Source of the DNA: Allobosea sp. 117
GTDB lineage: Bacteria > Pseudomonadota > Alphaproteobacteria > Rhizobiales > Xanthobacteraceae
NCBI RefSeq assembly: GCF_000702305.1
Contig: NZ_JNLC01000010.1
Coordinates: 558,001-622,000, forward strand
Direction: 5' to 3'
Length of the DNA: 64,000 nucleotides
Shown: in pieces, positions 1-64,000 of the stretch
How the letters are laid out: each line of letters begins with the position of its first letter
Position numbering within the stretch: position 1 is the stretch's first letter
Position numbers and translations under genes: made by a program
Notes under the pieces: model-generated
Seen by the model: the letters and a program-made list of their open reading frames with translations, nothing else
Database searches by the model: none
Told to the model about the DNA's origin: nothing

Positions 1-725
1 GTGATCGAGCCGAAGCGCTCGAGCTGGTCGAGGGTCAGCTTGTCGCGCTTGAACTTGCGGATGGTGAGCGCGGGGCCGTCGATGGAGAGCGGCGGCGCGA
101 TGACGTTGACGCGGGAGCCGTCCGGCAGGCGCGCGTCGCAGATCGGGCTCGATTCGTCGACCCGGCGACCGATCTGGCTGACGATGCGCTGGCAGATGTT
201 GAGCAACTGCTGGTTGTCGCGGAAGCGGATGCCGCTGCGCTCGATCTTGCCCGCCACTTCGATGTAGATCGTCTCGGCGCCGTTCACCATGATGTCGGCG
301 ATGTCGTCGCGCGCCAGCAGCGGCTCCAGCGGGCCGTAGCCGAGCACGTCGTTGCAGATGTCCTCGAGCAGTTCCTCCTGCTCGGAGATCGACATCACGA
401 TGTTCTTGATCGCGATGATCTCGTTGATGATGTCGCGGATTTCCTCGCGCGCCGAGGCGGCGTCGAGCCGCGCGAGCTGCGACAGGTCGATTGCCTCGAT
501 GAGGGCGCCGAAGATCTGGCTCTTGGTCTCGTAGAAGCTGTCGGAGCGCATGCGCGGCGGCGGCGCCACCGGCGCGCTCGGCATGGACGCCGGCATCACC
601 CCCGCGGGCGGCGGGGGCAGGGTGACGACGGGCGGAGAGTCAGGAGCGCGCTCGCGCATCCCGCCCATAGCGAGCGAGCCCGATCCACCGCCTTCCGTTC
701 CGGTCCTGCCGCGCTTGCCGAACAT
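1..725 (-). CDS. cpaF: Tad/Flp pilus secretion ATPase CpaF (TadA), N-terminal part
   Basis: Type II/IV secretion-family ATPase that powers assembly of Flp pili at the cytoplasmic face of the inner membrane. The gene runs off the left edge, so only about 241 codons are present. The visible part has a Pro-rich N-terminus, then a helical region (IIAIKNIVMSISEQEELLEDI), the linker LGYGPLEPLL, and the N-terminal domain of PulE/VirB11-type ATPases (DIMVNGAETIYIEVAGKIE, RVDESSPICDARLPDGSR, ALTIRKF). The Walker motifs lie beyond the edge. It begins 33 bases after cpaE and is the last visible gene of the cpaBCDEF series. The start is ATG at 725; it reads MFGKRG. Confidence 0.93.
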   Translation of the reverse strand, partial: MFGKRGRTGTEGGGSGSLAMGGMRERAPDSPPVVTLPPPPAGVMPASMPSAPVAPPPRMRSDSFYETKSQIFGALIEAIDLSQLARLDAASAREEIRDIINEIIAIKNIVMSISEQEELLEDICNDVLGYGPLEPLLARDDIADIMVNGAETIYIEVAGKIERSGIRFRDNQQLLNICQRIVSQIGRRVDESSPICDARLPDGSRVNVIAPPLSIDGPALTIRKFKRDKLTLDQLERFGSI

Positions 726-758
726 GCGTCCCATCCGTTCCTGTTGCGTGGGCGCCGC

Positions 759-2063
759 TTATTTGCCGCGCAGCCTGGCGATCAGCGGGGCGATCATCGA
801 GTTCGAGGCGCGCCTCGCCTCCGAGCGGCCGGTCGTGGCCTGCCCGATCGCGCGGAAGGCTTCCACCGCCTTGTGGGAGGCCGACACCTCGGCGATCATC
901 TGGCCATTGTTCGACGCCGTGCCGAACAGCGCGGCGTCGAAGGGGATCACCGCCAGGGGCTCGCTGCCCAGCGCCTTGGCGAAATCCGCGCTGCGGATCT
1001 CGGGGCGCTTGGGCATGCCGACCTGGTTGAGCACGTAGCGCGGCAGCCGGTCGTTGGGCCGGGCGGCGCGCAGCGTGTCGAACAGGTTCTTGGCATTGCG
1101 CAGATTGGCGAGATCGGGCGCCGCCACGATCAGCACGTCATCCGCCGCCATCACCGACTGGCGCGCCCAACTGGTCCACAGATGCGGAACGTCGATGACG
1201 ATCATCGGCGTCGAGGCGCGCAGCACGTCCATCAGCGGCTCGAAAGCTTCCGGCGTCAGGTCGTAGCTGCGCTCCAGGGTGGCCGGCGCGGCGAGCAGGC
1301 TAAGGCGGTCGGCGCATTTCGAGAGCAGGCGGTCGACGAAGGCGACGTCGACGCGCTCCGGCGAGAGCAGGGCGTCGGCCGCGCCCTGCGGCGGGTCCTG
1401 GTTGAAGTCGAGGCCGGCGGTGCCGAAGGGCAGGTCGAAATCGGCGATCACCGTCTCGAGATCGAAGTGCCGCGCGATCGCGAAGGCGACGTTGTGCGCC
1501 ACCGTCGAGGCGCCGACGCCGCCCTTCGCCGCATAGACCGCGAGGGTGCGGCCGAGCGGCGCCGCGTCCGGGGCGCTGAACAGGCCCGACAGCGAGGCGA
1601 CAACATCGAGCGGCTCGACCGGCTCGATCAGATAGTCGGAGACGCCGCGCCGGATCAGCTCGCGATAGAGCATGATGTCGTTGAGCCGGCCGATCACCAC
1701 CACCTTGGTGCCGGCGTCGCAGTGCTCGGCGAGCGCTTCGAGACCGGCGAACAGCGCCTCGCGTGTCGGCGGGCTCTCGACGATGATCACGTTCGGCGTC
1801 GAGGCGTTGCGATAGGCCTCCTCGGCGGCGGCGAGGCCGCCCATCTGCAGCTTCATGTTGGCGCGCGCGAGCCGCCGGTCGGCGGCCGCCGCCTGCATGG
1901 CGCCGGCGAGGCCCGAGCTGTCGCAGAAGGCCTGGATCGACACGCGGGGCAGCGGCGGGACGTGAATCTCGCTGTTGACCTCGGACGCCCGCGCAGTGGC
2001 GCGTTCGGCCATTGCCTGTGCCGTGTCGACGCGTGGAGCTGTAAGAGTTGCCATCGCCACCAT
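759..2063 (-). CDS. cpaE: Pilus assembly protein CpaE (MinD/ParA-like ATPase)
   Basis: 434-residue protein that in Caulobacter and relatives positions the Cpa/Tad secretion apparatus. Residues about 40-165 form a degenerate receiver-like domain (VVVIGRLNDI, GVSDYLIEPVEPLDVV). This is followed by a MinD/ParA ATPase domain starting near residue 172, with the deviant Walker A KGGVGAST at 180-187 and DFDLPFGTAGLDF after it. It starts 5 bases after the cpaD stop, so the two are almost certainly co-transcribed and probably coupled. An alternative start three codons in (MATLTAP, position 2054) is equally plausible. Confidence 0.93.
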   Translation of the reverse strand: MVAMATLTAPRVDTAQAMAERATARASEVNSEIHVPPLPRVSIQAFCDSSGLAGAMQAAAADRRLARANMKLQMGGLAAAEEAYRNASTPNVIIVESPPTREALFAGLEALAEHCDAGTKVVVIGRLNDIMLYRELIRRGVSDYLIEPVEPLDVVASLSGLFSAPDAAPLGRTLAVYAAKGGVGASTVAHNVAFAIARHFDLETVIADFDLPFGTAGLDFNQDPPQGAADALLSPERVDVAFVDRLLSKCADRLSLLAAPATLERSYDLTPEAFEPLMDVLRASTPMIVIDVPHLWTSWARQSVMAADDVLIVAAPDLANLRNAKNLFDTLRAARPNDRLPRYVLNQVGMPKRPEIRSADFAKALGSEPLAVIPFDAALFGTASNNGQMIAEVSASHKAVEAFRAIGQATTGRSEARRASNSMIAPLIARLRGK

Positions 2064-2068
2064 CCCCG

Positions 2069-2815
2069 CTACTTGCCGATCGCTTCCTGGATATTGGCCG
2101 CTTCTTTTTCGCTGTACTTGGTCGCCGGGTTCTCACCCTGGCGATACTTGTCGAGGACGACCTGCCGGCGGGCCGCCATGGGCGGCGTCTCCGGCCGGGG
2201 CTGCACTAGGTCCTCGGGATTGGCGACCAGCGCCGCGAGGTTGCTCTGCGTGGCGCAGCCGAAATTGTAGTAGGGCCTGTTTTCCCAGGTGCTCTTTGCT
2301 GCGGTCGGTCCGAGATCGTCTGGCCACAGGCCGCACTGGCCCACCTGCGCCTCGACCTTGCCGAAGGAAAGCACGATCGGCGGCAGCTCCTCAGGGATTC
2401 CGGGCGGACGCGCGGCGCGCGTGACGACCGCGCTGGCCGGCACGCCATAGGCGGAGAGGACGCTGCGGATTTCCCTCGCGGTGGTGCGCGCGGCGATTTC
2501 GTTCGGCGTGCCCGAGGGCACTTCGACATAGAGCACGCCCGAACTGTCGCGGCGCCACATGCCGGCGAAGGAGGCGACCTGCGCGCGCTGCTCCGGGGAG
2601 AGCCCGCCGCGCCCGGCGCCGACATAGAGGTCGATGCTCTGCCGGCCTTCGACGATGCGGATCGGATGGTTGACCTGATAGTCCGACGATATGGAGGAGG
2701 TGATGTCGCGGTCGGCGAGCTGCTGCGTGCAGGCACCGGCGGCGAGCGCCATGGCGCCCGTCAGCAGCAGGGTCCGGAAGGCGGGACGTTGTCTCATCAT
2801 GGTTCCTGCCCTCAA
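2069..2815 (-). CDS. cpaD: Pilus assembly lipoprotein CpaD
   Basis: 248-residue putative outer-membrane lipoprotein of the Tad machine, thought to act as a pilotin-like partner of the CpaC secretin. A short charged N-terminus and hydrophobic stretch end in a lipobox (LAAGAC, Cys near residue 29), consistent with lipidation. The rest is the CpaD family domain with the typical C-terminal region GCATQSNLAALVANPEDLVQPR. The start codon overlaps the cpaC stop by four bases, which indicates translational coupling. Internal ATGs at 2800 and 2797 are alternative starts and would give a more typical signal peptide. Confidence 0.92.
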   Translation of the reverse strand: MRAGTMMRQRPAFRTLLLTGAMALAAGACTQQLADRDITSSISSDYQVNHPIRIVEGRQSIDLYVGAGRGGLSPEQRAQVASFAGMWRRDSSGVLYVEVPSGTPNEIAARTTAREIRSVLSAYGVPASAVVTRAARPPGIPEELPPIVLSFGKVEAQVGQCGLWPDDLGPTAAKSTWENRPYYNFGCATQSNLAALVANPEDLVQPRPETPPMAARRQVVLDKYRQGENPATKYSEKEAANIQEAIGK

Positions 2816-4305
2816 TCGATGATGAAGCCGTAGCGGCCTTCGAAGCGCCGCGGGTCGGCTGCGGTGCCGGGCACGCCGTAGATGCGGTTCAGCCGGCTCA
2901 GCAGGACGGTGGACGGATCGGACGGGTCGGCGAAGCCGTCGTCGGGCTTCACCAGCTTCTGGCGGGCGACCGCCTTGGCGAGGTAGGGCGTCACCAGGAT
3001 GACCAGCTCGGTCTCGCCGCGCTGATAGTCCCGGCTCTTGAACAGCGTGCCGAGCACCGGAAGGCTCAGCAGGCCGGGCAGGCCGGCGACGGCCTGGCGG
3101 GTCTTCTGCTGGATCATGCCGGCCATCGCCATGGAGCCGCCGGAGGGGAGCTCGATGGTGGAGGTCGCGCGCCGCACCGAGAAGCCGGGCGTCGTATAGG
3201 TGTTGGCGCCGGCGGGGATGGTCGCCGAAATGGTGGGATCGATCTCGCTCGCCTCGGTGCTGACCCGCAGGCTGATGCGGCCGGAAGACATCACCACCGG
3301 GGTGAATTTCAGTTGCACGCCGAAGGGCTTGTATTCGATGCTCCAGGCGCAGCCGCCATTCGTCGGCGTACAGACCGGCACCGGGAACTCGCCGCCGGCC
3401 AGGAAGTCGGCCGCTTCGCCGGAGATGGCGGTGAGCGTCGGTTCGGCGAGCGTGCGGAAGACGCGGGCTTCTTCGAGCGCCTTGACCGTCGCGCCGATGC
3501 TGTCGCGCGCATAGACGGTCTTGTCGGTACCGTAGTCCGGCACGATGATGTTCTTGATGCGGTCGCCGGCGATCGCGGCATTGGGATTGCCGTTCACCGA
3601 GAAGGGCAGCCCGGTCGCCGCCGAGAACACCATGCCGCCGATATGCAGGTTCTCGGCGTTCCAGTCGACGCCGAGCTGCTTGATCACCGTGCGCTGGACC
3701 TCCGCGACCGTGACCTTCAGCAGCACCTGCTCGCGATCCTTGATCGTCAGGCCGTTGACCACCTTGGCCGGGTCGCCGACCAGCTTGGCGGCGGCGTCGA
3801 CGATGGTCTGCGCCTCGCCGGCATTGGCGACCTGGCCGGAGAGCACCACGCTGTCGTTCACCACATCGACGTTGATCGCCGCGTTCGGCAGCATGCGCGC
3901 CAGCGCCGCCTTCATGCCGGTGCCATCGCGACCGACCTCGACGTCATAGGCGACGATCTGCCGGCCCTCCGCGTCGAAGAACACGATGCTGGTCTGCCCC
4001 GGCGCGACGCCGATGAGATAGGCCCGTTGCGAGGAGCGCACCACCGCATTGGCGATGCCGGGGTTGCCGACCAGCACATCCTTGGTCTCTCGCGGCAGGT
4101 CGATCACGATCGACTTGCCGATGCCGAGCGCCAGCACCTGTGCACGCACCGGTGTGGAGGCGTAGCCGGCGGACAACGTCTTGTCTGCAGCCTGTGCGGG
4201 CGCCGGCGTCAGGAGCGCCGCGCCGGCGAGGAGCGCGGCGCCTGCCAGCAGCAGGGCCATCCGCGACTTCGGCGTCGGGGCGGGAAGGGTGGAGCGGGGC
4301 TGCAT
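2812..4305 (-). CDS. cpaC: Outer-membrane secretin CpaC (RcpA)
   Basis: 497-residue secretin forming the outer-membrane channel for the Flp pilus. A signal peptide covers about residues 1-39, ending AQA before ADKTLS. Next comes the pilus-assembly N-terminal domain (IVIDLPRETKDVLVGNPGIA), a BON-like segment (NAAINVDVVNDSVVLSGQV), and the GspD-type secretin domain (LLKVTVAEVQRTVIKQLGVDW through PVLGTLFKSRDYQRGETELV). Length and order match the family. The related N-terminal domain recurs as a stand-alone protein at 6820-7293. It is followed directly by cpaD with a four-base overlap and preceded by cpaB with a 14-base gap. Confidence 0.95.
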   Translation of the reverse strand: MQPRSTLPAPTPKSRMALLLAGAALLAGAALLTPAPAQAADKTLSAGYASTPVRAQVLALGIGKSIVIDLPRETKDVLVGNPGIANAVVRSSQRAYLIGVAPGQTSIVFFDAEGRQIVAYDVEVGRDGTGMKAALARMLPNAAINVDVVNDSVVLSGQVANAGEAQTIVDAAAKLVGDPAKVVNGLTIKDREQVLLKVTVAEVQRTVIKQLGVDWNAENLHIGGMVFSAATGLPFSVNGNPNAAIAGDRIKNIIVPDYGTDKTVYARDSIGATVKALEEARVFRTLAEPTLTAISGEAADFLAGGEFPVPVCTPTNGGCAWSIEYKPFGVQLKFTPVVMSSGRISLRVSTEASEIDPTISATIPAGANTYTTPGFSVRRATSTIELPSGGSMAMAGMIQQKTRQAVAGLPGLLSLPVLGTLFKSRDYQRGETELVILVTPYLAKAVARQKLVKPDDGFADPSDPSTVLLSRLNRIYGVPGTAADPRRFEGRYGFIID

Positions 4306-4319
4306 GGATGATCCCTTCC

Positions 4320-5105
4320 TCAGCGCGACGTTGCCACGCTCGGCACGCCGTAGCGCACGATGCTGATGGAGTTGGCTTCACGCTTGGCGGTGCCGCCGGT
4401 GCCGGGGGCTGAATCGGCGATGGAGCGCAGCGAGAGGGACAGCGTCCCGTTCTCGCTGGCTGAGGCGAGGATCTCCGCCTGCCCGGGATCGAGCTCCAGC
4501 GTCACCGGCGTCTTGCCGGCGACCGAGCGATCACCGTCCTTTTCCTCGATGGTCTGGCCGACCGTGAGCACCCGGATATTGGTCAGCACGGTCTCGGTGA
4601 CGAGCTGGTCGGTGCCGCGCTTCTGGGCCTCGGTGTCCTTGTGGGTGAGCAGCACGTCGACCCGGTCGTTCGGCAGGATGAAGCCCGCCGCCCGCTTATC
4701 CTCGTTCACCTCGATCGAGACCGCGCGCATGCCGCTGGCGAGGATCGCCGAGAGGAAGCCGGAGCCGTCGGCCTTGATGATCTTCTGCGTGCGGATCGGT
4801 TCGCCGGAGAAGAACGGACCGCGCGCGACCGCGCCGGTATATTCGCCGATGGCGTCAGGCGAGTTCGTCTGGCGGATGGTGCCGTCGCCCGCCGAGCTCG
4901 TGGGCCAGCTCTGCCAGGTGAGATCGTCGGCGGTGAGCCGGCGGCCGACATCGATGTCGCGCCGGGCGACCAGCACGCCGACGGTGTCGACCGATTTCGT
5001 GACCTGCGGAGCGGGCGCGGTCACCGTGCCGCGCCGGGAAAGTACATAGGCCGTGCCGCCCGCCACGACGGCGACCATCAGCACCACGATGCGCGCGATT
5101 TTCAT
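4320..5105 (-). CDS. cpaB: Pilus assembly protein CpaB (RcpC)
   Basis: 261-residue periplasmic component of the Tad system. An N-terminal membrane anchor (IVVLMVAVVAGGTAYVL, about residues 6-22) is followed by a SAF domain (VLVARRDIDVGRRLTADDLTW) and the RcpC/CpaB domain (GMRAVSIEVNEDKRAAGFILPNDRVDVLL). It is first of the tightly packed cpaBCDEF block. CtrA-like half-sites GGTTAA (5184-5189) and TTAACC (5227-5232) lie upstream, partly over the 3' end of the preceding small gene. Confidence 0.93.
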   Translation of the reverse strand: MKIARIVVLMVAVVAGGTAYVLSRRGTVTAPAPQVTKSVDTVGVLVARRDIDVGRRLTADDLTWQSWPTSSAGDGTIRQTNSPDAIGEYTGAVARGPFFSGEPIRTQKIIKADGSGFLSAILASGMRAVSIEVNEDKRAAGFILPNDRVDVLLTHKDTEAQKRGTDQLVTETVLTNIRVLTVGQTIEEKDGDRSVAGKTPVTLELDPGQAEILASASENGTLSLSLRSIADSAPGTGGTAKREANSISIVRYGVPSVATSR

Positions 5106-5240
5106 GAAACGACGGCTCCAGGACGACGCAAGGCGGGATCAACCGACCCCGAGCGTCATTCGAACAGAGAAACGTCAATTCATGGTTAATGAGCGGTATC
5201 TTTTTGCAGGACGGGTCAGGCGGGCGTTAACCCTTGATGC

Positions 5241-5465
5241 TCACCGCGACAGGCTCTGCGCGGAGATGCTCGGGGCCTGTGTCGCGCCCATGCCGGCCGC
5301 GCCGTAGCGGCTGCTCAGCCCGGCGACCACCGTCACGATGGCGATCGCCAGCGCGGCTGCAATCAATCCGTATTCGAGGCCGGTACCTTCGTGCCTGCGG
5401 GCGACGGCTCCCCGCCGCCGATGAGAAGGGTGTCCCATCACGCTCTCTCTGCTTGCCATTGTCAT
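5241..5465 (-). CDS. Second Flp-like pilin with atypical processing site
   Basis: 74-residue peptide between cpaA and cpaB. The hydrophobic segment LEYGLIAAALAIAIVTVVAGL is clearly related to the Flp pilin at 6240-6413. The basic leader is long, and the junction reads RRHEGTGLEYG: one residue is missing between Gly and the LEY motif compared with SGATAIEYG in the main pilin. Cleavage by CpaA would therefore need either an altered spacing or a non-Gly residue before the cut. It could be a minor pilin or a decaying duplicate. Starts at 5465, 5459 or 5438 are possible. A 14-base palindrome (CTGTC, 4-base spacer, GACAG) sits just upstream of the start at about 5479-5492. Confidence 0.7.
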   Translation of the reverse strand: MTMASRESVMGHPSHRRRGAVARRHEGTGLEYGLIAAALAIAIVTVVAGLSSRYGAAGMGATQAPSISAQSLSR

Positions 5466-5609
5466 TAGGATTATCTGTCCCTAGACAGTTTTTTATTGTG
5501 GTTTGACATTAGGCGGCAGTTCTTGACTGCACGTTAAAACCGGCGGGTGGAGCGAAGTGCCTGTCTGTGTAGTTAATGATTTGCAGCTACATCTAGCCGG
5601 AGGCTGATC

Positions 5610-6116
5610 TCAGCCGGCCAGGGCCCGCATGATCGAGCCGTGCGGGTAGATCAGCAGAGCGGCGCCGGCCAGCGCGATTCCATAGGGAATCCCGGTGGTG
5701 GGGGCGTGTAGGCGCGCCACCCAGTCCTGTTTCATGAGAACGAGCGGAAGCGCATAGCGCCGCACCGCGAGAAGGGCGAGGGTCAGCACGCCGCCGAGCA
5801 CGCTCGCGATCAATATGTAGTCGAGCAACTGCTCGAAGCCGAGCCACAGCGCCACCGCCGCGGCGAACTTGGCATCGCCGCCGCCGATCCAGCCCGCCGC
5901 GAACATCGCGAAGGTGACGGAGAGCACGGCGAGGCAGGCGATGCTGTGCATGACGATGGCCGAGGCCGGCATGCCGAGCGCCAGCGCCACGACATAGAAG
6001 CCGGCGATGAGGATCGCGGCCAGCTTGTTGGAGATCGTCATGGTGAGAAGGTCGCTCGCCGCCGCATAGGCCATGGCGGCCGGGAAGACACCGAGGACGA
6101 GGATTTGAGCGATCAT
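5610..6116 (-). CDS. cpaA: Prepilin peptidase CpaA (A24 family)
   Basis: 168-residue inner-membrane aspartyl protease that cleaves Flp-type prepilins. It has several hydrophobic segments and both catalytic aspartates of the A24A/TadV family: Asp in ASDLLTMTISNK near residue 20 and the GGGD motif (GWIGGGDAKFAAAV). The short length matches the CpaA/TadV class, which lacks the methylase domain of PilD. It lies between the two Flp-like genes, the usual position for its substrates. Confidence 0.92.
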   Translation of the reverse strand: MIAQILVLGVFPAAMAYAAASDLLTMTISNKLAAILIAGFYVVALALGMPASAIVMHSIACLAVLSVTFAMFAAGWIGGGDAKFAAAVALWLGFEQLLDYILIASVLGGVLTLALLAVRRYALPLVLMKQDWVARLHAPTTGIPYGIALAGAALLIYPHGSIMRALAG

Positions 6117-6186
6117 GGCGGTCCCCGATACCGGCGGGAGCGATCAGAAAGACAAATTCCGCGCAAACGCGCGTCACCTTGCAAAA

Positions 6187-6211
6187 GAGGGCTCCGCCAG
6201 GCGGAGCCCTC
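6187..6211 (-). terminator. Rho-independent terminator of the pilin gene
   Basis: A perfect 12-base inverted repeat (GAGGGCTCCGCC and its complement, one-base centre) begins 29 bases after the pilin stop. On the minus strand it is followed by TTTT. This would end or attenuate transcription between the abundant pilin and cpaA, giving more pilin than assembly protein. Confidence 0.85.
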
Positions 6212-6239
6212 TCTGAACCACGAGCGCTAACCCGTCGGA

Positions 6240-6413
6240 TCAGGACTTCGGCGCGATTTCCTGAGCGATCCTGTCGAAGGTCAGGGTGAGGTTGCTACCA
6301 ACGAGCTGCACCGCAAGGATGATCACGACGGCGATGCCGGCGGCGATCAGGCCATACTCGATGGCGGTGGCGCCGGACTCGTCCTTCACGAAGCGAGCGA
6401 AAACGTTCTTCAT
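6240..6413 (-). CDS. pilA: Flp-type major pilin (Flp/Fap)
   Basis: 57-residue structural pilin. The short leader MKNVFARFVKDESG is followed by ATAIEYGLIAAGIAVVIILAV, the signature Flp segment with Glu five residues after the processing Gly and the EYGLI motif. The ATG at 6413 is chosen over the upstream in-frame ATG because AGGAGA lies just before it and because Flp leaders are this short. It heads the minus-strand pilus operon and is separated from cpaA by a strong terminator hairpin. Confidence 0.93.
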   Translation of the reverse strand: MKNVFARFVKDESGATAIEYGLIAAGIAVVIILAVQLVGSNLTLTFDRIAQEIAPKS

Positions 6414-6819
6414 AGGTAATCTCCTGGATCCACTGTTTGACTGCACTCGACCGTCGGAGCGTTCTTTGTCGTCGCCCGCTCGGTTGATGTCGCAAATCTA
6501 CGCAGGAGCTCTTGCTGCAAGGTTAAATCGTGCCGAGACTATTCGTAAATTTGTACTGTCTGAAGCTGATGGTTAAGCAGGCGTCAATACGAATACTTGA
6601 AGTTCTGAAAAGCGCAGATGCTTCCGCTGGCTGGACGAAGCCGGCCGTGCCGGGTGACGCGCCCCTTTCCGACGAGGTGCGGCATGCCTGGCGCTCAGCG
6701 GCCCGGCATGGTTAACAACGGCCGCCGCGTTAGCGCTATTTTCATCAATTTGGTTGCAAATTGCATGGGGATCGCGTGCGTCTGTGCGATCCGCTTCCCT
6801 TCAGAGGCTGGGATCCGCC
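6414..6819. promoter_or_regulatory. Divergent promoter region of the pilus locus
   Basis: 406 bases between pilA (minus) and the secretin-N-like gene (plus), with no convincing gene. It is AT-richer than its surroundings and holds three GGTTAA (TTAACC on the other strand) hexamers at 6521-6526, 6571-6576 and 6710-6715. These match the CtrA half-site, and CtrA controls pilA in Caulobacter. No full TTAA-N7-TTAA site was seen. Short open frames here have no family resemblance or good ribosome site. Confidence 0.5.
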
Positions 6820-7293
6820 ATGTTCGAACGTCATTTTCGTCCGAAATCCTGCGTGTCCCGCATCGCGGCGGCTTTGCTCGCGGTATTCGCCACTTCAGCC
6901 GCCTTCGCGCAGTCCGATGATCTGATCCTGCAGATGAACGAGGCGCGGATGGTGCGGCTGCCCCAGAACGTCGCCACGCTGGTGGTCGGCAATCCGATGA
7001 TCGCCGACGGCACGCCGCAGAACGGCGGCATCCTCGTCATCACCGGCAAGAGCTATGGGCGCACCAATCTCGTGGCTCTCGACGCCGCCGGCGCCGTGCT
7101 GCTCGACCGCGACATCTCCGTCACCCGCGGTGGCGTCCAGACCGTCACCGTCTATCGTGCCAATGCGCGCGAGACGCTCAACTGCTCGCCGGCTTGCGAT
7201 CCTGTCCTGTCCATCGGCGACGAGAAGCCGATCTTCGAGTTGCTCGCCAAGCAGATCGAGGATCGCAACGCGCTCTCGACCGGGCAGAAATGA
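6820..7293 (+). CDS. Periplasmic pilus-assembly N-terminal-domain protein
   Basis: 157-residue secreted protein. The signal peptide runs to about residue 31 (cut after AAFA, before QSDD). The mature part resembles the N-terminal domain that precedes secretin domains in CpaC: NEARMVRLPQNVATLVVGNPMIADG, then YGRTNLVALDAAGAVLLDRDISV. There is no secretin domain. Two Cys in NCSPACDP could form a disulfide. Such stand-alone proteins commonly sit beside Tad loci and probably assist the outer-membrane complex. The ATG at 6820 is preferred over the upstream in-frame 6754 because it gives a proper signal peptide. Confidence 0.8.
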   Translation: MFERHFRPKSCVSRIAAALLAVFATSAAFAQSDDLILQMNEARMVRLPQNVATLVVGNPMIADGTPQNGGILVITGKSYGRTNLVALDAAGAVLLDRDISVTRGGVQTVTVYRANARETLNCSPACDPVLSIGDEKPIFELLAKQIEDRNALSTGQK

Positions 7294-7482
7294 TTCGCGC
7301 TTGAGCGCGTGTGCTCGCTCGTGCGCGAGTGATGCGCCGCGCGAGGAGAAAGTCTTAAGAAGGCTTTACGAAATCCGTCGATTTTTCGACAGCGCGGGAA
7401 ACCGGCCGGCAAGCCGGATGCTCTAGGGTCGTGACGATCATCATCCGGGGACATATCCCCTCGGCCAGAGCGTCGCACGAAT

Positions 7483-8034
7483 ATGAGCCCCGCTGTCCCT
7501 CTCTTGCACCGTCTTCTCAGGCGCTTCTCCCGCGCCGATGATGGCGTGACCGCCGTCGAGTTCGCGATAGTGGGGCCGGTTTTCTTCGCCCTGCTGATCG
7601 GCATCTTCGAGACCGCCTTCTTCATGATGGCCAACCAGATGATCGAGACGGCGACGATCGATTCAAGCCGCCTCATCCTCACCGGTCAGGCCCAGGACGA
7701 AGGCTTCGATGCCGCGCGCTTCAAGGGCGAAGTGTGCGCCCGCGTGCCGTCGATGATCGACTGCAGCGGCAAGGTGTGGACCGATGTGCGCACGCTGAGC
7801 ACCTTCGACGAAAGCGTCGCCATTCCGACCGACGACGACGGCAATTTCGATTCGACGCAACTCATCTACTCGGCGGGCGGCCCCGACGACATCGTCATGG
7901 TCCGTCTCTACTACAAATGGACCGGCGTCATAGCGGAGGCGGCGCGGAACGTCGGCCTCGATTTCGGGAACCAGCCCGACGGATCCACCCTCATGGTCGC
8001 CACCATGGTGTTCAGGAACGAGCCCTACCAATGA
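7483..8034 (+). CDS. TadE/TadG-family pseudopilin
   Basis: 183-residue minor pilin-like protein. The N-terminal segment DDGVTAVEFAIVGPVFFALLIGIFETAFFMMANQ has the TadE signature of a processing Gly followed by a hydrophobic helix with Glu. The remainder is periplasmic. The stop overlaps the start of the next TadE-like gene (ATGA at 8031-8034), so the two are co-translated. TadE and TadF/G are cleaved by the same prepilin peptidase and are needed for pilus assembly or adhesion. Confidence 0.88.
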   Translation: MSPAVPLLHRLLRRFSRADDGVTAVEFAIVGPVFFALLIGIFETAFFMMANQMIETATIDSSRLILTGQAQDEGFDAARFKGEVCARVPSMIDCSGKVWTDVRTLSTFDESVAIPTDDDGNFDSTQLIYSAGGPDDIVMVRLYYKWTGVIAEAARNVGLDFGNQPDGSTLMVATMVFRNEPYQ

Positions 8035-8624
8035 TCGCTTCCACTCGGGCTTCCCGGCGTCCCCGCCGTTCGCTGCGCCGCTTCGGGCGCGACAGCCGTG
8101 CCATGGCCGCCGTCGAGTTCGCGCTCATCGCGCCGGTCATGTTCCTGCTTTATCTCGGTGGCACCGATCTGACCCAGGCGCTCGCCATCGACCGCAAGGT
8201 GAGCCTCGCGGCGCGCGTCGCCGCGGACCTGATCGCGCGCCAGTCCACGCAGACCCTGACCGATGCGACGCTCGCCTCGATCTGCCAGGGTACGGTCGCG
8301 ATGATCGCGCCGCACGACCGCACCAAGATGACGGTGGTGGTGAGCAGCATCGCGACCGACACCTCGGGTGTCTCCAAGGTCGCCTGGAGCCGCAAGTTCG
8401 CCGGTGGAGACTGCACCGCTGGCGCCAGCGGCACCTCGACCGGTAGCGTCGTCAGCATGCCGGCGGGCATCACGGTCAACGGATCGACGCTGATCATGGG
8501 CGAGACGTCGTATGACTATAATACGATGTTCGATATCGTGGTGAAGACCGGCCTGATTCATCTCGACCAGATCGCCTATACCCGGCCGCGCCTGTTCGAG
8601 AAGATCTGCTACAAGTCCTGCTGA
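8031..8624 (+). CDS. TadE/TadG-family pseudopilin, second copy
   Basis: 197-residue partner of the preceding gene, starting at the overlapping ATG at 8031. After a very basic leader ([21 protein letters not shown]) comes AVEFALIAPVMFLLYLGGTDLTQ, the TadE-type hydrophobic segment with Glu. A periplasmic domain follows, ending in a Cys pair (CYKSC). It probably forms a heteromeric pseudopilin with its neighbour. A longer in-frame reading from 7734 is rejected because it runs through the upstream gene. Confidence 0.86.
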   Translation: MIASTRASRRPRRSLRRFGRDSRAMAAVEFALIAPVMFLLYLGGTDLTQALAIDRKVSLAARVAADLIARQSTQTLTDATLASICQGTVAMIAPHDRTKMTVVVSSIATDTSGVSKVAWSRKFAGGDCTAGASGTSTGSVVSMPAGITVNGSTLIMGETSYDYNTMFDIVVKTGLIHLDQIAYTRPRLFEKICYKSC

Positions 8625-8669
8625 ACTGTCGGAATGCCTCGACGGCGGCCGGGATTTGCCGGTGCGCTC

Positions 8670-9209
8670 TCAGCGCTCGAGCTCCAATACGCTGCCGCTG
8701 ACCTCGAACCTCGCCAGCCGGCGCAGGAACGTCATGCCCAGAAGATTGATGCCCAGCGCGCCCGGGGCCGCGACCAGCGCGTCGACGTCGTTCACCGTCA
8801 CCGGACCCACCTTCACGCTCGACAGCCGCACCAGCCGGGCGCGCGCCACGCCGTTCGCCGTGCCGACGCGCTGGTCGAACGCGTCCGAGGGCTTGATGAG
8901 CCCCATCTGCCGGGCGTCCTCATAGCGCAGCGCCACCATGGTGGCACCGGTGTCGACCACGGCGTCGACGGAACGCCCGTTAATGCGCGCGTCGACCAGG
9001 AAATGGCCCGAGCGGTCCGCCGCGACGCGGAACCGGTTGCCGATGGTCTTCAGGTCCGGCGCCGGCTCGGGAGCGCGCGCGGATGCGGCCCGCGGCGGGG
9101 CCGCACTGTCCGCTCCGCCGTCGGTTTCGCCAATGCCCTGCAGCGCCGTCGGCGCGACATAGGCGAAGGCGAGCATCGCGCCCGCGAAGATCAAGACGAT
9201 GCGGATCAT
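8670..9209 (-). CDS. Retropepsin-like aspartic protease (TIGR02281 type)
   Basis: 179-residue membrane-anchored protein. One N-terminal transmembrane segment (IVLIFAGAMLAFAYV) is followed by a linker and a retroviral-type aspartic protease domain: FLVDARINGRSVDAVVDTGATMVALRYEDA carries the catalytic DTGA motif, and GINLLGMTFLRRLARFEV is the characteristic C-terminal hydrophobic motif. The family is common in alphaproteobacteria with unknown substrates. The start at 9209 excludes a long upstream in-frame extension that overlaps hrpB and has no domain. Confidence 0.85.
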   Translation of the reverse strand: MIRIVLIFAGAMLAFAYVAPTALQGIGETDGGADSAAPPRAASARAPEPAPDLKTIGNRFRVAADRSGHFLVDARINGRSVDAVVDTGATMVALRYEDARQMGLIKPSDAFDQRVGTANGVARARLVRLSSVKVGPVTVNDVDALVAAPGALGINLLGMTFLRRLARFEVSGSVLELER

Positions 9210-9288
9210 GCCGCGAGGATAGACGCGGCGGGTGAAGCAATGCTTGCGGCGGTCCGTGAAACCGACGGTAACGCGCAGGCGTCGAGGC

Positions 9289-11760
9289 TTAGCTGCCGCG
9301 TGGCTTGGCGCGCCGCGTCGGCTCGGCGCTGGCCGGATCCTCCGGCCAGGGGTGCTTCGGATAGCGCCCGCGCATGTCGGCGCGCACGTCGCGCCAGGAG
9401 CCGCGCCAGAAGGCGGGCAGGTCGCGGGTGAGCTGGATCGGCCGGTGCGCCGGCGAGAGCAGAGCGAGGGTGAGCGGCACCCGGCCCTGCGCGATCGCGG
9501 GATGGATGCCAAGCCCGAACAGTTCCTGCACCCGCACGGCGAGCAGCGGGCCACCCTCGGCGGCATAGTCGATCGGCAGGCGCGAGCCGGTCGGCACCTC
9601 GAAATGCGTCGGCGCCTCCTCGTCCAGCCGCCGCGCCAGCTCCCACGGCAAGAGCGCGGCGAGGGGGCGGCCGAGACGGTCGGCATCGATGGAGTCGAGC
9701 GAGGTGATCCCGTCCAGCGCCGGCGCGAGCCAGTCCTCGGGATGCGCGGCGAGCCACGCGTCGGACAGGTCTGGCCAGACGTCCGGCGCGCTCGTATGCA
9801 GAAAGCGTATGCGGTCGAGCCATTGCCGCTGTGCCGTCGAGAAGGGCAGCCGGTCGATGCCGCGTGCCGCCGCAGCGCGTGCCAGCACCGTGGCGGTGTC
9901 GACGCCCGGCTCGACCTTCGCCGGCCGCTCGCTCAGCACCAGCGCGCCGAGCCGGCGGACATGCCGCGCCCGCACCGCGCCGGCCACAGGGTCGAAGGCG
10001 GTCTCGACGCCGGAGGTGATCGCATCGGTGAAATGCCCGATCAATTCCTCCTCGCCGAGCTCGGCGGCCGAGAGGATGCGCGCCTCGTCCGCCGTGCCGG
10101 CAAGCTCGGCGACGGCGAGGAAGCGCGCGCGGGCGAGTGGCAGGGCCGGGTCCATCACCGCGCCTCGCCCGTTCGCCAGCACGAAGCGCCGACCGTCGCC
10201 GCGCGCGCGGGCGATCCGGTCGGGAAAGGCGAGGGCGAGCAGCAGGCCGGGCGAAGGCGCCCCCGCCCGATCCGCGGCCGCGCCGTCGCCAGTCTCGCGC
10301 GCCCAGCGCTCCGCCAGGCGCCGTGCCTCTTCGGCCCGCCGCGAACGGTCGCGGGCGAAATCGTCGAGCCGATGCGCGAGATCGACCGCATCCCCACCGA
10401 GCCCGCGCTCCGAGACCAGCACGGCGAGCCGCGCCGCCGCCCCGCCGGCGCCGAGCGCAGCGCCCTCGATCACCATGCGCGCGAGCCGGGGTTCCAGCGG
10501 CAGCCGCGCCATGCGCCGGCCGAGCGCCGTCACCCGCCCGTCGCCGTCGACCGCGCCGAGCGCCGTGAGCAGCACGCGTGCCTCCTTGCAGGCGGCCGCC
10601 GGCGGCGGATCGAGGAAGGCGAGGGCGCCAGGATCGCCGACGCCCCAGACCGCGAGGTCGAGCACCAGCCGCGAGAGGTCGGCGGCGAGGATTTCCGGCG
10701 TCGCATAGGCGGGCAGGCTCGCCGTTTCCGCCTCGTTCCACAGCCGCCAGCAGATGCCGGGCTCGGTGCGGCCGGCGCGGCCGCGCCGCTGGTCGGCCGC
10801 CGCGCGCGACACCCGCACCGTCTCAAGCCGCGTCAGCCCCACCGCCGGCTCGAAGCGCGGCACGCGGGCGAGACCGGAATCGACCACGATGCGCACGCCC
10901 TCGATGGTGAGGCTGGTCTCGGCGATGGAGGTGGCGAGCACCACCTTGCGCCGCCCGGCCGGCGCAGGAGTGATGGCGCGGTCCTGCTCGCGCGGCTCCA
11001 TGGCGCCATAGAGCGGATCGATGTCAACGGCGGGATCGCTCACTGCCTCGCGCAAGAGCCGCTCGGTGCGGCGGATCTCCGCCGTGCCGGGCAGGAAGGC
11101 GAGCACGGACCCTCGATCCGCAGCAAGCGCGCGCAGCACGGCGTCGGCCATCTGCCGCTCGATCGGCGCGCGCGGGTCGCGCCCGAGATAGCGCGTCTCG
11201 ACCGGAAAGGCGCGGCCCTCGCTTGCGATGACCGGCGCGTCGCCGAGCAGGCGCGCCACACGCGCCCCGTCGAGCGTCGCCGACATGACGAGGATGCGCA
11301 GCTCCTCGCGCAGCCCGCCTTGCGCGTCGAGCGCGAGGGCAAGGCCGAGATCGGCGTCGAGCGAGCGTTCGTGGAACTCGTCGAACAGCACGGCGGCGAC
11401 ACCAGAGAGCTCCGGGTCGTCGAGCACCATGCGGGTGAAGATGCCTTCGGTGATCAACTCGATACGGGTGCGCGGGCCGGTCTTCGAGCCGAAGCGCACG
11501 CGATAGCCGACTGTGCCGCCGGCCACCTCGCCCAGCTCCGAGGCCATGCGCTCGGCCGCCGCCCGCGCGGCGATGCGGCGGGGCTCCAGCACCAGGATGC
11601 GACGGCCCGCGACCCACGGCTCGTCGAGCAGCGCCAGCGGCACCCGCGTCGTCTTGCCCGCTCCCGGCGGCGCAACCAGCACGGCGTTCGGGCTGGAGGC
11701 GAGCGCGGCGCGCAGGGCGGGCAGGGCATCATCGATGGGGAGGGCGGAGGCGGCGCTCAT
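9289..11760 (-). CDS. hrpB: ATP-dependent helicase HrpB
   Basis: 823-residue DEAH-type RNA helicase. Motifs in order: Walker A APPGAGKTTRVPLALL (near residue 34), DEFHERSLDADLGLALA (motif II), SATLDG (III), ATSIAETSLTIEGVRIVVDSG (V), QRRGRAGRTEPG (VI), then the HA2 region and the HrpB C-terminal domain (PVLLALLSPAHRPIQLTRDLPAFWRGSW-like end). Length fits bacterial HrpB. It is monocistronic here; the following aspartic protease starts 79 bases further on. In a few bacteria HrpB processes mRNA, but the role in this group is unclear. Confidence 0.95.
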   Translation of the reverse strand: MSAASALPIDDALPALRAALASSPNAVLVAPPGAGKTTRVPLALLDEPWVAGRRILVLEPRRIAARAAAERMASELGEVAGGTVGYRVRFGSKTGPRTRIELITEGIFTRMVLDDPELSGVAAVLFDEFHERSLDADLGLALALDAQGGLREELRILVMSATLDGARVARLLGDAPVIASEGRAFPVETRYLGRDPRAPIERQMADAVLRALAADRGSVLAFLPGTAEIRRTERLLREAVSDPAVDIDPLYGAMEPREQDRAITPAPAGRRKVVLATSIAETSLTIEGVRIVVDSGLARVPRFEPAVGLTRLETVRVSRAAADQRRGRAGRTEPGICWRLWNEAETASLPAYATPEILAADLSRLVLDLAVWGVGDPGALAFLDPPPAAACKEARVLLTALGAVDGDGRVTALGRRMARLPLEPRLARMVIEGAALGAGGAAARLAVLVSERGLGGDAVDLAHRLDDFARDRSRRAEEARRLAERWARETGDGAAADRAGAPSPGLLLALAFPDRIARARGDGRRFVLANGRGAVMDPALPLARARFLAVAELAGTADEARILSAAELGEEELIGHFTDAITSGVETAFDPVAGAVRARHVRRLGALVLSERPAKVEPGVDTATVLARAAAARGIDRLPFSTAQRQWLDRIRFLHTSAPDVWPDLSDAWLAAHPEDWLAPALDGITSLDSIDADRLGRPLAALLPWELARRLDEEAPTHFEVPTGSRLPIDYAAEGGPLLAVRVQELFGLGIHPAIAQGRVPLTLALLSPAHRPIQLTRDLPAFWRGSWRDVRADMRGRYPKHPWPEDPASAEPTRRAKPRGS

Positions 11761-11814
11761 GCGCCGTTGCTTACCGGCAGGCAGCGGCGATGGCCAGTCG
11801 CGGCCGATCGATCC

Positions 11815-11880
11815 ACGATCGATCTACAACTTGAAGGAGATTTTGAATAGATATACAACTTAAAGAATATTCTAAGGCCG
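11815..11880. other. AT-rich patch upstream of an orphan gene
   Basis: About 65 bases of clearly AT-rich sequence in the 252-base gap between hrpB and the gene at 12013. It contains two near-identical ACAACTT(G/A)AA pieces about 30 bases apart. No gene or clear promoter was read in it. The composition break could mark the edge of transferred DNA or simply a promoter. Confidence 0.35.
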
Positions 11881-12012
11881 GCATGCGCGCGCCGCGCGAA
11901 CGCCACCCCTCCGAACCCGCACCGGGAGGGGCGATGCGGTCGCGCGCGTGAATGCGGTCCCGGCCGGTTGTCGTCGAGGTTTCGCAAACAGGCGCCGCGA
12001 CAGGGGGGAACA

Positions 12013-12792
12013 ATGACCGACCGCGCCATCTACATCTGGAAATTGCAGCCGATCATCAACGCCGAGGGCAGCGTACCGAAGATCATCGAAAAGGCCCGCC
12101 GCGCCCGACTGAGCCAGCTCTGGGTCAAGATCGCCGACGGCGCGCAGAAATATGCGAACGTCACCGGTGCGACGGGCAACCGTTTTGCCGACCTCATCCA
12201 GCGAGCTCACGCAGCCAATATCCAGGTCTGGGGCTGGCACGTCCCTTATTGCGAGACCACGGCGGACGTGAACGCGGAAGTCGCGGTCGTCTCCGGCCTC
12301 GTCCAGCAATTCCCGCTCGACGGCCTCATCATGGATGCCGAAGGTGGTGCCGAGTTCTTCCGGGGCGATGCCACCCGCGCCGACCAATATGGGGACGCCA
12401 TGCGCACCCTTGCCAATGCGAACAACATCCCGCTGGCGATATCGAGCAACGACATTCCGCAGAACATCGGCGGCTGGCTGCCGCGCTTCAACAAGATCGC
12501 GGCCCACGCCACGGTGAATTTTCCGCAGGTCTATTATGGTGGCAGCCCGAGCGTCGAGCACCGGCTCGATCGCGCCGTGGCCGGCAACGCGCATGTCACG
12601 ATCCCGTTCTGTCCGGTCGGTGCGGCGTGGATCGGCGACGGCGGCGGCTGCGCGTCCGCCTCGGCCTCGGCCGAGCGGGCACGCCAGTTCATCCGGCTCG
12701 TCCACGATCGCGGCTATCCGTCCTACAGCTTCTGGCACTGGGCGGGCGCGCCGATGGCGTTCTGGGAAGTCCTTAACACGACGTCGCCGTGA
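12013..12792 (+). CDS. Uncharacterised TIM-barrel-like protein
   Basis: 259 residues without a signal peptide or membrane segment. The pattern of alternating strands and helices (LWVKIADG, IQVWGWHVPYC, LDGLIMDAEGG, IPLAISSND, FPQVYYGG, YPSYSFWHWAGAP) looks like a beta/alpha barrel resembling glycoside-hydrolase folds, with acidic residues in LIMDAEGG at the position where such enzymes keep a catalytic acid. I do not recognise a named family. The ATG at 12013 has a purine-rich GGGGGGAA just upstream. A good terminator follows at 12806-12841. It could be a carbohydrate-active enzyme, but that rests on fold impression only. Confidence 0.7.
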   Translation: MTDRAIYIWKLQPIINAEGSVPKIIEKARRARLSQLWVKIADGAQKYANVTGATGNRFADLIQRAHAANIQVWGWHVPYCETTADVNAEVAVVSGLVQQFPLDGLIMDAEGGAEFFRGDATRADQYGDAMRTLANANNIPLAISSNDIPQNIGGWLPRFNKIAAHATVNFPQVYYGGSPSVEHRLDRAVAGNAHVTIPFCPVGAAWIGDGGGCASASASAERARQFIRLVHDRGYPSYSFWHWAGAPMAFWEVLNTTSP

Positions 12793-12805
12793 CGCGTGCC
12801 GGGCG

Positions 12806-12841
12806 AAGGACGGCGCGGGCTGGCCGCGGCGCGCCGTCCTT
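12806..12841 (+). terminator. Terminator between converging genes
   Basis: Perfect 12-base stem (AAGGACGGCGCG and its complement) with a 12-base loop, 13 bases after the stop of the plus-strand gene and followed by TT. It lies just beyond the 3' end of the converging aminotransferase gene, so it may serve both directions. Confidence 0.75.
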
Positions 12842-12847
12842 TGAGGC

Positions 12848-14197
12848 TCAGAAGATCTTGTCGAGCGTCCGGCCGATCTTCTCGACGATCTGGCCGATCT
12901 CGCTCTCGCTGACGATCAGCGGCGGCGAGACGGCGAAGGTGTCGCCGGCGGTGCGCACCATCATGCCTTCCTCGTGGAAGAGGTGCTCCATGCCGTCATA
13001 GGCGCGCCGGCCGACGCCGTCCTCGCGCGCGGCGAAGTCCACCGCGCCGACGAGGCCCACCGTGCGGATGTCCAGCACGCCCGGCTTGCCGCGCAGCGTG
13101 TGGAACGCGTCAGCCCAGACCGGCTCCATGGCGCGCGCCCGCTCGAACAGCCCTTCCTCGCGATAGAGGTCGAGCGTCGCCAGCGAGGCGGCGCAGGCCA
13201 GAGGATGCGCGGAATAGGTGTAACCGTGGAACAGGTCGATGATCGGCTCGTCGCTCTTCACGAAGGTGTCGTAGATGTGCTTGCGCACCAGCACGCCGCC
13301 CATCGGCACCGCGCCGGAGGTGACGCCCTTGGCGAAGGTGATCATGTCCGGAATGACGCCGTAGCGCTCGGCGGCGAAGGCGTAGCCAAGACGGCCGAAG
13401 CCGGTGATGACCTCGTCGAAGATCAGCAGGATGCCGTATTTGTCGCAGATCTCGCGCAGCTTCTTGAGATAGCCCTTTGGCGCGGGAATGGCGCCGGTGG
13501 AGCCCGACATCGGCTCGACGATCACCGCCGCGATGGTCGAGGCGTCGTGCAGCGCAACAAGGCCTTCCAGCGCGTCGGCGCGCTCGGCGCCCCACTCCGG
13601 CTCGCCCTTCGAGAAGGCCTGCTTCTCGCGATTGTAGGTGTGCGGCAGGTGGTCGACGCCCGGCAGCAGCGAGCCGAACATCTTGCGGTTCGGCGACATG
13701 CCGCCGACCGAGATGCCGCCGAAGCCGACGCCGTGATAGCCGCGCTCGCGGCCGATCAGGCGGGTGCGGGTCGCGTTGCCGCGGGTGGCGTGATAGGCGA
13801 GCGCGATCTTCAGCGCGGTGTCGCCGGCTTCCGAGCCGGAATTGCACAGGAACACATGGTCGAGATCGCCCGGCGCCAGCGCCGCGATGCGGGCGGAAAC
13901 CGCGAACGACTTCGGGTGGCCGTACTGGAAGGGCGGGGCGAAATCCATTTCCGCCGCCTGCTTCTGGATCGCCTCGACGATCGGGTCGCGGTTATGGCCG
14001 GCATTGGCGCACCACAGGCCCGCGGTCGCGTCGAGGATCGGGCGACCCTCGGGCGTGTAATAGTGCATGTCCTTCGAGCGCGAGACCAGGCGCGGCCGCT
14101 TCTTGAAGGCGCGGTTCGGGGTGAAGGGAATCCAGAACGCTTCAAGGTCGTTCGGCACCGCGTCGGGGGCACCGCTGTGATCATAGGCGAGGGACAT
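12848..14197 (-). CDS. Omega-amino acid:pyruvate-type class III aminotransferase
   Basis: 449-residue PLP enzyme of aminotransferase class III. Seen motifs: LWCANAGHNRDPIVEAI near the N-terminus, NSGSEAGDTALKIA (phosphate-binding region), IVEPMSGSTGAIPAPKGYLK, LIFDEVITGFGRLGYAFA, and the PLP lysine in MITFAKGVTSGAVPMGG. The overall pattern matches beta-alanine/omega-amino acid:pyruvate transaminases. No neighbour fixes the substrate. It should not be confused with a 2-aminoethylphosphonate transaminase: the phosphonate genes lie 5 kb away and this is not the PhnW family. Confidence 0.88.
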   Translation of the reverse strand: MSLAYDHSGAPDAVPNDLEAFWIPFTPNRAFKKRPRLVSRSKDMHYYTPEGRPILDATAGLWCANAGHNRDPIVEAIQKQAAEMDFAPPFQYGHPKSFAVSARIAALAPGDLDHVFLCNSGSEAGDTALKIALAYHATRGNATRTRLIGRERGYHGVGFGGISVGGMSPNRKMFGSLLPGVDHLPHTYNREKQAFSKGEPEWGAERADALEGLVALHDASTIAAVIVEPMSGSTGAIPAPKGYLKKLREICDKYGILLIFDEVITGFGRLGYAFAAERYGVIPDMITFAKGVTSGAVPMGGVLVRKHIYDTFVKSDEPIIDLFHGYTYSAHPLACAASLATLDLYREEGLFERARAMEPVWADAFHTLRGKPGVLDIRTVGLVGAVDFAAREDGVGRRAYDGMEHLFHEEGMMVRTAGDTFAVSPPLIVSESEIGQIVEKIGRTLDKIF

Positions 14198-14471
14198 TCG
14201 GGTCTCCGGTCATCGTCGGAACGGGCAGGATGTGCTTTTAGTCATGTACAATAAAACGGCAGTTTCCGGCACGCGAGAAATTGTGATGATGTGATCACTT
14301 TCCCTTCTAACCCTACAGCGCAGCGCCGTTGGCATACCGGGGTCGGTCATCAACTCGCCCCAAGCGTGCTGCATTCCCCTTACGTCATCGGCTAGAATGA
14401 CGATATGACAGCGCGGCACGGCGGCGTGCCGGAGCCCCGTCGGCCTAGGCAAGGCAGAGCAGGACGCGAGA

Positions 14472-16415
14472 GTGCCACAGAGCGACATCGTCGAGCGGGC
14501 TGAGACCGGTTCCGGCACGTCCGACGCAGCCGGGGAGGCCATCGCCCCGGAGGCGGTGCGCGAAGTGCTCGCGCGCGTGCTCGACGCCGATGAGCTGCGC
14601 TCGTCCCCGCAACTCTCCAACATACTGCGCTTCGTGGTCGAGGCGACGCTGGACGGGCGCCGCGAGGCGATTAAGGGCTACACCATCGCGGTGGAGGCGC
14701 TCGGCCGCGATCCTTCCTTCGATCCGCAGGCCGATCCGATCGTGCGCGTCGAGGCCACCCGGCTGCGCCGCGCGCTGGAGCGCTATTATGCCGGTGCCGG
14801 CGCCAATGACGAGATCGTCATCCTGGTGCCGCGTGGCAGCTATGTGCCGCAGTTCCGCCTGCGCCGCGACGGCTTGCCGCCGGTCGAGGAGAATGGCGAG
14901 GGCGCCGTCGATCCAGCGGTGGATTCGCCGCCTCTTCCCGCGCCAGACCGGCTGCCGGTTCTTCCCCCATCGGCGCATGCGGGAAGGCGCGTGCCACCAT
15001 GGCTAATCGTCACGGCGCTCGCCCTGTTGGCGGTCGGGCTGCTGGCGGCAGGCCTGTTCGAGGGCTTCGGCACGGCGGCGCTGCGGGCTCTGGTCGCCGG
15101 CTCGGCGCTGCAGCCGGTCGAGCGCGCCGACCGGCTCGGCATCCCGATGATCGAGGTGCGTCCCTTCGAGCAGACCGGGGCCTCGCTGCACGCCGCCTCG
15201 GTAGGCAAGGCAGGCGGCGCCTCCGCCGATGCGGGCGCCGACACCGCCGAATTCGACCCGCTGGCGATCGAGGTGCGCGTGCGCGACGCGCTGGCCCGCT
15301 TCGATCTGCTCGACGTGCTGGCGACGCCCGATGTCCGCCCGGCCAGCGACTGCGGCGCGGGGACCGACCGCGTCTTCTCGGCCTTCTCGCTCGGCGGCCT
15401 CGTGGAGAACCACGAGGACGGAAGCGTCGCCGTGCTGCTGCGCCTGGTCGATGTGTGCGACGGCACCATCGTCTGGTCGCGCGAGTTCGAGAGCCTCAAG
15501 CGCAGCGGCGATCCGACCGCCACCGAGATTGCGCTGGTGCGCGACATCATGGCCGCCATCGCCGAGCCCTACGGCATCATCCAGGCCCGTGCCCGCGCGC
15601 GCATTGCAGCGGCCGGCGGTGGCACGGCGACGGCGGGCGCCTATGGCTGCGTGCTCGAGGCCTATGGCTACTGGCGCAGCTTCATTCCCGCCGAGCATGC
15701 GAGCGCCCGCGCCTGCCTGGAGCGGGCGGTGGCCGCCGATAGCGGCTTTGCGCTCGGCTACGCGCTGCTTGCGGAGCTCTATCTCGATGAGGTGCGCAAC
15801 GGCGTGAACCCGCGCACCGATACCCCCGCGCTCAACCGCGCGCTCGCCGCCGCCGAGCAGGCGGTCGAGCTGGCGCCGACCAGCGCCTATGCCCGCCGGG
15901 CGCTGATGGACGTGCATTTCTTCCGCGGCGAGCGGGGCCAGGCCATCGCCGCCGGCGAGACCGCGCTGGAGCTGAACCCCTACGATGTCGAGGTGATCGC
16001 CGATGTCGGCGGCCGCCTGATCACGCTCGGCCAGGTCGAGCGCGGCGAGGCGATGCTGGCGAGCGTGCGGCAGGTCGCGCCGGGCATGCCGCCCTGGGTG
16101 GACTATCACCGCGTCATCGCCGCCTATCTCAAGGGCGACGCGCCGGCCGCCTCCGCCGCCGCCGACCATCTGATGGGCGAGGGCTATGCGCCCGGCCTGC
16201 TCGCCCGTGCGCTGGCGAGCCACCTTGCCGGCGAGGACGAGGCGGCGCGCGCCGACCTGCGCCGGCTGGTCGAGCTCTCGCCCGCCTGGGCGGAGCAGAC
16301 CGACGCCATGGTGGCGCGCTTCTTCCCCGATCCGGCCATCGCGCGGCGCGTGCATGCCGATCTCGCCGCCGTCGGACTGCCCGAGCGCCGAGCGGCATCG
16401 GTGGCGACGCCCTGA
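14472..16415 (+). CDS. Membrane-anchored TPR protein with N-terminal regulator-like domain
   Basis: 647 residues, GTG start at 14472. Residues about 28-128 form a conserved-looking domain (LRFVVEATLDGRREAIKGYTIA, ALGRDPSFDPQADPIVRVEATRLRRALERYY, IVILVPRGSYVPQF) seen in alphaproteobacterial proteins often labelled adenylate-cyclase-like or TPR regulators. A Pro-rich linker, one transmembrane helix (176-196), a domain resembling the cyclase-associated TolB-like fold, and TPR-like helices from about 400 to the end follow. No cyclase catalytic domain is present. It is probably a sensor or regulator. It stands alone, divergent from the aminotransferase. Confidence 0.7.
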   Translation: MPQSDIVERAETGSGTSDAAGEAIAPEAVREVLARVLDADELRSSPQLSNILRFVVEATLDGRREAIKGYTIAVEALGRDPSFDPQADPIVRVEATRLRRALERYYAGAGANDEIVILVPRGSYVPQFRLRRDGLPPVEENGEGAVDPAVDSPPLPAPDRLPVLPPSAHAGRRVPPWLIVTALALLAVGLLAAGLFEGFGTAALRALVAGSALQPVERADRLGIPMIEVRPFEQTGASLHAASVGKAGGASADAGADTAEFDPLAIEVRVRDALARFDLLDVLATPDVRPASDCGAGTDRVFSAFSLGGLVENHEDGSVAVLLRLVDVCDGTIVWSREFESLKRSGDPTATEIALVRDIMAAIAEPYGIIQARARARIAAAGGGTATAGAYGCVLEAYGYWRSFIPAEHASARACLERAVAADSGFALGYALLAELYLDEVRNGVNPRTDTPALNRALAAAEQAVELAPTSAYARRALMDVHFFRGERGQAIAAGETALELNPYDVEVIADVGGRLITLGQVERGEAMLASVRQVAPGMPPWVDYHRVIAAYLKGDAPAASAAADHLMGEGYAPGLLARALASHLAGEDEAARADLRRLVELSPAWAEQTDAMVARFFPDPAIARRVHADLAAVGLPERRAASVATP

Positions 16416-16492
16416 GTCATTCCGCAGCCAGCTTCAACTCGGACGCGAGATGCTGTATTGGTACATCCGGTCGCCGGTAAATGGGTGTTGTC

Positions 16493-16711
16493 ATGATGCG
16501 CCTGTCGATGATCGTGCTTGGCGTCTGCGTCAGCTTTGCCGGCGGTGCCGAGGCCAAGAACCAGGCCGCCAAGCCCATGAAAAACCGTTCGGCGGCCGAT
16601 CAGGAAAAGCACGCGCGATGCGCGGCCGACGCCAAGGCGAAATATGGCGATATGCCGAGCGCCCGCGCGCAGCGCGACAAGGCGACCGCCGCCTGCGACG
16701 CGAAACCCTGA
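16493..16711 (+). CDS. Small secreted Cys-containing protein
   Basis: About 72 residues. The signal peptide MMRLSMIVLGVCVSFAGGAEA is followed by a short, highly charged mature part with two cysteines (HARCAADAKAKYGDM, ATAACDAKP) that could pair. Family not recognised; similar small periplasmic PsiF-like peptides exist. An in-frame ATG at 16481 is an alternative start. Confidence 0.6.
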   Translation: MMRLSMIVLGVCVSFAGGAEAKNQAAKPMKNRSAADQEKHARCAADAKAKYGDMPSARAQRDKATAACDAKP

Positions 16712-16944
16712 ACGGGCATTGCCCCTCGTCTCCTACCTGCCGGTTCTTATGCCCGTCGCTCAGGCCAGGCCGTGGCGGCGAAGCACCTCGCGAGCTTTGG
16801 CTTCCAGCCCATCGCGGCCTCGGTTCCCTAGGCGCGCCGAACGCCTCGCTGTGGCGGTGCGCTCCGCTCCTGACAAACGCTCTGGAACGGACGCGTCCCG
16901 CGACCTATCTGAGCCGGCGGCCATCCAACGGAAGGGGAGAGACG

Positions 16945-17172
16945 ATGAAGGCTGCCGTTCGGGAGTTGCGCGACTGGCTGGAGGCACAGGGCCTCAATGC
17001 CGCCGATTTCCGCCTGCGCGTCGAAGCGAAGACCATTGCCGCGCAGCGCGACGTGCTGCGGGCCTTCAAGGAGGAAGTCGAGCCGGCCCTGACGCCCGCC
17101 GCCGCGGGTCACCTCAAGCCGACGCTGGAGGGCATCGAACTGTCCATCGAAGGGCCGCTGCCGCGGTTCTAG
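16945..17172 (+). CDS. Small hypothetical protein
   Basis: 75 residues, helical and charged (AAVRELRDWLEAQGLNAADFRLRVEAK), no signal or membrane segment. A strong GGAAGGGGAGAG ribosome site precedes the ATG at 16945, which supports this start over the long in-frame extension upstream. Function unknown. It converges on hisS, ending 29 bases from its 3' end. Confidence 0.6.
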   Translation: MKAAVRELRDWLEAQGLNAADFRLRVEAKTIAAQRDVLRAFKEEVEPALTPAAAGHLKPTLEGIELSIEGPLPRF

Positions 17173-17200
17173 CGCGGGACGGACGAGTACGGGTCTCCGC

Positions 17201-18847
17201 TCATCCGATGCCGTGGTGGCGCAGCACCTCGTGGACCTTGGCCTCCAGCTCGTCCTCGGCGCAGGAGAATTGCGCCGGGCGGCTCTCGCGCCACTCCGTA
17301 TTGTCGGTGATCGCTTGCGCCGCCTTCGCGCCCTCGATCAGGTCCTTGATCTGCACCTGACCGGCGGCTTTCTCGTCCGAGCCCTGGATCACCACGCAGG
17401 GCGAGTTGCGGCGGTCGGCATATTTGAACTGGTTGCCGAGGTTCTTCGGATTGCCGAGATAGACCTCGGCGCCGAGCGGGATGTTCTCGCGCTGGAAATA
17501 GTCGCGCAGCCGCTGAGCCAGCTTCATGTAGTCGGCCGTGCGGTCGCGATCCATCACCAGAACGACGACGGGACCATAGGCCGGCGCGGCCTCCTCGGCC
17601 TTGAGGTGCGCCAGCGCTGCGGCGAGGCGCGATACGCCGATCGAGAAGCCGGTCGCCGGCACCGGCTCGGAACGGAAGCGCCCGACCAGCCCATCATAGC
17701 GCCCGCCGCCGCCCACCGAACCGAAGCGCACCGGGCGACCCTTCTCGTCCTTCACCTCGAATGTCAGCTCGGCCTCGAAGACCGGGCCGGTGTAATATTC
17801 GAGGCCGCGGACCACGGAGGGGTCGATGCGGATGCGGTCGGCGAAGTAGCCAACCTTTCCGGCGATCACCTGCAACTGCTCCAATTCCTCGAGGCCTTCC
17901 AGTGCTAGTGCATTGTCGAAAAACTGGTTCTTCAGTTTTTTAACAGTCCATGCGTTGTTGACCAGAAAGTCTCGACTGACTTCACCCCAATCCTGACCTA
18001 GCCAGCTTTCCTGATGCGTTTCCGTCCACGACGTAACATCACCGGTTTCGGCGTCGGTGCCGAAAGGATCATCTTCCCAAGCCGGAATGCCCGCGTCCAC
18101 GTAGGCAAGCACGCGATCCGCCTGCTCCTTGACTAGCCCCGCACCCTTGGTGAAGTCGCCGCTCTTGGCCTCCGGGTTCTCCCAGCGGCCGGGACCGAGC
18201 AGGTCGCGCACGCCGTTGACGCCAACTTTGTCGAGTTTGTCGATCGCCCGCAGCACCGTCAGACGCCGCCCGGCGTTCTCCTCGCCGCCGAGGCCGATGG
18301 CCTCCAGCACGCCGTCGAGCACCTTGCGGTTGTTGACCTTGATCACATAGTCGCCGCGCTTGATGCCGAGCGCCTCCAGCGTGTCGGCGGCCATCATGCA
18401 GATCTCGGCATCGGCGGCTACCGTCGGAGCGCCCACCGTGTCGGCATCGAACTGCATGAACTGGCGGAAGCGGCCCGGCCCTGGCTTCTCGTTGCGGAAC
18501 ACCCAGCCGGCGCGATAGGAGCGGAACGGCTTGGGCAGCCGGTCGAAATGCTCGGCGACGTGGCGGGCAAGCGGCGCGGTGAGGTCGTAGCGCAGCGACA
18601 ACCACTGCTCGTCGTCGTCCTGGAAGGAGAACACGCCCTCGTTCGGCCGGTCCTGGTCGGGCAGGAACTTGCCGAGCGCGTCGGTGTATTCGATGAACGG
18701 CGTCTCCAGCGCCTCGAAGCCGTAGCGCTCATAGACCTGCCGGATGGTCTCCAGCATGGTGCGCGTCGAGGCGAGCTCGACCGGGCCGCGATCGGCCAGC
18801 CCGCGCGGCAGGCGGGCCTTGAGTTTGCTGGGTTTGTCCTTGGCCAT
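17201..18847 (-). CDS. hisS: Histidyl-tRNA synthetase with unusual internal insert
   Basis: 548-residue class II synthetase charging tRNA-His. Motif 1/2 region: [29 protein letters not shown] and [31 protein letters not shown]; His-A motif [14 protein letters not shown]; motif 3 [18 protein letters not shown]-terminal anticodon domain with [17 protein letters not shown]. The start at 18847 ([16 protein letters not shown]) matches the family; an upstream in-frame extension runs through a repeat and is rejected. It is some 45 residues longer than relatives I can recall. The excess sits at about residues 253-312 (17910-18090), is rich in Trp, Asp, Gln and Asn, and is visibly poorer in GC than either flank. 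The frame is intact and all catalytic motifs are present. Confidence 0.95.
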
Positions 18848-18940
18848 GGTGGCGCCGTTCCTGAAAGTGGTCCGGCGCGGTTTAGAGGAAGGGGCGCGGC
18901 GCGGCAATGGTGCGGGCGCGGAGGTTTGCCGAAGAGTCTT

Positions 18941-19051
18941 CGCTGGGTCCCGGATCGGCGCTCCGCCTTCGGCGTCGCTGGCCCGGGACACGCCCACCCT
19001 ACGTTTCCCGGACAAGCGGCACGCAGTGCCGCGCCGATCCGGGACCCAGCG
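18941..19051. repeat. Long inverted repeat upstream of hisS
   Basis: Perfect 20-base arms (CGCTGGGTCCCGGATCGGCG at 18941-18960 and its complement at 19032-19051) around 71 bases; pairing continues outward with one mismatch. The GGTCCCGGATC/GATCCGGGACC words resemble the hairpin at 58085-58173, suggesting a dispersed intergenic element. It lies between the phnX 3' end and the hisS start. Confidence 0.8.
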
Positions 19052-19104
19052 GAGACTCCGCCGAAGGCGACACTAGACTATTCTTTCAGCCCACGGCTGC
19101 ATCC

Positions 19105-19167
19105 CTGCCGCCTGCCGCCTGCCGCCTGCCGCCTGCCGCCTGCCGCCTGCCGCCTGCCGCCTGCCTC
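19105..19167. repeat. Heptanucleotide tandem repeat
   Basis: Eight perfect head-to-tail copies of CTGCCGC (19105-19160) plus a ninth imperfect copy, starting just past the phnX stop. A 7-base unit shifts frame with each copy gained or lost, the pattern of slippage-prone variable-number repeats, though here it is intergenic. Confidence 0.93.
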
Positions 19168-19177
19168 GTTGGGTCCC

Positions 19178-19978
19178 TCAGGGTCGAAGCCCCGCTGCCA
19201 GCCTCGCCTCGATGGCGTCGAGTACCGGCAGCAGGTCGGCGACGCTGTCGATGACGAAATGCGCGCCGGCGCGGGCGAGCTTGTCGGTGGCGCGGGCGCG
19301 CAGGGCGGCGCGCTCGTCGGGGGCGAGCCCGTCGAGCTCGGCCTTGGAGAGGCCCGCCGCATTGCCGGACAGCGCGAGGCCGACCGTCCAGGTGCCGGCG
19401 GCGAGGCCCTCGGCGATGCCGGGCTCGGTGTCGTCGAGCTTCACGCAGGCCGACGCAGGCCACACGCCGAGATCGGCGAAGGTGCGGTACATCATCAGCG
19501 GGCTCGGCCGTCCGGCGGCGAGATCGCCGGCGCACACCACATTGTCCGGCCTGTAGCCGGCCGCAGCGGCGAGCGGCATCAGCCGCTCCATGATCGGGCG
19601 GGTATAGCCGGTGGTGGAGCCGATCTTCATGCCGCGCCGGCGCGCCTCGGCGATCACGTCGAGCAGACCGGGGATGAGGTCGGCATGCTGGGCGATCACC
19701 TCGACGTTCAGCGGCTCGAAGATGGCGAGCACATGGTCGATGTCGTCCTCGGTCGGCTCGCGCCCCTGCGCCGTCTGCCAGCGGGCGGAGATCGCCTCGT
19801 CGCGCATCAGCGCCGCGATGTGGTCGCGCTTGGGCAGGCCCATCGGCCCGCGCGCCTCCGCGATGCTGATCGTCACGCCGACGCGGGCGAACGCCTCGAC
19901 GAAGGCGCCCATCGGCGCGCGTGAGCCGAAATCGACCGCTGTGCCAGCCCAGTCGAGGATGAGTGCCTTGAGCGCCAT
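19178..19978 (-). CDS. phnX: Phosphonoacetaldehyde hydrolase (phosphonatase)
   Basis: 266-residue HAD-superfamily enzyme cleaving the C-P bond of phosphonoacetaldehyde to acetaldehyde and phosphate. Motif I is LDWAGTAVDFGS (nucleophile Asp near residue 9), MGLPKRDHI holds the Schiff-base Lys, GSTTGYTR is motif II, and KLDDTEPGIAEG carries the acidic metal ligands. Length matches the family (about 270). The start at 19978 agrees with family N-termini. It lies 25 bases downstream of the HpnW-type oxidoreductase gene, so the two form an operon. Confidence 0.93.
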   Translation of the reverse strand: MALKALILDWAGTAVDFGSRAPMGAFVEAFARVGVTISIAEARGPMGLPKRDHIAALMRDEAISARWQTAQGREPTEDDIDHVLAIFEPLNVEVIAQHADLIPGLLDVIAEARRRGMKIGSTTGYTRPIMERLMPLAAAAGYRPDNVVCAGDLAAGRPSPLMMYRTFADLGVWPASACVKLDDTEPGIAEGLAAGTWTVGLALSGNAAGLSKAELDGLAPDERAALRARATDKLARAGAHFVIDSVADLLPVLDAIEARLAAGLRP

Positions 19979-20003
19979 GCCGTTTTCCCCCTCTATGATT
20001 CGT

Positions 20004-21125
20004 TCAGTCGAACAGTTCGGCCACCGCTTCTTCGGCGATGGCAAATCCGGTGGAAGCGCCGGTGCCGCTCGTCACCACCACGAGGCGGATCGACGGGTCC
20101 GGGCGGTCGATGAAGGCGAGCCGGTCGGGCGCCGAGGCATAGGTGCCGGTCCAGCGCTCGACGATGCGTTCCGGGCGGGCGCCGAACACGGCGGCATATT
20201 CGTCGAGGATGAGATCGTCGACATGCTCCGGCGCGAAGGGATCCGGGGTCGCCGCATAGTGATGGCTGTCGCCGACCACCAGCGAGCCGTCGGCCGACTG
20301 CACGACGATGAGATGCACGCCATTGGCGAGATGGTCGCCCTGTTCGGCGGCGAGCAGTTTCTTCAACGGCGCCGCCTCGGGCAGCTCGGAATAGCCGAGA
20401 TAGCGGCCGAGCGAGAGATCGCTCATCACCGAGCCCGGCAGCGTGCCGATCGAGGGGTCCATCACGCGCAGCATGTGCAGCTTGCAGCGAGTGAGATTGT
20501 AGGCCTTGAAGCGCTCGGGCAGCAGCGTGGCGAAATCGTCGCCCGGCGCCACCACGACGCGCGCCGCCTCGACGGTGCCGTCGGCGGTGTGCACGCGCCC
20601 CGGCTCGACGCCGGTGACCACGGTAGCGCGACGGAATTCGACCCCCTTCGCCTCTTCCAGCCAGCGCGCGAGCTTCGGGATCGCCTCGCGCGATTCGACC
20701 CGCATGTCGTGCGGGCTCCACAGCGCAGCGAGCTGGTTGCCGCCGAGCGCGGGTAGCCGCTCACGCGCCTGCTCGGCCGTGAGCAGGGCGCAGCCCTCGC
20801 CCATCTCGGTCTTCAGGAACGCCTCCAGCACCGCCACCGATTCCGGCCGGCGCACGCTGACGAGGAGGCCGCGATGGATCACCTCGATGCCGGCCTGCGG
20901 CGCCACCTCGGCCCAGATGTCGCGCGAGCGGCGGGCGCGGTTCCAGCATTCGCCGCGCTGCTGGCCGGTGACGGTGACGAAGCCGAAATTGCGCACCGAG
21001 GCACCGTTCGCCTGCGCGTCGCGGTCGATGACAACCACCTTCAGCCCGCGCCGCACGGCAGCCAGCGCATGGCCGAGCCCGACCACACCGGCGCCGACCA
21101 CGGCGAGATCATAGCTGTGCGGCAT
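20004..21125 (-). CDS. HpnW-type FAD-dependent oxidoreductase (TIGR03364 family)
   Basis: 373-residue DAO-type flavoprotein. The N-terminal Rossmann motif is VVGAGVVGLGHALAAVRRGLKVVVID, and the C-terminal FAD contact region is DPSIRLVVVTSGTGASTGFAIAEE. The family is characteristically encoded beside phosphonatase and is proposed to generate phosphonoacetaldehyde oxidatively from aminoethylphosphonate or its N-methyl form. Here it directly precedes phnX and no PhnW transaminase is in the window, which fits that idea; the assignment of substrate is inference. A bipartite repeat lies upstream. Confidence 0.85.
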   Translation of the reverse strand: MPHSYDLAVVGAGVVGLGHALAAVRRGLKVVVIDRDAQANGASVRNFGFVTVTGQQRGECWNRARRSRDIWAEVAPQAGIEVIHRGLLVSVRRPESVAVLEAFLKTEMGEGCALLTAEQARERLPALGGNQLAALWSPHDMRVESREAIPKLARWLEEAKGVEFRRATVVTGVEPGRVHTADGTVEAARVVVAPGDDFATLLPERFKAYNLTRCKLHMLRVMDPSIGTLPGSVMSDLSLGRYLGYSELPEAAPLKKLLAAEQGDHLANGVHLIVVQSADGSLVVGDSHHYAATPDPFAPEHVDDLILDEYAAVFGARPERIVERWTGTYASAPDRLAFIDRPDPSIRLVVVTSGTGASTGFAIAEEAVAELFD

Positions 21126-21165
21126 GGGCGGCCCCGGCGGATATGAGGAAACGATGGGCTCATAG

Positions 21166-21275
21166 GCATGTTCCGCGAAAGTTGAAAGACTTTCGCGATG
21201 AGAACATGCCCGATGTACTGAAATAGAGCACTTTCTCGTCGATCAGGTGTTTCACCTGATCGGAAAGGGCTCTAG
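21166..21275 (+). repeat. Bipartite palindromic repeat, copy 1
   Basis: Two hairpins in about 110 bases. Hairpin A: GCATGTTC-CGCGAAAGT paired with ACTTTCGCG...GAACATGC. Hairpin B: GATCAGGTG-TTT-CACCTGATC, followed by GGAAAGGGCTCTAG. The same layout recurs at 29503-29619 (opposite orientation) and 33571-33686. All copies are intergenic. This one sits between the LysR and FAD oxidoreductase genes. Confidence 0.9.
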
Positions 21276-21313
21276 CCGGTTCGCGCGCCGCCCGCTAGCG
21301 CGACGATAAGCGG

Positions 21314-22249
21314 CTACGCCGCCTCCGCCCTCGTCCCGGCATCGAAGCCGTCGATCGCCCGCAGCGCCGGCACGACGAAGTCGATGAAGGCCCGGATCGC
21401 CGGCCGCATGAAGCGGACGGAAGGGAACACGAGGAACGCCTCGCTCGGCCGCATTTCGTGACGTGGCAGCACCCGCACCAGCCGCCCGTCGGCGAGCATG
21501 TCGGTGACGAGCAGTTGCTGCACCGGGCCGGCGGCGCGGCCGGACACAAGCGTCGCGGTGATCACCTCTGCATTGTTGGTCCTCAGAACCGGCCGGACCG
21601 GCACCTCGACCGTGCCGTTCGGGCCGTTGAGCGTCAGCATGTCGCGCGGCGCCAGCGCCGTCGTGGTGGTGACGAGAGGCACGTCCGTCAGATCGGCGGG
21701 CTCCAGCATCGCGCCATGCCGGGCCAGAAAATCCGGGCTGGCGACGACGATGCGCCGCACGGCGCCGAGCCGGCGAATGATCAGGTCCTGGCCCTCCGGC
21801 CGCCCATAGCGGAGCGCGAGGTCGAAATTCTCGTAGACGAGGTCGACGCCGCGATTCTCCAGGATGAGGTCGACCGTCACCGCCGGATAGCGCTCCTGAA
21901 AGGCGAGGATGATGGGGTGGATGTGGGAAGCGCCGATGCAGGACGGCGCATGGATGCGCAGCGGCCCTTCCACCGCGCCCATGTCGCGGCGCACGCCCTC
22001 GATCGCCGAATCGATGGTCGCCAGCGCGCCACGGCTGGCATCGTAGAGCGCCTGCCCCTGCGGCGTCGGGCGGACGATGCGGGCGGAACGCTCGAACAGC
22101 CGCGCGCCGACATGGCGTTCCAGGTTGCGCAGATGCTTGGTCACCGCAGGTTGCGACACGCCGAGATCGCGGGCCGCGGCGGTGATCGAACCGCGCTCGA
22201 CCGTTCGCAAGAAAGCCCTGAGGGCGATGGCGAGGTCCATCCATTCCAT
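21314..22249 (-). CDS. LysR-family transcriptional regulator
   Basis: 311 residues. N-terminal winged helix: LRAFLRTVERGSITAAARDLGVSQPAVTKHLRNLERHVGARLFERS, the LysR recognition region. The C-terminal LysR substrate-binding domain continues to FIDFVVPALRAIDGF. The start at 22249 (or 22240) places the helix-turn-helix at the usual distance from the N-terminus; longer in-frame starts overlap the divergent gene. It is divergent from the L,D-transpeptidase gene with 96 bases between them, and upstream of the phosphonate pair on the same strand. Either could be its target. Confidence 0.9.
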   Translation of the reverse strand: MEWMDLAIALRAFLRTVERGSITAAARDLGVSQPAVTKHLRNLERHVGARLFERSARIVRPTPQGQALYDASRGALATIDSAIEGVRRDMGAVEGPLRIHAPSCIGASHIHPIILAFQERYPAVTVDLILENRGVDLVYENFDLALRYGRPEGQDLIIRRLGAVRRIVVASPDFLARHGAMLEPADLTDVPLVTTTTALAPRDMLTLNGPNGTVEVPVRPVLRTNNAEVITATLVSGRAAGPVQQLLVTDMLADGRLVRVLPRHEMRPSEAFLVFPSVRFMRPAIRAFIDFVVPALRAIDGFDAGTRAEAA

Positions 22250-22345
22250 CCGGTTATGATCTTGATTACTCCATAACATATGGAGGTCTTCGGTGCCAAA
22301 AGGCTCTATGCGGATCCGATCCACCGTTTCGAGCCAAGATCGTCG

Positions 22346-23005
22346 ATGAGCCTCCACAGACGTGCGTTCCTTCTCGCCGCCCCGGCCGCGCTTGCTGGCT
22401 GCGCCGCCCGCCGAAGCACCGACTCCGCCGCAATAGCCGCGCCCGTCGCCACGGACCGCCACGCCGCGCTCTATGCGGCGGTGGAGGGCGAGCCCTTTCC
22501 GGTGCCAGCGGTCGACCTCGACGAGATCGACCCGAAATTCCTGCGCCGCGAGGTCGCCTATGCGACGCGCGAGCCCGCCGGCACGGTCGTCGTCGACCCG
22601 AGTGAGCGCTTCGCTTATCTGGTGCTGGAGAAGGGCCGGGCGCTGCGCTACGGCGTCGGGGTCGGCAAGGAGGAAGCGTTCAACTTCCGCGGACCGGCGG
22701 TGGTCGCGCGCAAGGCGGAGTGGCCGCGCTGGACGCCGACGCCCGCCATGATCCGCCGCGATCCGGAGCGTTACGCGAAATATGCCGGCGGCCTGCCGGG
22801 CGGGGAGGGCAATCCGCTCGGGCCGCGCGCCCTATATCTCTATCGCGACGGGCGCGACACGCTCTACCGGCTGCACGGCACGGTCGAGCCATGGACCATC
22901 GGCACCATGGTGTCCTCGGGCTGCGTGCGGCTGATCAACCAGGACATCATCGACCTCTACCGCCGCGTGCCGGTCGGCAGCCGCGTGGTGGTGCTGCCGG
23001 CCTGA
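22346..23005 (+). CDS. L,D-transpeptidase (YkuD domain), exported
   Basis: 219 residues. It makes or remodels 3-3 peptidoglycan cross-links, or attaches proteins to peptidoglycan, in the periplasm. The N-terminus LHRRAFLLAAPAALAGCAARR has a twin-Arg-like pair, a hydrophobic core and a lipobox-like LAGC, so it may be a lipoprotein. The YkuD domain spans about residues 80-218 with the catalytic motif HGTVEPWTIGTMVSSGCVRL (His, Ser-Ser-Gly-Cys-Val-Arg). The ATG at 22346 is preferred over 22280 because it gives a proper signal sequence. Confidence 0.92.
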   Translation: MSLHRRAFLLAAPAALAGCAARRSTDSAAIAAPVATDRHAALYAAVEGEPFPVPAVDLDEIDPKFLRREVAYATREPAGTVVVDPSERFAYLVLEKGRALRYGVGVGKEEAFNFRGPAVVARKAEWPRWTPTPAMIRRDPERYAKYAGGLPGGEGNPLGPRALYLYRDGRDTLYRLHGTVEPWTIGTMVSSGCVRLINQDIIDLYRRVPVGSRVVVLPA

Positions 23006-23110
23006 TGGGGTGACATCGGCCACTCCCTGCAAACCATGTCGCGCGGCGTGCATGGACCCCCGCACTGCCCTTTGGTAGAAGCCGGCACCATTTGCAGGAA
23101 CCACCCGCGC

Positions 23111-24250
23111 GTGACCCTACCGCCCACCTTGCCTGCCGCCGCCCCGGCGCATGCCGAGGAACTGCTCGCGCTCTATGCGCGGGCCGGCTTCGCGCGCGTC
23201 GATCCGCCCTTGCTGCAGCCCGCCGACGCCTTCCTCGACCTCTCCGGCGAGGAGATGCGCCGGCTGATGTATCTGACCACCGACGCCGAGGGACGGGAGC
23301 TGTGTCTGCGGCCCGACCTCACCTTGCCGGTGTGCCGGCTCTATCTCGAATCCGGCGCGCGCACGCCGGCCGATTTCGCCTATCTCGGCCCGGTGTTCCG
23401 CTCCAACGAGCCGACCGGCGAGTTCCTGCAGGCCGGCGTCGAGTCCTTCGGTCGCGCCGACCGCGAGGCGGCCGATGCCGACCTGCTCTCGCTCGGGCTG
23501 GAGACGGCGGCGCTGTGGGGCATCATCGCGCCGACCATCCGCATCGGCGATGCCGGCCTGTTCGCCGCGCTGCTCGACGCGCTCGACCTGCCGCCCGGCT
23601 GGCGCCGGCGCCTGGTCAAGGATTTCGCCCGTGCCGGCAGCCTCGGGGCCGATCTCGCCGTGCTGAAGCAACGCCCGGAGGGCGGCGGCGTGTCCGATCA
23701 TGCCGGCGTGCTCTCCGCGCTTGCGGGCTCCGACCCGGAGGCGGCGCATGCCCTCGTCACTGACCTTTTGTCCATCGCCGGCATCTCTACGGTTGGCGGG
23801 CGCACCGTGTCGGAGATCGCCGAGCGCTTCCTCGAGCAGGCGGCCTCGGGCGACGCCGAGGGCCTGCCGGCCGAGAAGGTCGCGGTGCTGGAACGCTATC
23901 TGGCGATCGAAGGCGATCCGGACGCGGCGGCGCGCGCCCTGCGTGCGCTGGCCGGCGATGCCGGGCTCGATCTTTCCGCCGCGCTCGACGCCTTCGAGGT
24001 GCGCACCAATTTCATCGCCGCGCAGGGCGTCGAGGTGGCCCGGCTGAACTTCGCCGCCGCCTTCGGCCGCCCGCTCGACTATTACACTGGCATGGTGTTC
24101 GAGCTGCACGAGAACGGTGGCCCGGTGCCGCTGGTGGCCGGCGGGCGCTATGACGGGCTGCTCGCCCGGCTCGGCGCACCGGAGCCGATCCCGGCGGTCG
24201 GTTTCGCGGTCTGGCCGGCCCGGCTCGATGCGCTGGAGGCCAGGCTATGA
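23111..24250 (+). CDS. hisZ: ATP phosphoribosyltransferase regulatory subunit HisZ
   Basis: 379-residue class II synthetase-like paralog of HisS that lacks aminoacylation function and acts with HisG in the first step of histidine synthesis. Seen: [85 protein letters not shown], and [33 protein letters not shown] near the end. The C-terminal anticodon domain of HisS is absent, as expected. The GTG at 23111 is chosen; the earlier in-frame ATG at 23036 adds an unlikely leader. The stop overlaps the hisG start (ATGA). Confidence 0.93.
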
Positions 24251-25233
24251 GCATGACCGCGAGCGCCCCGCTCATCCTCGCCGTCCCCTCCAAGGGCCGG
24301 CTGCAGGAGAACACCAGCGCCTTCTTCGCCCGCGCCGGCATGACGCTGACGCAGTCGCGCGGCTCGCGCGACTATCGCGGCGTGCTTTCCGGCGTCGAGG
24401 GGGTGGAGGTCGCCTTCCTCTCGGCCTCCGAGATCGCTGGCCAGCTCGCCTCCGGCGCCGTGCATCTCGGCGTTACCGGCGAGGATCTGGTGCGCGAGAG
24501 CATTCCCGACGCCGATTCCAAGGTGCTGCTGGTCGAAGGCCTCGGCTTCGGCCACGCCAATGTGGTGGTGGCGGTGCCGCAGGCCTGGATCGACGTGCGC
24601 ACCATGCGCGACCTCGACGACGTGGCGACGCATTTCCATGCGAGCCGCGGCCGGCGGGTGCGGGTGGCGACCAAATATCTCAACCTCACCCGCGGTTTCT
24701 TCGATCGGCACGGCATCGTCGACTATCGCATCGTCGAAAGCCTGGGGGCCACCGAGGGCACGCCGGCGGCCGGCACGGCGGAGCTGATCGTCGACATCAC
24801 CACCACCGGATCGACGCTGGCGGCCAACGCGCTGAAGGTGATCGACGACGGGGTGATCCTGCGCTCGGAGGCCAACCTCGTCGCCTCGCTCGGCGCGAGC
24901 TGGAGCGAGGCCGCGCGGGCCTCGGCGCGCGCGCTGCTCGACCGCATCACCGCGGCGCGCAGGGCGGCGACCATGCGCGAGGTGAAGACGCGCTTTTCCG
25001 CCTGCGACACGGCGGTGGTCCGGGAGGCCGTGGAGCGCTTCGGCGCGCTCGCCCCCTTCGGCGCGCCGACCTCCTCCGGCATGGTGACGCTGCACTGCCC
25101 GCCGGAGACGCTGCACGGCCTCGCCGTGTTCCTGCGCGAGCAGGGCGCGGCGACCGTCTCGGTCGGTCCGCTGGACTATGTCTTCGCCGCCGAGAACCCG
25201 CTCTACGAGAAGCTCGCTGCGCGGCTGGGGTGA
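24247..25233 (+). CDS. hisG: ATP phosphoribosyltransferase HisG
   Basis: 328-residue catalytic subunit for the first committed step of histidine synthesis (PRPP plus ATP to PR-ATP). Seen: [22 protein letters not shown] at the N-terminus, [31 protein letters not shown], and the PRPP-binding-like stretch [21 protein letters not shown]. It pairs with hisZ through a four-base overlap, so it works as the HisG-HisZ complex typical of alphaproteobacteria. Confidence 0.95.
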
Positions 25234-25250
25234 GGCTTGGTAGCACCTGC

Positions 25251-25355
25251 GTGCTTCGAGGCTCGCTGGCGCTCGCACCTCAGCATGACGACGGTTGCAA
25301 CAGATGAAGCCACGTCATCCTGAGGTGCCCGGCGCAAGCCGGGCCTCGAAGGACG
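25251..25355. repeat. CCTCGAAGGA-type dispersed inverted repeat, locus 1
   Basis: Two inverted halves: 25251-25290 (CTTCGAGGCTC...CACCTCAGCATGACG) and 25313-25355 (CGTCATCCTGAGGTGCCC...GGGCCTCGAAGGACG), each with an internal hairpin. Similar elements lie at 39510-39617 and 44255-44362. It fills the gap between the converging hisG and cysG and may also stop transcription. Confidence 0.85.
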
Positions 25356-25380
25356 CACAACGCCGCCGCCACACGCCGGC

Positions 25381-26901
25381 TTAGCTGCGGGCCGCCTGCG
25401 CGTCGCCGTCCGCGGCGGGCTCGGTCTCCGCCACCTCCACGGCCTCACCCATCGCCCAGCCGAACAGGATGAGACAGGGGCCGGTCACGCCGTCCTCGCT
25501 TGCGCGGGCGAGCCCGTCGGCGAGCGTCGCGACGGTGCCGAAGACGCGCTTCTCCTCCGGCCGCGTCGCGGAGAACACGGCAAGCGCCGGCGTCGCCCCG
25601 TCGAGCCCTACCGCCATCGCCTTCGCGGCGAGCTCGGCCCAGGTGCGCTGGGGCATGTAGACCACCGTGGTCGCCGCCGGATCGGCCAATGCCTGCCAGT
25701 CGAGGTCGCGCGGCAGCCTGCCGTCGCGGGCATGGGCGGTGATGAATTGCAGCCGCCGGGCGTGGTCGCGATGGGTGAGCGACACGCCGATGCGGCTTGC
25801 CGCGCCCTGCGCCGCCGAGATGCCGGGCACCAGCTCGACCGGGATGCCGGCCTCGCGCGCGGCGGTGATTTCCTCGCCGGCGCGCCCGAAGATCAGCGGG
25901 TCGCCGCCCTTGAGCCGCACCACGCGCTTGCCCTGTTTCGCCAGCGAGACCATCAGCGCGTTGATGTCGTCCTGCTTGCAGGAGGGCCGGTAGCCGGTCT
26001 TGCCGACCAGCATCTTCTTTGCCTCGCGCCGCGCCACGTCGAGCACGGCGGGGGCGACGAGGTCGTCATAGAGCACGACGTCGGCCGATTGCAGCACCCG
26101 CACGGCCTTCAGCGTCAGCAGCTCGGGATCGCCCGGCCCGGCGCCGACGAGGGCGACCGAGCCGCGATGAGCCTCGCCGCGCTCGCGCTCGGCCTGCACC
26201 AGGAGCTGGTCGCGCAGCGCCGAGGCGGGCGCCTCGTCCGGCGCCTCCAGCGCCCGCGCCGTGAAGCGCTCCCAGAAGCGCCGGCGGCCGTGATGGGAGA
26301 GGTCGAGCGCGGCGACCGAGGGGCGCCAACTGCGCGCCGCTTCCGCCCAGCGCTTGAAGCCCTGCGGGATCACCGCCTCGATCTTGGCGCGCACCGCCTG
26401 GCCGAACACCGGGGCGGCGCCGTCGGTCGAGATGCCGACGACCAGCGGCGAGCGGTTGACGATGGCGCCAAAGGCGAAGTCGCAATGCGCCGGCTTGTCG
26501 ACCACGTTCACCGGCACGCCGGCGGTGCGGGCGGCCTCGGCGAAGCGAGCCGCCTCCTCGTCCGCCTCGAAATCCCCGATGGCGAGCGCGGCGCCGGCGA
26601 GGTCCGCGGCCGTCCAGTCGCGGGCGACGAGGGCGAGGGAACCACCCGGCGGGGCGTCAGCCAGAGCGAGGATGTCGGCGCATGGCGCGGCGGCGTAGAG
26701 CGCGACCTCGGCGCCGGCGGCCAGCAGCAGCTCGGCCTTCCACGCTGCGCCCGCCGAGCCGCCGGCCACCACCACGCGCCGGCCCTTCAGCGCGAAGAAC
26801 ACCGGCAGCCTGGCAAGCGGCTCCATGCGCGCCCCCGCGTGGTCGGCGGGGCGGCGCTCGAAATCGGCAGTGGAAGCGGGCTCGTTCTCGGGGCGCGCCA
26901 T
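25381..26901 (-). CDS. cysG: Trifunctional siroheme synthase CysG
   Basis: 506 residues. It makes siroheme for sulfite and nitrite reductases: uroporphyrinogen-III C-methylation, then precorrin-2 oxidation and iron insertion. The N-terminal part is the dehydrogenase/ferrochelatase domain (LPVFFALKGRRVVVAGGSAGAAWKAELLLAAGA; KPAHCDFAFGAIVNRSPLVVGISTDGAAPVF). The C-terminal part is the methyltransferase (VALVGAGPGDPELLTLKAVRVLQSADVVLYDDLV, VRLKGGDPLIFGRAGEE, VPGISAAQGAASRIGVSLTHR). The start is uncertain: 26901 is used, with 26826 (MEPLARLPVFF) giving the minimal domain. No cysteine-pathway genes are adjacent in the window. Confidence 0.93.
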   Translation of the reverse strand: MARPENEPASTADFERRPADHAGARMEPLARLPVFFALKGRRVVVAGGSAGAAWKAELLLAAGAEVALYAAAPCADILALADAPPGGSLALVARDWTAADLAGAALAIGDFEADEEAARFAEAARTAGVPVNVVDKPAHCDFAFGAIVNRSPLVVGISTDGAAPVFGQAVRAKIEAVIPQGFKRWAEAARSWRPSVAALDLSHHGRRRFWERFTARALEAPDEAPASALRDQLLVQAERERGEAHRGSVALVGAGPGDPELLTLKAVRVLQSADVVLYDDLVAPAVLDVARREAKKMLVGKTGYRPSCKQDDINALMVSLAKQGKRVVRLKGGDPLIFGRAGEEITAAREAGIPVELVPGISAAQGAASRIGVSLTHRDHARRLQFITAHARDGRLPRDLDWQALADPAATTVVYMPQRTWAELAAKAMAVGLDGATPALAVFSATRPEEKRVFGTVATLADGLARASEDGVTGPCLILFGWAMGEAVEVAETEPAADGDAQAARS

Positions 26902-27263
26902 AGGGTTCTTCGATCCGGAATGCGTGAGTTTAGGAACCGCAGATCGGTCCGTCGCGCAAGGGGCAACCACCTAATAACGGAATTATTTCGTCATTTGAAT
27001 ATAAGGACATCAGGAATGTGGTTATTTAGGGTCCCGCGAGCCCCGCCGTCTCCGGTCGGCGGCAGTTATTTCAAAGATCGATAAAATTTTAACGTTTCGG
27101 TTAAGCGGCAGCGAACCAATGCCGGCCGATTCTGATCGGGTCGAATCACGGCTGATCGCATCGCCCGGCCCGTAGATTCGCAGCGTCGTCAAACAACGGG
27201 GAGACGCGCGAACAAGGTTCCGCGAACAAGGCGGCCTTCGCGCGCAGGTCACGAAACGAAAAC
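26902..27263. other. AT-richer intergenic region before cysG
   Basis: 362 bases between the divergent cysG and the hypothetical gene at 27264. A small palindrome, AATAA-CGGAA-TTATT, lies about 70 bases upstream of the cysG start and could be an operator for a sulfur-responsive regulator; this is a guess. TTAA-N8-TTAA at 27089-27104 is one base off the CtrA spacing. No gene was seen. Confidence 0.35.
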
Positions 27264-27674
27264 ATGAGTGTGCTCGATCGACGGGGGGCGTTGATGCTGC
27301 CTGCGCGACTGGTGGAACGCGTCGCCATTGCCTCGCACCGCTTCGCGTGCCGCTGCTTTCCACTGCTTCAGCCATGGGAGAGACTGACTCGCGAGCGGCG
27401 GACCTATCAGCTCGACGTGGCCGCCCACGGCATCTCGGCGCTTACCCCGCTCGACGTGGTGCTGCTTGCCGAGAAACTGCTGCCGGATTTCGCCCTCGTG
27501 CCCCGCGCGCCGGATGCGCGCCTCCTCGCCGAGCTGCAGGAGGCGGCGGTCACCGATGCCGGCACCTCGGCCGACGCCCGCCGGCGCTACCGCGCCCTGA
27601 TCGAGGTCGGCATCAACCGCCTGCACCGGCAGATCGTCCACCGCGGCCGGCACGACGGCGCGCGAAGCGGCTGA
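27264..27674 (+). CDS. Hypothetical protein
   Basis: 136 residues, no signal peptide or membrane span. Mostly helical by eye, with many Arg and Leu (RLVERVAIASHRFACRCFPLLQPWERLTRERRTYQL early; YRALIEVGINRLHRQIVHRGRH at the end). I recognise no family. It converges on the UPF0114 gene with 25 bases between stops. Composition is like its neighbours. The start could instead be the internal ATG at 27294. Confidence 0.45.
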   Translation: MSVLDRRGALMLPARLVERVAIASHRFACRCFPLLQPWERLTRERRTYQLDVAAHGISALTPLDVVLLAEKLLPDFALVPRAPDARLLAELQEAAVTDAGTSADARRRYRALIEVGINRLHRQIVHRGRHDGARSG

Positions 27675-27699
27675 GGCCGGCTTCGCGTGTGCTTCTCGG

Positions 27700-28206
27700 T
27701 CAGTGGTCGCCCTTGTCGGCGATGCGGTCCGACCATGCGAGCACGATGCCGGAGACCACGAACACGACATGGATGACGACCAGCCAGTAGAGCTGCTTCT
27801 CATCCACCCCCTTGTCGAGGTTCATGAAGGCTTTGAGCAGGGCGATCGCCGAGATGGCGATGATCGAGGCCAGCAGCTTCTGCTTGAGGCCGGAGAAATC
27901 GACCTTGGTCATCCATTCCGGCCAGTCCGGGTGGCCGGCGCCGTCGATCTTGGAGACGAAGTTCTCGTAGCCGGAAAAGATGACGATGATCACCAGGCTG
28001 CCGGTGAAGGTGAGGTCGATCAGCGCCAGAATGCCCAGAATGGTGTCGCTTTCGGTGAAGCTCGGCGCATAGGTCACAAAGTGCCAGAGCTCCCTGACGA
28101 ATTTGAACAGGAGCACGCACAGCGCGACGATGAGCCCGACATAGAAGGGCGCCATCAGCCAGCGGCTGACCAGGATCAAGCGCTCGATCACTCGTTCAAC
28201 AATCAT
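27700..28206 (-). CDS. UPF0114 (YqhA/TIGR00645) membrane protein
   Basis: 168-residue integral membrane protein. The N-terminus VERVIERLILVSRWLMAPFYVGLIVAL, the central ALIDLTFTGSLVIIVIFSGYENFVSKID and the late SIIAISAIALLKAFMNLD match the YqhA family closely, as does the length. There are four hydrophobic segments. Function of the family is unknown. The start at 28206 matches family N-termini. Confidence 0.92.
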   Translation of the reverse strand: MIVERVIERLILVSRWLMAPFYVGLIVALCVLLFKFVRELWHFVTYAPSFTESDTILGILALIDLTFTGSLVIIVIFSGYENFVSKIDGAGHPDWPEWMTKVDFSGLKQKLLASIIAISAIALLKAFMNLDKGVDEKQLYWLVVIHVVFVVSGIVLAWSDRIADKGDH

Positions 28207-28269
28207 CGCCGGCCCCGATGTTGCGCTGCAAAGGATAGCGCGATGGGTGCCACGGCGCGTGACGCAGGG

Positions 28270-28370
28270 CAAGCCCCGGCGAGGCGAGCGACGTCGCCTC
28301 GAGGGGTGAGGTGCGGTGCCGCACTCACCCGCTTCCTTGCCTGGCGATCCCCGGGGCGCACCCCGGGGAT
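28270..28370. repeat. Three short hairpins in tandem
   Basis: In the gap between msrA and the UPF0114 gene are AGGCGA...TCGCCT, GTGAGGTGCGG...CCGCACTCAC (one bulge), and the perfect ATCCCCGGGG-CGCA-CCCCGGGGAT (28347-28370). The last lies 29 bases after the msrA stop and may act as its terminator, though no T-run follows. Confidence 0.55.
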
Positions 28371-28399
28371 GAGAGAGGCGAGTGGAGGGTTGAGGAGCC

Positions 28400-29053
28400 T
28401 CAGGCGCTGACGGCGACGCCGACCGGGCAGGAGACGCCGGTGCCGCCGAGCCCGCAATAGCCCTGCGGGTTCTTGGCGAGATACTGCTGGTGGTAGGCTT
28501 CGGCGAAATAGAACTCCGGCGCCTCGACGATCTCGGTGGTGATCGTCGGGAAGCCCTTGGCCTTCAGCGCCGACCCATAGGCCGCCTTGCTCGCCTCGGC
28601 CGCCGCCCGCTGCGACGGGTCGGTCAGGTAGATACCGGAGCGGTACTGCGTGCCGACATCGTTGCCCTGGCGCATGCCCTGCGTCGGATCGTGGCTTTCC
28701 CAGAACAGCTTGAGCAGCTTCTCGTAGGAGACGACCTTCGGGTCGAACACCACCAGCACCGCCTCGGTGTGGCCGGTGCGGCCGGAGCAGACCTCCTCAT
28801 AGGTCGGGTTCGGGGTCGGGCCGTTGATGTAGCCGACGGCGGTCGCCCATACGCCGGGCGCCTGCCAGAACTTGCGCTCGGCACCCCAGAAGCAGCCGAG
28901 CGCGAAGATCGCCGTCTCGAAGCCTTCCGGATAGGGTCCCTTGAGGGCATGGCCGTTGACGAAATGGCGCTCGGCGGTGGGGATCGGGGCGGCGCGGCCG
29001 GGGAGCGCCTCGTCGGCGGTGGGCAGATCGAGAGTCTTCTTGAAGAAGAACAT
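28400..29053 (-). CDS. msrA: Peptide methionine sulfoxide reductase MsrA
   Basis: 217-residue repair enzyme reducing methionine-S-sulfoxide. The catalytic motif is [14 protein letters not shown] (Cys near residue 52). [32 protein letters not shown] and [23 protein letters not shown] are typical of the family. The resolving Cys may be in [13 protein letters not shown] at the C-terminus. The start at 29053 ([11 protein letters not shown]) is typical; the long in-frame extension upstream is not coding. Confidence 0.95.
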
Positions 29054-29154
29054 GGTGCATCCCTTCGCTTTACACGCGCAGATATGGGGATTGCCCGCCC
29101 GATCCGCCAGCGCGCGACGCCGCGCGTTAGCGGCGCGACGGCCGCGAGGCGTGT

Positions 29155-29472
29155 TCAGCGATAGGACGGCTCGCGCCGGCGCCGGGCGCGGCCGAGCAGC
29201 AGCAGCAGGACCCCGGCGATACCCAGCACGGCGAACAGCGGCGCCGCAAGTAACGGCACGCCGAGCCGCTCCCAGACGTCGGCCGAGAGCTTCGTGGTGA
29301 CGAGTTCCTGGAAGCGCGCCAGCGTGCCCGAGCTCACCGCGAACCACGCCTCGCCGAACGGCGTCATGACGATCTCGGACGAGGCGATTGAGCGGGTGCC
29401 GTCGACCACGAAGGCGACGAAGCCGCCAGCGAGCAGCCAAAGGCCGACAAAGCGCAACACGAACCGGATCAT
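29155..29472 (-). CDS. Small membrane protein of unknown function
   Basis: 105 residues with two hydrophobic segments ([16 protein letters not shown] and [16 protein letters not shown]) separated by about 50 mixed residues, and a basic C-terminal tail [11 protein letters not shown]. Similar small membrane proteins occur in rhizobial genomes with no assigned role. The start at 29472 is preferred over the in-frame 29499 because it puts Arg directly before the first helix. Confidence 0.55.
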
Positions 29473-29502
29473 GCCTTCCCCATCCCCGTCCTGCCTCACG
29501 GT

Positions 29503-29619
29503 CTAGAGCCGTTTCCGATCGGGTGGAACCACCTGATCGATAAGAAAGTGCCCTCGATTCAAAATACTGGAGCATTCTCCGACCGCGAACGTCGGTCAAC
29601 TTTCGCGAAAAAATGCTCC
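29503..29619 (-). repeat. Bipartite palindromic repeat, copy 2 (reverse orientation)
   Basis: Read on the minus strand it shows the same order as copies 1 and 3: a GCGAAAGTTGAC hairpin segment, AGGGCACTTTCTTATC, then GATCAGGTGG-TTC-CACCCGATC and GGAAACGGCTCTAG. Hairpin A is more diverged than in the other copies. It lies upstream of the ccoN FixK box, opposite in orientation to copy 3 after ccoP. Confidence 0.85.
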
Positions 29620-29811
29620 ACGCGGGAGCGGCGGAGGGCGCAAGCGGGCCAGCCCGGCCGCGACGATTCGGAACTGGCGGCGGTGCGCTGCGCCGCCCCC
29701 TTCAGGACCCGTCACCGCGTGCCGGAACGCCGCCCCGCCGCCCGCGATGCCGCGGCGCGGATCGCGCGGCCACACGCCGCACCGCTCGCGGCTCCGTGAA
29801 GACGCGTAGGC

Positions 29812-29825
29812 TTGACGTGGATCAA
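29812..29825 (+). promoter_or_regulatory. FixK/FNR box (anaerobox) of ccoN
   Basis: TTGACGTGGATCAA, that is TTGAC-N4-ATCAA, differs by one base from the perfect TTGAT-N4-ATCAA site. It lies 103 bases before the ccoN start, a usual position for a FixK- or FNR-activated promoter. Low-oxygen induction of the cbb3 oxidase is expected. Confidence 0.85.
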
Positions 29826-29927
29826 GGCCCCGACCCGCCGCTGACCAGATGGTCCGCTCGAAACTGGAGCGATTTCAGATTACGGCCCGTGGCGTCTCGC
29901 GCGGGGCCGGGTCGGCGGGAGGACACC

Positions 29928-31610
29928 ATGGCGCAACCGGGCAGCGGCACCGTCACATCGGGCGGCGCATCGAAGAAACTGAGCTTCGGGGAAGGCGGCA
30001 TGGCCGGCGTCATGGCGCTGCTGACCATTCTGTCCATCACCGTGGCCGCCAAGGCGTTCACGGCGGAATACGCCTTCCATGCCTATCTCTTCGCGCTGGG
30101 AGCCATCGTCACCCTGTTCGCGGTGATCAACAACTATGTCGACCGCCCGGCCACGCTGCCGCCGCTCGAGATCGACGGCAAGCCGAACTACAATTTCGCG
30201 CCGGTGAAGTTCGCGACCATCGCGGCGCTGTTCTGGGGCATCGCCGGCTTCCTGGTCGGCGTCGTCATCGCCTTCCAGCTCGCCTTCCCGATGCTGAACT
30301 TCGACCTGCCCTGGATCGCCTTCGGCCGGCTGCGGCCGCTGCACACCTCGGCGGTGATCTTCGCCTTCGGCGGCAACGTGCTGCTCGCCACCTCCTTCTA
30401 CGTCGTGCAGCGCACCTGCCGTGCCCGCCTCGCCGGCTATCTGGCGCCGTGGTTCGTCGTGCTCGGCTACAACTTCTTCATCGTCATCGCCGGCACCGGC
30501 TATCTGCTCGGCATCACCCAGTCCAAGGAATATGCCGAGCCCGAGTGGTACGCCGACCTGTGGCTCACCGTGGTGTGGGTGACCTATTTCCTGGTCTTCC
30601 TCGCCACCATCTGGCGCCGCAAGGAGCCGCACATCTACGTGGCGAACTGGTTCTATCTCGCCTTCATCGTCACCATCGCCGTGCTGCACCTCGGCAACAA
30701 CGCGACCATCCCGGTCTCGCTGTTCTCGCCCAAGTCCTACATCGTCTGGTCGGGCGTGCAGGATGCCATGGTGCAGTGGTGGTACGGCCATAACGCGGTT
30801 GGCTTCTTCCTGACCGCCGGCTTCCTCGCCATCATGTACTACTTCATCCCGAAGCGGGTGAACCGGCCGGTCTATTCCTACCGGCTCTCGATCATCCACT
30901 TCTGGGCGCTGATCTTCCTCTACATCTGGGCCGGCCCGCATCACCTGCACTATACGGCGCTGCCGGACTGGGCACAGACGCTCGGCATGACCTTCTCGAT
31001 CATGCTGTGGATGCCCTCCTGGGGCGGCATGATCAACGGCCTGATGACGCTCTCCGGCGCCTGGGACAAGCTGCGCACCGATCCGGTCGTCCGCATGATG
31101 GTGGTGTCGGTCGCCTTCTATGGCATGTCGACCTTCGAAGGGCCGATGATGTCGGTCAAGGCGGTGAACTCGCTCAGCCACTACACCGACTGGACCATCG
31201 GCCACGTGCATTCCGGCGCGCTCGGCTGGGTCGCCTACATCTCCTTCGGCGCCATCTACTGCCTGGTGCCGTGGCTGTGGAACAAGCGCGAGGTCTATTC
31301 GCTCAAGCTCGTCAACTGGCACTTCTGGATCTCGACGCTCGGCATCGTCTTCTACATCTCGTCGATGTGGGTCGCCGGCATCCTGCAGGGCCTGATGTGG
31401 CGCGCCTACACCTCGCTCGGCTTCCTCGAATATTCCTTCATCGAGACGGTCGAGGCGATGCACCCCTTCTACGTCATCCGCGCGATCGGCGGGGTGCTGT
31501 TCCTGGCGGGGGCCCTGCTCATGGCCTTCAACATCTGGATGACCATCCGCGAACCCGAGGCGGAGGAGGCCGGCGACCGCCTGGCCCCCGCCATGGCCCC
31601 GGCCCAGTGA
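29928..31610 (+). CDS. ccoN: cbb3-type cytochrome c oxidase subunit I
   Basis: 560-residue catalytic subunit with low-spin heme b and the heme b3-CuB centre. At least twelve hydrophobic segments. Seen: ALWR-type heme-copper landmarks such as [43 protein letters not shown] (CuB region), [23 protein letters not shown] and [14 protein letters not shown] (heme ligands). The ATG at 29928 follows GGGAGGAC. It is first of ccoNOQP and is transcribed from the FixK-box promoter; high-affinity respiration at low oxygen. Confidence 0.96.
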
Positions 31611-31622
31611 GGACGCCCGATC

Positions 31623-32393
31623 ATGGCTAGCGTTTCGACCGGCAGCGTCGCTGCAAAGAAGTCCCTCTGGTCCCGCCACGCCTTCTTCGAGAAGAACTCG
31701 ATCTGGCTGGTGTTCGGAATCCTGATCGTCATCGCCATCGGCGGCCTCGTCGAGATCGTGCCGCTCTTCTACCTGAAGAGCACGATCGAGAAGGTCTCGG
31801 GCGTGCGGCCCTGGTCGCCGCTCGAGCTCGCCGGACGCAACATCTATGTGCGCGAGGGCTGCTACAACTGCCACTCGCAGATGATCCGCCCGCTGCGCGA
31901 CGAGGTGGAGCGCTACGGCCACTACTCGCTCGCCGCCGAGAGCATGTATGACCGCCCGTTCCAGTGGGGCTCCAAGCGCACCGGGCCGGACCTCGCCCGC
32001 GTCGGCGGCAAGTATTCCGACGAGTGGCAGCGCCAGCACCTCGCCGATCCGCGCTCGGTGGTGCCGGGCTCGATCATGCCGGGCTACCCGTTCCTGGCGC
32101 AGACGCCGCTCGACGCCCAGCACATCGCCGACGACATGAAGGTCAACGCCACGCTCGGCGTACCCTATTCGGAGGCGATGATCGGCGATGCGAGCGCCGA
32201 CCTGCACACCCAGGCGACCACCGACGCCGACGGCTCCAAGGCCTTCCTCGAGCGCTATCCCGGCGCCCAGATCCGCGACTTCGACGGCAATCCGGCGGTG
32301 ATCAGCGAGGCCGACGCGCTCATCGCCTATCTGCAGGCGCTCGGCACCATGGTCGACTTCAAGCTCTACGACGACAAGGCGAACATCAGGTGA
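31623..32393 (+). CDS. ccoO: cbb3 oxidase subunit II, monoheme cytochrome c
   Basis: 256 residues. An N-terminal membrane anchor ([25 protein letters not shown]) is followed by the heme c site CYNCHSQ (Cys80-His84) and [16 protein letters not shown]; a Met ligand is likely in [10 protein letters not shown]. It lies 12 bases after ccoN. It carries electrons from CcoP to CcoN on the periplasmic side. Confidence 0.96.
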
Positions 32394-32403
32394 GGAGGGG
32401 ACG

Positions 32404-32559
32404 ATGAACGAGACCTATCGCGCCTTCGCGGAGTTCGCCCAGACCTGGGGCCTGCTCTACTTCGTCGGCATCTTCCTGTGCGTGCTCGTCTATGCGCTGT
32501 CGCCGAAGCGCAAGCGTGAATTCGACGAAGCCGCCCGCCTGCCTCTGAGCGAGGACTGA
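32404..32559 (+). CDS. ccoQ: cbb3 oxidase subunit CcoQ
   Basis: 51-residue single-span membrane protein (YRAFAEFAQTWGLLYFVGIF; FLCVLVYALSPKRKREFDEA). Size, the hydrophobic helix followed by a basic SPKRKREFDEAA motif, and the position between ccoO and ccoP identify it. It stabilises the oxidase complex. Confidence 0.93.
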   Translation: MNETYRAFAEFAQTWGLLYFVGIFLCVLVYALSPKRKREFDEAARLPLSED

Positions 32560-32562
32560 ACC

Positions 32563-33444
32563 ATGGCCGACACGACGCATCACACCGAGGTCGACGCCGT
32601 CAGCGGCGTCCCCACCACCGGCCATGAATGGGACGGCATCCGCGAGCTGAACAACCCGCTGCCGCGCTGGTGGCTATGGACCTTCTACGCCACCATCATC
32701 TGGTCGGTGGCCTATTGGGTCCTGTTCCCGGCCTGGCCGCTGGTGACCAGCTACACCTACGGCGTGCTCGGCTGGAAGTCGCGCGACGCGGTGCAGGTCG
32801 AGCTCGCCGCCCTGCGCGAGCAGCGCGCCGCCTTCGCCGGCAAGCTCGCGAGCGCCTCGCTTGCCGAGATCGAGCAGAACCCGGAGCTGCTGGCCTTCGC
32901 CCGCGCCCAGGGCCGCGCCGCCTTCGGCGACAATTGCGCGCCCTGCCACGGAGCCGGCGGCGGCGGCGCCAAGGGCTATCCGAACCTCAATGACGACGAC
33001 TGGCTGTGGGGCGGCACGCTCGACCAGATCCACAACACGGTTCTGCATGGCGCCCGCTCGGCGGATGCCAAGGCGCATGTCGGCGACATGCCGGCCTTCG
33101 GACGTGACGGCATGCTGCAGCGGCCCGAGATCGTGGCGGCGGCGGATTATGTGCGCTCGCTCGCCGGCCTGCCGGCAACGCCCGACGCGCAGATCGAGAA
33201 GGGCAAGGAAGTGTTTGCCGCCAACTGCGCCGCCTGCCACGGCGAGGACGGCAAGGGCAACCAGGAGCTCGGCGCCCCCAACCTGACCGATGGCATCTGG
33301 CTCTACGGTCCCGACCGCGAGACCATCATCCAGGGCATCGTCAACGGCCGCGGCGCCGTCATGCCGGCTTGGGCGGGCCGTCTCGACGAAGGCACCGTCA
33401 AGGCGCTGACGGTCTATGTGCACACGCTCGGCGGCGGCCAGTAG
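32563..33444 (+). CDS. ccoP: cbb3 oxidase subunit III, diheme cytochrome c
   Basis: 293 residues. The N-terminus HEWDGIRELNNPLPRWWLWTFYATIIWSVAYWVLFPAWP is the typical membrane anchor. Two heme c sites: CAPCH (125-129) and CAACH (222-226). It begins four bases after the ccoQ stop. It accepts electrons from bc1 or soluble cytochrome c. Confidence 0.96.
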   Translation: MADTTHHTEVDAVSGVPTTGHEWDGIRELNNPLPRWWLWTFYATIIWSVAYWVLFPAWPLVTSYTYGVLGWKSRDAVQVELAALREQRAAFAGKLASASLAEIEQNPELLAFARAQGRAAFGDNCAPCHGAGGGGAKGYPNLNDDDWLWGGTLDQIHNTVLHGARSADAKAHVGDMPAFGRDGMLQRPEIVAAADYVRSLAGLPATPDAQIEKGKEVFAANCAACHGEDGKGNQELGAPNLTDGIWLYGPDRETIIQGIVNGRGAVMPAWAGRLDEGTVKALTVYVHTLGGGQ

Positions 33445-33846
33445 GCCGCTGCCGACCTCTCCGTGCTGGGGGCGGAGAGGCGCCTGCGCCGGTTTCGTTC
33501 CCGGAGACGGGTGGGATCGCGCGGGCGGGTGAGGCGCGCGGCGCTGCGGGGCGCCGCGTGCCTTCGCCTAAGAGCATGTACTCATCGGCGAAAGTGACCA
33601 CTTTCGCGATGAGAACATGCTCTAAGCTATTGAATGAGAGCACTTTCTTCTCGATCAGGTGATTCCACCTGATCGGAAAGGGCTCTGGCCGGGTCCCCGT
33701 CGGGGAGCCGGAAGGTGGCCTGTGCCCCGCTGCCGCATAAGCATTTTTCCGCCCGGCATGGACCGGATGAACGCGCGCATATTGCGGGGGTAGGAGTAAC
33801 GAACGGGGCGCCGGCTGCTTGCATCGCCCCGCGAGGGAAAGTTCCG
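33445..33846 (+). other. Intergenic region between ccoP and ccoG
   Basis: 402 bases without a gene. It contains the third copy of the bipartite palindromic repeat (33571-33686), whose hairpins could reduce read-through from ccoP. No TTGAT-N4-ATCAA box was found before ccoG, so whether ccoGHIS has its own promoter is not settled from sequence. Confidence 0.6.
33571..33686 (+). repeat. Bipartite palindromic repeat, copy 3
   Basis: Hairpin A: GGCGAAAGTG-ACC-ACTTTCGC followed by GATGAGAACATGC, which pairs with the GCATGT upstream. Hairpin B: GATCAGGTG-GATTC-type centre-CACCTGATC, then GGAAAGGGCTCT. The spacer GAGCACTTTCTTCTC is shared with copy 1. It is intergenic, after ccoP. Confidence 0.9.
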
Positions 33847-35310
33847 ATGGACACCGCCGCCCGCCCGAGCCAGGTCGTCGAGGAGATCGCCGACGACACG
33901 CCGCTCTATGAAGCTCGCCGGAAGATCTATCCGATCGCCGTACACGGCACCTTCCGCCGCATCAAATGGGCGCTGCTGATCGTCACGCTGGGCATCTACT
34001 ACCTGCTGCCCTTCGTGCGCTGGGACCGCGGCCCGAACGCCCCCTCGCAGGCGGTGCTGATCGATTTCCCCAATCGGCGCTTCTATTTCTTCTTCATCGA
34101 GATCTGGCCGCAGGAGATCTACTATCTCACCGGCCTGCTCATCCTCGCCGCGCTCGTCCTGTTCCTGATGAACGCGGTGGCCGGGCGCATCTGGTGCGGC
34201 TATCTCTGCCCGCAGACGGTGTGGACCGATCTGTTCCAGGCGATCGAGCGCATGGTCGAGGGCGACCCGCGCGAGCGCCGCGAGAAGCTCAAGCACGCCT
34301 CGAAGCTCCAGCGTGCCTTCGAATCGGCGGCCAAGCACGTGCTGTGGCTGATGGTGGCGTGGTGGACCGGCGGCGCCTGGGTGCTCTATTTCGCTGACGC
34401 GCCCACTCTCACCATGCAACTGCTGAAGGGCGAGGCGCCGCTGGTCGCCTATGCCTGGATCGGCATCCTCACCTTCACCACCTATGTACTCGCCGGCCAC
34501 ATGCGTGAGCAGGTCTGCACCTATATGTGCCCCTGGCCGCGCATCCAGGCGGCGCTGACCGACGAATACGCGCTCAACGTCACCTATCGCTACGACCGCG
34601 GCGAGCCGCGCGGCTCCTTCAAGAAGACCGAGGCGCTGAAGCTGCAGGGCCTGCCGGCCGGCGACTGCGTCGATTGCCATCAATGCGTCGCCGCCTGCCC
34701 GACCGGGGTCGACATCCGTGAGGGCCTGCAGCTTGGCTGTATCCAGTGCGGCCTGTGCATCGACGCCTGCGACACGGTAATGAAGAAGATCGGCCGGCCG
34801 GCCGCGCTCATCGCCTACGATACCGACATGAACGTGCGCGCCCGCATGGAGGGCAAGCCGGAGACGCGTCGCGTGCTGCGCCCGCGTACCATTCTCTATG
34901 CCGCGCTCATCGCCCTCGTCGGCGGCATCATGGTGGCCGCGCTGGTCGGCCGCGGCTCGGAGACGGTGTCGGTGATCCACGACCGCAACCCGCTCTTCGT
35001 CCGCCTGTCGGACGGCTCGATCCGTAACGCCTACACCGTGCGCATCGTGAACAAGCAGCTCGTGCCGCGCCGCTTCGCGATCACCGTCGAGGGCGTGCCG
35101 GATGCCGTCGTCGAGGTGGTTGGCGAGCCGCAGGCGGCCGGTAGCGCGCCGGTGATCCCGGTCGGGCCGGACCAGACCTACGAGGCGCGCGTGCTGGTCT
35201 CCACCCACGCCAAGCTGCCGCCGAGTGCCTCGCTCGGCGTGACCTTCCACATTGCCGATATCGAGGGTGGCGAGACCGCCACCGCGCCGGATCACTTCAA
35301 GGGACCGTAG
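33847..35310 (+). CDS. ccoG: cbb3 oxidase assembly ferredoxin-like protein CcoG (FixG)
   Basis: 487-residue membrane iron-sulfur protein that reduces copper for delivery to CcoN. Several transmembrane segments, GRIWCGYLCPQTVW and CTYMCPWPRIQ motifs, and two ferredoxin clusters CVDCHQCVAACPTG and CIQCGLCIDACD. A C-terminal periplasmic Ig-like domain (YTVRIVNKQLVPRRFAI) closes the protein. The ATG at 33847 follows GGGAAAG. It heads ccoG-H-I-S with 13 bases to the next gene. Confidence 0.95.
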   Translation: MDTAARPSQVVEEIADDTPLYEARRKIYPIAVHGTFRRIKWALLIVTLGIYYLLPFVRWDRGPNAPSQAVLIDFPNRRFYFFFIEIWPQEIYYLTGLLILAALVLFLMNAVAGRIWCGYLCPQTVWTDLFQAIERMVEGDPRERREKLKHASKLQRAFESAAKHVLWLMVAWWTGGAWVLYFADAPTLTMQLLKGEAPLVAYAWIGILTFTTYVLAGHMREQVCTYMCPWPRIQAALTDEYALNVTYRYDRGEPRGSFKKTEALKLQGLPAGDCVDCHQCVAACPTGVDIREGLQLGCIQCGLCIDACDTVMKKIGRPAALIAYDTDMNVRARMEGKPETRRVLRPRTILYAALIALVGGIMVAALVGRGSETVSVIHDRNPLFVRLSDGSIRNAYTVRIVNKQLVPRRFAITVEGVPDAVVEVVGEPQAAGSAPVIPVGPDQTYEARVLVSTHAKLPPSASLGVTFHIADIEGGETATAPDHFKGP

Positions 35311-35323
35311 GGAGGCGAGGGAG

Positions 35324-35842
35324 ATGGACAGGACGCGTTCCGCCTATGCCGGCACGACCGTCGACGCGATCCCGCCGGGTGGCCGGCCGATCACCGGCCG
35401 CACCGTGCTGGTCTGGTTCGTCGGCTTCTTCGCCGTCGTCTTCGCCGCCAATTTCTTCCTGGTGCGGGCCGCCATCACCAGCTTCGGCGGTGTCGAGACG
35501 GAAAGCGCCTATCAGGCCGGCGTCGCCTTCAAGGGCGACGAGGCGGCCGCCGCCCGTCAGGCGAGCCTCAACTGGAACGTCACCGCCCACGTCACCCGCG
35601 ACGTGCTGGAGGTCCGCGCGCTCGACGCCGACGGCGAGCCGCTAGCCGGGCTCGATCTCGTGGCCCGGCTGCACCACCCGACCGACCGCCGCTTCGACGT
35701 TGAGATCGAGACGCGCCGCACCGGTCCCGGCGAATGGCGCGGCGTGCCCTGGGCCGGCGCCGGGCAGTGGGAGCTGGTGATCGACCTGTCGCGCGACGGC
35801 GAGCGGCAGTTCCGCTCAATGAACCGCGTCGTCCTGAAGTGA
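35324..35842 (+). CDS. ccoH: FixH/CcoH family protein
   Basis: 172 residues. One N-terminal transmembrane helix (VLVWFVGFFAVVFAANFFLVRAAI) followed by SFGGVETESAYQAG, the conserved FixH block, and a periplasmic domain. It is needed for cbb3 oxidase assembly and probably interacts with CcoI and the oxidase. The ATG at 35324 has GGGAGGCGAGGGAG before it, a strong ribosome site. Confidence 0.92.
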   Translation: MDRTRSAYAGTTVDAIPPGGRPITGRTVLVWFVGFFAVVFAANFFLVRAAITSFGGVETESAYQAGVAFKGDEAAAARQASLNWNVTAHVTRDVLEVRALDADGEPLAGLDLVARLHHPTDRRFDVEIETRRTGPGEWRGVPWAGAGQWELVIDLSRDGERQFRSMNRVVLK

Positions 35843-35849
35843 GGCGGCG

Positions 35850-38174
35850 ATGGAAGCGAACGCGCCCGCCCGCATCCCCGCCGCTTCCCGCAGCGCGGCG
35901 CGCGCGCCGCTGCCCGCGCCTCCGTCCGCCGACTATTCCAGTTTCCTGCACCGCGACGATGCCGGCCGCGCCGGCATGGACTTCGCGATCGAGGGCATCG
36001 ACTGCGCCGCCTGCATCGACGAGATCGAGGACACCGTCGAGGCGCTGCCGGGCGTCGAGACCGGGCGGCTGAACTATTCGAGCCACCGCCTGCATGTCGG
36101 CTGGCGCGCCGGCGCCGAGGTGCGCCCCGAGGCGGTGGTGGCCGCGCTGGCGCGGGCCGGCTATCGCGCCCACGCCTTCGAGCTGAACCGCGCCGAGGCG
36201 CTGGAGGCCGAGCGGGCGCGGCACCTGCTGCGCTGCCTCGCGGTGGCCGGCTTCGCGGCGATGAACATCATGCTGCTCTCGGTCTCGGTGTGGTCGGGCA
36301 ACATCACCGACATCACCCCCGAGACGCGCGACCTGTTCCACTGGGTCTCGGCGCTGATCGCGCTGCCGGCCTGCGCCTATGCCGGCCAGCCGTTTTTTAA
36401 CAGTGCCCTGCGGGCGCTGAAATCCCGCGCCCTCAACATGGACGTGCCGATCTCGCTCGGCGTGCTGCTGGCGCTCGGCATCTCGGTGTTCGAGACGCTG
36501 AACCACGCCGAGCACGCCTATTTCGATTCGGCGGTGATGCTGCTCTTCTTCCTGCTCACCGGCCGCTATCTCGACCACGCCATGCGCCGGCGTACCCGCG
36601 TCGAGGCCTCGAACCTCGCGGCGCTGAAGGCGGAGATCGCCTATCGCATCGAGGCGGATGGCGAGGTGGTGGCGGTGCCCGCGAGCGCCGTGCACCCCGG
36701 CGAGGTGGTGCTGGTGCGCGCCGGCGAACGGGTGCCGGTCGACGGCACGGTGCGGGCGGGCCGCGCCTCGGTCGACGAGAGCCTGATCACCGGCGAGACG
36801 CTGCCGCGACCCTTCGCGGCGGGCGACGTCGTCCATGCCGGCAGCCTCGTGCATGACGGGGCGCTGCAGATCGTCACCACCGCGGCCGGCACCGGAACCT
36901 TCCTCGACGAGATCGAGCGCCTTTTGGAGCGCGCTTCCACCGCCCGATCCGGCTATGTGCGGCTCGCTGACCGTGCCGCGCGGATGTATGCGCCCGTCGT
37001 GCACGCAACCGCGCTGCTGTCGCTGGTCGGCTGGCTGGTCGCCGGGGCCTCGCTGCACCAGGCAGTGCTGATCGCCGTTGCCGTGCTGATCATCACCTGC
37101 CCCTGCGCGCTGGCGCTCGCCGTGCCGGCGGTGCAGGTCGTGGCGTCCGGCGCGCTGATGCGGGCGGGCGTGCTGATCAATTCCGGCGACGCTCTGGAGC
37201 GTCTCGCCGATATCGACACCGTGGTGTTCGACAAGACCGGCACGCTGACCCTGCCCGAGCCGAGCCTTGCCAATGCCGAGGCGGTGCCGCCGGATCTACT
37301 CGACATCGCCGCTCGCCTCGCCGTTTCGAGCGCGCATCCGCTCGCCCGCGCCGTGCGCGCGGCGCGCCCGGAGGCGGTGCCTTATGACGAGGTTCGCGAG
37401 TTTCCCGGACAGGGCGTCGAGGCGCAGCTCGGCGCTATGACCGCGCGGCTCGGCAGCCCGGCCTTCTGTCTCGCCGACGATCTCGCGCAGCAGGCGCTGA
37501 CCGACGAAGCGATGGACGAGGCCTCTCTCGTCGCCGTGCGTTACGGCTCGCGCTGTGCCTTGCTGGTGGTGCGCCAGCGGCTGCGGCCGGACGCGGTGGA
37601 ACTTGTTACGCGGTTGCGCGCGGCCGGCAGGCACATCGCCATTCTCTCCGGCGACCGCGCCGCCGCCGTCGCGCCGATCGCCGTCGCGCTCGGCATTGGC
37701 GATTGGCAGGCGGGCGTCACGCCGGCCGGAAAGATCGCCGCGCTGGAGGCCTACAAGGCGGAGGGGCGCCGGGTCCTGATGGTCGGCGACGGCGTCAATG
37801 ACGCGCCCTCGCTGGCCGCCGCCTCCGTCTCCATGTCGCCGATCACCGCCGCCGAGGTGACGCAGGCGCAGGCCGACGCGGTGTTCCTCGGCGAGCGCCT
37901 CGCCCCGGTGGGCCGCGCGCTCGCCATCGCCGGCCGCGCCCGCGCGCTGATGCACCAGAACCTGTGGATCGCGGTTCTCTACAATCTCATCGCCGTGCCG
38001 CTGGCGATCGCCGGCTATGTCACGCCGCTGGTGGCGGCCCTCGCCATGTCCGGCTCCTCGGTGATCGTGACGCTGAATGCGCTGCGCGCCCGCCCGGCCG
38101 GCGGCGGGATGATGCCCGCCGCTCCGTCCGCCGATGCTGATGGTCCGCTTGCCGCGGAAGGAGCACCCGCATGA
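35850..38174 (+). CDS. ccoI: Copper-exporting P-type ATPase CcoI (FixI)
   Basis: 774-residue P1B-type ATPase supplying copper for cbb3 oxidase. An N-terminal HMA domain with CAAC (EGIDCAACIDEIEDTVEALPGV), eight membrane segments, the ion-path motif TCPCALALAVP, the phosphorylation motif DKTGTLT, and GDGVNDAPSLAAA. The Pro-rich 30-residue start is unusual but continuous. Seven bases after ccoH; its stop overlaps the ccoS start (ATGA). Confidence 0.95.
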   Translation: MEANAPARIPAASRSAARAPLPAPPSADYSSFLHRDDAGRAGMDFAIEGIDCAACIDEIEDTVEALPGVETGRLNYSSHRLHVGWRAGAEVRPEAVVAALARAGYRAHAFELNRAEALEAERARHLLRCLAVAGFAAMNIMLLSVSVWSGNITDITPETRDLFHWVSALIALPACAYAGQPFFNSALRALKSRALNMDVPISLGVLLALGISVFETLNHAEHAYFDSAVMLLFFLLTGRYLDHAMRRRTRVEASNLAALKAEIAYRIEADGEVVAVPASAVHPGEVVLVRAGERVPVDGTVRAGRASVDESLITGETLPRPFAAGDVVHAGSLVHDGALQIVTTAAGTGTFLDEIERLLERASTARSGYVRLADRAARMYAPVVHATALLSLVGWLVAGASLHQAVLIAVAVLIITCPCALALAVPAVQVVASGALMRAGVLINSGDALERLADIDTVVFDKTGTLTLPEPSLANAEAVPPDLLDIAARLAVSSAHPLARAVRAARPEAVPYDEVREFPGQGVEAQLGAMTARLGSPAFCLADDLAQQALTDEAMDEASLVAVRYGSRCALLVVRQRLRPDAVELVTRLRAAGRHIAILSGDRAAAVAPIAVALGIGDWQAGVTPAGKIAALEAYKAEGRRVLMVGDGVNDAPSLAAASVSMSPITAAEVTQAQADAVFLGERLAPVGRALAIAGRARALMHQNLWIAVLYNLIAVPLAIAGYVTPLVAALAMSGSSVIVTLNALRARPAGGGMMPAAPSADADGPLAAEGAPA

Positions 38175-38320
38175 CCGTGCTCGTCTATCTGCTGCCGATG
38201 GCGCTGCTGCTCGGGCTCTCCGGGCTCGCCGCCTTCCTGTGGTCGCTGCGCTCCGGCCAGTATGACGACATGGAGGGCGCGGCGCTCCGCGTGCTCAACG
38301 ACGATGATATGAAGGAGTGA
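38171..38320 (+). CDS. ccoS: cbb3 oxidase maturation protein CcoS
   Basis: 49-residue peptide with one transmembrane helix (YLLPMALLLGLSGLAAFLWSL) and the CcoS signature RSGQYDDMEGAALRVL. Overlaps the ccoI stop. Required for heme b/copper insertion into CcoN in studied species. Confidence 0.93.
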   Translation: MTVLVYLLPMALLLGLSGLAAFLWSLRSGQYDDMEGAALRVLNDDDMKE

Positions 38321-38327
38321 CGCCGCC

Positions 38328-39470
38328 ATGCTCGCCGAGGCGCGCCGCACTGCCGAGCTTCCCGACGCCGCCCGCGCCGGCCGGCTCGCCTGCGCCTGTC
38401 CGGAGGACGAGGCGCGGGTGCTGCGCCGCGCACCGGGCGAGGGGATGCTGCTCGGTGGCTTCGCGCTGGTGGTGCTGGCGCAGGCGCTGACGCTCGGCGC
38501 GCTGCCGCTGGCCGGCGCACTGCTCGCCGCGCGCCCCATGCAGGCGGCGTGGCCGATGACAGCCTTCCTGATCGGTGCGGCCCTCGCCAGCCTTCCCGCG
38601 AGCTTCCTGCTCGACGCCTTCGGCCGGCGCGCCGGCTTCGCGCTCGGCGCCGCGCTCGGCGTGGCGGGCGGGCTGCTCGCCGCCTATGGCCTCGTCGTCC
38701 GCGCCTTGCCGCTCCTGCTGATCGGGGCGCTGTGGCTCGGTGCTGCGCAGGGCTTCGGCCTGTTCTATCGCCATGCTGCCGCCTTCGGGGTGGGGGCGGT
38801 CGGCAGGGGAGGGGCCATCGGCCGGCTGGTCGCGGCCGGCGCGCTGGCCGGGCTGATTGGCCCGCTGGCGGCGGGCGCTGCCGAGGCCGCCTTCGCGCCC
38901 TATACGCTGGTCGGCACGCTCACCCTCGCCACGCTCGCCCAGCTCGGCGCGCTCGCCTTCGCGGTGGCGCTGCCGGAAGCGCGCTTCTCTCATGCGGACG
39001 TCGAAGCCGAGGTTGCAGCGCCGGTCCCGCTCGCTTGGCCTGCGCTGGTCCTGCCGACGCTGATTGGCGCGCTCGCCTGGGCCGCCATGACGGCGGCGAT
39101 GGTCGGCGCGCCGCTGGCGCTGGCCGAATGCGGCGTCGCCGTTGCCGGCATTACCGGTGTCGTCGCCTGGCATGTGGTAGCGATGTATGCGCCGGCGCTC
39201 ATCGGCGGCGCACTGGTGAACCGCGTCGGCGCCATCCCGCTCGCGATCGCGGGCGCCGTGCTCGCCGTCATCGCCGCCGTGCTCGCCCGCTATGCGGGAG
39301 AGGCGGTGCTGATCGGCGGTGCCTTCCTCGCGGTCGGCACCGGCTGGTCGTTGGCCCTCGTCGGCGCCACCGCGATGGTCCACCGCGCCGGCGCGCCTAC
39401 CCGCCTCCAACTCGGTCTCCACGACGCCCTGCTCTTCGCCGCCGCGCTCATAGGCGCGGTGCTGGTCTGA
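38328..39470 (+). CDS. CcoA-like MFS copper transporter
   Basis: 380-residue major facilitator with about 12 hydrophobic segments, seven bases after ccoS and clearly in the same operon. It carries MTAAM (Met254, Met258) and HVVAM (His282, Met286). In Rhodobacter CcoA the MxxxM and HxxxM copper motifs are separated by exactly the same 28 residues. An N-terminal cytosolic extension has CACP, another possible metal site. The context makes copper uptake for cbb3 oxidase the best reading. A general MFS exporter remains possible. The RLACACPEDEARVL tail before the first helix is unusual for the family as I know it. Confidence 0.8.
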   Translation: MLAEARRTAELPDAARAGRLACACPEDEARVLRRAPGEGMLLGGFALVVLAQALTLGALPLAGALLAARPMQAAWPMTAFLIGAALASLPASFLLDAFGRRAGFALGAALGVAGGLLAAYGLVVRALPLLLIGALWLGAAQGFGLFYRHAAAFGVGAVGRGGAIGRLVAAGALAGLIGPLAAGAAEAAFAPYTLVGTLTLATLAQLGALAFAVALPEARFSHADVEAEVAAPVPLAWPALVLPTLIGALAWAAMTAAMVGAPLALAECGVAVAGITGVVAWHVVAMYAPALIGGALVNRVGAIPLAIAGAVLAVIAAVLARYAGEAVLIGGAFLAVGTGWSLALVGATAMVHRAGAPTRLQLGLHDALLFAAALIGAVLV

Positions 39471-39509
39471 GGTCTCGCTGCTCAATCGCCGAGCGGGCTA
39501 TCGTCACCA

Positions 39510-39617
39510 CGTCAGCCTGAGGTGCCCGGCGCAGACGGGCCTCGAAGGATGGTCCTAGAGGAGGCGCAAAACGAGCATCCTTCGAGGCCGGCTGTCGCCG
39601 ACACCTCAGGATGACGG
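39510..39617. repeat. CCTCGAAGGAT-type dispersed inverted repeat, locus 2
   Basis: Starts CGTCAGCCTGAGGTGCCC and GGGCCTCGAAGGAT, ends GCATCCTTCGAGGCC and CACCTCAGGATGACGG. The two halves are inverted around about 25 bases. Same family as 25251-25355 and 44255-44362. It lies between the MFS gene and the TetR-controlled promoter. Confidence 0.88.
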
Positions 39618-39671
39618 CGTGCCCGGGAGGGCGAGGAGACGCAATGACGATGGCGGCATGCTGGATTGCCG

Positions 39672-39721
39672 TTGACACGACTCGCGCGCTGTTTTATGTG
39701 AGTGATCGTTCACTTACATAA
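39672..39721 (+). promoter_or_regulatory. Sigma70-type promoter with TetR operator
   Basis: TTGACA (39672-39677), 17 bases, then TATGTG as a weak -10. Over the -10 lies an inverted repeat: arm TTATGTGAGTGA (39694-39705), TCGT spacer, arm TCACTTACATAA (39710-39721), 11 of 12 positions matching. Length, symmetry and the GTGA...TCAC core are typical TetR-family operators. The cognate TetR gene is the last in the operon (43159), so autoregulation is likely. Confidence 0.8.
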
Positions 39722-39751
39722 GCCGCCATGGAGCGGCGAGGAAAGCGCCCG

Positions 39752-42700
39752 ATGTTCACCCGCCTGATGACCGCGCGACGCTTCGCGCCGCTGTTCTGGT
39801 GCCAGTTCTTCAGCGCCTTCAACGACAATTTCGTGAAGAACGCGCTCGCTCTGCTCATCCTCTACCAGCTCGGCGAGGAGCATGGCGGCGCCATGGTGAC
39901 GCTCGCCGGCGGCGTGTTCATCCTGCCCTTCTTCCTGTTCTCCAGCTTAGGGGGCGAGCTCGCCGACCGCTACGACAAGGCGCTGATCGCCCGCCGGCTG
40001 AAGTTCATCGAGATGTGGGTGGTGCTGCTGGCGAGTGCCGGCTTCGTGCTGCACTCCATCGAGATGCTGTTCGTCGGCCTGTTCCTGATGGGCACGCTCG
40101 GTGCGCTGTTCGGGCCGCTGAAATACGGCATCCTGCCCGACCAGCTCGCCAGGGACGAGCTCGTCGCCGGCAATGCGCTGGTCGAGACCGCGACCTTCCT
40201 CGCCATCCTCGCCGGCACGGTGTTCGGCGGCATCGCGGTGGCGGAGGCGGGCGGCTGGGCGGTCGCCGCGCTTACCTTCGGCTTCGGCATCATCTCGTGG
40301 ATCTCGGCGCGGCTTATCCCGCCGACCGGCGAGCGCGCTCCCGACCTCAGGATCGACCCGAACATCGCGCGCGGCACGGCGGCGCTGCTGCGCGAGCTCA
40401 AGGCCAACCGCGCCACCTGGGTCGGCTCGCTGATCGTCTCCTGGTTCTGGCTGGTCGGTGCGGTGATCCTGTCCCTGCTGCCGACGCTGGTGAAGGAGGA
40501 CATCGGCGGCTCGGAGAGCGTCGTGACGCTGTTCCTCGCCCTTTTCACCATCGGCGTCGCGATCGGTTCGACGCTGGCGGCGAAGCTCTCGGAGGGCCGC
40601 ATCATCCTCGCTCTGGTGCCCTTCGCCGGCGTGATGATGGGCGTGTTCGCCATCTATCTCGGCGGCGTGATGGGCACTGCCACCCCTCCGGCTGCGCCGG
40701 TCGGCTGGTACGAGGTGCTGACCTCGGGGCTCGGCGCGCACGCGCTCATCGGCCTCACCGGCCTCGCGGCGGCGGGCGGCATGTTCGTCGTGCCCACCTT
40801 CGCCTATGTGCAGGCGGAGGCCGGCGAGGACCGCCGCGCCCGCGTCATCGCCGGCAACAACGTGCTGAACGCCGCCTTCATGGTGGTCGGCGCGGTGATC
40901 ATCGCGGCGCTGCAGATGGTGGGCTTCGGCGCCCCGGGGCTGCTTGCCGTCATCGGCGGCGCCTGCATCGTGGTGGCACTGCTGGTCGGGCACGCCTTCC
41001 AGGGCCATGTCCTGCGCGATCTCATCCGCCTCGTCTTCCGCGTCGCCTTCCGCGTCGAGGTGACCGGCGCCGAGCATCTGAAGGCGGCCGGCCCGCGCAC
41101 CGTCGTCGCCATCAACCATGTGAGCTTCCTCGACGCGCCGCTGGTGATGGCGCTGCTCGACAACGACCCGATCTTCGCGGTCGATTCCGGCATCGCCCAG
41201 CGCTGGTGGGTGAGGCCGTTCCTGAAGCTGGTGCGCGCCTTCCCGCTCGACCCGACGAGACCGCTGGCGACCCGCGATCTCATCAAGCTGGTGAAGGACG
41301 GCGAGCAGCTGGTGATCTTCCCGGAGGGGCGCATCACCGTCACCGGCTCGATCATGAAGATCTATGACGGCTCGGCCCTCATCGCCGACAAGTCGGATGC
41401 GCAGGTCGTTCCCGTACGCATCGAGGGGCTGGAGCAGACCTATTTCTCGCGCCTCTCGCCGGACCAGACGCGCAAGCGCCTGTTCCCCAAGGTGCGCGTC
41501 ACCATCCTGCCGCCGACCCGGCTGGAGGTCGATCCGGAGCTGTTCGGCCGCAAGCGCCGTCAGGCCGCCGGCGCCGCGCTCTACGACGTGATGAGCGACC
41601 TCGTCTTCGAGACCAGCCACACCGACCGCACGCTCTACCAGGCGGTCGACGAGACCGCGACGCGGCTCGGCCGCAGCCGGGTGATCGTCGAGGATCCGCT
41701 CGGCACCCAGCTCAGCTACCGCAAGCTGCTGATGGGCGCGACCGTGCTCGGCGAGAAGCTGGCGCATGAGACGCAGGAGGGCGAGACCGTCGGCGTGCTG
41801 CTGCCCAACGCCGCCGGCATCGCCGTCGTGCTGCTCGGCCTCATCCGCCACGGCCGCATTCCGGCGATGCTCAACTACACCGCCGGCAGTGCCAATCTGG
41901 TCGCCGCCTGCAAGCTGGCGCAGGTGAAGACCATCATCGCAAGCAAGACCTTCATCGAGAAGGCGCGGCTGGAGGACGAGGTCGCCGCCCTCGGCCAGCA
42001 CGCCCGCATCCTGATGACGGAGGACATCCGCGCCGGCATCGGCACCATGGACAAGGCGAAGGCGCTGTTCGCCGGCAAGCCGGTCGCCGCCGATCCGGAC
42101 AGCCCGGCGATCGTGCTGTTCACCTCCGGCTCGGAGGGCACGCCGAAGGGCGTCGTGCTCTCGCACCGGAACCTCTTGTCGAACGTCGCGCAGATTGCCG
42201 CCCGCATCGACTTCTCGCCGGCCGACATCGTCTTCAACGTGCTGCCGGTGTTCCATTCCTTCGGGCTCACCGGTGGGCTGGTGCTGCCGCTGGTCTCCGG
42301 CACCAAGACCTATCTCTACCCCTCGCCGCTGCACTACCGGATCATCCCGGAGCTGGTCTACGGCACCAACGCCACCGCCATCTTCGGCACCGACACCTTC
42401 CTCGCCGGCTATGCCCGCACCGCCAACCCCTACGACTTCCGCTCGCTGCGCTTCGTCGTCGCCGGCGCCGAGCCGGTGAAGGCCGAGACCCGCAAGGTGT
42501 GGATGGAGAAGTTCGGCCACCGCATCCTCGAGGGCTACGGCGTCACCGAATGCTCGCCGGTGGTGGCGGTGAACACGCCGATGTTTAACCGCGCCGGCAC
42601 GGTCGGCCGGCTGCTGCCCGGCATCGCGCATCGCCTCGATCCGGTGCCCGGCATCGAGGAGGGCGGCCGTCTCGTGGTGCGCGGCCCCAACGTGATGCGC

Positions 42701-43162
42701 GGCTATCTGCGCGCCGAGGCGCCGGGCACCATCGAGCCGGCCGAGGACGGCTGGTACGACACCGGCGACATCGTCGCCATCGACGCCGACGGCTTCGTCG
42801 CCATCCGCGGGCGCGCCAAGCGCTTCGCCAAGGTGGCCGGCGAGATGGTCTCGCTCGCCGCGGTCGACGCCATGGTGGCAACGCTGCGTCCCGACGCCGC
42901 CCATGTCACCGTCGCGGTGCCGGACGCCAAGAAGGGCGAGCGGCTGATCCTGATGACCACCGCCAGCGATCTGACGCGCGCGGCGCTGCAGGCGCATGGC
43001 CGCGAGCTCGGCGCCACCGAGCTGATGATCCCGGCCGAGATCCTGCCGATGGACGCGCTGCCGCTGCTCGGCTCCGGCAAGGTCGACTTCATGGCGGCGC
43101 GCCGGCTGGCGCTGGAGGCGCTCGCCGCCCGCGCCACCGTGGCGGCGGGGAGCACCGCATGA
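39752..43162 (+). CDS. Trifunctional MFS / PlsC acyltransferase / acyl-(ACP) ligase (Aas-like)
   Basis: 1136 residues, three domains. Residues about 1-410: LplT-like MFS transporter (FWCQFFSAFNDNFVKNALALLIL). About 430-620: PlsC-type acyltransferase with NHVSFLDAPLV and FPEGRITVTG. About 640-1130: AMP-forming ligase with LFTSGSEGTPKGVVLSHRN and GYGVTECSPVVAVN, WYDTGDIVAID. Together these import lysophospholipid and re-acylate it. The ATG at 39752 has GAGGAAAG upstream; the ATG at 39728 has no ribosome site and would start inside the operator region's leader. Its stop overlaps the tetR start. Confidence 0.93.
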   Translation: MFTRLMTARRFAPLFWCQFFSAFNDNFVKNALALLILYQLGEEHGGAMVTLAGGVFILPFFLFSSLGGELADRYDKALIARRLKFIEMWVVLLASAGFVLHSIEMLFVGLFLMGTLGALFGPLKYGILPDQLARDELVAGNALVETATFLAILAGTVFGGIAVAEAGGWAVAALTFGFGIISWISARLIPPTGERAPDLRIDPNIARGTAALLRELKANRATWVGSLIVSWFWLVGAVILSLLPTLVKEDIGGSESVVTLFLALFTIGVAIGSTLAAKLSEGRIILALVPFAGVMMGVFAIYLGGVMGTATPPAAPVGWYEVLTSGLGAHALIGLTGLAAAGGMFVVPTFAYVQAEAGEDRRARVIAGNNVLNAAFMVVGAVIIAALQMVGFGAPGLLAVIGGACIVVALLVGHAFQGHVLRDLIRLVFRVAFRVEVTGAEHLKAAGPRTVVAINHVSFLDAPLVMALLDNDPIFAVDSGIAQRWWVRPFLKLVRAFPLDPTRPLATRDLIKLVKDGEQLVIFPEGRITVTGSIMKIYDGSALIADKSDAQVVPVRIEGLEQTYFSRLSPDQTRKRLFPKVRVTILPPTRLEVDPELFGRKRRQAAGAALYDVMSDLVFETSHTDRTLYQAVDETATRLGRSRVIVEDPLGTQLSYRKLLMGATVLGEKLAHETQEGETVGVLLPNAAGIAVVLLGLIRHGRIPAMLNYTAGSANLVAACKLAQVKTIIASKTFIEKARLEDEVAALGQHARILMTEDIRAGIGTMDKAKALFAGKPVAADPDSPAIVLFTSGSEGTPKGVVLSHRNLLSNVAQIAARIDFSPADIVFNVLPVFHSFGLTGGLVLPLVSGTKTYLYPSPLHYRIIPELVYGTNATAIFGTDTFLAGYARTANPYDFRSLRFVVAGAEPVKAETRKVWMEKFGHRILEGYGVTECSPVVAVNTPMFNRAGTVGRLLPGIAHRLDPVPGIEEGGRLVVRGPNVMRGYLRAEAPGTIEPAEDGWYDTGDIVAIDADGFVAIRGRAKRFAKVAGEMVSLAAVDAMVATLRPDAAHVTVAVPDAKKGERLILMTTASDLTRAALQAHGRELGATELMIPAEILPMDALPLLGSGKVDFMAARRLALEALAARATVAAGSTA

Positions 43163-43794
43163 GCGCGGCGGCACCGAAAGCGCGGCGCGGGCGCGACGGC
43201 GCCGAGACCCGCGCGCGCATCGAGCAGGAGGCGCTGCGCCTCTTCGCCGAGAAGGGCGTCGACGGCACCTCGGTGCGCGACATCGCCCAGGCGGTCGGCG
43301 TGGCGGAAGGGGCGCTCTACCGGCATTTCGCCTCCAAGGAGGCGCTGGCGCGCGACATCTTCCTCGCCCGCTATGCCGAGCTCGCGGCCGCCATCGGCGC
43401 CATCACGGCGCAGGTGCCGGACCTCGCCGGCCGCGTGCGCGCGCTGGTCGCCCACGCCTGCGCGCTGTTCGACGCCGAGCCGGCGCTGTTCGCCTATCTG
43501 CTCGTCACCCAGCACGACCACCTCACCGCGGTGGCGGCCGACCCCTCGGCCAATGTGGCGGAGGCGATCGCCGCGATGATGCGCGAGGCGATGGAGAAGG
43601 GCGAATTGCCGGCGCAGGACGTCTCGCTCGCAGCCGCGCTGGCGCTCGGCGCGGTGGTGCAGCCGGCAGTGTTCGTGCTCTATGGCCGCCTGCCGGCGCC
43701 GCTCGCCGCCTATGCCGGCCGCATCGCCGAGGCGGTGCTGGCCGCGCTCGGCGCCCGGGACGTCACAGCGGCAGGCTGCGCCGGTACTGAATGA
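43159..43794 (+). CDS. TetR/AcrR-family transcriptional regulator
   Basis: 211 residues. N-terminal helix-turn-helix: TRARIEQEALRLFAEKGVDGTSVRDIAQAVGVAEGALYRHFASKEALARDIF. The ligand-binding domain follows (LLVTQHDHLTAVAADP). It overlaps the stop of the trifunctional enzyme by four bases and is the likely ligand-responsive repressor of that operon, probably sensing an acyl compound. Its 3' end overlaps the converging GNAT gene by 32 bases. Confidence 0.92.
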   Translation: MSAAAPKARRGRDGAETRARIEQEALRLFAEKGVDGTSVRDIAQAVGVAEGALYRHFASKEALARDIFLARYAELAAAIGAITAQVPDLAGRVRALVAHACALFDAEPALFAYLLVTQHDHLTAVAADPSANVAEAIAAMMREAMEKGELPAQDVSLAAALALGAVVQPAVFVLYGRLPAPLAAYAGRIAEAVLAALGARDVTAAGCAGTE

Positions 43795-44221
43795 AGCCGG
43801 AACGCTGGGCGACCTGCTCGTAGAGCCGGATCGCGGTCTCGTTGCTCTCGTGCGTCAGCCAGTAGACGCGGGCGCAGCCCTTTCGCTGCGCCTCGACATA
43901 GACATGCTGGATGAGCTTTCGCGCGATGCCGCCGCCGCGGGCTTCCGGCGACACGAACAGGTCCTGCAGGTAGCAATAGTCGCCCTCGGTCCAGGTCGAG
44001 CGGTGGAAGATGTGGTGCGCCAGCCCGACCGCCTCGCCGTCGCGCCATGCCAGCGTGCCGTGCATCGGTTCGACGGGGTCGAGCAGGCGGGAGAAGGTCA
44101 GCTCCGAGACCCGCGCCGGAATGTCGACCTTGTAGAACGCCTGATAGCCACGCCACAGCGGCAGCCATGCCTCATGGTCGCTCGCGGCGAGCGGGCGCAG
44201 CTCGATGGTGGCGTCGGTCAT
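43763..44221 (-). CDS. GNAT-family N-acetyltransferase
   Basis: 152 residues. Acetyl-CoA-binding region LQDLFVSPEARGGGIARKLIQHVYVEAQRKGC with the RGGGIA variant of the R/Q-x-x-G-x-G/A motif, then VYWLTHESNETAIRLYEQVAQRSGFIQYRR. Substrate unknown. The start at 44221 removes an in-frame extension that crosses a repeat element. Confidence 0.85.
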   Translation of the reverse strand: MTDATIELRPLAASDHEAWLPLWRGYQAFYKVDIPARVSELTFSRLLDPVEPMHGTLAWRDGEAVGLAHHIFHRSTWTEGDYCYLQDLFVSPEARGGGIARKLIQHVYVEAQRKGCARVYWLTHESNETAIRLYEQVAQRSGFIQYRRSLPL

Positions 44222-44254
44222 TGGAGGTCTGCTCCGTAGGGCCTTTTCCGACGA

Positions 44255-44362
44255 CGTCATCCTGAGGTGCCCGGCGTAGCCGGGCCTCGAAGGATGCCGT
44301 CCGGGTGCACCAATCCGACATCCTTCGAGGCTCGACCTTCGGAAGAGCACCTCGGGATGACG
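44255..44362. repeat. CCTCGAAGGAT-type dispersed inverted repeat, locus 3
   Basis: CGTCATCCTGAGGTGCCC...GGGCCTCGAAGGATG and CATCCTTCGAGGCTC...CACCTCGGGATGACG as inverted halves. It lies between ybaB and the GNAT gene, both on the minus strand. Confidence 0.88.
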
Positions 44363-44401
44363 TTGTCTTGCCGCCGCTTCCCGCGATCGAGGTCGACCAC
44401 C

Positions 44402-44722
44402 TCAGAACAGCTTCAGCCCCGGCGGGATGGGCAGGCCGGCGGTGAGCGCCTGCGTCTTCTCCTGGATCACCCGCTCACCACGCGCACGCGCCTCGGCATG
44501 GGCGGCGATGATGAGGTCCTCCAGCATCTCGCCCTCGTCCGGGTTGAGCAGCGTCGGGTCGATGAAGAGCTTCCTCAGCGCGCCCTTGGCGGTGAGCGTC
44601 ACCTTCACCATGTCGCCGCCGGCGGCGCCCTCGACCTCGGTGTCCTCCAGCTCCTGCTGGAGTTGCTCCATCTTGGCCTGCATCTCCTTCACCTTCGACA
44701 TCATGCCGAGCAGGTCTTTCAT
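44402..44722 (-). CDS. YbaB/EbfC nucleoid-associated protein
   Basis: 106 residues. MKDLLGMMSKVKEMQAKMEQLQQELEDTEVEG, TLTAKGALRKLFIDPTLL and LIIAAHAEARARGERVIQEK are the family blocks. Twelve bases after dnaX in the classic dnaX-ybaB arrangement; recR, often third, is absent here. Confidence 0.94.
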   Translation of the reverse strand: MKDLLGMMSKVKEMQAKMEQLQQELEDTEVEGAAGGDMVKVTLTAKGALRKLFIDPTLLNPDEGEMLEDLIIAAHAEARARGERVIQEKTQALTAGLPIPPGLKLF

Positions 44723-44734
44723 GGATCGCTCTCC

Positions 44735-46636
44735 TCAAAACTCGATTTCGTCGTCCGGGCCGGGGCCGTCGTCCAGCGACGCCGCGAGACCCTCGATCTC
44801 CTCGGCCGACAGGGTCGGCGCCTCGTCGGCCTCGCGCGTGGTGACATTCACGATCTGCGCGCCGGGGAACTTCGCGAGCACGGCGGAGACCAGCGGGTCG
44901 GCGCGCAGGCCCGTCATCATCTCCTCGCGCTCGGCCTTGGCCTGATCGGCGAGCGTCGGCTCGCCGTCCTCGTGCGAGAGCGCGACCAGCCAGCGCCGGC
45001 CGGTCCATTCCGAGAGCTTGTTCTGCAGCTCCTGCACCAGCGCCGGCGAGGCGCCGGAGATGAGCGCGATTTCGATGCGGCCGTCCTCGAAGGCGACCGG
45101 GCGCACCTGCGTCTCCAGCGCGAATTTGAGCCTGAGGTCGCGCCGCGTGGCCGCCAGCGCCACCACTTCGGCGAAGCTCGCGAGACGCGGGCCGGCCGGT
45201 TCGGGCGCCGCCGGGCGTGGGGCCGGAGCGGCGGCCGGTCGCGGGCTTTCCGCCGCCAGCGCGAGCCGCGCGCCGGAAGACGAAGGGCGTGCGAGCGGCG
45301 CCGCCTGCGCCGTGGCGCCCGGGCCGCCCGAGGGCGCGGAAGCGGCCCCGCCGGTGCCGGCGCCGCTCTCCTCCAGCTCCTTCAGGCGCCGCAGCGCCTC
45401 GTCGGGGGTCGGCAGGTCCGCCGCATAGGCAAGGCGCACCAGCACCATCTCCGCCGCCTGCACCGGCTTGGCTGCCTGCTGCACCTCGGAAAGCCCGCGC
45501 AGCAGCATCTGCCAGGCGCGCGACAGCACGCGCATGGAGAGCCGGGAGGCCAGCTCGCCGCCCCGCACACGCTCGGCCTCGACGAGGGAGGCGTCGGCTG
45601 CGGTGTCCGGCAGGATTTTCAGCCTGGTGACGAAATGGGTGAATTCGGCGAGATCGGCGATGATCACCGCCGGGTCCGCCCCGGCGTCGTACTGGGCGCG
45701 CAGCTCGGTCAGGGCGGTGCCGACGTCGCCCTTCATCAGCGCCTCGAACAGGTCGATCACCCGCGCCCGGTCGGCGAGGCCGAGCAGGGAGCGCACCTCT
45801 TCCGCCGCGACGGCACCGCCGCTCGTGGAATGGCCGCCTGAATGCGCGATCGCCTGATCGAGGAGGGAGAGCGCGTCGCGCACCGAGCCTTCCGCCGCGC
45901 GGGCGACGAGGCCCAGCGCCTCGGCCTCCGCCGCCACGCCCTCGGCGTCGCAGATGCTCGACAGATGCCCGGCCAGCACGCCGGCATCGACGCGGCGCAG
46001 GTCGAAGCGCTGGCAGCGGGAGAGCACCGTCACCGGCACCTTGCGGATCTCGGTGGTGGCGAAGATGAACTTCACATGCTCGGGCGGCTCCTCCAGCGTC
46101 TTCAACAGGCCGTTGAAGGCGGCGGTGGAGAGCATGTGCACTTCGTCGATGATGAACACCTTGTAGCGCGCCAGCACCGGCTTGTAGCGCGCCGCCTCGA
46201 TGATCTCGCGGATGTCGCCGATGCCGGTGTTCGACGCCGCGTCCATCTCCTGCACGTCGACATGGCGCGATTCGATGATGTCGCGGCAGTGCCGGCCGAG
46301 AGTGGGCATGTCGAGCGTCGGCGCGCCGCCACCGGGAGGGCCGTCCGCCGGCTCGTAGTTCAGCGCGCGGGCGAGGATGCGGGCGGTGGTGGTCTTTCCC
46401 ACCCCGCGCACGCCGGTGAGGATATAGGCCTGCGCGATGCGCCCGGAGGCGAAGGCGTTCTTCAGCGTGCGGACCATCGCCTCCTGGCCGATCAGGTCGG
46501 CGAAGGTCTGCGGGCGGTATTTGCGGGCGAGCACGCGATAGGGCGCGGCATTGGCCGACCCGGCAGGCGCGGCGGGCGCCGCGCCGAGATCGAAGCCGGG
46601 CGTGGTGTCGGGCGTGTCGAAGCTGTCCGCGCTCAT
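44735..46636 (-). CDS. dnaX: DNA polymerase III subunit gamma/tau
   Basis: 633-residue clamp-loader ATPase. Walker A GVRGVGKTTTARILARALN, Walker B FIIDEVHMLSTAAFNGLLKTLEEPP, sensor 1 region FIFATTEIRKVPVTVLSRCQRFDLRR. The Cys-rich zinc module of most DnaX proteins is largely lost: after ARALNY the loop keeps only the Cys in GRHCRDI, a form also seen in other Rhizobiales. A Pro/Ala linker (about 400-480) leads to the tau C-terminal domain. No slippery heptamer with an evident stem was checked. Confidence 0.95.
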   Translation of the reverse strand: MSADSFDTPDTTPGFDLGAAPAAPAGSANAAPYRVLARKYRPQTFADLIGQEAMVRTLKNAFASGRIAQAYILTGVRGVGKTTTARILARALNYEPADGPPGGGAPTLDMPTLGRHCRDIIESRHVDVQEMDAASNTGIGDIREIIEAARYKPVLARYKVFIIDEVHMLSTAAFNGLLKTLEEPPEHVKFIFATTEIRKVPVTVLSRCQRFDLRRVDAGVLAGHLSSICDAEGVAAEAEALGLVARAAEGSVRDALSLLDQAIAHSGGHSTSGGAVAAEEVRSLLGLADRARVIDLFEALMKGDVGTALTELRAQYDAGADPAVIIADLAEFTHFVTRLKILPDTAADASLVEAERVRGGELASRLSMRVLSRAWQMLLRGLSEVQQAAKPVQAAEMVLVRLAYAADLPTPDEALRRLKELEESGAGTGGAASAPSGGPGATAQAAPLARPSSSGARLALAAESPRPAAAPAPRPAAPEPAGPRLASFAEVVALAATRRDLRLKFALETQVRPVAFEDGRIEIALISGASPALVQELQNKLSEWTGRRWLVALSHEDGEPTLADQAKAEREEMMTGLRADPLVSAVLAKFPGAQIVNVTTREADEAPTLSAEEIEGLAASLDDGPGPDDEIEF

Positions 46637-46868
46637 GGCCCCTTCATATCATCGCCGGGCGGCGGGGAGGCAATGCCCGTCCGCCCGCCTTCGGAAAAAT
46701 CGACCGCCGAACCGAGCGCGCCGGCGCGCGGAGGGCCAACCGTCGCCGCCTGCTCTCGCGGTGGTGAAAGGCAGGAAAGCAGCCTAGAATTGCAATGAGG
46801 AAGAGAATGGGTGCGCCGCGACGGGAGCGTCCCTGCGCGGCGATCATTTCGCTGGGGAGGAAAGGCCG

Positions 46869-47165
46869 ATGACCGCGTTCAATGTCGTGCGTTTTCGAGT
46901 GAAGCCCGGCCGCGATCAGGAATTTCTGGACGCCCACAAGACCGTGGAGGCGTCCTGGCCGGGCCTGAGGCACGCCAACATCATCAAGACCGGCGAGCGC
47001 TCCTATTGCATTATTGCCGAGTGGGGCGAGATGGAGGATTGCGTCGCGGCGCGGCCGAACATGATCGCCACCCTCGATACGTTTCGCGACACGCTCGAGG
47101 ACCTCGGGAACGGCCTGGGCGTCACCGATCCGGTGGCCGGCCCGGTCGCCCTGGCGCTGAAGTAG
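46869..47165 (+). CDS. ABM-domain (antibiotic biosynthesis monooxygenase-like) protein
   Basis: 98 residues with the ABM ferredoxin-like pattern: AFNVVRFRVKPGRDQEFLDAHKTVEASWPG, YCIIAEWGEMEDCVAARPN and LDTFRDTLEDLG. These small proteins are often heme- or quinone-interacting. GGGGAGGAAAGG precedes the ATG. No operon partner. Confidence 0.75.
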   Translation: MTAFNVVRFRVKPGRDQEFLDAHKTVEASWPGLRHANIIKTGERSYCIIAEWGEMEDCVAARPNMIATLDTFRDTLEDLGNGLGVTDPVAGPVALALK

Positions 47166-47493
47166 CCGCCCTCCTGCGAGGGGCAGCACGACACATATGG
47201 GGGGAAGGTGGGAGGCTGACATGCGACCCGAGACGGGCTCGTTGGGGCTGCTTCCTTCCGGACCTGACCCGGTTGGCGAGTGGCTCGTCCACCGCCAACC
47301 TCCCGCCGCCTATATCGGGCAGATGCGCCGGCGATGCAAGGGGAAGCCGCCGGGCCGGCGATGCCCTCACGAAACGTGATGCGCCCGGAATGTCGCGCGG
47401 GCGCGGATCGGAGTAAGGTGGCGGCGGATTCCGTTCCCCGACTGTATCGTCCTCGGCGCCCGTCGCCCGAGGCCTTCCGCCTGAGGTTGCGTC
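47166..47493. other. Intergenic region without a supported gene
   Basis: 328 bases between the ABM gene and the small secreted protein. Short open frames exist but have poor codon bias and no recognisable domain. No hairpin terminator or promoter stood out. Confidence 0.5.
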
Positions 47494-47787
47494 ATGCGAA
47501 CCGTGCTTCTCGCCCTTCCCCTCGCCCTCATGGCCTCGGCGGCTTCCGCCCAGCCGATGCCGAACTCGCTCTCCATGAGCTGCGCCGGCGCGCGCGATCT
47601 GGTGAGCCGCAGCGGCGCCATCGTCATCGGCACCGGGCCGCATTTGTTCGACCGCTATGTGACGAACACCAGCTACTGCTCGATCACCCAGGTCACCGAA
47701 CCCGCCTGGGTCGCCACCGCCGACGACCCGCAATGCCTGATCGGCAAGCTGTGCAAGGACCGACGGTACAACAAGCGGAACCGGTGA
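47494..47787 (+). CDS. Small secreted Cys-rich protein
   Basis: 97 residues. A signal peptide of about 19 residues (ending ASAQP) and a mature part with five Cys (SMSCAGARDLV, TNTSYCSITQ, DDPQCLIGKLCKDRRY). Typical of small periplasmic proteins in Rhizobiales; function unknown. The next gene begins 46 bases on, at a sharp composition change. Confidence 0.7.
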   Translation: MRTVLLALPLALMASAASAQPMPNSLSMSCAGARDLVSRSGAIVIGTGPHLFDRYVTNTSYCSITQVTEPAWVATADDPQCLIGKLCKDRRYNKRNR

Positions 47788-47833
47788 GGGGCGATATTCT
47801 AAGAGATATTGTCTAGACAAGGGTAGGGATGCC

Positions 47834-48664
47834 ATGGAGGAAAATATATCTGACGAATCGAAGCTTGTTGCTGCCCTTGCTGATTTAGGGGGGCGTACAA
47901 ATAATGCAAAATTGAGAGAAAAATTAGGCTGGTCGACTGAAGAGTACTTGCCGATCAGAAACTCAGCGAGAACAAAAGGCCTGATAGGTATCGGAATGGG
48001 TAGGGGAGGGGTAGTTTTTCTTATAGACGCCTCTCAACAAGTGCCGGAAGTGCAGCAGAATATCACTTCTGATGGGGATCAATTAGAAGAATCGACAGAA
48101 TTCAAGAAGGAGTCGGTATATTACAATAGGATTTATAAAGTACTAAATGAGGCGTGGGTGGATAGCCAGGGCCTAGATGATTATTATATTGAGATAACTG
48201 CAAGTAAGAGAGTAAGAAATTCTGGAAGGTGGACTGTTCCAGATATCGTTGTGGTGGGAAGGACGATTTGGCAGTATGTTCCTGGATTTGAATATACGAT
48301 TCAAACATTTGAGATAAAAAGGTATGAGGCATTGGATAATCTGGCTGTATTTGAAGCCCTGAATCATAAGAGATCCGCTAATTATAGCTATCTAGTGGTC
48401 GTAAATTCCCCCGTTCCTAATGATGCTGATAGTATGTTGTCAAAAGAATATAAGGACAAGATAAACCCAATTAAGCAACTGTGTGAAGAAAATAATATAG
48501 GATTGATAGTTATTGGGAGAGAAAGAGAGGAAGATTATGATTCTTGGAGGTTTATTTTTGACGAGGCTGTAAAAAATAATCCTGATCCAGAAAATATAGA
48601 CGGATTCATCAAGCAGTATATTAGTAATAATGGCAAGGAGGTGATTTCAAAAATGATAAGATGA
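47834..48664 (+). CDS. AT-rich orphan: winged-helix plus PD-(D/E)XK nuclease-like protein
   Basis: 276 residues, strikingly AT-rich against GC-rich flanks (AAA, ATA, TAT and AAT codons throughout), which points to horizontal transfer. Residues 7-64 look like a winged helix (ESKLVAALADLGGRTNNAKLREKLGW...RGGVVFLI). Residues 95-230 fit a restriction-endonuclease-like fold: a helix (YYNRIYKVLNEAWV), PDIVVVG with Asp137, TFEIKRY with Glu160 and Lys162, a helix, YSYLVVVN, and CEENNIGLIVIG. The PD...ExK spacing suits the active site. I know no named family for it. No transposase, integrase or partner gene is beside it. It may be a solitary defence or repair nuclease; that is inference. Confidence 0.75.
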   Translation: MEENISDESKLVAALADLGGRTNNAKLREKLGWSTEEYLPIRNSARTKGLIGIGMGRGGVVFLIDASQQVPEVQQNITSDGDQLEESTEFKKESVYYNRIYKVLNEAWVDSQGLDDYYIEITASKRVRNSGRWTVPDIVVVGRTIWQYVPGFEYTIQTFEIKRYEALDNLAVFEALNHKRSANYSYLVVVNSPVPNDADSMLSKEYKDKINPIKQLCEENNIGLIVIGREREEDYDSWRFIFDEAVKNNPDPENIDGFIKQYISNNGKEVISKMIR

Positions 48665-48689
48665 AAATTTGAATATTTAAGTATTTGGC

Positions 48690-49679
<990 letters not shown>

Positions 49680-49816
49680 TCAAGGCGCCCAGTCTAGCGC
49701 GCGCGGGCGCGGCGTCATTCGGCGACGGAAACAGGGTGCGCAGGCCGGCGCCGTCCGATAGGGTGCGGCCGCCCACCCGCCGGCCGACCGGCCAGATACA
49801 GCGTCATATTGCCCCC

Positions 49817-50227
49817 GTGTCCGATTTCCTGCTCGACCCCCGCCTCGAAGCCGACACGCTGCCCGTCGGCGATCTCGCGCTCAGCCGCGTCCTGCTGATG
49901 GACGATGCGCGCTTCCCCTGGCTCATACTGGTGCCCCGGCAGCCCGGCCTCGCCGAGCTGATCGACCTGCCCGAGGCGCAGCGCCTCGTGCTGACGCAGG
50001 AAATCGACCGCGCGGCGCGGTTCCTCAAGGAGCTGACCGGCGCCCACAAGCTCAACGTCGCGGCGCTCGGCAACATGGTGCGGCAGCTCCACGTGCATGT
50101 CATCGCGCGCTTCGAGACCGACGACGCCTGGCCCTCGCCGGTCTGGGGCCGGGGCGAGCGGCGGCCCTATGGCGCCGGGGACGGTGCGGCGATGGTGGCG
50201 CGGCTGCGCGCCGGCTTTGGATTCTGA
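49817..50227 (+). CDS. HIT-domain nucleotide-binding protein
   Basis: 136 residues, GTG start at 49817. The histidine triad is QLHVHVIARF with HxHx followed by a non-His residue, a variant of the canonical HxHxHxx; FPWLILVPRQPGLAELIDL and LTGAHKLNVAALGNMV are HIT blocks. A nucleotidyl hydrolase or transferase of unknown substrate. Four bases upstream of nudC, so the two probably share a transcript. Confidence 0.88.
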   Translation: MSDFLLDPRLEADTLPVGDLALSRVLLMDDARFPWLILVPRQPGLAELIDLPEAQRLVLTQEIDRAARFLKELTGAHKLNVAALGNMVRQLHVHVIARFETDDAWPSPVWGRGERRPYGAGDGAAMVARLRAGFGF

Positions 50228-50231
50228 ACCG

Positions 50232-51176
50232 ATGGCGACCACCACCCTCGGCCCCTGGCCGCATCTCGGCTATTCCGGCTTCCGGCTCGACCGGGTGAGC
50301 GAGCGGCGCAAGGAATACGGCGCCTTCCTCGCCGATCCGCGCGCCCGTGCCTGCCTCATCGCCGGCGACACGCTGGTGCTGCGGCGGCAGGGCTCAGGTC
50401 TCGACGCGCTGTTTTCCGTTTCGGATGCGCGCGCGCTCGGCGGCCTCACCGAAGGGTCCTGCCTGCTTGGCCTCGACGGCGAGGTGCCGCATGCCGTGCT
50501 GCCGCTCCACGCGGCCGCCGCCGGCCAGCTCACGGAGCGCGACGATCTCGTGCTGACCGACCTGCGTACGCTGGCGGTCGAGGGTCTGGTGCCTGCCGAC
50601 CAGCTCGGCCTGCTCGCCTGTGCCAAGGCGATGCTCGCCTGGCACGCGCGGCGCACCTTCTGCTCCAATTGCGGCGGGCGCCTGCGCGCCGCCGAGGGCG
50701 GCTGGCGGCGCGACTGCCCCGAGTGCGGCGCCCAGCACTTCCCCCGCACCGATCCGGTGGTGATCATGCTGATCGTCGACGGCAACGATTGCCTGCTCGG
50801 CCGCTCGCCGCGCTTCGCGCCGAATGTCTGGTCGTGCCTCGCCGGCTTCGTCGAGCCGGGCGAGACCTTCGAGGCGGCGGTGCGGCGCGAGACGAAGGAG
50901 GAGGCGGGGATTGCGGTCGGCGCCGTGCGCTATCTCACCTCGCAGCCCTGGCCGTTCCCGATGTCGGTGATGATCGGCATGCACGGCGAGGCGCTCAGCC
51001 GCGACATCGTGATCGACGCCGTCGAGCTGGAAGGCGCCCGCTGGTTCTCGCGGGAGGAGGCGGGCGAGCTGCTCTCCCGCACCCATGCGCAGGGCCTGAT
51101 CGCGCCGCCGCCCATGGCGATCGCGCACCACCTGATCCGAGCCTTCGTGGAAGGACGCGACCCGCCGGCGGGGTGA
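50232..51176 (+). CDS. nudC: NAD+ diphosphatase (NudC)
   Basis: 314 residues. N-terminal domain, a zinc ribbon (CSNCGGRL...CPECGAQH), then a Nudix domain with GFVEPGETFEAAVRRETKEEAG as Nudix box, and SQPWPFPMSVMIG, the NudC-specific motif. It hydrolyses NAD(H) and removes NAD caps from RNA. Four bases after the HIT gene, which also acts on nucleotides. The start at 50232 is set by the domain boundary. Confidence 0.95.
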   Translation: MATTTLGPWPHLGYSGFRLDRVSERRKEYGAFLADPRARACLIAGDTLVLRRQGSGLDALFSVSDARALGGLTEGSCLLGLDGEVPHAVLPLHAAAAGQLTERDDLVLTDLRTLAVEGLVPADQLGLLACAKAMLAWHARRTFCSNCGGRLRAAEGGWRRDCPECGAQHFPRTDPVVIMLIVDGNDCLLGRSPRFAPNVWSCLAGFVEPGETFEAAVRRETKEEAGIAVGAVRYLTSQPWPFPMSVMIGMHGEALSRDIVIDAVELEGARWFSREEAGELLSRTHAQGLIAPPPMAIAHHLIRAFVEGRDPPAG

Positions 51177-51185
51177 TCCGCCGGA

Positions 51186-52349
51186 TCAGGCCCAGGGCCG
51201 GAAGTGCTTCGACAGCTTCAGCCCCTGCGCCTGATAATTGGAGCCGAGGCCCTCGCCATAGAGCACCTGCGGGCGCTCCAGCATGCGCTCATAGATCAGC
51301 CGGCCGACGATCTGCCCGTCCTCGAGGATGAACGGCACCTCGCGCGAGCGCACTTCCAGCACCGCGCGCGCGCCGCGCCCGCCGGCCGCGTCATGGCCGA
51401 AGCCGGGGTCGAAGAAGCCGGCGTAATGCACGCGGAACTCGCCGACCAGCGGATCGAACGGCACCATCTCCGCCGCATAGTCCGGCGGCACGTGCACCGC
51501 TTCCTTGGAGGCGAGGATGTAGAAGGCGTCGGGATCGAGCACCAGCTCGCGCCGCCCGCGCGTCACCAGCGGCTCCCAGTAATCCTCGACGTCGCAGGCC
51601 GCGCGCTTGTCGACGTCGATCAGCCCGGTATGGCGCTTGGCGCGGAAGCCGAGCAGCCCGCCGAAGCCTTCGCCGGAGAGATCGACGCTGACCGCGATGC
51701 CGTTGCCCGCGACGTCCGCCCGCGAGGCCTCGACCAGCCGCTCACGGGCGTTCAGCGCGGTGAGCGCGACCTCGTCGAGCCGGGCGTCGCCACGGCGGAA
51801 GCGGATCTGCGAGAGCCGCGAACCCTTGCGCACCAGGATCGGGAAGGTGCGCGGGCTGATCTCCAGATAAAGCGGCCCGTTATAGCCCGGCGCGATGGTG
51901 TCGAAGGCGCGCGCGCGATCGGTGATGACGCGGGTGAACACGTCGAGCCGGCCGGTCGAGCTCTTCGGGTTTGCGGCCGCCGCGATGCCGGGCGGCAGAG
52001 CGAGGGCCTCCTGCAGCTCGACGAGATAGACGCAGCCGGTCTCCAGCACCTCGCCGTCGGTGAGGTCGAGCCGGTGCAGGGCCAGTTGGCCGAGCCGGTC
52101 CTCCACCGTCGAACCGGGGCCGGGCAGGAAGCTCGCGCGGATGCGCCAGGCGACCGTGCCGAGCCGCAGGTCGAGGCTCGCCGGCTGGATCTGGTCGCCG
52201 TCGAAGGCGTCGGCCGTGCGGATCGCCCCGGCACGGGCGAGCGCGGCAATGGCATGCCCGGGCAGGATGCCCTCGCCTTCCTTCGCCAGCCCTTCCACGG
52301 CCACGCCTCTCACGGTTACGCCCGCCTCCGCCAAATACCGGTCCGTCAT
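51186..52349 (-). CDS. dcd: dCTP deaminase, fused two-domain form
   Basis: 387 residues, about twice the length of E. coli Dcd. The N-terminal half has QIQPASLDLRLGTVAWRIRASF and the C-terminal half FRVHYAGFFDPGFGH with the second dUTPase-like fold and AVLEVRSREVPFILEDGQIVGRLIYERM. The double-domain form is typical of alphaproteobacteria. It supplies dUMP for dTMP synthesis by deaminating dCTP. It is divergent from metZ, and the intergenic region holds the SAM-II riboswitch on the other strand. Confidence 0.92.
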   Translation of the reverse strand: MTDRYLAEAGVTVRGVAVEGLAKEGEGILPGHAIAALARAGAIRTADAFDGDQIQPASLDLRLGTVAWRIRASFLPGPGSTVEDRLGQLALHRLDLTDGEVLETGCVYLVELQEALALPPGIAAAANPKSSTGRLDVFTRVITDRARAFDTIAPGYNGPLYLEISPRTFPILVRKGSRLSQIRFRRGDARLDEVALTALNARERLVEASRADVAGNGIAVSVDLSGEGFGGLLGFRAKRHTGLIDVDKRAACDVEDYWEPLVTRGRRELVLDPDAFYILASKEAVHVPPDYAAEMVPFDPLVGEFRVHYAGFFDPGFGHDAAGGRGARAVLEVRSREVPFILEDGQIVGRLIYERMLERPQVLYGEGLGSNYQAQGLKLSKHFRPWA

Positions 52350-52433
52350 GACGTTCGCGCAATGCGCATCTGCGTTCGGTTTAACGGACGCGCCTCTTGA
52401 CGCCAAGCCGGGCGCGGGAGTAATCCCCGGCCG

Positions 52434-52497
52434 TCCCGTGGTCAATTTGAGCCGACCGGCTTGCCGCCACGCTAAACAAGGTTGCTAAAAGGTCGGG
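52434..52497 (+). ncRNA. SAM-II riboswitch upstream of metZ
   Basis: Stem P1 is CGTGG (52437-52441) with CCACG (52467-52471), and the loop region reads TCAATTTGAGCCGACCGGCTTGC. The pseudoknot P2 is CCGACC (52452-52457) with GGTCGG (52491-52496), joined by GCTAAACAAGGTTGCTAAAA. The TTTGA, GCTAAA and GCTAAAA elements match the SAM-II class. It lies 60 bases before the metZ start, so S-adenosylmethionine would switch off translation or expression of metZ. Confidence 0.93.
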
Positions 52498-52556
52498 GCC
52501 GCGCAGCGTTCGCGCGATGGCGTCCCCGGTCCGTCCACAAGGTACCGGAGCCGCCG

Positions 52557-53783
52557 ATGAACGCCCCCACGCCGAAGCTGCCTGAACCGAAGCTCTCGCC
52601 CGCCGAGATCGCCGGGCTCAGGCCCGACACCCGCCTCGTGCACGGCGGCATCCTGCGCTCGCCCTATGGCGAGACGGCGGAGGCGCTCTACCTCACCCAG
52701 GGCTATGTCTACGAGACCGCCGAGCAGGCGGAGGCCCGCTTCAAGGGCGACGATCCCGGCTTCATCTACACGCGCTATTCCAACCCGACCAACGCGATGT
52801 TCGAGGAGCGCCTCGCGCTGCTCGAAGGCGCGGAAGTGGCGCGCTCGACGGCCTCCGGCATGGCCGCGGTGACCGCCGCGCTGCTCTGCCAGCTCAGGGC
52901 CGGCGACCATGTGGTGGCGGCGCGCGCGCTGTTCGGTTCCTGCCGCTATGTGGTGGAGGAGCTGCTGCCGCGCTTCGGCATCGCCTCGACCCTCGTCGAC
53001 GGCACCGATCTCGCCGCCTGGGAGGCGGCGGTGCGGCCGGAGACCAAGGTGTTCTTCCTCGAGAGCCCGACCAATCCGACGCTGGAGATCATCGACATCG
53101 CCGGTGTCGCCGCCATCTCGAAGGCGGCCGGCGCGCTGCTCGTCGTCGACAACGTGTTCGCGACGCCGATGCTGCAGAGCCCGCTCGCGCTCGGCGCCGA
53201 CATCGTCGTCTATTCCGCCACCAAGCACATAGACGGGCAGGGCCGCTGCCTCGCCGGCGTGGTGCTGTGCTCGCAGCAGTTCCTGACCGACCATCTGCAG
53301 ACCTTCCTGCGCCAGACCGGCCCCTCCTGCGCGCCGTTCAACGCATGGGTGATGCTGAAGGGGCTGGAGACGCTGCCGCTGCGCGTCGAGCGCATGCAGG
53401 CGAGCGCGGCGGCGCTGGCCGACCGGCTGGCGGGCGAAGAGAAGATCGCCAAGGTGATCTATCCCTTCCGCGACGACCACCCGCAGCATGCGCTTGCCAA
53501 GCGCCAGATGCGCGGTGGCGGCACGCTGGTGACCTTCGAGGTCGAAGGCGGCAAGGCGGGCGCGTTCCGCTTCCTCAACGCGCTGAAGGTGGCGCGCATC
53601 TCCAACAATCTCGGCGATGCCAAGAGCCTCGTCACCCATCCGGCGACCACCACCCATCAGCGCTTCACACCCGATGCGCGGGCCGAGATGGGCATCAGCG
53701 ACGGCATGGTGCGGCTGTCGGTCGGGCTGGAGCATGTCGAGGACCTCGCCGACGACCTCACGCGGGCGCTGGCGGCGGTGTGA
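52557..53783 (+). CDS. metZ: O-succinylhomoserine sulfhydrylase MetZ
   Basis: 408-residue PLP enzyme making homocysteine from O-succinyl-homoserine and sulfide. Seen: TRLVHGGILRSPYGETAEALYLTQGYVYETAEQAEARF, the RYSNPTNAMFEERLALLEGAE block, STASGMAAVTAALL, and the PLP lysine in YSATKHIDGQGRCLAG. Length and the LRPDTRLVHGG opening favour MetZ over MetB/MetC. The start at 52557 follows the SAM-II riboswitch by 60 bases. It ends just before a GC-rich hairpin (53816-53839). Confidence 0.93.
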   Translation: MNAPTPKLPEPKLSPAEIAGLRPDTRLVHGGILRSPYGETAEALYLTQGYVYETAEQAEARFKGDDPGFIYTRYSNPTNAMFEERLALLEGAEVARSTASGMAAVTAALLCQLRAGDHVVAARALFGSCRYVVEELLPRFGIASTLVDGTDLAAWEAAVRPETKVFFLESPTNPTLEIIDIAGVAAISKAAGALLVVDNVFATPMLQSPLALGADIVVYSATKHIDGQGRCLAGVVLCSQQFLTDHLQTFLRQTGPSCAPFNAWVMLKGLETLPLRVERMQASAAALADRLAGEEKIAKVIYPFRDDHPQHALAKRQMRGGGTLVTFEVEGGKAGAFRFLNALKVARISNNLGDAKSLVTHPATTTHQRFTPDARAEMGISDGMVRLSVGLEHVEDLADDLTRALAAV

Positions 53784-53815
53784 CGCTCAAAGCGCTGCCC
53801 TGAAGCTGTTCGACG

Positions 53816-53839
53816 CCCGGGCGCCCTGAAGCGCCCGGG
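53816..53839. terminator. Hairpin between metZ and the PhyH-type dioxygenase
   Basis: Nine-base stem CCCGGGCGC/GCGCCCGGG with a six-base loop, 33 bases after the metZ stop and 12 bases before the 3' end of the converging gene. No T-run follows on either strand, so the terminator reading is tentative. Confidence 0.5.
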
Positions 53840-53850
53840 GGTCGAGGCTG

Positions 53851-54639
53851 TCAGAAGCTCAGCCCGCAGGCCTCGCGGATCGCGAGCTGTACCGGCGACG
53901 GCGGCAGGCCCGGATCGAACTCGCCGACCGGCAGCAGCGGCGGCTGCGCCAGGAAGCGCGGGTTGCTGCCGCGATGCGGCTGCGCGGCGTGGACAAGGAA
54001 CGGATGGCACAGATAGACCGTGCCTGCCGCTCCCGTGGCGAGCTCGACCTCGCACTCCGCACTCGAGGCGAAGCCATCCGCCGAGAGCTGCCTCAGCGTC
54101 GTGCCCGCGCTGCCGAAGCGCAGCAATTCCCGCGCGATGACGGCGTGCGAGCGCTTGCGTATCCGAGTCGGGGCATCGTCCGGCCCGACGTCCGAGAGAA
54201 GGAAGAGCATCAGCAGGGCGCGCCCGCTGCTCGTCACATTGGCCCGCCACTCCATGAAATCCAGGCTGTCGCCGAAGCTCATATCGACGTGCCAGCCGTC
54301 GTCGCCGGGCGTTTCCGGCGCGGGGAAGCGGATCGGGAAGGTGCCGAGGCCGCCGGGAGCCAGCCAGCGGCCCTTGCCGACGAGCCGGTCATAGGCGGCG
54401 TGCAGCCGCCCGGTATTGGCCGCCTCGACGAAGGGAGCAGACGCCTTGAACCCCACCCGCACCACCGGCCGAACCCAGGCTTCGGGTGCATCGGGCGACA
54501 GGCCGATATCGGCCCACAGCTCGTCCCTGCATCGCCGGGCGAGATCAGCGCTGAAGGCATCTTCGATCCTGACAAAACCGTCGCGGATGAAGCTTCGCAC
54601 CTGACCGTCGGTCAGGCCCGCATCGTCCATTTTGGACAT
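53851..54639 (-). CDS. Phytanoyl-CoA dioxygenase (PhyH) family protein
   Basis: 262 residues, Fe(II)/2-oxoglutarate oxygenase of the PhyH type. N-terminal FIRDGFVRIEDAFSADLARRCRDELW is typical. The iron facial triad is HVDMSFGD (His-x-Asp) and the distal His in YLCHPFLVHAAQPHRG; the RGSNPRF stretch holds the 2-oxoglutarate Arg. Substrate unknown. ATG at 54639 is used; a longer in-frame start exists at 54795 but would extend across a palindromic operator-like region. Confidence 0.88.
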   Translation of the reverse strand: MSKMDDAGLTDGQVRSFIRDGFVRIEDAFSADLARRCRDELWADIGLSPDAPEAWVRPVVRVGFKASAPFVEAANTGRLHAAYDRLVGKGRWLAPGGLGTFPIRFPAPETPGDDGWHVDMSFGDSLDFMEWRANVTSSGRALLMLFLLSDVGPDDAPTRIRKRSHAVIARELLRFGSAGTTLRQLSADGFASSAECEVELATGAAGTVYLCHPFLVHAAQPHRGSNPRFLAQPPLLPVGEFDPGLPPSPVQLAIREACGLSF

Positions 54640-54681
54640 TGCACATTCTCCGTTCGGCTGCCGCATGCGCGGAGCCGCATT

Positions 54682-54734
54682 CTGATCTGATGGCGCGATG
54701 GCGCCGCGGAACGACGAGACGTCGTTCAGATCAG
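54682..54734. promoter_or_regulatory. Nested palindromes between PhyH gene and apaG
   Basis: Outer arms CTGATCTGA (54682-54690) and TCAGATCAG (54726-54734) enclose an inner perfect hairpin GAACGACG-AGA-CGTCGTTC (54709-54727). It lies in the 262-base divergent gap and could be an operator; no regulator is obvious nearby. Confidence 0.45.
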
Positions 54735-54901
54735 CGGGAAGAATGTGGACATGAACATCATGCCCTGAACCTACAGCAGCTGGCCGCCAGATCAACCACC
54801 CGGCGCGGGCAAAGCGGGACGGCGCCGTCGCTCACCCCGACGCTCTTGCTCTTCGGTGTCGAAGCAGTTTCACTGACCACGCGCGAACGCGGAAGGTTTT
54901 G

Positions 54902-55294
54902 ATGTACCGAGCGACCACCAGGGGCGTGCAGGTGACGGTGACGCCCCGCTTCGCGCCGGAGCGCTCGGATCCCGAGCGCGGCCAGTTCTTCTGGGCTTAC
55001 ACCGTCGAGATCGTCAATCTCGGCATCGAGACGGTGCAGCTCAAGACGCGGCACTGGATCATCACCGATGCGCTCGGCAGGGTGCAGGAGGTGCGCGGCG
55101 CCGGCGTCGTCGGCGAGCAGCCCATCCTGCCGCCGGGGGCGCATTTCGAATATACCAGCGGCGTGCCGCTGCCGACCGCAACCGGCATCATGGAAGGCAG
55201 CTACAGCCTCGTCACGCAGGCCGGCGAGATCTTCTCGGCCGAGGTGCCGGCCTTCTCGCTCGACGTGCCGGATCCCACCCGCACCCTGAACTGA
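54902..55294 (+). CDS. apaG: ApaG protein
   Basis: 130 residues with a single FN3-like ApaG domain: VTVTPRFAPERSDPERGQFFWAYTVEIVNLG, QLKTRHWIITDALGRVQEVRGAGVVGEQP, and LPTATGIMEGSYSLV. Proposed to bind nucleotides or pyrophosphate; role in Co2+ resistance and the ApaH pathway is suggested in enterics. ATG at 54902; the TTG one codon earlier is less likely. Confidence 0.95.
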   Translation: MYRATTRGVQVTVTPRFAPERSDPERGQFFWAYTVEIVNLGIETVQLKTRHWIITDALGRVQEVRGAGVVGEQPILPPGAHFEYTSGVPLPTATGIMEGSYSLVTQAGEIFSAEVPAFSLDVPDPTRTLN

Positions 55295-55391
55295 TCGGCC
55301 GCCCACAGGCGGCCGGCGCGGCGCTTCCGGCGGCGGCGCGAAGCGGTTATGGTCGGGCCAGCCTCCATGCCGAACCGCGCGGTTCCTATCC

Positions 55392-56843
55392 GTGATCGAC
55401 CTTCGCCCGATCGCCGCCGTTCTCGGCGTCCTGCTTGCCATCCTCGGCACCACCATGATGATACCGGCGCTGGTCGATCTGGTGGCGGGCCAGCCGGATT
55501 TCGTCGTCTATGTCGCGGCCTCCGCCGTCACCATGTTCGTCGGCTTCTCGCTGTGGCTCGCCGGCCGCTCCAGCGAGGTCGAGCGGCTGGACCTCCGGCA
55601 GGCCTTCCTGCTCACCGCCGCGAGCTGGGTGGTGCTGTCCGCCTTCGCCTCCATCCCCTTCATGTGGTCGCAGACCCAGCTACCCTTCGCCGACGCCTAT
55701 TTCGAGGCGATGTCCGGCCTCACCACCACCGGCGCGACGGTGATCTCCAACCTCGACACCCGCCCGCCGGGCATCCTGATCTGGCGCGCCTTCCTGCACT
55801 GGTATGGCGGCATCGGCATCATCGTCTTCGCCATCGCCTTCCTGCCCATGCTGCAGATCGGCGGCATGCAGCTCTTCCGCGCCGAATCGTCGGACAAGTC
55901 GGAGAAGCTGCTGCCGCGCGCCGCCCAGATGGCCAAGAGCATCCTTGGCACCTATCTCGTGCTCTCGCTCGCCTGCGCCATCGTCTACGCCATGTGCGGC
56001 ATGAGCATCTTCGATGCGGTCGCCCACGCCATGGCGACCATCTCGACGGGGGGCTTCTCCACCCACGACGCCTCGATCGGCTATTTCCACAGCGCCGCCA
56101 TCGACTACGCGGCGGTTGTCTTCATGATCGCCGGCTCGCTGCCCTTCGTGCTCTATGTGCGCGTGCTGGCCGGCGACTTCAGCCGTCTGGTCGCCAACAC
56201 CGAGGTCCGGCTGTTCCTGGCCCTCGTCCTGCTGTTCACGCTGATCTCCTTCATCGAGCAGGTGCGCGGCAACATCGCCCAGGGCGAGACGGCGCTGCGC
56301 TACGCGCTGTTCAACGTCGTCTCGATCATGTCGACCACCGGCTTCGTCACCGTCGACTTCACCCATTGGGGGACGCCGACCGACACGCTCTATTTCATCC
56401 TGCTGTTTCTCGGCGCCTGCACCGGCTCGACCGCCGGCGGCCTGAAGACGTTCCGCCTCGCCATCGTGGGCTCGGCGCTGGTGCAGCACTTGAAGCGCAT
56501 CGTCTATCCGAACGGGGTGTTCCCGGTGCGCTATGGCGGCGCCCCGATCGGCGACGACGTCGTCGCTTCGGTGCTGTCCTTCATCTTCCTCTATCTCGGC
56601 ACCTTCGCGGTGCTGGCGCTGGTGATCAACGCCCTCGGCTTCGACATGGTCACCGCCTTCTCGGCGTCGGTGACGGCGGTCGCGAATGTCGGCCCCGGTC
56701 TCGGGCCGGTGATCGGTCCGGCCACGAATTTCGTCGCCCTGCCGGATTCGGTGATCTGGATCCTGTCCTTCGGCATGCTGATGGGGCGCCTCGAGCTGTT
56801 CACCGTGCTGGTGCTGTTCCTCCCCCGCTTCTGGATGCGCTGA
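55392..56843 (+). CDS. Trk-type potassium transporter TrkH
   Basis: 483-residue membrane protein with around ten hydrophobic segments and four P-loop-like filter repeats: FEAMSGLTTTGATVISNLD, ATISTGGFSTHDAS, MSTTGFVTVDFTHWG, and VTAVANVGPGLGPV. GTG start at 55392. It takes up potassium with a TrkA regulator that is not in the window. Confidence 0.93.
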   Translation: MIDLRPIAAVLGVLLAILGTTMMIPALVDLVAGQPDFVVYVAASAVTMFVGFSLWLAGRSSEVERLDLRQAFLLTAASWVVLSAFASIPFMWSQTQLPFADAYFEAMSGLTTTGATVISNLDTRPPGILIWRAFLHWYGGIGIIVFAIAFLPMLQIGGMQLFRAESSDKSEKLLPRAAQMAKSILGTYLVLSLACAIVYAMCGMSIFDAVAHAMATISTGGFSTHDASIGYFHSAAIDYAAVVFMIAGSLPFVLYVRVLAGDFSRLVANTEVRLFLALVLLFTLISFIEQVRGNIAQGETALRYALFNVVSIMSTTGFVTVDFTHWGTPTDTLYFILLFLGACTGSTAGGLKTFRLAIVGSALVQHLKRIVYPNGVFPVRYGGAPIGDDVVASVLSFIFLYLGTFAVLALVINALGFDMVTAFSASVTAVANVGPGLGPVIGPATNFVALPDSVIWILSFGMLMGRLELFTVLVLFLPRFWMR

Positions 56844-56913
56844 CGATCATGCGAGTCGCGGGCTTGGCGGTGCTGCGACGCACAACTATGCTCGGCGCAG
56901 GGATGGAGGACGC

Positions 56914-58077
56914 ATGCTGACCCCGCGAACGAGCACCGAGGAAATGCTGGCCCGACTGGTCGCCTTCGACACGACCAGTCGCCGGTCCAACCTCGATCTC
57001 ATCGGCTTCGTGCGCGACTATCTGAGCTCTTTCGGGATTGAGAGCGTCCTCGTCCCCAACGCGGAGGGCGACAAGGCCAGCCTGTTCGCCACCATCGGCC
57101 CGGGCGACCGGCCCGGCATCTGCCTGTCCGGCCACTCCGACGTGGTGCCGGTCGACGGACAGGTCTGGGCGAGCGAGCCTTTCGAGCTGACGCCGGTCGG
57201 CGACCGGCTCTATGGCCGCGGTAGCTGCGACATGAAGGGGTTCGTCGCCACCTGCCTCGCGATGGTGCCGGAGATGGTGGCGGCGCCTCTGGTGACGCCG
57301 GTCCACCTCCTCGTCTCCTATGACGAGGAAGTCGGCTGCGTCGGCGTGGTGCCGACCGTGCGCAGGCTCGGCGTCGATCTGCCGCTGCCACGCGCCTGCA
57401 TCGTCGGCGAGCCGACCAGCATGCGGGTGGTCGACGCGCACAAGTCCGGCGTCGCCTACACGACGCGGGTGAAGGGCCGCGAGGCGCACGCCTCGATGCC
57501 GCATCTCGGCGCCAACGCCATCTTCGCCGCCTGCGAGCTGGTCGGCGAGCTCGACCGCTACCGGCAGGAGCTGATCGCCTTCGGCGACCCGACCGGCCGC
57601 TTCGATCCGCCCTTCACCAGCCTGCAGGTCACCGTCATGGAAGGCGGCACCGCCGGCAATATCGTTCCGAAGGACTGCGCCGTCCGCTGGAACATGCGCG
57701 GCCTGCCCGGCTTCGACGAAGAGGCGCTGCTGGCGCGCTTCGAGCGCTTCGCGCAGGAGGTGGTGCTGCCGAAGCTGCGGGAGACCGCGCCCGAGGCCTC
57801 GATCGTGAACGAGTTCATCTACAAGGTGCCCCCGCTCGCCCCGGAGCCGGGCTCGGAGGCCGAGACGCTGGCACTGAGGCTCGCCGGGCAGAACCGCACC
57901 TACACCGTCGCCTATGGCACGGAGGGCGGCCATTTCCAGGCCCAGGGCGTTCCCACCATCATCTGCGGGCCGGGCTCGATCGACCAGGCGCACAAGCCGG
58001 ACGAGTTCATCGACGTGGAGCAGTTGCGCGCCTGCGAGCGCTTCCTGCGCGGGCTTGTCGCCGAATGCGCGGGTTAG
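56914..58077 (+). CDS. argE: Acetylornithine deacetylase ArgE
   Basis: 387-residue M20 metallopeptidase-family enzyme: GHSDVVPVDGQVW (metal ligands His, Asp), YGRGSCDMKGFVATCL, the catalytic Glu in DEEVGCVG, and VGEPTSMRVVDAHKS; dimerisation-domain block GREAHASMP. It forms ornithine in arginine synthesis. argD and argF lie 1.2 kb on, on the opposite strand. A hairpin repeat fills the gap to hslO. Confidence 0.9.
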   Translation: MLTPRTSTEEMLARLVAFDTTSRRSNLDLIGFVRDYLSSFGIESVLVPNAEGDKASLFATIGPGDRPGICLSGHSDVVPVDGQVWASEPFELTPVGDRLYGRGSCDMKGFVATCLAMVPEMVAAPLVTPVHLLVSYDEEVGCVGVVPTVRRLGVDLPLPRACIVGEPTSMRVVDAHKSGVAYTTRVKGREAHASMPHLGANAIFAACELVGELDRYRQELIAFGDPTGRFDPPFTSLQVTVMEGGTAGNIVPKDCAVRWNMRGLPGFDEEALLARFERFAQEVVLPKLRETAPEASIVNEFIYKVPPLAPEPGSEAETLALRLAGQNRTYTVAYGTEGGHFQAQGVPTIICGPGSIDQAHKPDEFIDVEQLRACERFLRGLVAECAG

Positions 58078-58084
58078 GAGAAAA

Positions 58085-58173
58085 CGTCATCCCGGCCGAG
58101 CGTCAGCGAGAGCCGGGATCGCTCTCCGATTGGCACGCGATCCCGGATCGGCCTACGGCCGTCCGGGATGACG
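58085..58173. repeat. CGTCATCCCGG inverted repeat between converging genes
   Basis: Perfect 11-base terminal arms (CGTCATCCCGG and CCGGGATGACG) with inner inverted words (CCGGGATC/GATCCCGG). It separates the argE and hslO 3' ends and may act as a bidirectional stop. Related words occur at 18941-19051. Confidence 0.8.
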
Positions 58174-58179
58174 CTTCAG

Positions 58180-59190
58180 TCATTGCGCGTCGGCGCCCTT
58201 GTCCTCCGGCCCGACGACCTCTTCGGCCTTGAACTCGTAGCTGCGCCCGCAGAACTCGCAGGTCACGGTGACCTTGCCGTCCTCGACGAGGTCGGCGCGC
58301 TCCTCCGGCCCGAAGCTCGCGAGCACGTTCATCACCCGCTCGCGCGAGCAGGAGCAGCGGGCCGCGATGGCCTCTGTGTCGAACACGCGCACGCCGCGCT
58401 CGTGGAACAGCCGGTAGAGCAGCCGCTCGCTGGACAGCTCGGCATCGACCAGTTCGAGGTCCTCGATCGTCCCCACCAGCGACTGCGCCTCGACCCAGGC
58501 GTCGTCCTCCGCCGTCTCGGGCAGCACCGTGCCCTCGGGCGCATCGCCCGGATCGAGATCGACCGGCGTGACGCGCCCGCCTTCGGTCGGCAGGAACTGC
58601 ACCATCAGCCCGCCGGCACGCCAGGACGAGGCCGCGCCGCCCGGGCGCACCTCCTCGGCGACGGCCAGGCGCACCCGCGTCGGGATCTGCTCGGACTGGC
58701 GGAAATACTGGTGCGCCGCGTCCTCCAGCCCGCCGCCCTCGAGCGCGACGACGCCCTGATAGCGGTTAACGTGAACGCCCTGGTCGATGGTCATGGCGAG
58801 ATGGCCGCGCCCGAGCAGGGCGCCGCTGTCATGCGCCTTCCCGTTGAGCGCGGCGAGGCGCTCGGCGTCGAAGCGGGCATAGGCGCGCACGTCGTGAGGG
58901 GCCGAGAAATCGACCACCAGCAGGTCGACCGGCCCGTCGGTCCGGGTCTGCAGGATGAAGCGCCCGGCGATCTTCAGCGTCGAGCCGAGCAGCACGGTGA
59001 GCGCCACCGCCTCGCCGAGCAGCCGTTTGACCGGCGCCGGATAGGCGTGATGCGCGAGGACGGCATCGAGCGAGGGGCCGAGCCGCACGACGCGGCCGCG
59101 CACGTCGAGCGCGTCGATGTGGAAGGGCATCACCCGGTCGTCGATCGCGTCGGCGCGGGGTGAGCGGGCGGTGAAATGTTCTGCTGTCAT
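58180..59190 (-). CDS. hslO: Redox-activated chaperone Hsp33
   Basis: 336 residues. N-terminal chaperone domain and a C-terminal redox switch CSCSRERVMNVLASFGPEERADLVEDGKVTVTCEFC, the CxC...CxxC zinc motif. It becomes active on oxidation. ATG at 59190. It follows argF by 78 bases on the same strand, the order argD-argF-hslO seen in many Rhizobiales. Confidence 0.94.
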   Translation of the reverse strand: MTAEHFTARSPRADAIDDRVMPFHIDALDVRGRVVRLGPSLDAVLAHHAYPAPVKRLLGEAVALTVLLGSTLKIAGRFILQTRTDGPVDLLVVDFSAPHDVRAYARFDAERLAALNGKAHDSGALLGRGHLAMTIDQGVHVNRYQGVVALEGGGLEDAAHQYFRQSEQIPTRVRLAVAEEVRPGGAASSWRAGGLMVQFLPTEGGRVTPVDLDPGDAPEGTVLPETAEDDAWVEAQSLVGTIEDLELVDAELSSERLLYRLFHERGVRVFDTEAIAARCSCSRERVMNVLASFGPEERADLVEDGKVTVTCEFCGRSYEFKAEEVVGPEDKGADAQ

Positions 59191-59268
59191 GATGGCTCCG
59201 CCGCCCATATAGGTGCGCCGCCCTCGATTGCGAGGGGCATGTGCGAGGGGCCTGTGAAGCCCCTCGTT

Positions 59269-60198
59269 TCAGATGCTGGCGCCTTCGAGGCACCAGGCGA
59301 GGATGCCCTTCTGCGCGTGGAGGCGGTTCTCCGCCTCGTCGAACACCACCGACTGCGGCCCGTCCATCACCTCGTCGGTGACCTCCTCGCCGCGATGCGC
59401 CGGCAGGCAGTGCATGAATATCGCCCCCGGCGCCGCGCGCTTCATCAGCGCCGCGTTGACCTGATAGGGCTTCAGCAGGTTGTGCCGCCGTTCCGCTTCC
59501 TCGTCCCCCATGGAAACCCATGTGTCGGTGATGACGCAGTCGGCGCCCGCGACCGCCGCATCGGCGTCATTGCCGAACTGCACGCGGGCGCCGGTCGCGC
59601 GCACCCAGTCGACCAGCGCGGGGCGCGGCGCCAGCTCCGGCGGCGTGGCGACGTTCAGCGCGAAGTCGAAGCGCTGCGCGGCCTGCACCCAGGAGGTCAG
59701 CACGTTGTTGGCGTCGCCCGTCCAGGCGACCGTGCGCCCCTCGATCGGCCCCTTGTGCTCCTCGAAGGTCATCAGGTCGGCCATGATCTGGCACGGATGC
59801 GAGTCGCGCGTCAGCCCGTTGATCACCGGCACGGTGGCGTGCTCGGCGAGCTCGGTCAGCGCCGCATGGTCGAGGATGCGGATCATGATCGCGTCGACAT
59901 AGCGCGAGAGCACCTTCGCCGTGTCGGCGATGGTCTCGCCGCGCCCGAGCTGCATCTCGGCGCCGGTCAGCATGATCGTCTCGCCGCCGAGCTGGCGCAT
60001 CGCCACGTCGAAGGAGATGCGGGTGCGGGTCGAGGGCTGATCGAAGATCATCGCCAGCACCTTGCCGGCGAAGGGCTTCGCGCTCGCCACCGCCTCGCGC
60101 CGGCTCTTGAGGTCGCGCGAGAGGTCGATGAGCTTGCGCAATTCGCCGGCAGGCAGGGCGTCGAGGTCGAGGAAGTGCTTCACGCCATTGACGCTCAT
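59269..60198 (-). CDS. argF: Ornithine carbamoyltransferase ArgF
   Basis: 309 residues. Carbamoyl-phosphate site STRTRISF, the HPCQIMADL block (reading [10 protein letters not shown]), ornithine loop DTWVSMG and HCLPAHRG. Makes citrulline from ornithine. The start overlaps the argD stop by four bases. Confidence 0.96.
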
Positions 60199-61403
60199 GC
60201 GGCGGCTCCCTTGACCGCCTCGGGCTTCAGCGCCGCCTCGAGCTTCGCGCAGGCCGCGTCGATGCGCTCGAAGGCGCCGTCGATCTCCGCTTCGCCGATG
60301 TTGAGCGGCGGCAGCAGGCGCACGACATTGTCGGCTGCCGCCGGCGCCAGCATCCCCTCCGCGCGCATCGCCGCGATCAGCTCGCCATTGGGCACCAGCG
60401 TGCGCAGGCCGAGCAGCAGCCCTTCGCCGCGCACCTCGGCGATGATCGCCGGGTGGCGGTCCTTGAGCTCGGCGAGGCGCTGGCGCAGGCGCAGCGCGGT
60501 GTCGCGCACGCGTTCGAGGAAGCCGTCCTCCAGCACCACGTCGAGCACCGCATTGGCCACCGCCATGGCGAGCGGATTGCCGCCATAGGTCGAGCCGTGC
60601 GTGCCGGCGGTCATGCCCTTCGCCGCTTCCGCGGTGGCGAGGCAGGCGCCGACCGGGAAGCCGCCGCCGATGCCCTTGGCCACCGCCATGATGTCCGGCG
60701 TGATGCCGGCCCATTCATGGGCGAACAGCTTGCCGGTGCGCCCGACGCCGCACTGCACCTCGTCGAGCACCAGCAGCAGGCCGTGCTCGTCGGCGAGCGC
60801 GCGCAGCTCGCGCAGGAACGGCCACGACGCGCCGCGCACGCCGCCTTCGCCCTGCACCGGCTCGATGAGGATGGCCCCGGTCTCCGGCCCGATCGCCGCC
60901 TTCACGGCCGCGAGGTCGCCGAACGGCACCTGGTCGAAGCCGGGCATGGCCGGCCCGAAGCCTTCGAGATATTTCGGGTTGCCGCCGGCCGCGATGGTGG
61001 CGAGCGTGCGACCGTGGAACGCGCCCTCGAAGGTGATGATGCGGTAGCGCTCCGGCTGGCCGTTCGCCGAATGATATTTGCGCGCCATCTTGATCGCGCA
61101 TTCGAGCGCCTCGGCCCCCGAATTCGTGAAGAACATCGTGTCCGCGAAGGTGGCGTCGGTCAGCCGCCTGGCGAGGCGCTCGCCGCCTTCGATGCGGAAC
61201 AAATTGGACAGGTGCCAGAGCTTGCCGGCCTGCTCGGTCAGCGCCGCGACGAGATGGGGATGCGCATGGCCGAGCACGTTGACCGCGATGCCGGCCGTGA
61301 AGTCGAGATATCGCTTGCCATCCTTCGTGAAGAGCCAGGCGCCTTCGCCGCGCTCGAAAACGAGGTCAATCCGGTTGTAGGTCGGCAGGACGGGGTCGAT
61401 CAT
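60195..61403 (-). CDS. argD: Acetylornithine aminotransferase ArgD
   Basis: 402 residues, class III PLP enzyme. [52 protein letters not shown] and the PLP lysine in [15 protein letters not shown] identify ArgD. ATG at 61403 has AAGGGAGGGGA before it. First gene of argD-argF-hslO; the leader holds a strong hairpin (61512-61535) downstream of a possible promoter. Confidence 0.94.
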
Positions 61404-61511
61404 ATCCCCTCCCTTTCTCTGGCAGGCCAATGACGATGGCGTTGGGTGGCGGCGTGTCGGGATGGCAGGCTTACTCGGAACAGTAGGCGTAACGGCAGTC
61501 CAAAATGAAAC

Positions 61512-61535
61512 GTGCCGCCCCGGCCGGGGCGGCAC
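61512..61535 (-). terminator. GC-rich perfect palindrome in the argD leader
   Basis: A 24-base perfect palindrome (GTGCCGCCCCGG and its complement). On the minus strand it is followed by GTTTCATTTT, giving a terminator-like layout about 110 bases before the argD start. It may terminate the upstream LTXXQ gene or attenuate argD. Confidence 0.6.
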
Positions 61536-61547
61536 TCGATGGTCCGA

Positions 61548-61575
61548 ATTTTATAGAATCGGCTTCGCCGGTCAA
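61548..61575 (-). promoter_or_regulatory. Possible promoter of argD-argF-hslO
   Basis: On the minus strand, TTGACC (61575-61570), 16 bases, then TAAAAT (61553-61548). It lies in a short AT-richer stretch just upstream of the palindrome in the argD leader. Confidence 0.5.
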
Positions 61576-61637
61576 TATTGAACGACCGGCGCCCGTGCGC
61601 GCCCGCAGATGGCGGTCCGGCGCCGTCCGCGCCCGGC

Positions 61638-62129
61638 CTACTCCTGCTCGTCCTCGAAGATCCAGAGTTCGAGGGTCGGCTGCGGCTTGCCGGCGACGTC
61701 GGTCATGCCGAGGAAGCCCGGCACGCGCCGCTTCTGCTCGGGGTTCAGCGCCGCGACCAGCGGCCTGGCGGCCGCGATGACCGTCTTGAGGTCCTGCGCC
61801 CGCGCCGCTTCGGCGTCGGCGAGGCGTTCCAGCACGACGAGGAAATCGCTCGCCGGCTCGGCCTTGGCGCGATCGGCGGCGCGGGTGGCGGCGTTCTTCG
61901 CCGCCTGCCGGATGGCGGCCTCCACCGGGTCCCACAGCTCCGCCTGGTCCGGTGTGAGGCCGATCACCGTCTTCAGGGCGATCAGGCGGGCATCCAGTAC
62001 CGCCTGCGCGTCCTCGGCGGTGTAGATGTCGACGACCGGCGGCGGCGCGGGCGGCGTGGTCTGCGCGCGCGCCGGAGCGGCCAGCAGGGTGGCGGCGAGG
62101 GCGGACAGAAGGACGAGACTGCGTGTCAT
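61638..62129 (-). CDS. Exported LTXXQ-motif protein (Spy/CpxP-like)
   Basis: 163 residues. Signal peptide to about residue 22 (LLAAPARAQ), a Pro-rich linker, then an all-helical part with GLTPDQAELWDPVE (LTXXQ) and LNPEQKRRVPGFLGM as a second related motif. Resembles Spy-type periplasmic chaperones. ATG at 62129 gives the usual signal peptide. Confidence 0.8.
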   Translation of the reverse strand: MTRSLVLLSALAATLLAAPARAQTTPPAPPPVVDIYTAEDAQAVLDARLIALKTVIGLTPDQAELWDPVEAAIRQAAKNAATRAADRAKAEPASDFLVVLERLADAEAARAQDLKTVIAAARPLVAALNPEQKRRVPGFLGMTDVAGKPQPTLELWIFEDEQE

Positions 62130-62153
62130 GACGGGGCTCCGCTCGGTCCGCAT

Positions 62154-62540
62154 TCAGGGCTGATATCCGCCGCCGGGCAGCGGGCCGACATAGGGGGTGT
62201 CGCGGCAATGGCCCCAGGGTCCGCGCCAGAAGCCGGGCGGGCAGCCATTGCCGTAATAGACGGGCGCGCCCGAAGGCACGGCATAGCCACCGCCGGGCAG
62301 CGGCCCGACATAGGGGGTGTCGCGGCAGCCGCCCCACGGCCCGCGCCAGGCGCCGGGTCCGCAGCCCTGGGCGACGGGGGTCGCGATTGCGCCGGGCTCC
62401 GGCAGCGCCGGCGCGATCGGTGCCGCGGATGCCGGCAGGGCGAGGAAAGACAGGAAGGCAGCGAGAACGGTGCCGGCCAACAGGCGGCCGGCGGGGACGC
62501 GGAGGACAAAGGGGGTAAGGGCCTGGGGATGCGGCTTCAT
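62154..62540 (-). CDS. Secreted Gly/Cys-rich repeat protein
   Basis: 128 residues. Signal peptide to about residue 36 (ALPASAAP). The mature part is two copies of a 40-residue unit with GPWGGCRDTPYVGPLPGGGY and GPWGHCRDTPYVGPLPGGGY, the copies exactly 120 bases apart and nearly identical at DNA level. It resembles GCG-CRPN-type repeat proteins. The ATG at 62540 has GGAGAAG upstream. It precedes the LTXXQ gene on the same strand. Confidence 0.75.
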   Translation of the reverse strand: MKPHPQALTPFVLRVPAGRLLAGTVLAAFLSFLALPASAAPIAPALPEPGAIATPVAQGCGPGAWRGPWGGCRDTPYVGPLPGGGYAVPSGAPVYYGNGCPPGFWRGPWGHCRDTPYVGPLPGGGYQP

Positions 62541-62937
62541 CAGCTTCTCCATCGGGGCTCGGATGACGCGGCGCCATGGATGCATGCCGCACCTCGCCTG
62601 AACATGCCCCTAAGGGGTAAGAAGCCTCTTTCAGAGCCGTTCCAAAGCGCAGGCCGGGGATCGCCGCACGCGGGCGGCGATTCAAGCCATTGATCCGACT
62701 CGTCTCCGCCCGCAAGTGTTGCGCCGCGGACTCTCAATTGGGGAAAACAATCGTTTCGGGGCCGAAGCTACTGGGCGGGAGTCAACGCATATTGTAGCCT
62801 CCGGTTCGTCAGATACGACATCTCGTGCGGCGGACCTATTTCCCAAGTGGCGTCGACGGTGAGTTAACCGGACGGGCTCGCTCGGCCGGCGGGAGAGGGA
62901 TTCTGCCCTCGGTCGATGAGCTCAAGGAGGCACAGCG
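62541..62937. promoter_or_regulatory. Divergent region upstream of gcrA with GANTC cluster
   Basis: 397 bases with no gene. GANTC (CcrM methylation) sites at 62679-62683, 62697-62701, 62729-62733, 62779-62783 and 62899-62903, and a CtrA-type TTAACC at 62864-62869. In Caulobacter, gcrA transcription responds to CtrA and DNA methylation state. Confidence 0.6.
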
Positions 62938-63450
62938 ATGAACTGGACGGACGAGCGCGTCGAGCTTCTCAAGAAACTCTGGGCGGAGGGGCTGTCGGCC
63001 AGTCAGATCGCGGCCGAGCTCGGCAACGTCACGCGCAACGCGGTGATCGGCAAGGTCCACCGCCTCGGCCTGTCGGGCCGCGCGAAGACGGTGACGAGCG
63101 CCGCCCCGCGCCCGCGCAAGCCGCGCCCCGCCACCGTGCAGCCGGCGCGTCCGCGCCCCATGGTCCACGGCAACACCGCGCTCGCCCCGGCCTATGCGCC
63201 GGTTCCCGAGCCCGAGCCGGAGGACCTGCCGGATCCGGTCGCCAACGTGATCCCGATGGCGGAACGCTGCACCATCCTCGACCTCACCGAGTTCACCTGC
63301 CGCTGGCCGGTGGGCGATCCCGGCAAGCCGGACTTCTTCTATTGCGGCAGCCGGACCAAGACGGGCCTGCCTTATTGCGCCTATCACGCGCGCATCGCCT
63401 ATCAGCCGGTGCACGACCGCCGGCGCGACCGCCGCGCCGTGCGGATTTGA
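62938..63450 (+). CDS. gcrA: Cell cycle regulator GcrA
   Basis: 170 residues. N-terminal MNWTDERVELLKKLWAEGLSASQIAAELG and VTRNAVIGKVHRLGL, the GcrA DNA-binding domain; a Pro-rich linker; C-terminal CTILDLTEFTCRWPVGDPGKPDFFYCGS and GLPYCAYHARIAY, the sigma70-contact region with conserved Cys/His. AAGGAGG precedes the ATG. Acts with CcrM methylation at GANTC sites. Confidence 0.97.
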   Translation: MNWTDERVELLKKLWAEGLSASQIAAELGNVTRNAVIGKVHRLGLSGRAKTVTSAAPRPRKPRPATVQPARPRPMVHGNTALAPAYAPVPEPEPEDLPDPVANVIPMAERCTILDLTEFTCRWPVGDPGKPDFFYCGSRTKTGLPYCAYHARIAYQPVHDRRRDRRAVRI

Positions 63451-63538
63451 CCGGCGCGGGGACGATCGGGGGCGCATAAGCCGCGCAAAGGTCATCGTCC
63501 GATGGCAAAGTGGGGCGATTCCCGTTGAGTCGCCCCTG

Positions 63539-64000
63539 ATGCTGTTTCGCGCGCGCCGCCCCACGCCCATCGATATCGACGGTCCGCTCGGCACCGATCG
63601 TTTCGTGCTGCGCATCGACGAGCGCGACGTCGTGGTCGGCCTGCGCCGCAACCCGCGCGCGACGCGCTACACGCTGCGTGTGCGCACCGCCGAGCGCGAC
63701 GTGATGCTCACCATGCCGCCGCGCGGCTCGGTGAGCGAGGCCCGCGCCTTCGCGCTGCGCTATACGGGCTGGATCGCGCAGCGGCTCTCCCGGCTGCCGG
63801 ACATCGTCGTCTTCGTGCCCGGCGCGCTGGTCCCGCTGCGTGGCGAGCCGCACCGCATCGTGCATCGGCCGGCGAGCCGGGGCACGGTGTGGTCCGAGGC
63901 GGGTCCTGATGCCGAAAGGCTGCTCTGCGTCGCCGGCGGGGGCGAGCATGTGGCGCGCCGCATCGGCGACTTCCTGAGGCGCGAGGCCCGCCGCGACCTT
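63539..64000 (+). CDS. YgjP-like (DUF45/M48-related) metallopeptidase, partial
   Basis: 154 codons to the right edge. LRIDERDVVVGLRRNPRATRYTLRVRTAERDVMLTMPPRGSVSEARAFALRYTGWIAQRL is the N-terminal part of the YgjP family; the zinc motif HExxH lies beyond the edge. ATG at 63539, 88 bases after gcrA. Confidence 0.85.
   Translation, partial: MLFRARRPTPIDIDGPLGTDRFVLRIDERDVVVGLRRNPRATRYTLRVRTAERDVMLTMPPRGSVSEARAFALRYTGWIAQRLSRLPDIVVFVPGALVPLRGEPHRIVHRPASRGTVWSEAGPDAERLLCVAGGGEHVARRIGDFLRREARRDL

Follow-up and report, generated by a model that had tools for sequence, protein, structure and literature searches.

Here we describe a 276-residue protein, encoded by a single AT-rich gene in a 64-kb stretch of DNA (hereafter the window), in which an N-terminal winged helix is joined to a C-terminal nuclease domain of the PD-(D/E)XK type (Table 1). 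This predicted fold is well supported, and so is the horizontal acquisition of the gene. We infer the activity, target and defence role of the protein, and consider it fairly probable that it is a stand-alone, restriction-like anti-invader nuclease acquired horizontally at a cargo hotspot.

The gene reads from an ATG at 47834 to a stop codon at 48662–48664, in a frame of 307 codons without a stop; the coordinates, the length and the numbering of Asp137, Glu160 and Lys162 in the first-pass annotation are correct. G+C content, calculated per 300 bp, falls from 0.69 to 0.35–0.47 across the gene and returns to 0.69, and 47834–48664 is the sole run of at least 500 bp with less than 55% G+C in the 64 kb. 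The composition therefore shifts abruptly at both gene ends, as that annotation had claimed, and its description of a lone cargo gene between genes of host composition also holds: no mobility gene was seen beside the nuclease gene. Neither of the adjoining genes (the 97-aa ORF, which has no Pfam match, and the pip-like gene) resembles a methyltransferase. Within its own 4.64-Mb genome, the nuclease gene is the single match to itself. No tRNA genes were found in the window, and the longest direct repeat between 47100 and 49000 is a 16-nt pair (81%) located in the flanking genes. Integrase-type insertion was rejected on these two grounds and because the cargo abuts pip and not the 3′ end of the gene for the signal recognition particle (SRP) RNA. 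Promoter-like sites numbered 4 (2.1 expected) and terminators 0 (1.3 expected). A perfect 12-bp palindrome, TTGTCTAGACAA, lies 13 bp upstream of the start codon and might, speculatively, be an operator. It has one exact copy only in the 4.6-Mb genome, is absent from the 13 relatives examined, and a palindrome of equal length arose in 27 of 5,000 shuffles of the 46-bp spacer. Elsewhere in the window, a SAM-alpha riboswitch (52428–52508) precedes an ORF listed from 52482 that resembles, by eye, a PLP-dependent sulfur-amino-acid enzyme.

Table 1 Features of the nuclease locus and loci of the ParA-coupled branch
Feature	Position	Strand	Basis or remark
SRP RNA gene, left hotspot anchor	47208..47303	-	Rfam RF00169
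Left neighbour, 97-aa ORF with signal-peptide-like start	47494..47787	+	Start by eye; host composition; no Pfam match
Perfect 12-bp palindrome TTGTCTAGACAA, 13 bp upstream of the start codon	47809..47820	.	Possible operator, speculative
Winged-helix and PD-(D/E)XK protein, CDS including stop, 276 aa	47834..48664	+	ORF; no family match above cut-off
Predicted N-terminal winged helix, residues 7-63, homologous by alignment to the N-terminal extension of HsdM and other DNA methyltransferases	47852..48022	+	AlphaFold2, BLASTP
Low-confidence linker, residues 67-88, pLDDT <50	48032..48097	+	AlphaFold2
Predicted PD-(D/E)XK nuclease domain, residues 93-275 (E93, P136-D137, E160-x-K162, E174)	48110..48658	+	AlphaFold2, alignment, VIA-align
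Right neighbour, pip-like hydrolase gene, right hotspot anchor	48690..49640	-	Named by eye; host composition
ParA-linked loci	L014 (5923-8166), L017, L018, L019, L020, L038, L039, L041-L044

AlphaFold2 was run on an alignment (A2) of the window protein with 13 of the 14 relatives found in genome contigs; the remaining locus (L013, from Williamsia, frame broken) was excluded from A2 and A3, as well as from the tree and the count of ParA-linked loci. The resulting model of the whole protein has a pLDDT of 80.8 and a pTM of 0.63, and that of the nuclease domain alone reaches 85.9 and 0.84. Both models have a core of the order alpha-beta-beta-beta-alpha-beta, formed by helix 93–111, strands 116–121, 138–145 and 152–163, helix 169–178 and strand 184–192. 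In the model, D137 lies immediately ahead of strand 138–145, E160 and K162 are located on the next strand (152–163), and E93 opens the first helix. Besides the start methionine, ten residues (E93, W133, P136, D137, F159, E160, K162, E174, G223, F258) do not vary across all 14 aligned rows; the rows are 21–31% identical to the window protein.

Comparison of the core with solved structures by VIA-align placed PaqCI at the top (Z 10.5, 152 aligned residues, r.m.s.d. 3.8, 9% identity); the best-scoring protein after it was 3dnx (function unknown; Z 8.3). The lower rows hold many nucleases of the fold, among them BsmI, MspJI, NgoMIV, FokI and Hjc (Z about 5 for the last). With the whole protein, PaqCI again came first (Z 10.7), followed mostly by MarR-type winged helices. 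Foldseek returned no match below E 0.001: its first row for the whole protein was TrmBL2, and for the core human Mus81–Eme1 ranked first (E 0.004) and PaqCI second (E 0.011), with Hjc also among the matches of this fold. Unrelated rows in the structure lists, such as acetyl-CoA carboxylase and nitrilase, were attributed to chance topology and disregarded. Because Foldseek alone gives no match below E 0.001, we base the assignment of the fold on three lines taken together: topology, residue conservation and the alignment by VIA-align. The combination of an N-terminal winged helix with a PD-(D/E)XK core, previously read from sequence pattern, is thus borne out by the AlphaFold2 model, by the conserved residues and by the match to PaqCI.

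The N-terminal domain resembles known winged helices both in structure and in sequence. Winged helices of the MarR and Z-alpha types match residues 1–72 at Z 9–10 (VIA-align). In a search of the nearest genomes, residues 9–74 match inside larger ORFs that by eye are HsdM proteins (L004, L005, L006), and in the order a domain of this kind stands at the start of three ORFs of 1,049–1,094 codons. Downstream of the winged helix, the scanned L004 ORF (1456–3195) carries Pfam HsdM_N and N6_Mtase, and the scanned L029 ORF an N6_N4_Mtase match; in neither of these two does a Pfam model cover the winged helix itself. By BLASTP, each as a single comparison, the window protein is identical to the L004 HsdM at 27 of 70 positions (E 2e-13) and to the L029 methyltransferase at 18 of 39 (E 9e-7). 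These alignments indicate that the winged helix of the window protein is homologous to that preceding HsdM and other DNA methyltransferases. PDB sequence matches of the HsdM N terminus to designed PPR proteins (E down to 3e-14) were discarded as likeness to a repeat consensus. In type I enzymes, the N terminus of HsdM participates in methylation sensing; the winged helix of the window protein may likewise read methylation state.

The methyltransferase background of the host sets bounds on such a mark. Its genome lacks N6_Mtase matches and contains two N6_N4_Mtase genes, by eye one CcrM-like and the other the mod gene of a type III mod/res pair. As the genome encodes both, a modification-reading nuclease would have to spare the marks of the CcrM-like enzyme and of the type III Mod. 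The mod/res pair lies beside an AIPR-like gene on another contig (L117, contig C11; the mod gene is a PF01555 match, the rest by eye).

No model of Pfam, NCBIfam, PADLOC or PHROGs passes its cut-off for the window protein; the best lines, DUF7343 in Pfam (E 0.022, residues 5–34, under cut-off) and phrog_18861 (E 0.16), are too weak to be of use. The Mrr-cat family (PF04471), to which the first-pass annotation had pointed, did not appear among Pfam matches up to E 10, a search in which the HMMER filters drop very weak matches. Pfam contains a HARE-HTH model, and it too gave no match to the N-terminal domain up to E 10. A sequence search of the PDB with the window protein yielded nothing useful, and PADLOC matched neither this protein nor any of the relatives that were scanned. 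A winged-helix nuclease family of this kind thus goes unnamed in all four libraries; among HTH–REase fusions, a known kind of protein, it is an uncatalogued branch.

The protein has relatives, though only distant ones. Single-sequence scans found no close relatives in genome contigs or viral contigs, and the alignment-based scan of genome contigs found 14 loci, which belong to Alpha- and Gammaproteobacteria, to a Saprospiraceae bacterium and to Williamsia. Among whole genomes, and with the own genome counted each time, 6 of the 101 nearest matched (three of them through the N-terminal domain only), as did 15 of 397 in the order, at 17 places, of which four (L029, L030, L031 and L034) again match the N-terminal domain only. 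With the nuclease domain as query at E 1e-6, the class yielded matches in 7 of 385 genomes and the phylum in 6 of 398, the own genome being counted in each. Plasmid records gave one Ensifer match and, with relatives as query, one additional match in Paraburkholderia. No relative came to light among 50,697 phage records or in four scans of viral contigs (one single-sequence, two with alignments and one with a solitary relative), and a viral origin was set aside on this basis.

Three kinds of known enzyme come closest to the protein. HTH/HARE-HTH–REase fusions are described in Dnd and BREX neighbourhoods in passages of PMC10853773 and PMC12839542; they too join a DNA-reading domain of the HTH class to PD-(D/E)XK, and one relative of the window protein (L015) is located just after AAA_23/SMC, DndE and HNH_2 genes. 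The window protein, by contrast, has no HARE-HTH Pfam match and no adjoining dnd gene. The 6mA-dependent type IV endonucleases fused to a winged helix (DpnI, FcyTI and Psp4BI), as presented in PMC11037411, likewise combine winged helix and nuclease and mostly stand alone without a linked methyltransferase, but in them the PD-(D/E)XK domain precedes the winged helix, which in the window protein is N-terminal. Because no HARE-HTH model matches it and its two domains stand in the reverse order to those of the PD-(D/E)XK–winged-helix enzymes, we place the window protein outside both groups. PaqCI, a type IIS enzyme, shares the nuclease fold (Z 10.5 over 152 residues) and a PD...ExK active site, its catalytic residues being D54, E73 and K75 according to passages of PMC10201449; at 9% identity, however, it differs in having an N-terminal nuclease domain and a separate target-recognition domain, as described there.

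The gene is one of several kinds of cargo found between the SRP RNA gene and pip. Among 30 same-genus genomes, it lies within 1.5 kb of pip in one only, which excludes universal presence at this site; in the near-relative whole-genome search, other genomes of the genus matched only through the N-terminal domain. The SRP RNA gene was found in the stretch read beside the pip 3′ end (1.5 to about 9 kb) in 24 of the 30 genomes and not in the other 6. In those 24, the interval between the two genes measures about 90 bp to 6.2 kb, with intervals possibly off by some tens of bases in the three stretches in which the pip end was not exactly placed (L068, L070, L071), and a run of at least 500 bp with less than 55% G+C is present in 11 of the 24, the own genome included. 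As a control, the 1.49 kb on either side of pip were compared: such AT-rich runs lie on the 3′ side in 5 of 30 genomes and on the 5′ side in 0 of 30. By eye, the start of the cargo coincides with the pip stop codon, or lies no more than a few bases from it, in L053, L057, L066 and the own genome.

What occupies the interval varies, and at least two of the cargo genes belong to families of a defence type. Cargo in two sister species encodes an AIPR protein (L088; Pfam E 7e-29, PADLOC AbiU E 4e-26), with a cupin-like gene between it and pip, and a RelA_SpoT protein (L097; E 6e-15). The cargo of L082 and L087 consists of sugar-modification-like genes (acyltransferase-like and deacetylase-like by eye) that are not of a defence type, and that of L079, L090 and L096 of proteins without assignment. 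One of the last, an AT-rich 230-aa protein (L090:4334–5026), has no Pfam or PADLOC match; by eye it shows an RNxxxH-like motif, which we take to be reminiscent of HEPN RNases. Given this mixed cargo, we regard the interval as a cargo hotspot in which defence genes make up a share, and not as a pure defence island. No paper with an SRP RNA term that describes the gene as a defence or integration hotspot was found in the open-access literature. The comparison of the pip junction across sister genomes that the first-pass annotation had proposed therefore shows a variable slot, filled in some genomes with other AT-rich cargo, and its suggestion of acquisition by transfer stands: the gene is present in one of 30 same-genus genomes and other AT-rich cargo occupies the same interval.

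The relatives fall into three groups: a ParA-coupled branch, genes without ParA, and longer gammaproteobacterial proteins. A ParA-type ATPase gene starts near or overlaps the nuclease stop codon in 11 of the 23 loci examined (10 by motif scan and L020 by reading, as its motif ends in KTA and was missed by the scan). Duplicate records (L002 and L022 for L018, L003 for L017, and L023–L027, L036 and L037 for L038–L044) were recognised, and L045–L048, L107–L111, L119 and L120–L125 were left out of the tree and of the ParA count as distant. The ParA-type gene of L014 matches Pfam AAA_31 and CbiA. In 8 of the 11 loci (L014, L017, L019, L020, L038, L039, L041, L044), a third gene of 118–181 codons follows ParA; the product of the L014 copy, which was scanned, is named by no library. 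No description of a ParA–nuclease defence operon was recognised in the open-access literature, and the nuclease–ParA operon, with or without the third gene, is possibly a compact candidate defence cassette. No ParA gene accompanies the window gene or those of L007, L008, L009, L010, L011 and L016, nor those of L040 and L106, which are nevertheless placed on the same side of the tree as the ParA-linked rows. Several of the genes without ParA have a third-position G+C content below that of their neighbours, and relatives of this kind come from five named genera and a Saprospiraceae bacterium. In the nuclease-domain tree, the window protein groups, on a long branch and with weak support (79/84), with the solitary and gammaproteobacterial rows.

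The longer gammaproteobacterial proteins are L012, L015 and L021, of which L012 directly follows an AbiEii gene. A type ISP restriction-modification (R-M) gene lies about 0.9 kb from L010. Beside L007, L008, L009, L011, L016, L021 and L106, no defence gene was recognised by eye. An MrcB_N gene lies about 3 kb from the frame-broken Williamsia relative (L013:5947–6730). A more distant set of HTH–nuclease proteins of 299–328 aa (L048, L109–L111) has the nuclease domain in common with the window family (hhalign with that of L048: 94.9%, E 4e-8) but a different and longer N-terminal region; no library model exceeds its cut-off for those scanned. A type I HsdR gene is situated about 1.2 kb away from L048. 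We presume that this set may belong to the HrgA/COG2958 group, and no paper on COG2958 was found in the open-access literature.

Several other explanations were weighed against an anti-invader nuclease. As VIA-align places a type IIS enzyme closest among the solved folds, and as the genome carries two N6_N4_Mtase genes, the protein could be a sequence-specific, orphan type II-like restriction endonuclease, protected by the unlinked CcrM or type III Mod. Against this, no methyltransferase is linked to the gene, the protein has no target-recognition domain besides the winged helix, and the nuclease gene is sporadic, whereas CcrM is a housekeeping enzyme in the bacterial class of the host; we regard such an orphan as unlikely. 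The window gene might instead be what is left of a multi-gene system: its ancestor would have acted together with a ParA ATPase and a third, small protein, as in the sister branch, and these partners would since have been lost. The coupling to ParA in 11 of 23 loci and the third gene in eight of them speak for such a history, and L040 and L106, without ParA yet on its side of the tree, suggest that partners may be lost. The window protein, however, groups with solitary and gammaproteobacterial rows and not with the ParA rows (weakly, as given above), its ParA-free relatives are spread over five named genera and a Saprospiraceae bacterium, and it retains all catalytic residues; ParA matches elsewhere in its own genome are distant (32–45% over part of the query). 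A remnant likewise seems unlikely.

A transferred nuclease of DNA repair or recombination would fit the first place of human Mus81–Eme1, ahead of PaqCI, in the Foldseek ranking of the core and the presence of archaeal Hjc resolvases in the VIA list. There, however, the score of PaqCI clearly exceeds that of Hjc, and the best 50 rows do not include Mus81; together with a gene beside pip in only one of 30 sister genomes and with neighbourhoods of relatives in which, by eye, no repair gene was recognised, this makes a repair function improbable. The first-pass annotation had allowed for either defence or DNA repair: the defence half has gained from dnd, type I, type ISP and AbiEii neighbours of relatives and from the AIPR and RelA/SpoT cargo, and the repair half is not supported, as no linked repair gene was recognised. 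A winged-helix transcription regulator with a nuclease-like domain that is no longer catalytic would account for the MarR-type matches to residues 1–71 (Z 9–10) and for the genome-unique palindrome upstream of the start codon. The invariance of E93, D137, E160 and K162 in 14 rows, which a dead domain would hardly retain, and the lack of the palindrome in the 13 relatives examined make a regulator highly improbable.

We therefore return to a horizontally acquired, restriction-like nuclease. In the mechanism that we propose, the winged helix would inspect incoming DNA for a modification mark or a motif missing from the host. A flexible linker would join it to the PD-(D/E)XK domain, with its predicted complete catalytic set of D137, E160 and K162 and the invariant E93, and the nuclease, probably as a dimer, would cut that DNA with Mg2+. 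The result would be a one-gene, type IV-like restriction system without a cognate methyltransferase. Several observations weigh against this reading: relatives beside which no defence gene was recognised, hotspot cargo that is not of a defence type or lacks assignment, the failure to find relatives in the phage records and viral contigs scanned, the lack of any PADLOC match, and Foldseek lists without a match below E 0.001. More tentatively, and on balance doubtfully, the family could constitute a new one-gene class of modification-reading restriction enzyme, in which the winged helix by which HsdM or Mod would judge how a site is methylated has been taken over from R-M methyltransferases and licenses cutting, with the sister branch forming a new three-gene defence system in which ParA and the small third protein control the nuclease.

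For the genus, these data mark the interval between the SRP RNA gene and pip as a cargo hotspot. The family, for its part, links the reading head of a nuclease to the methyltransferases of R-M systems, and if the winged helix reads adenine methylation, the sensing of methylation state by HsdM-type enzymes would become testable.
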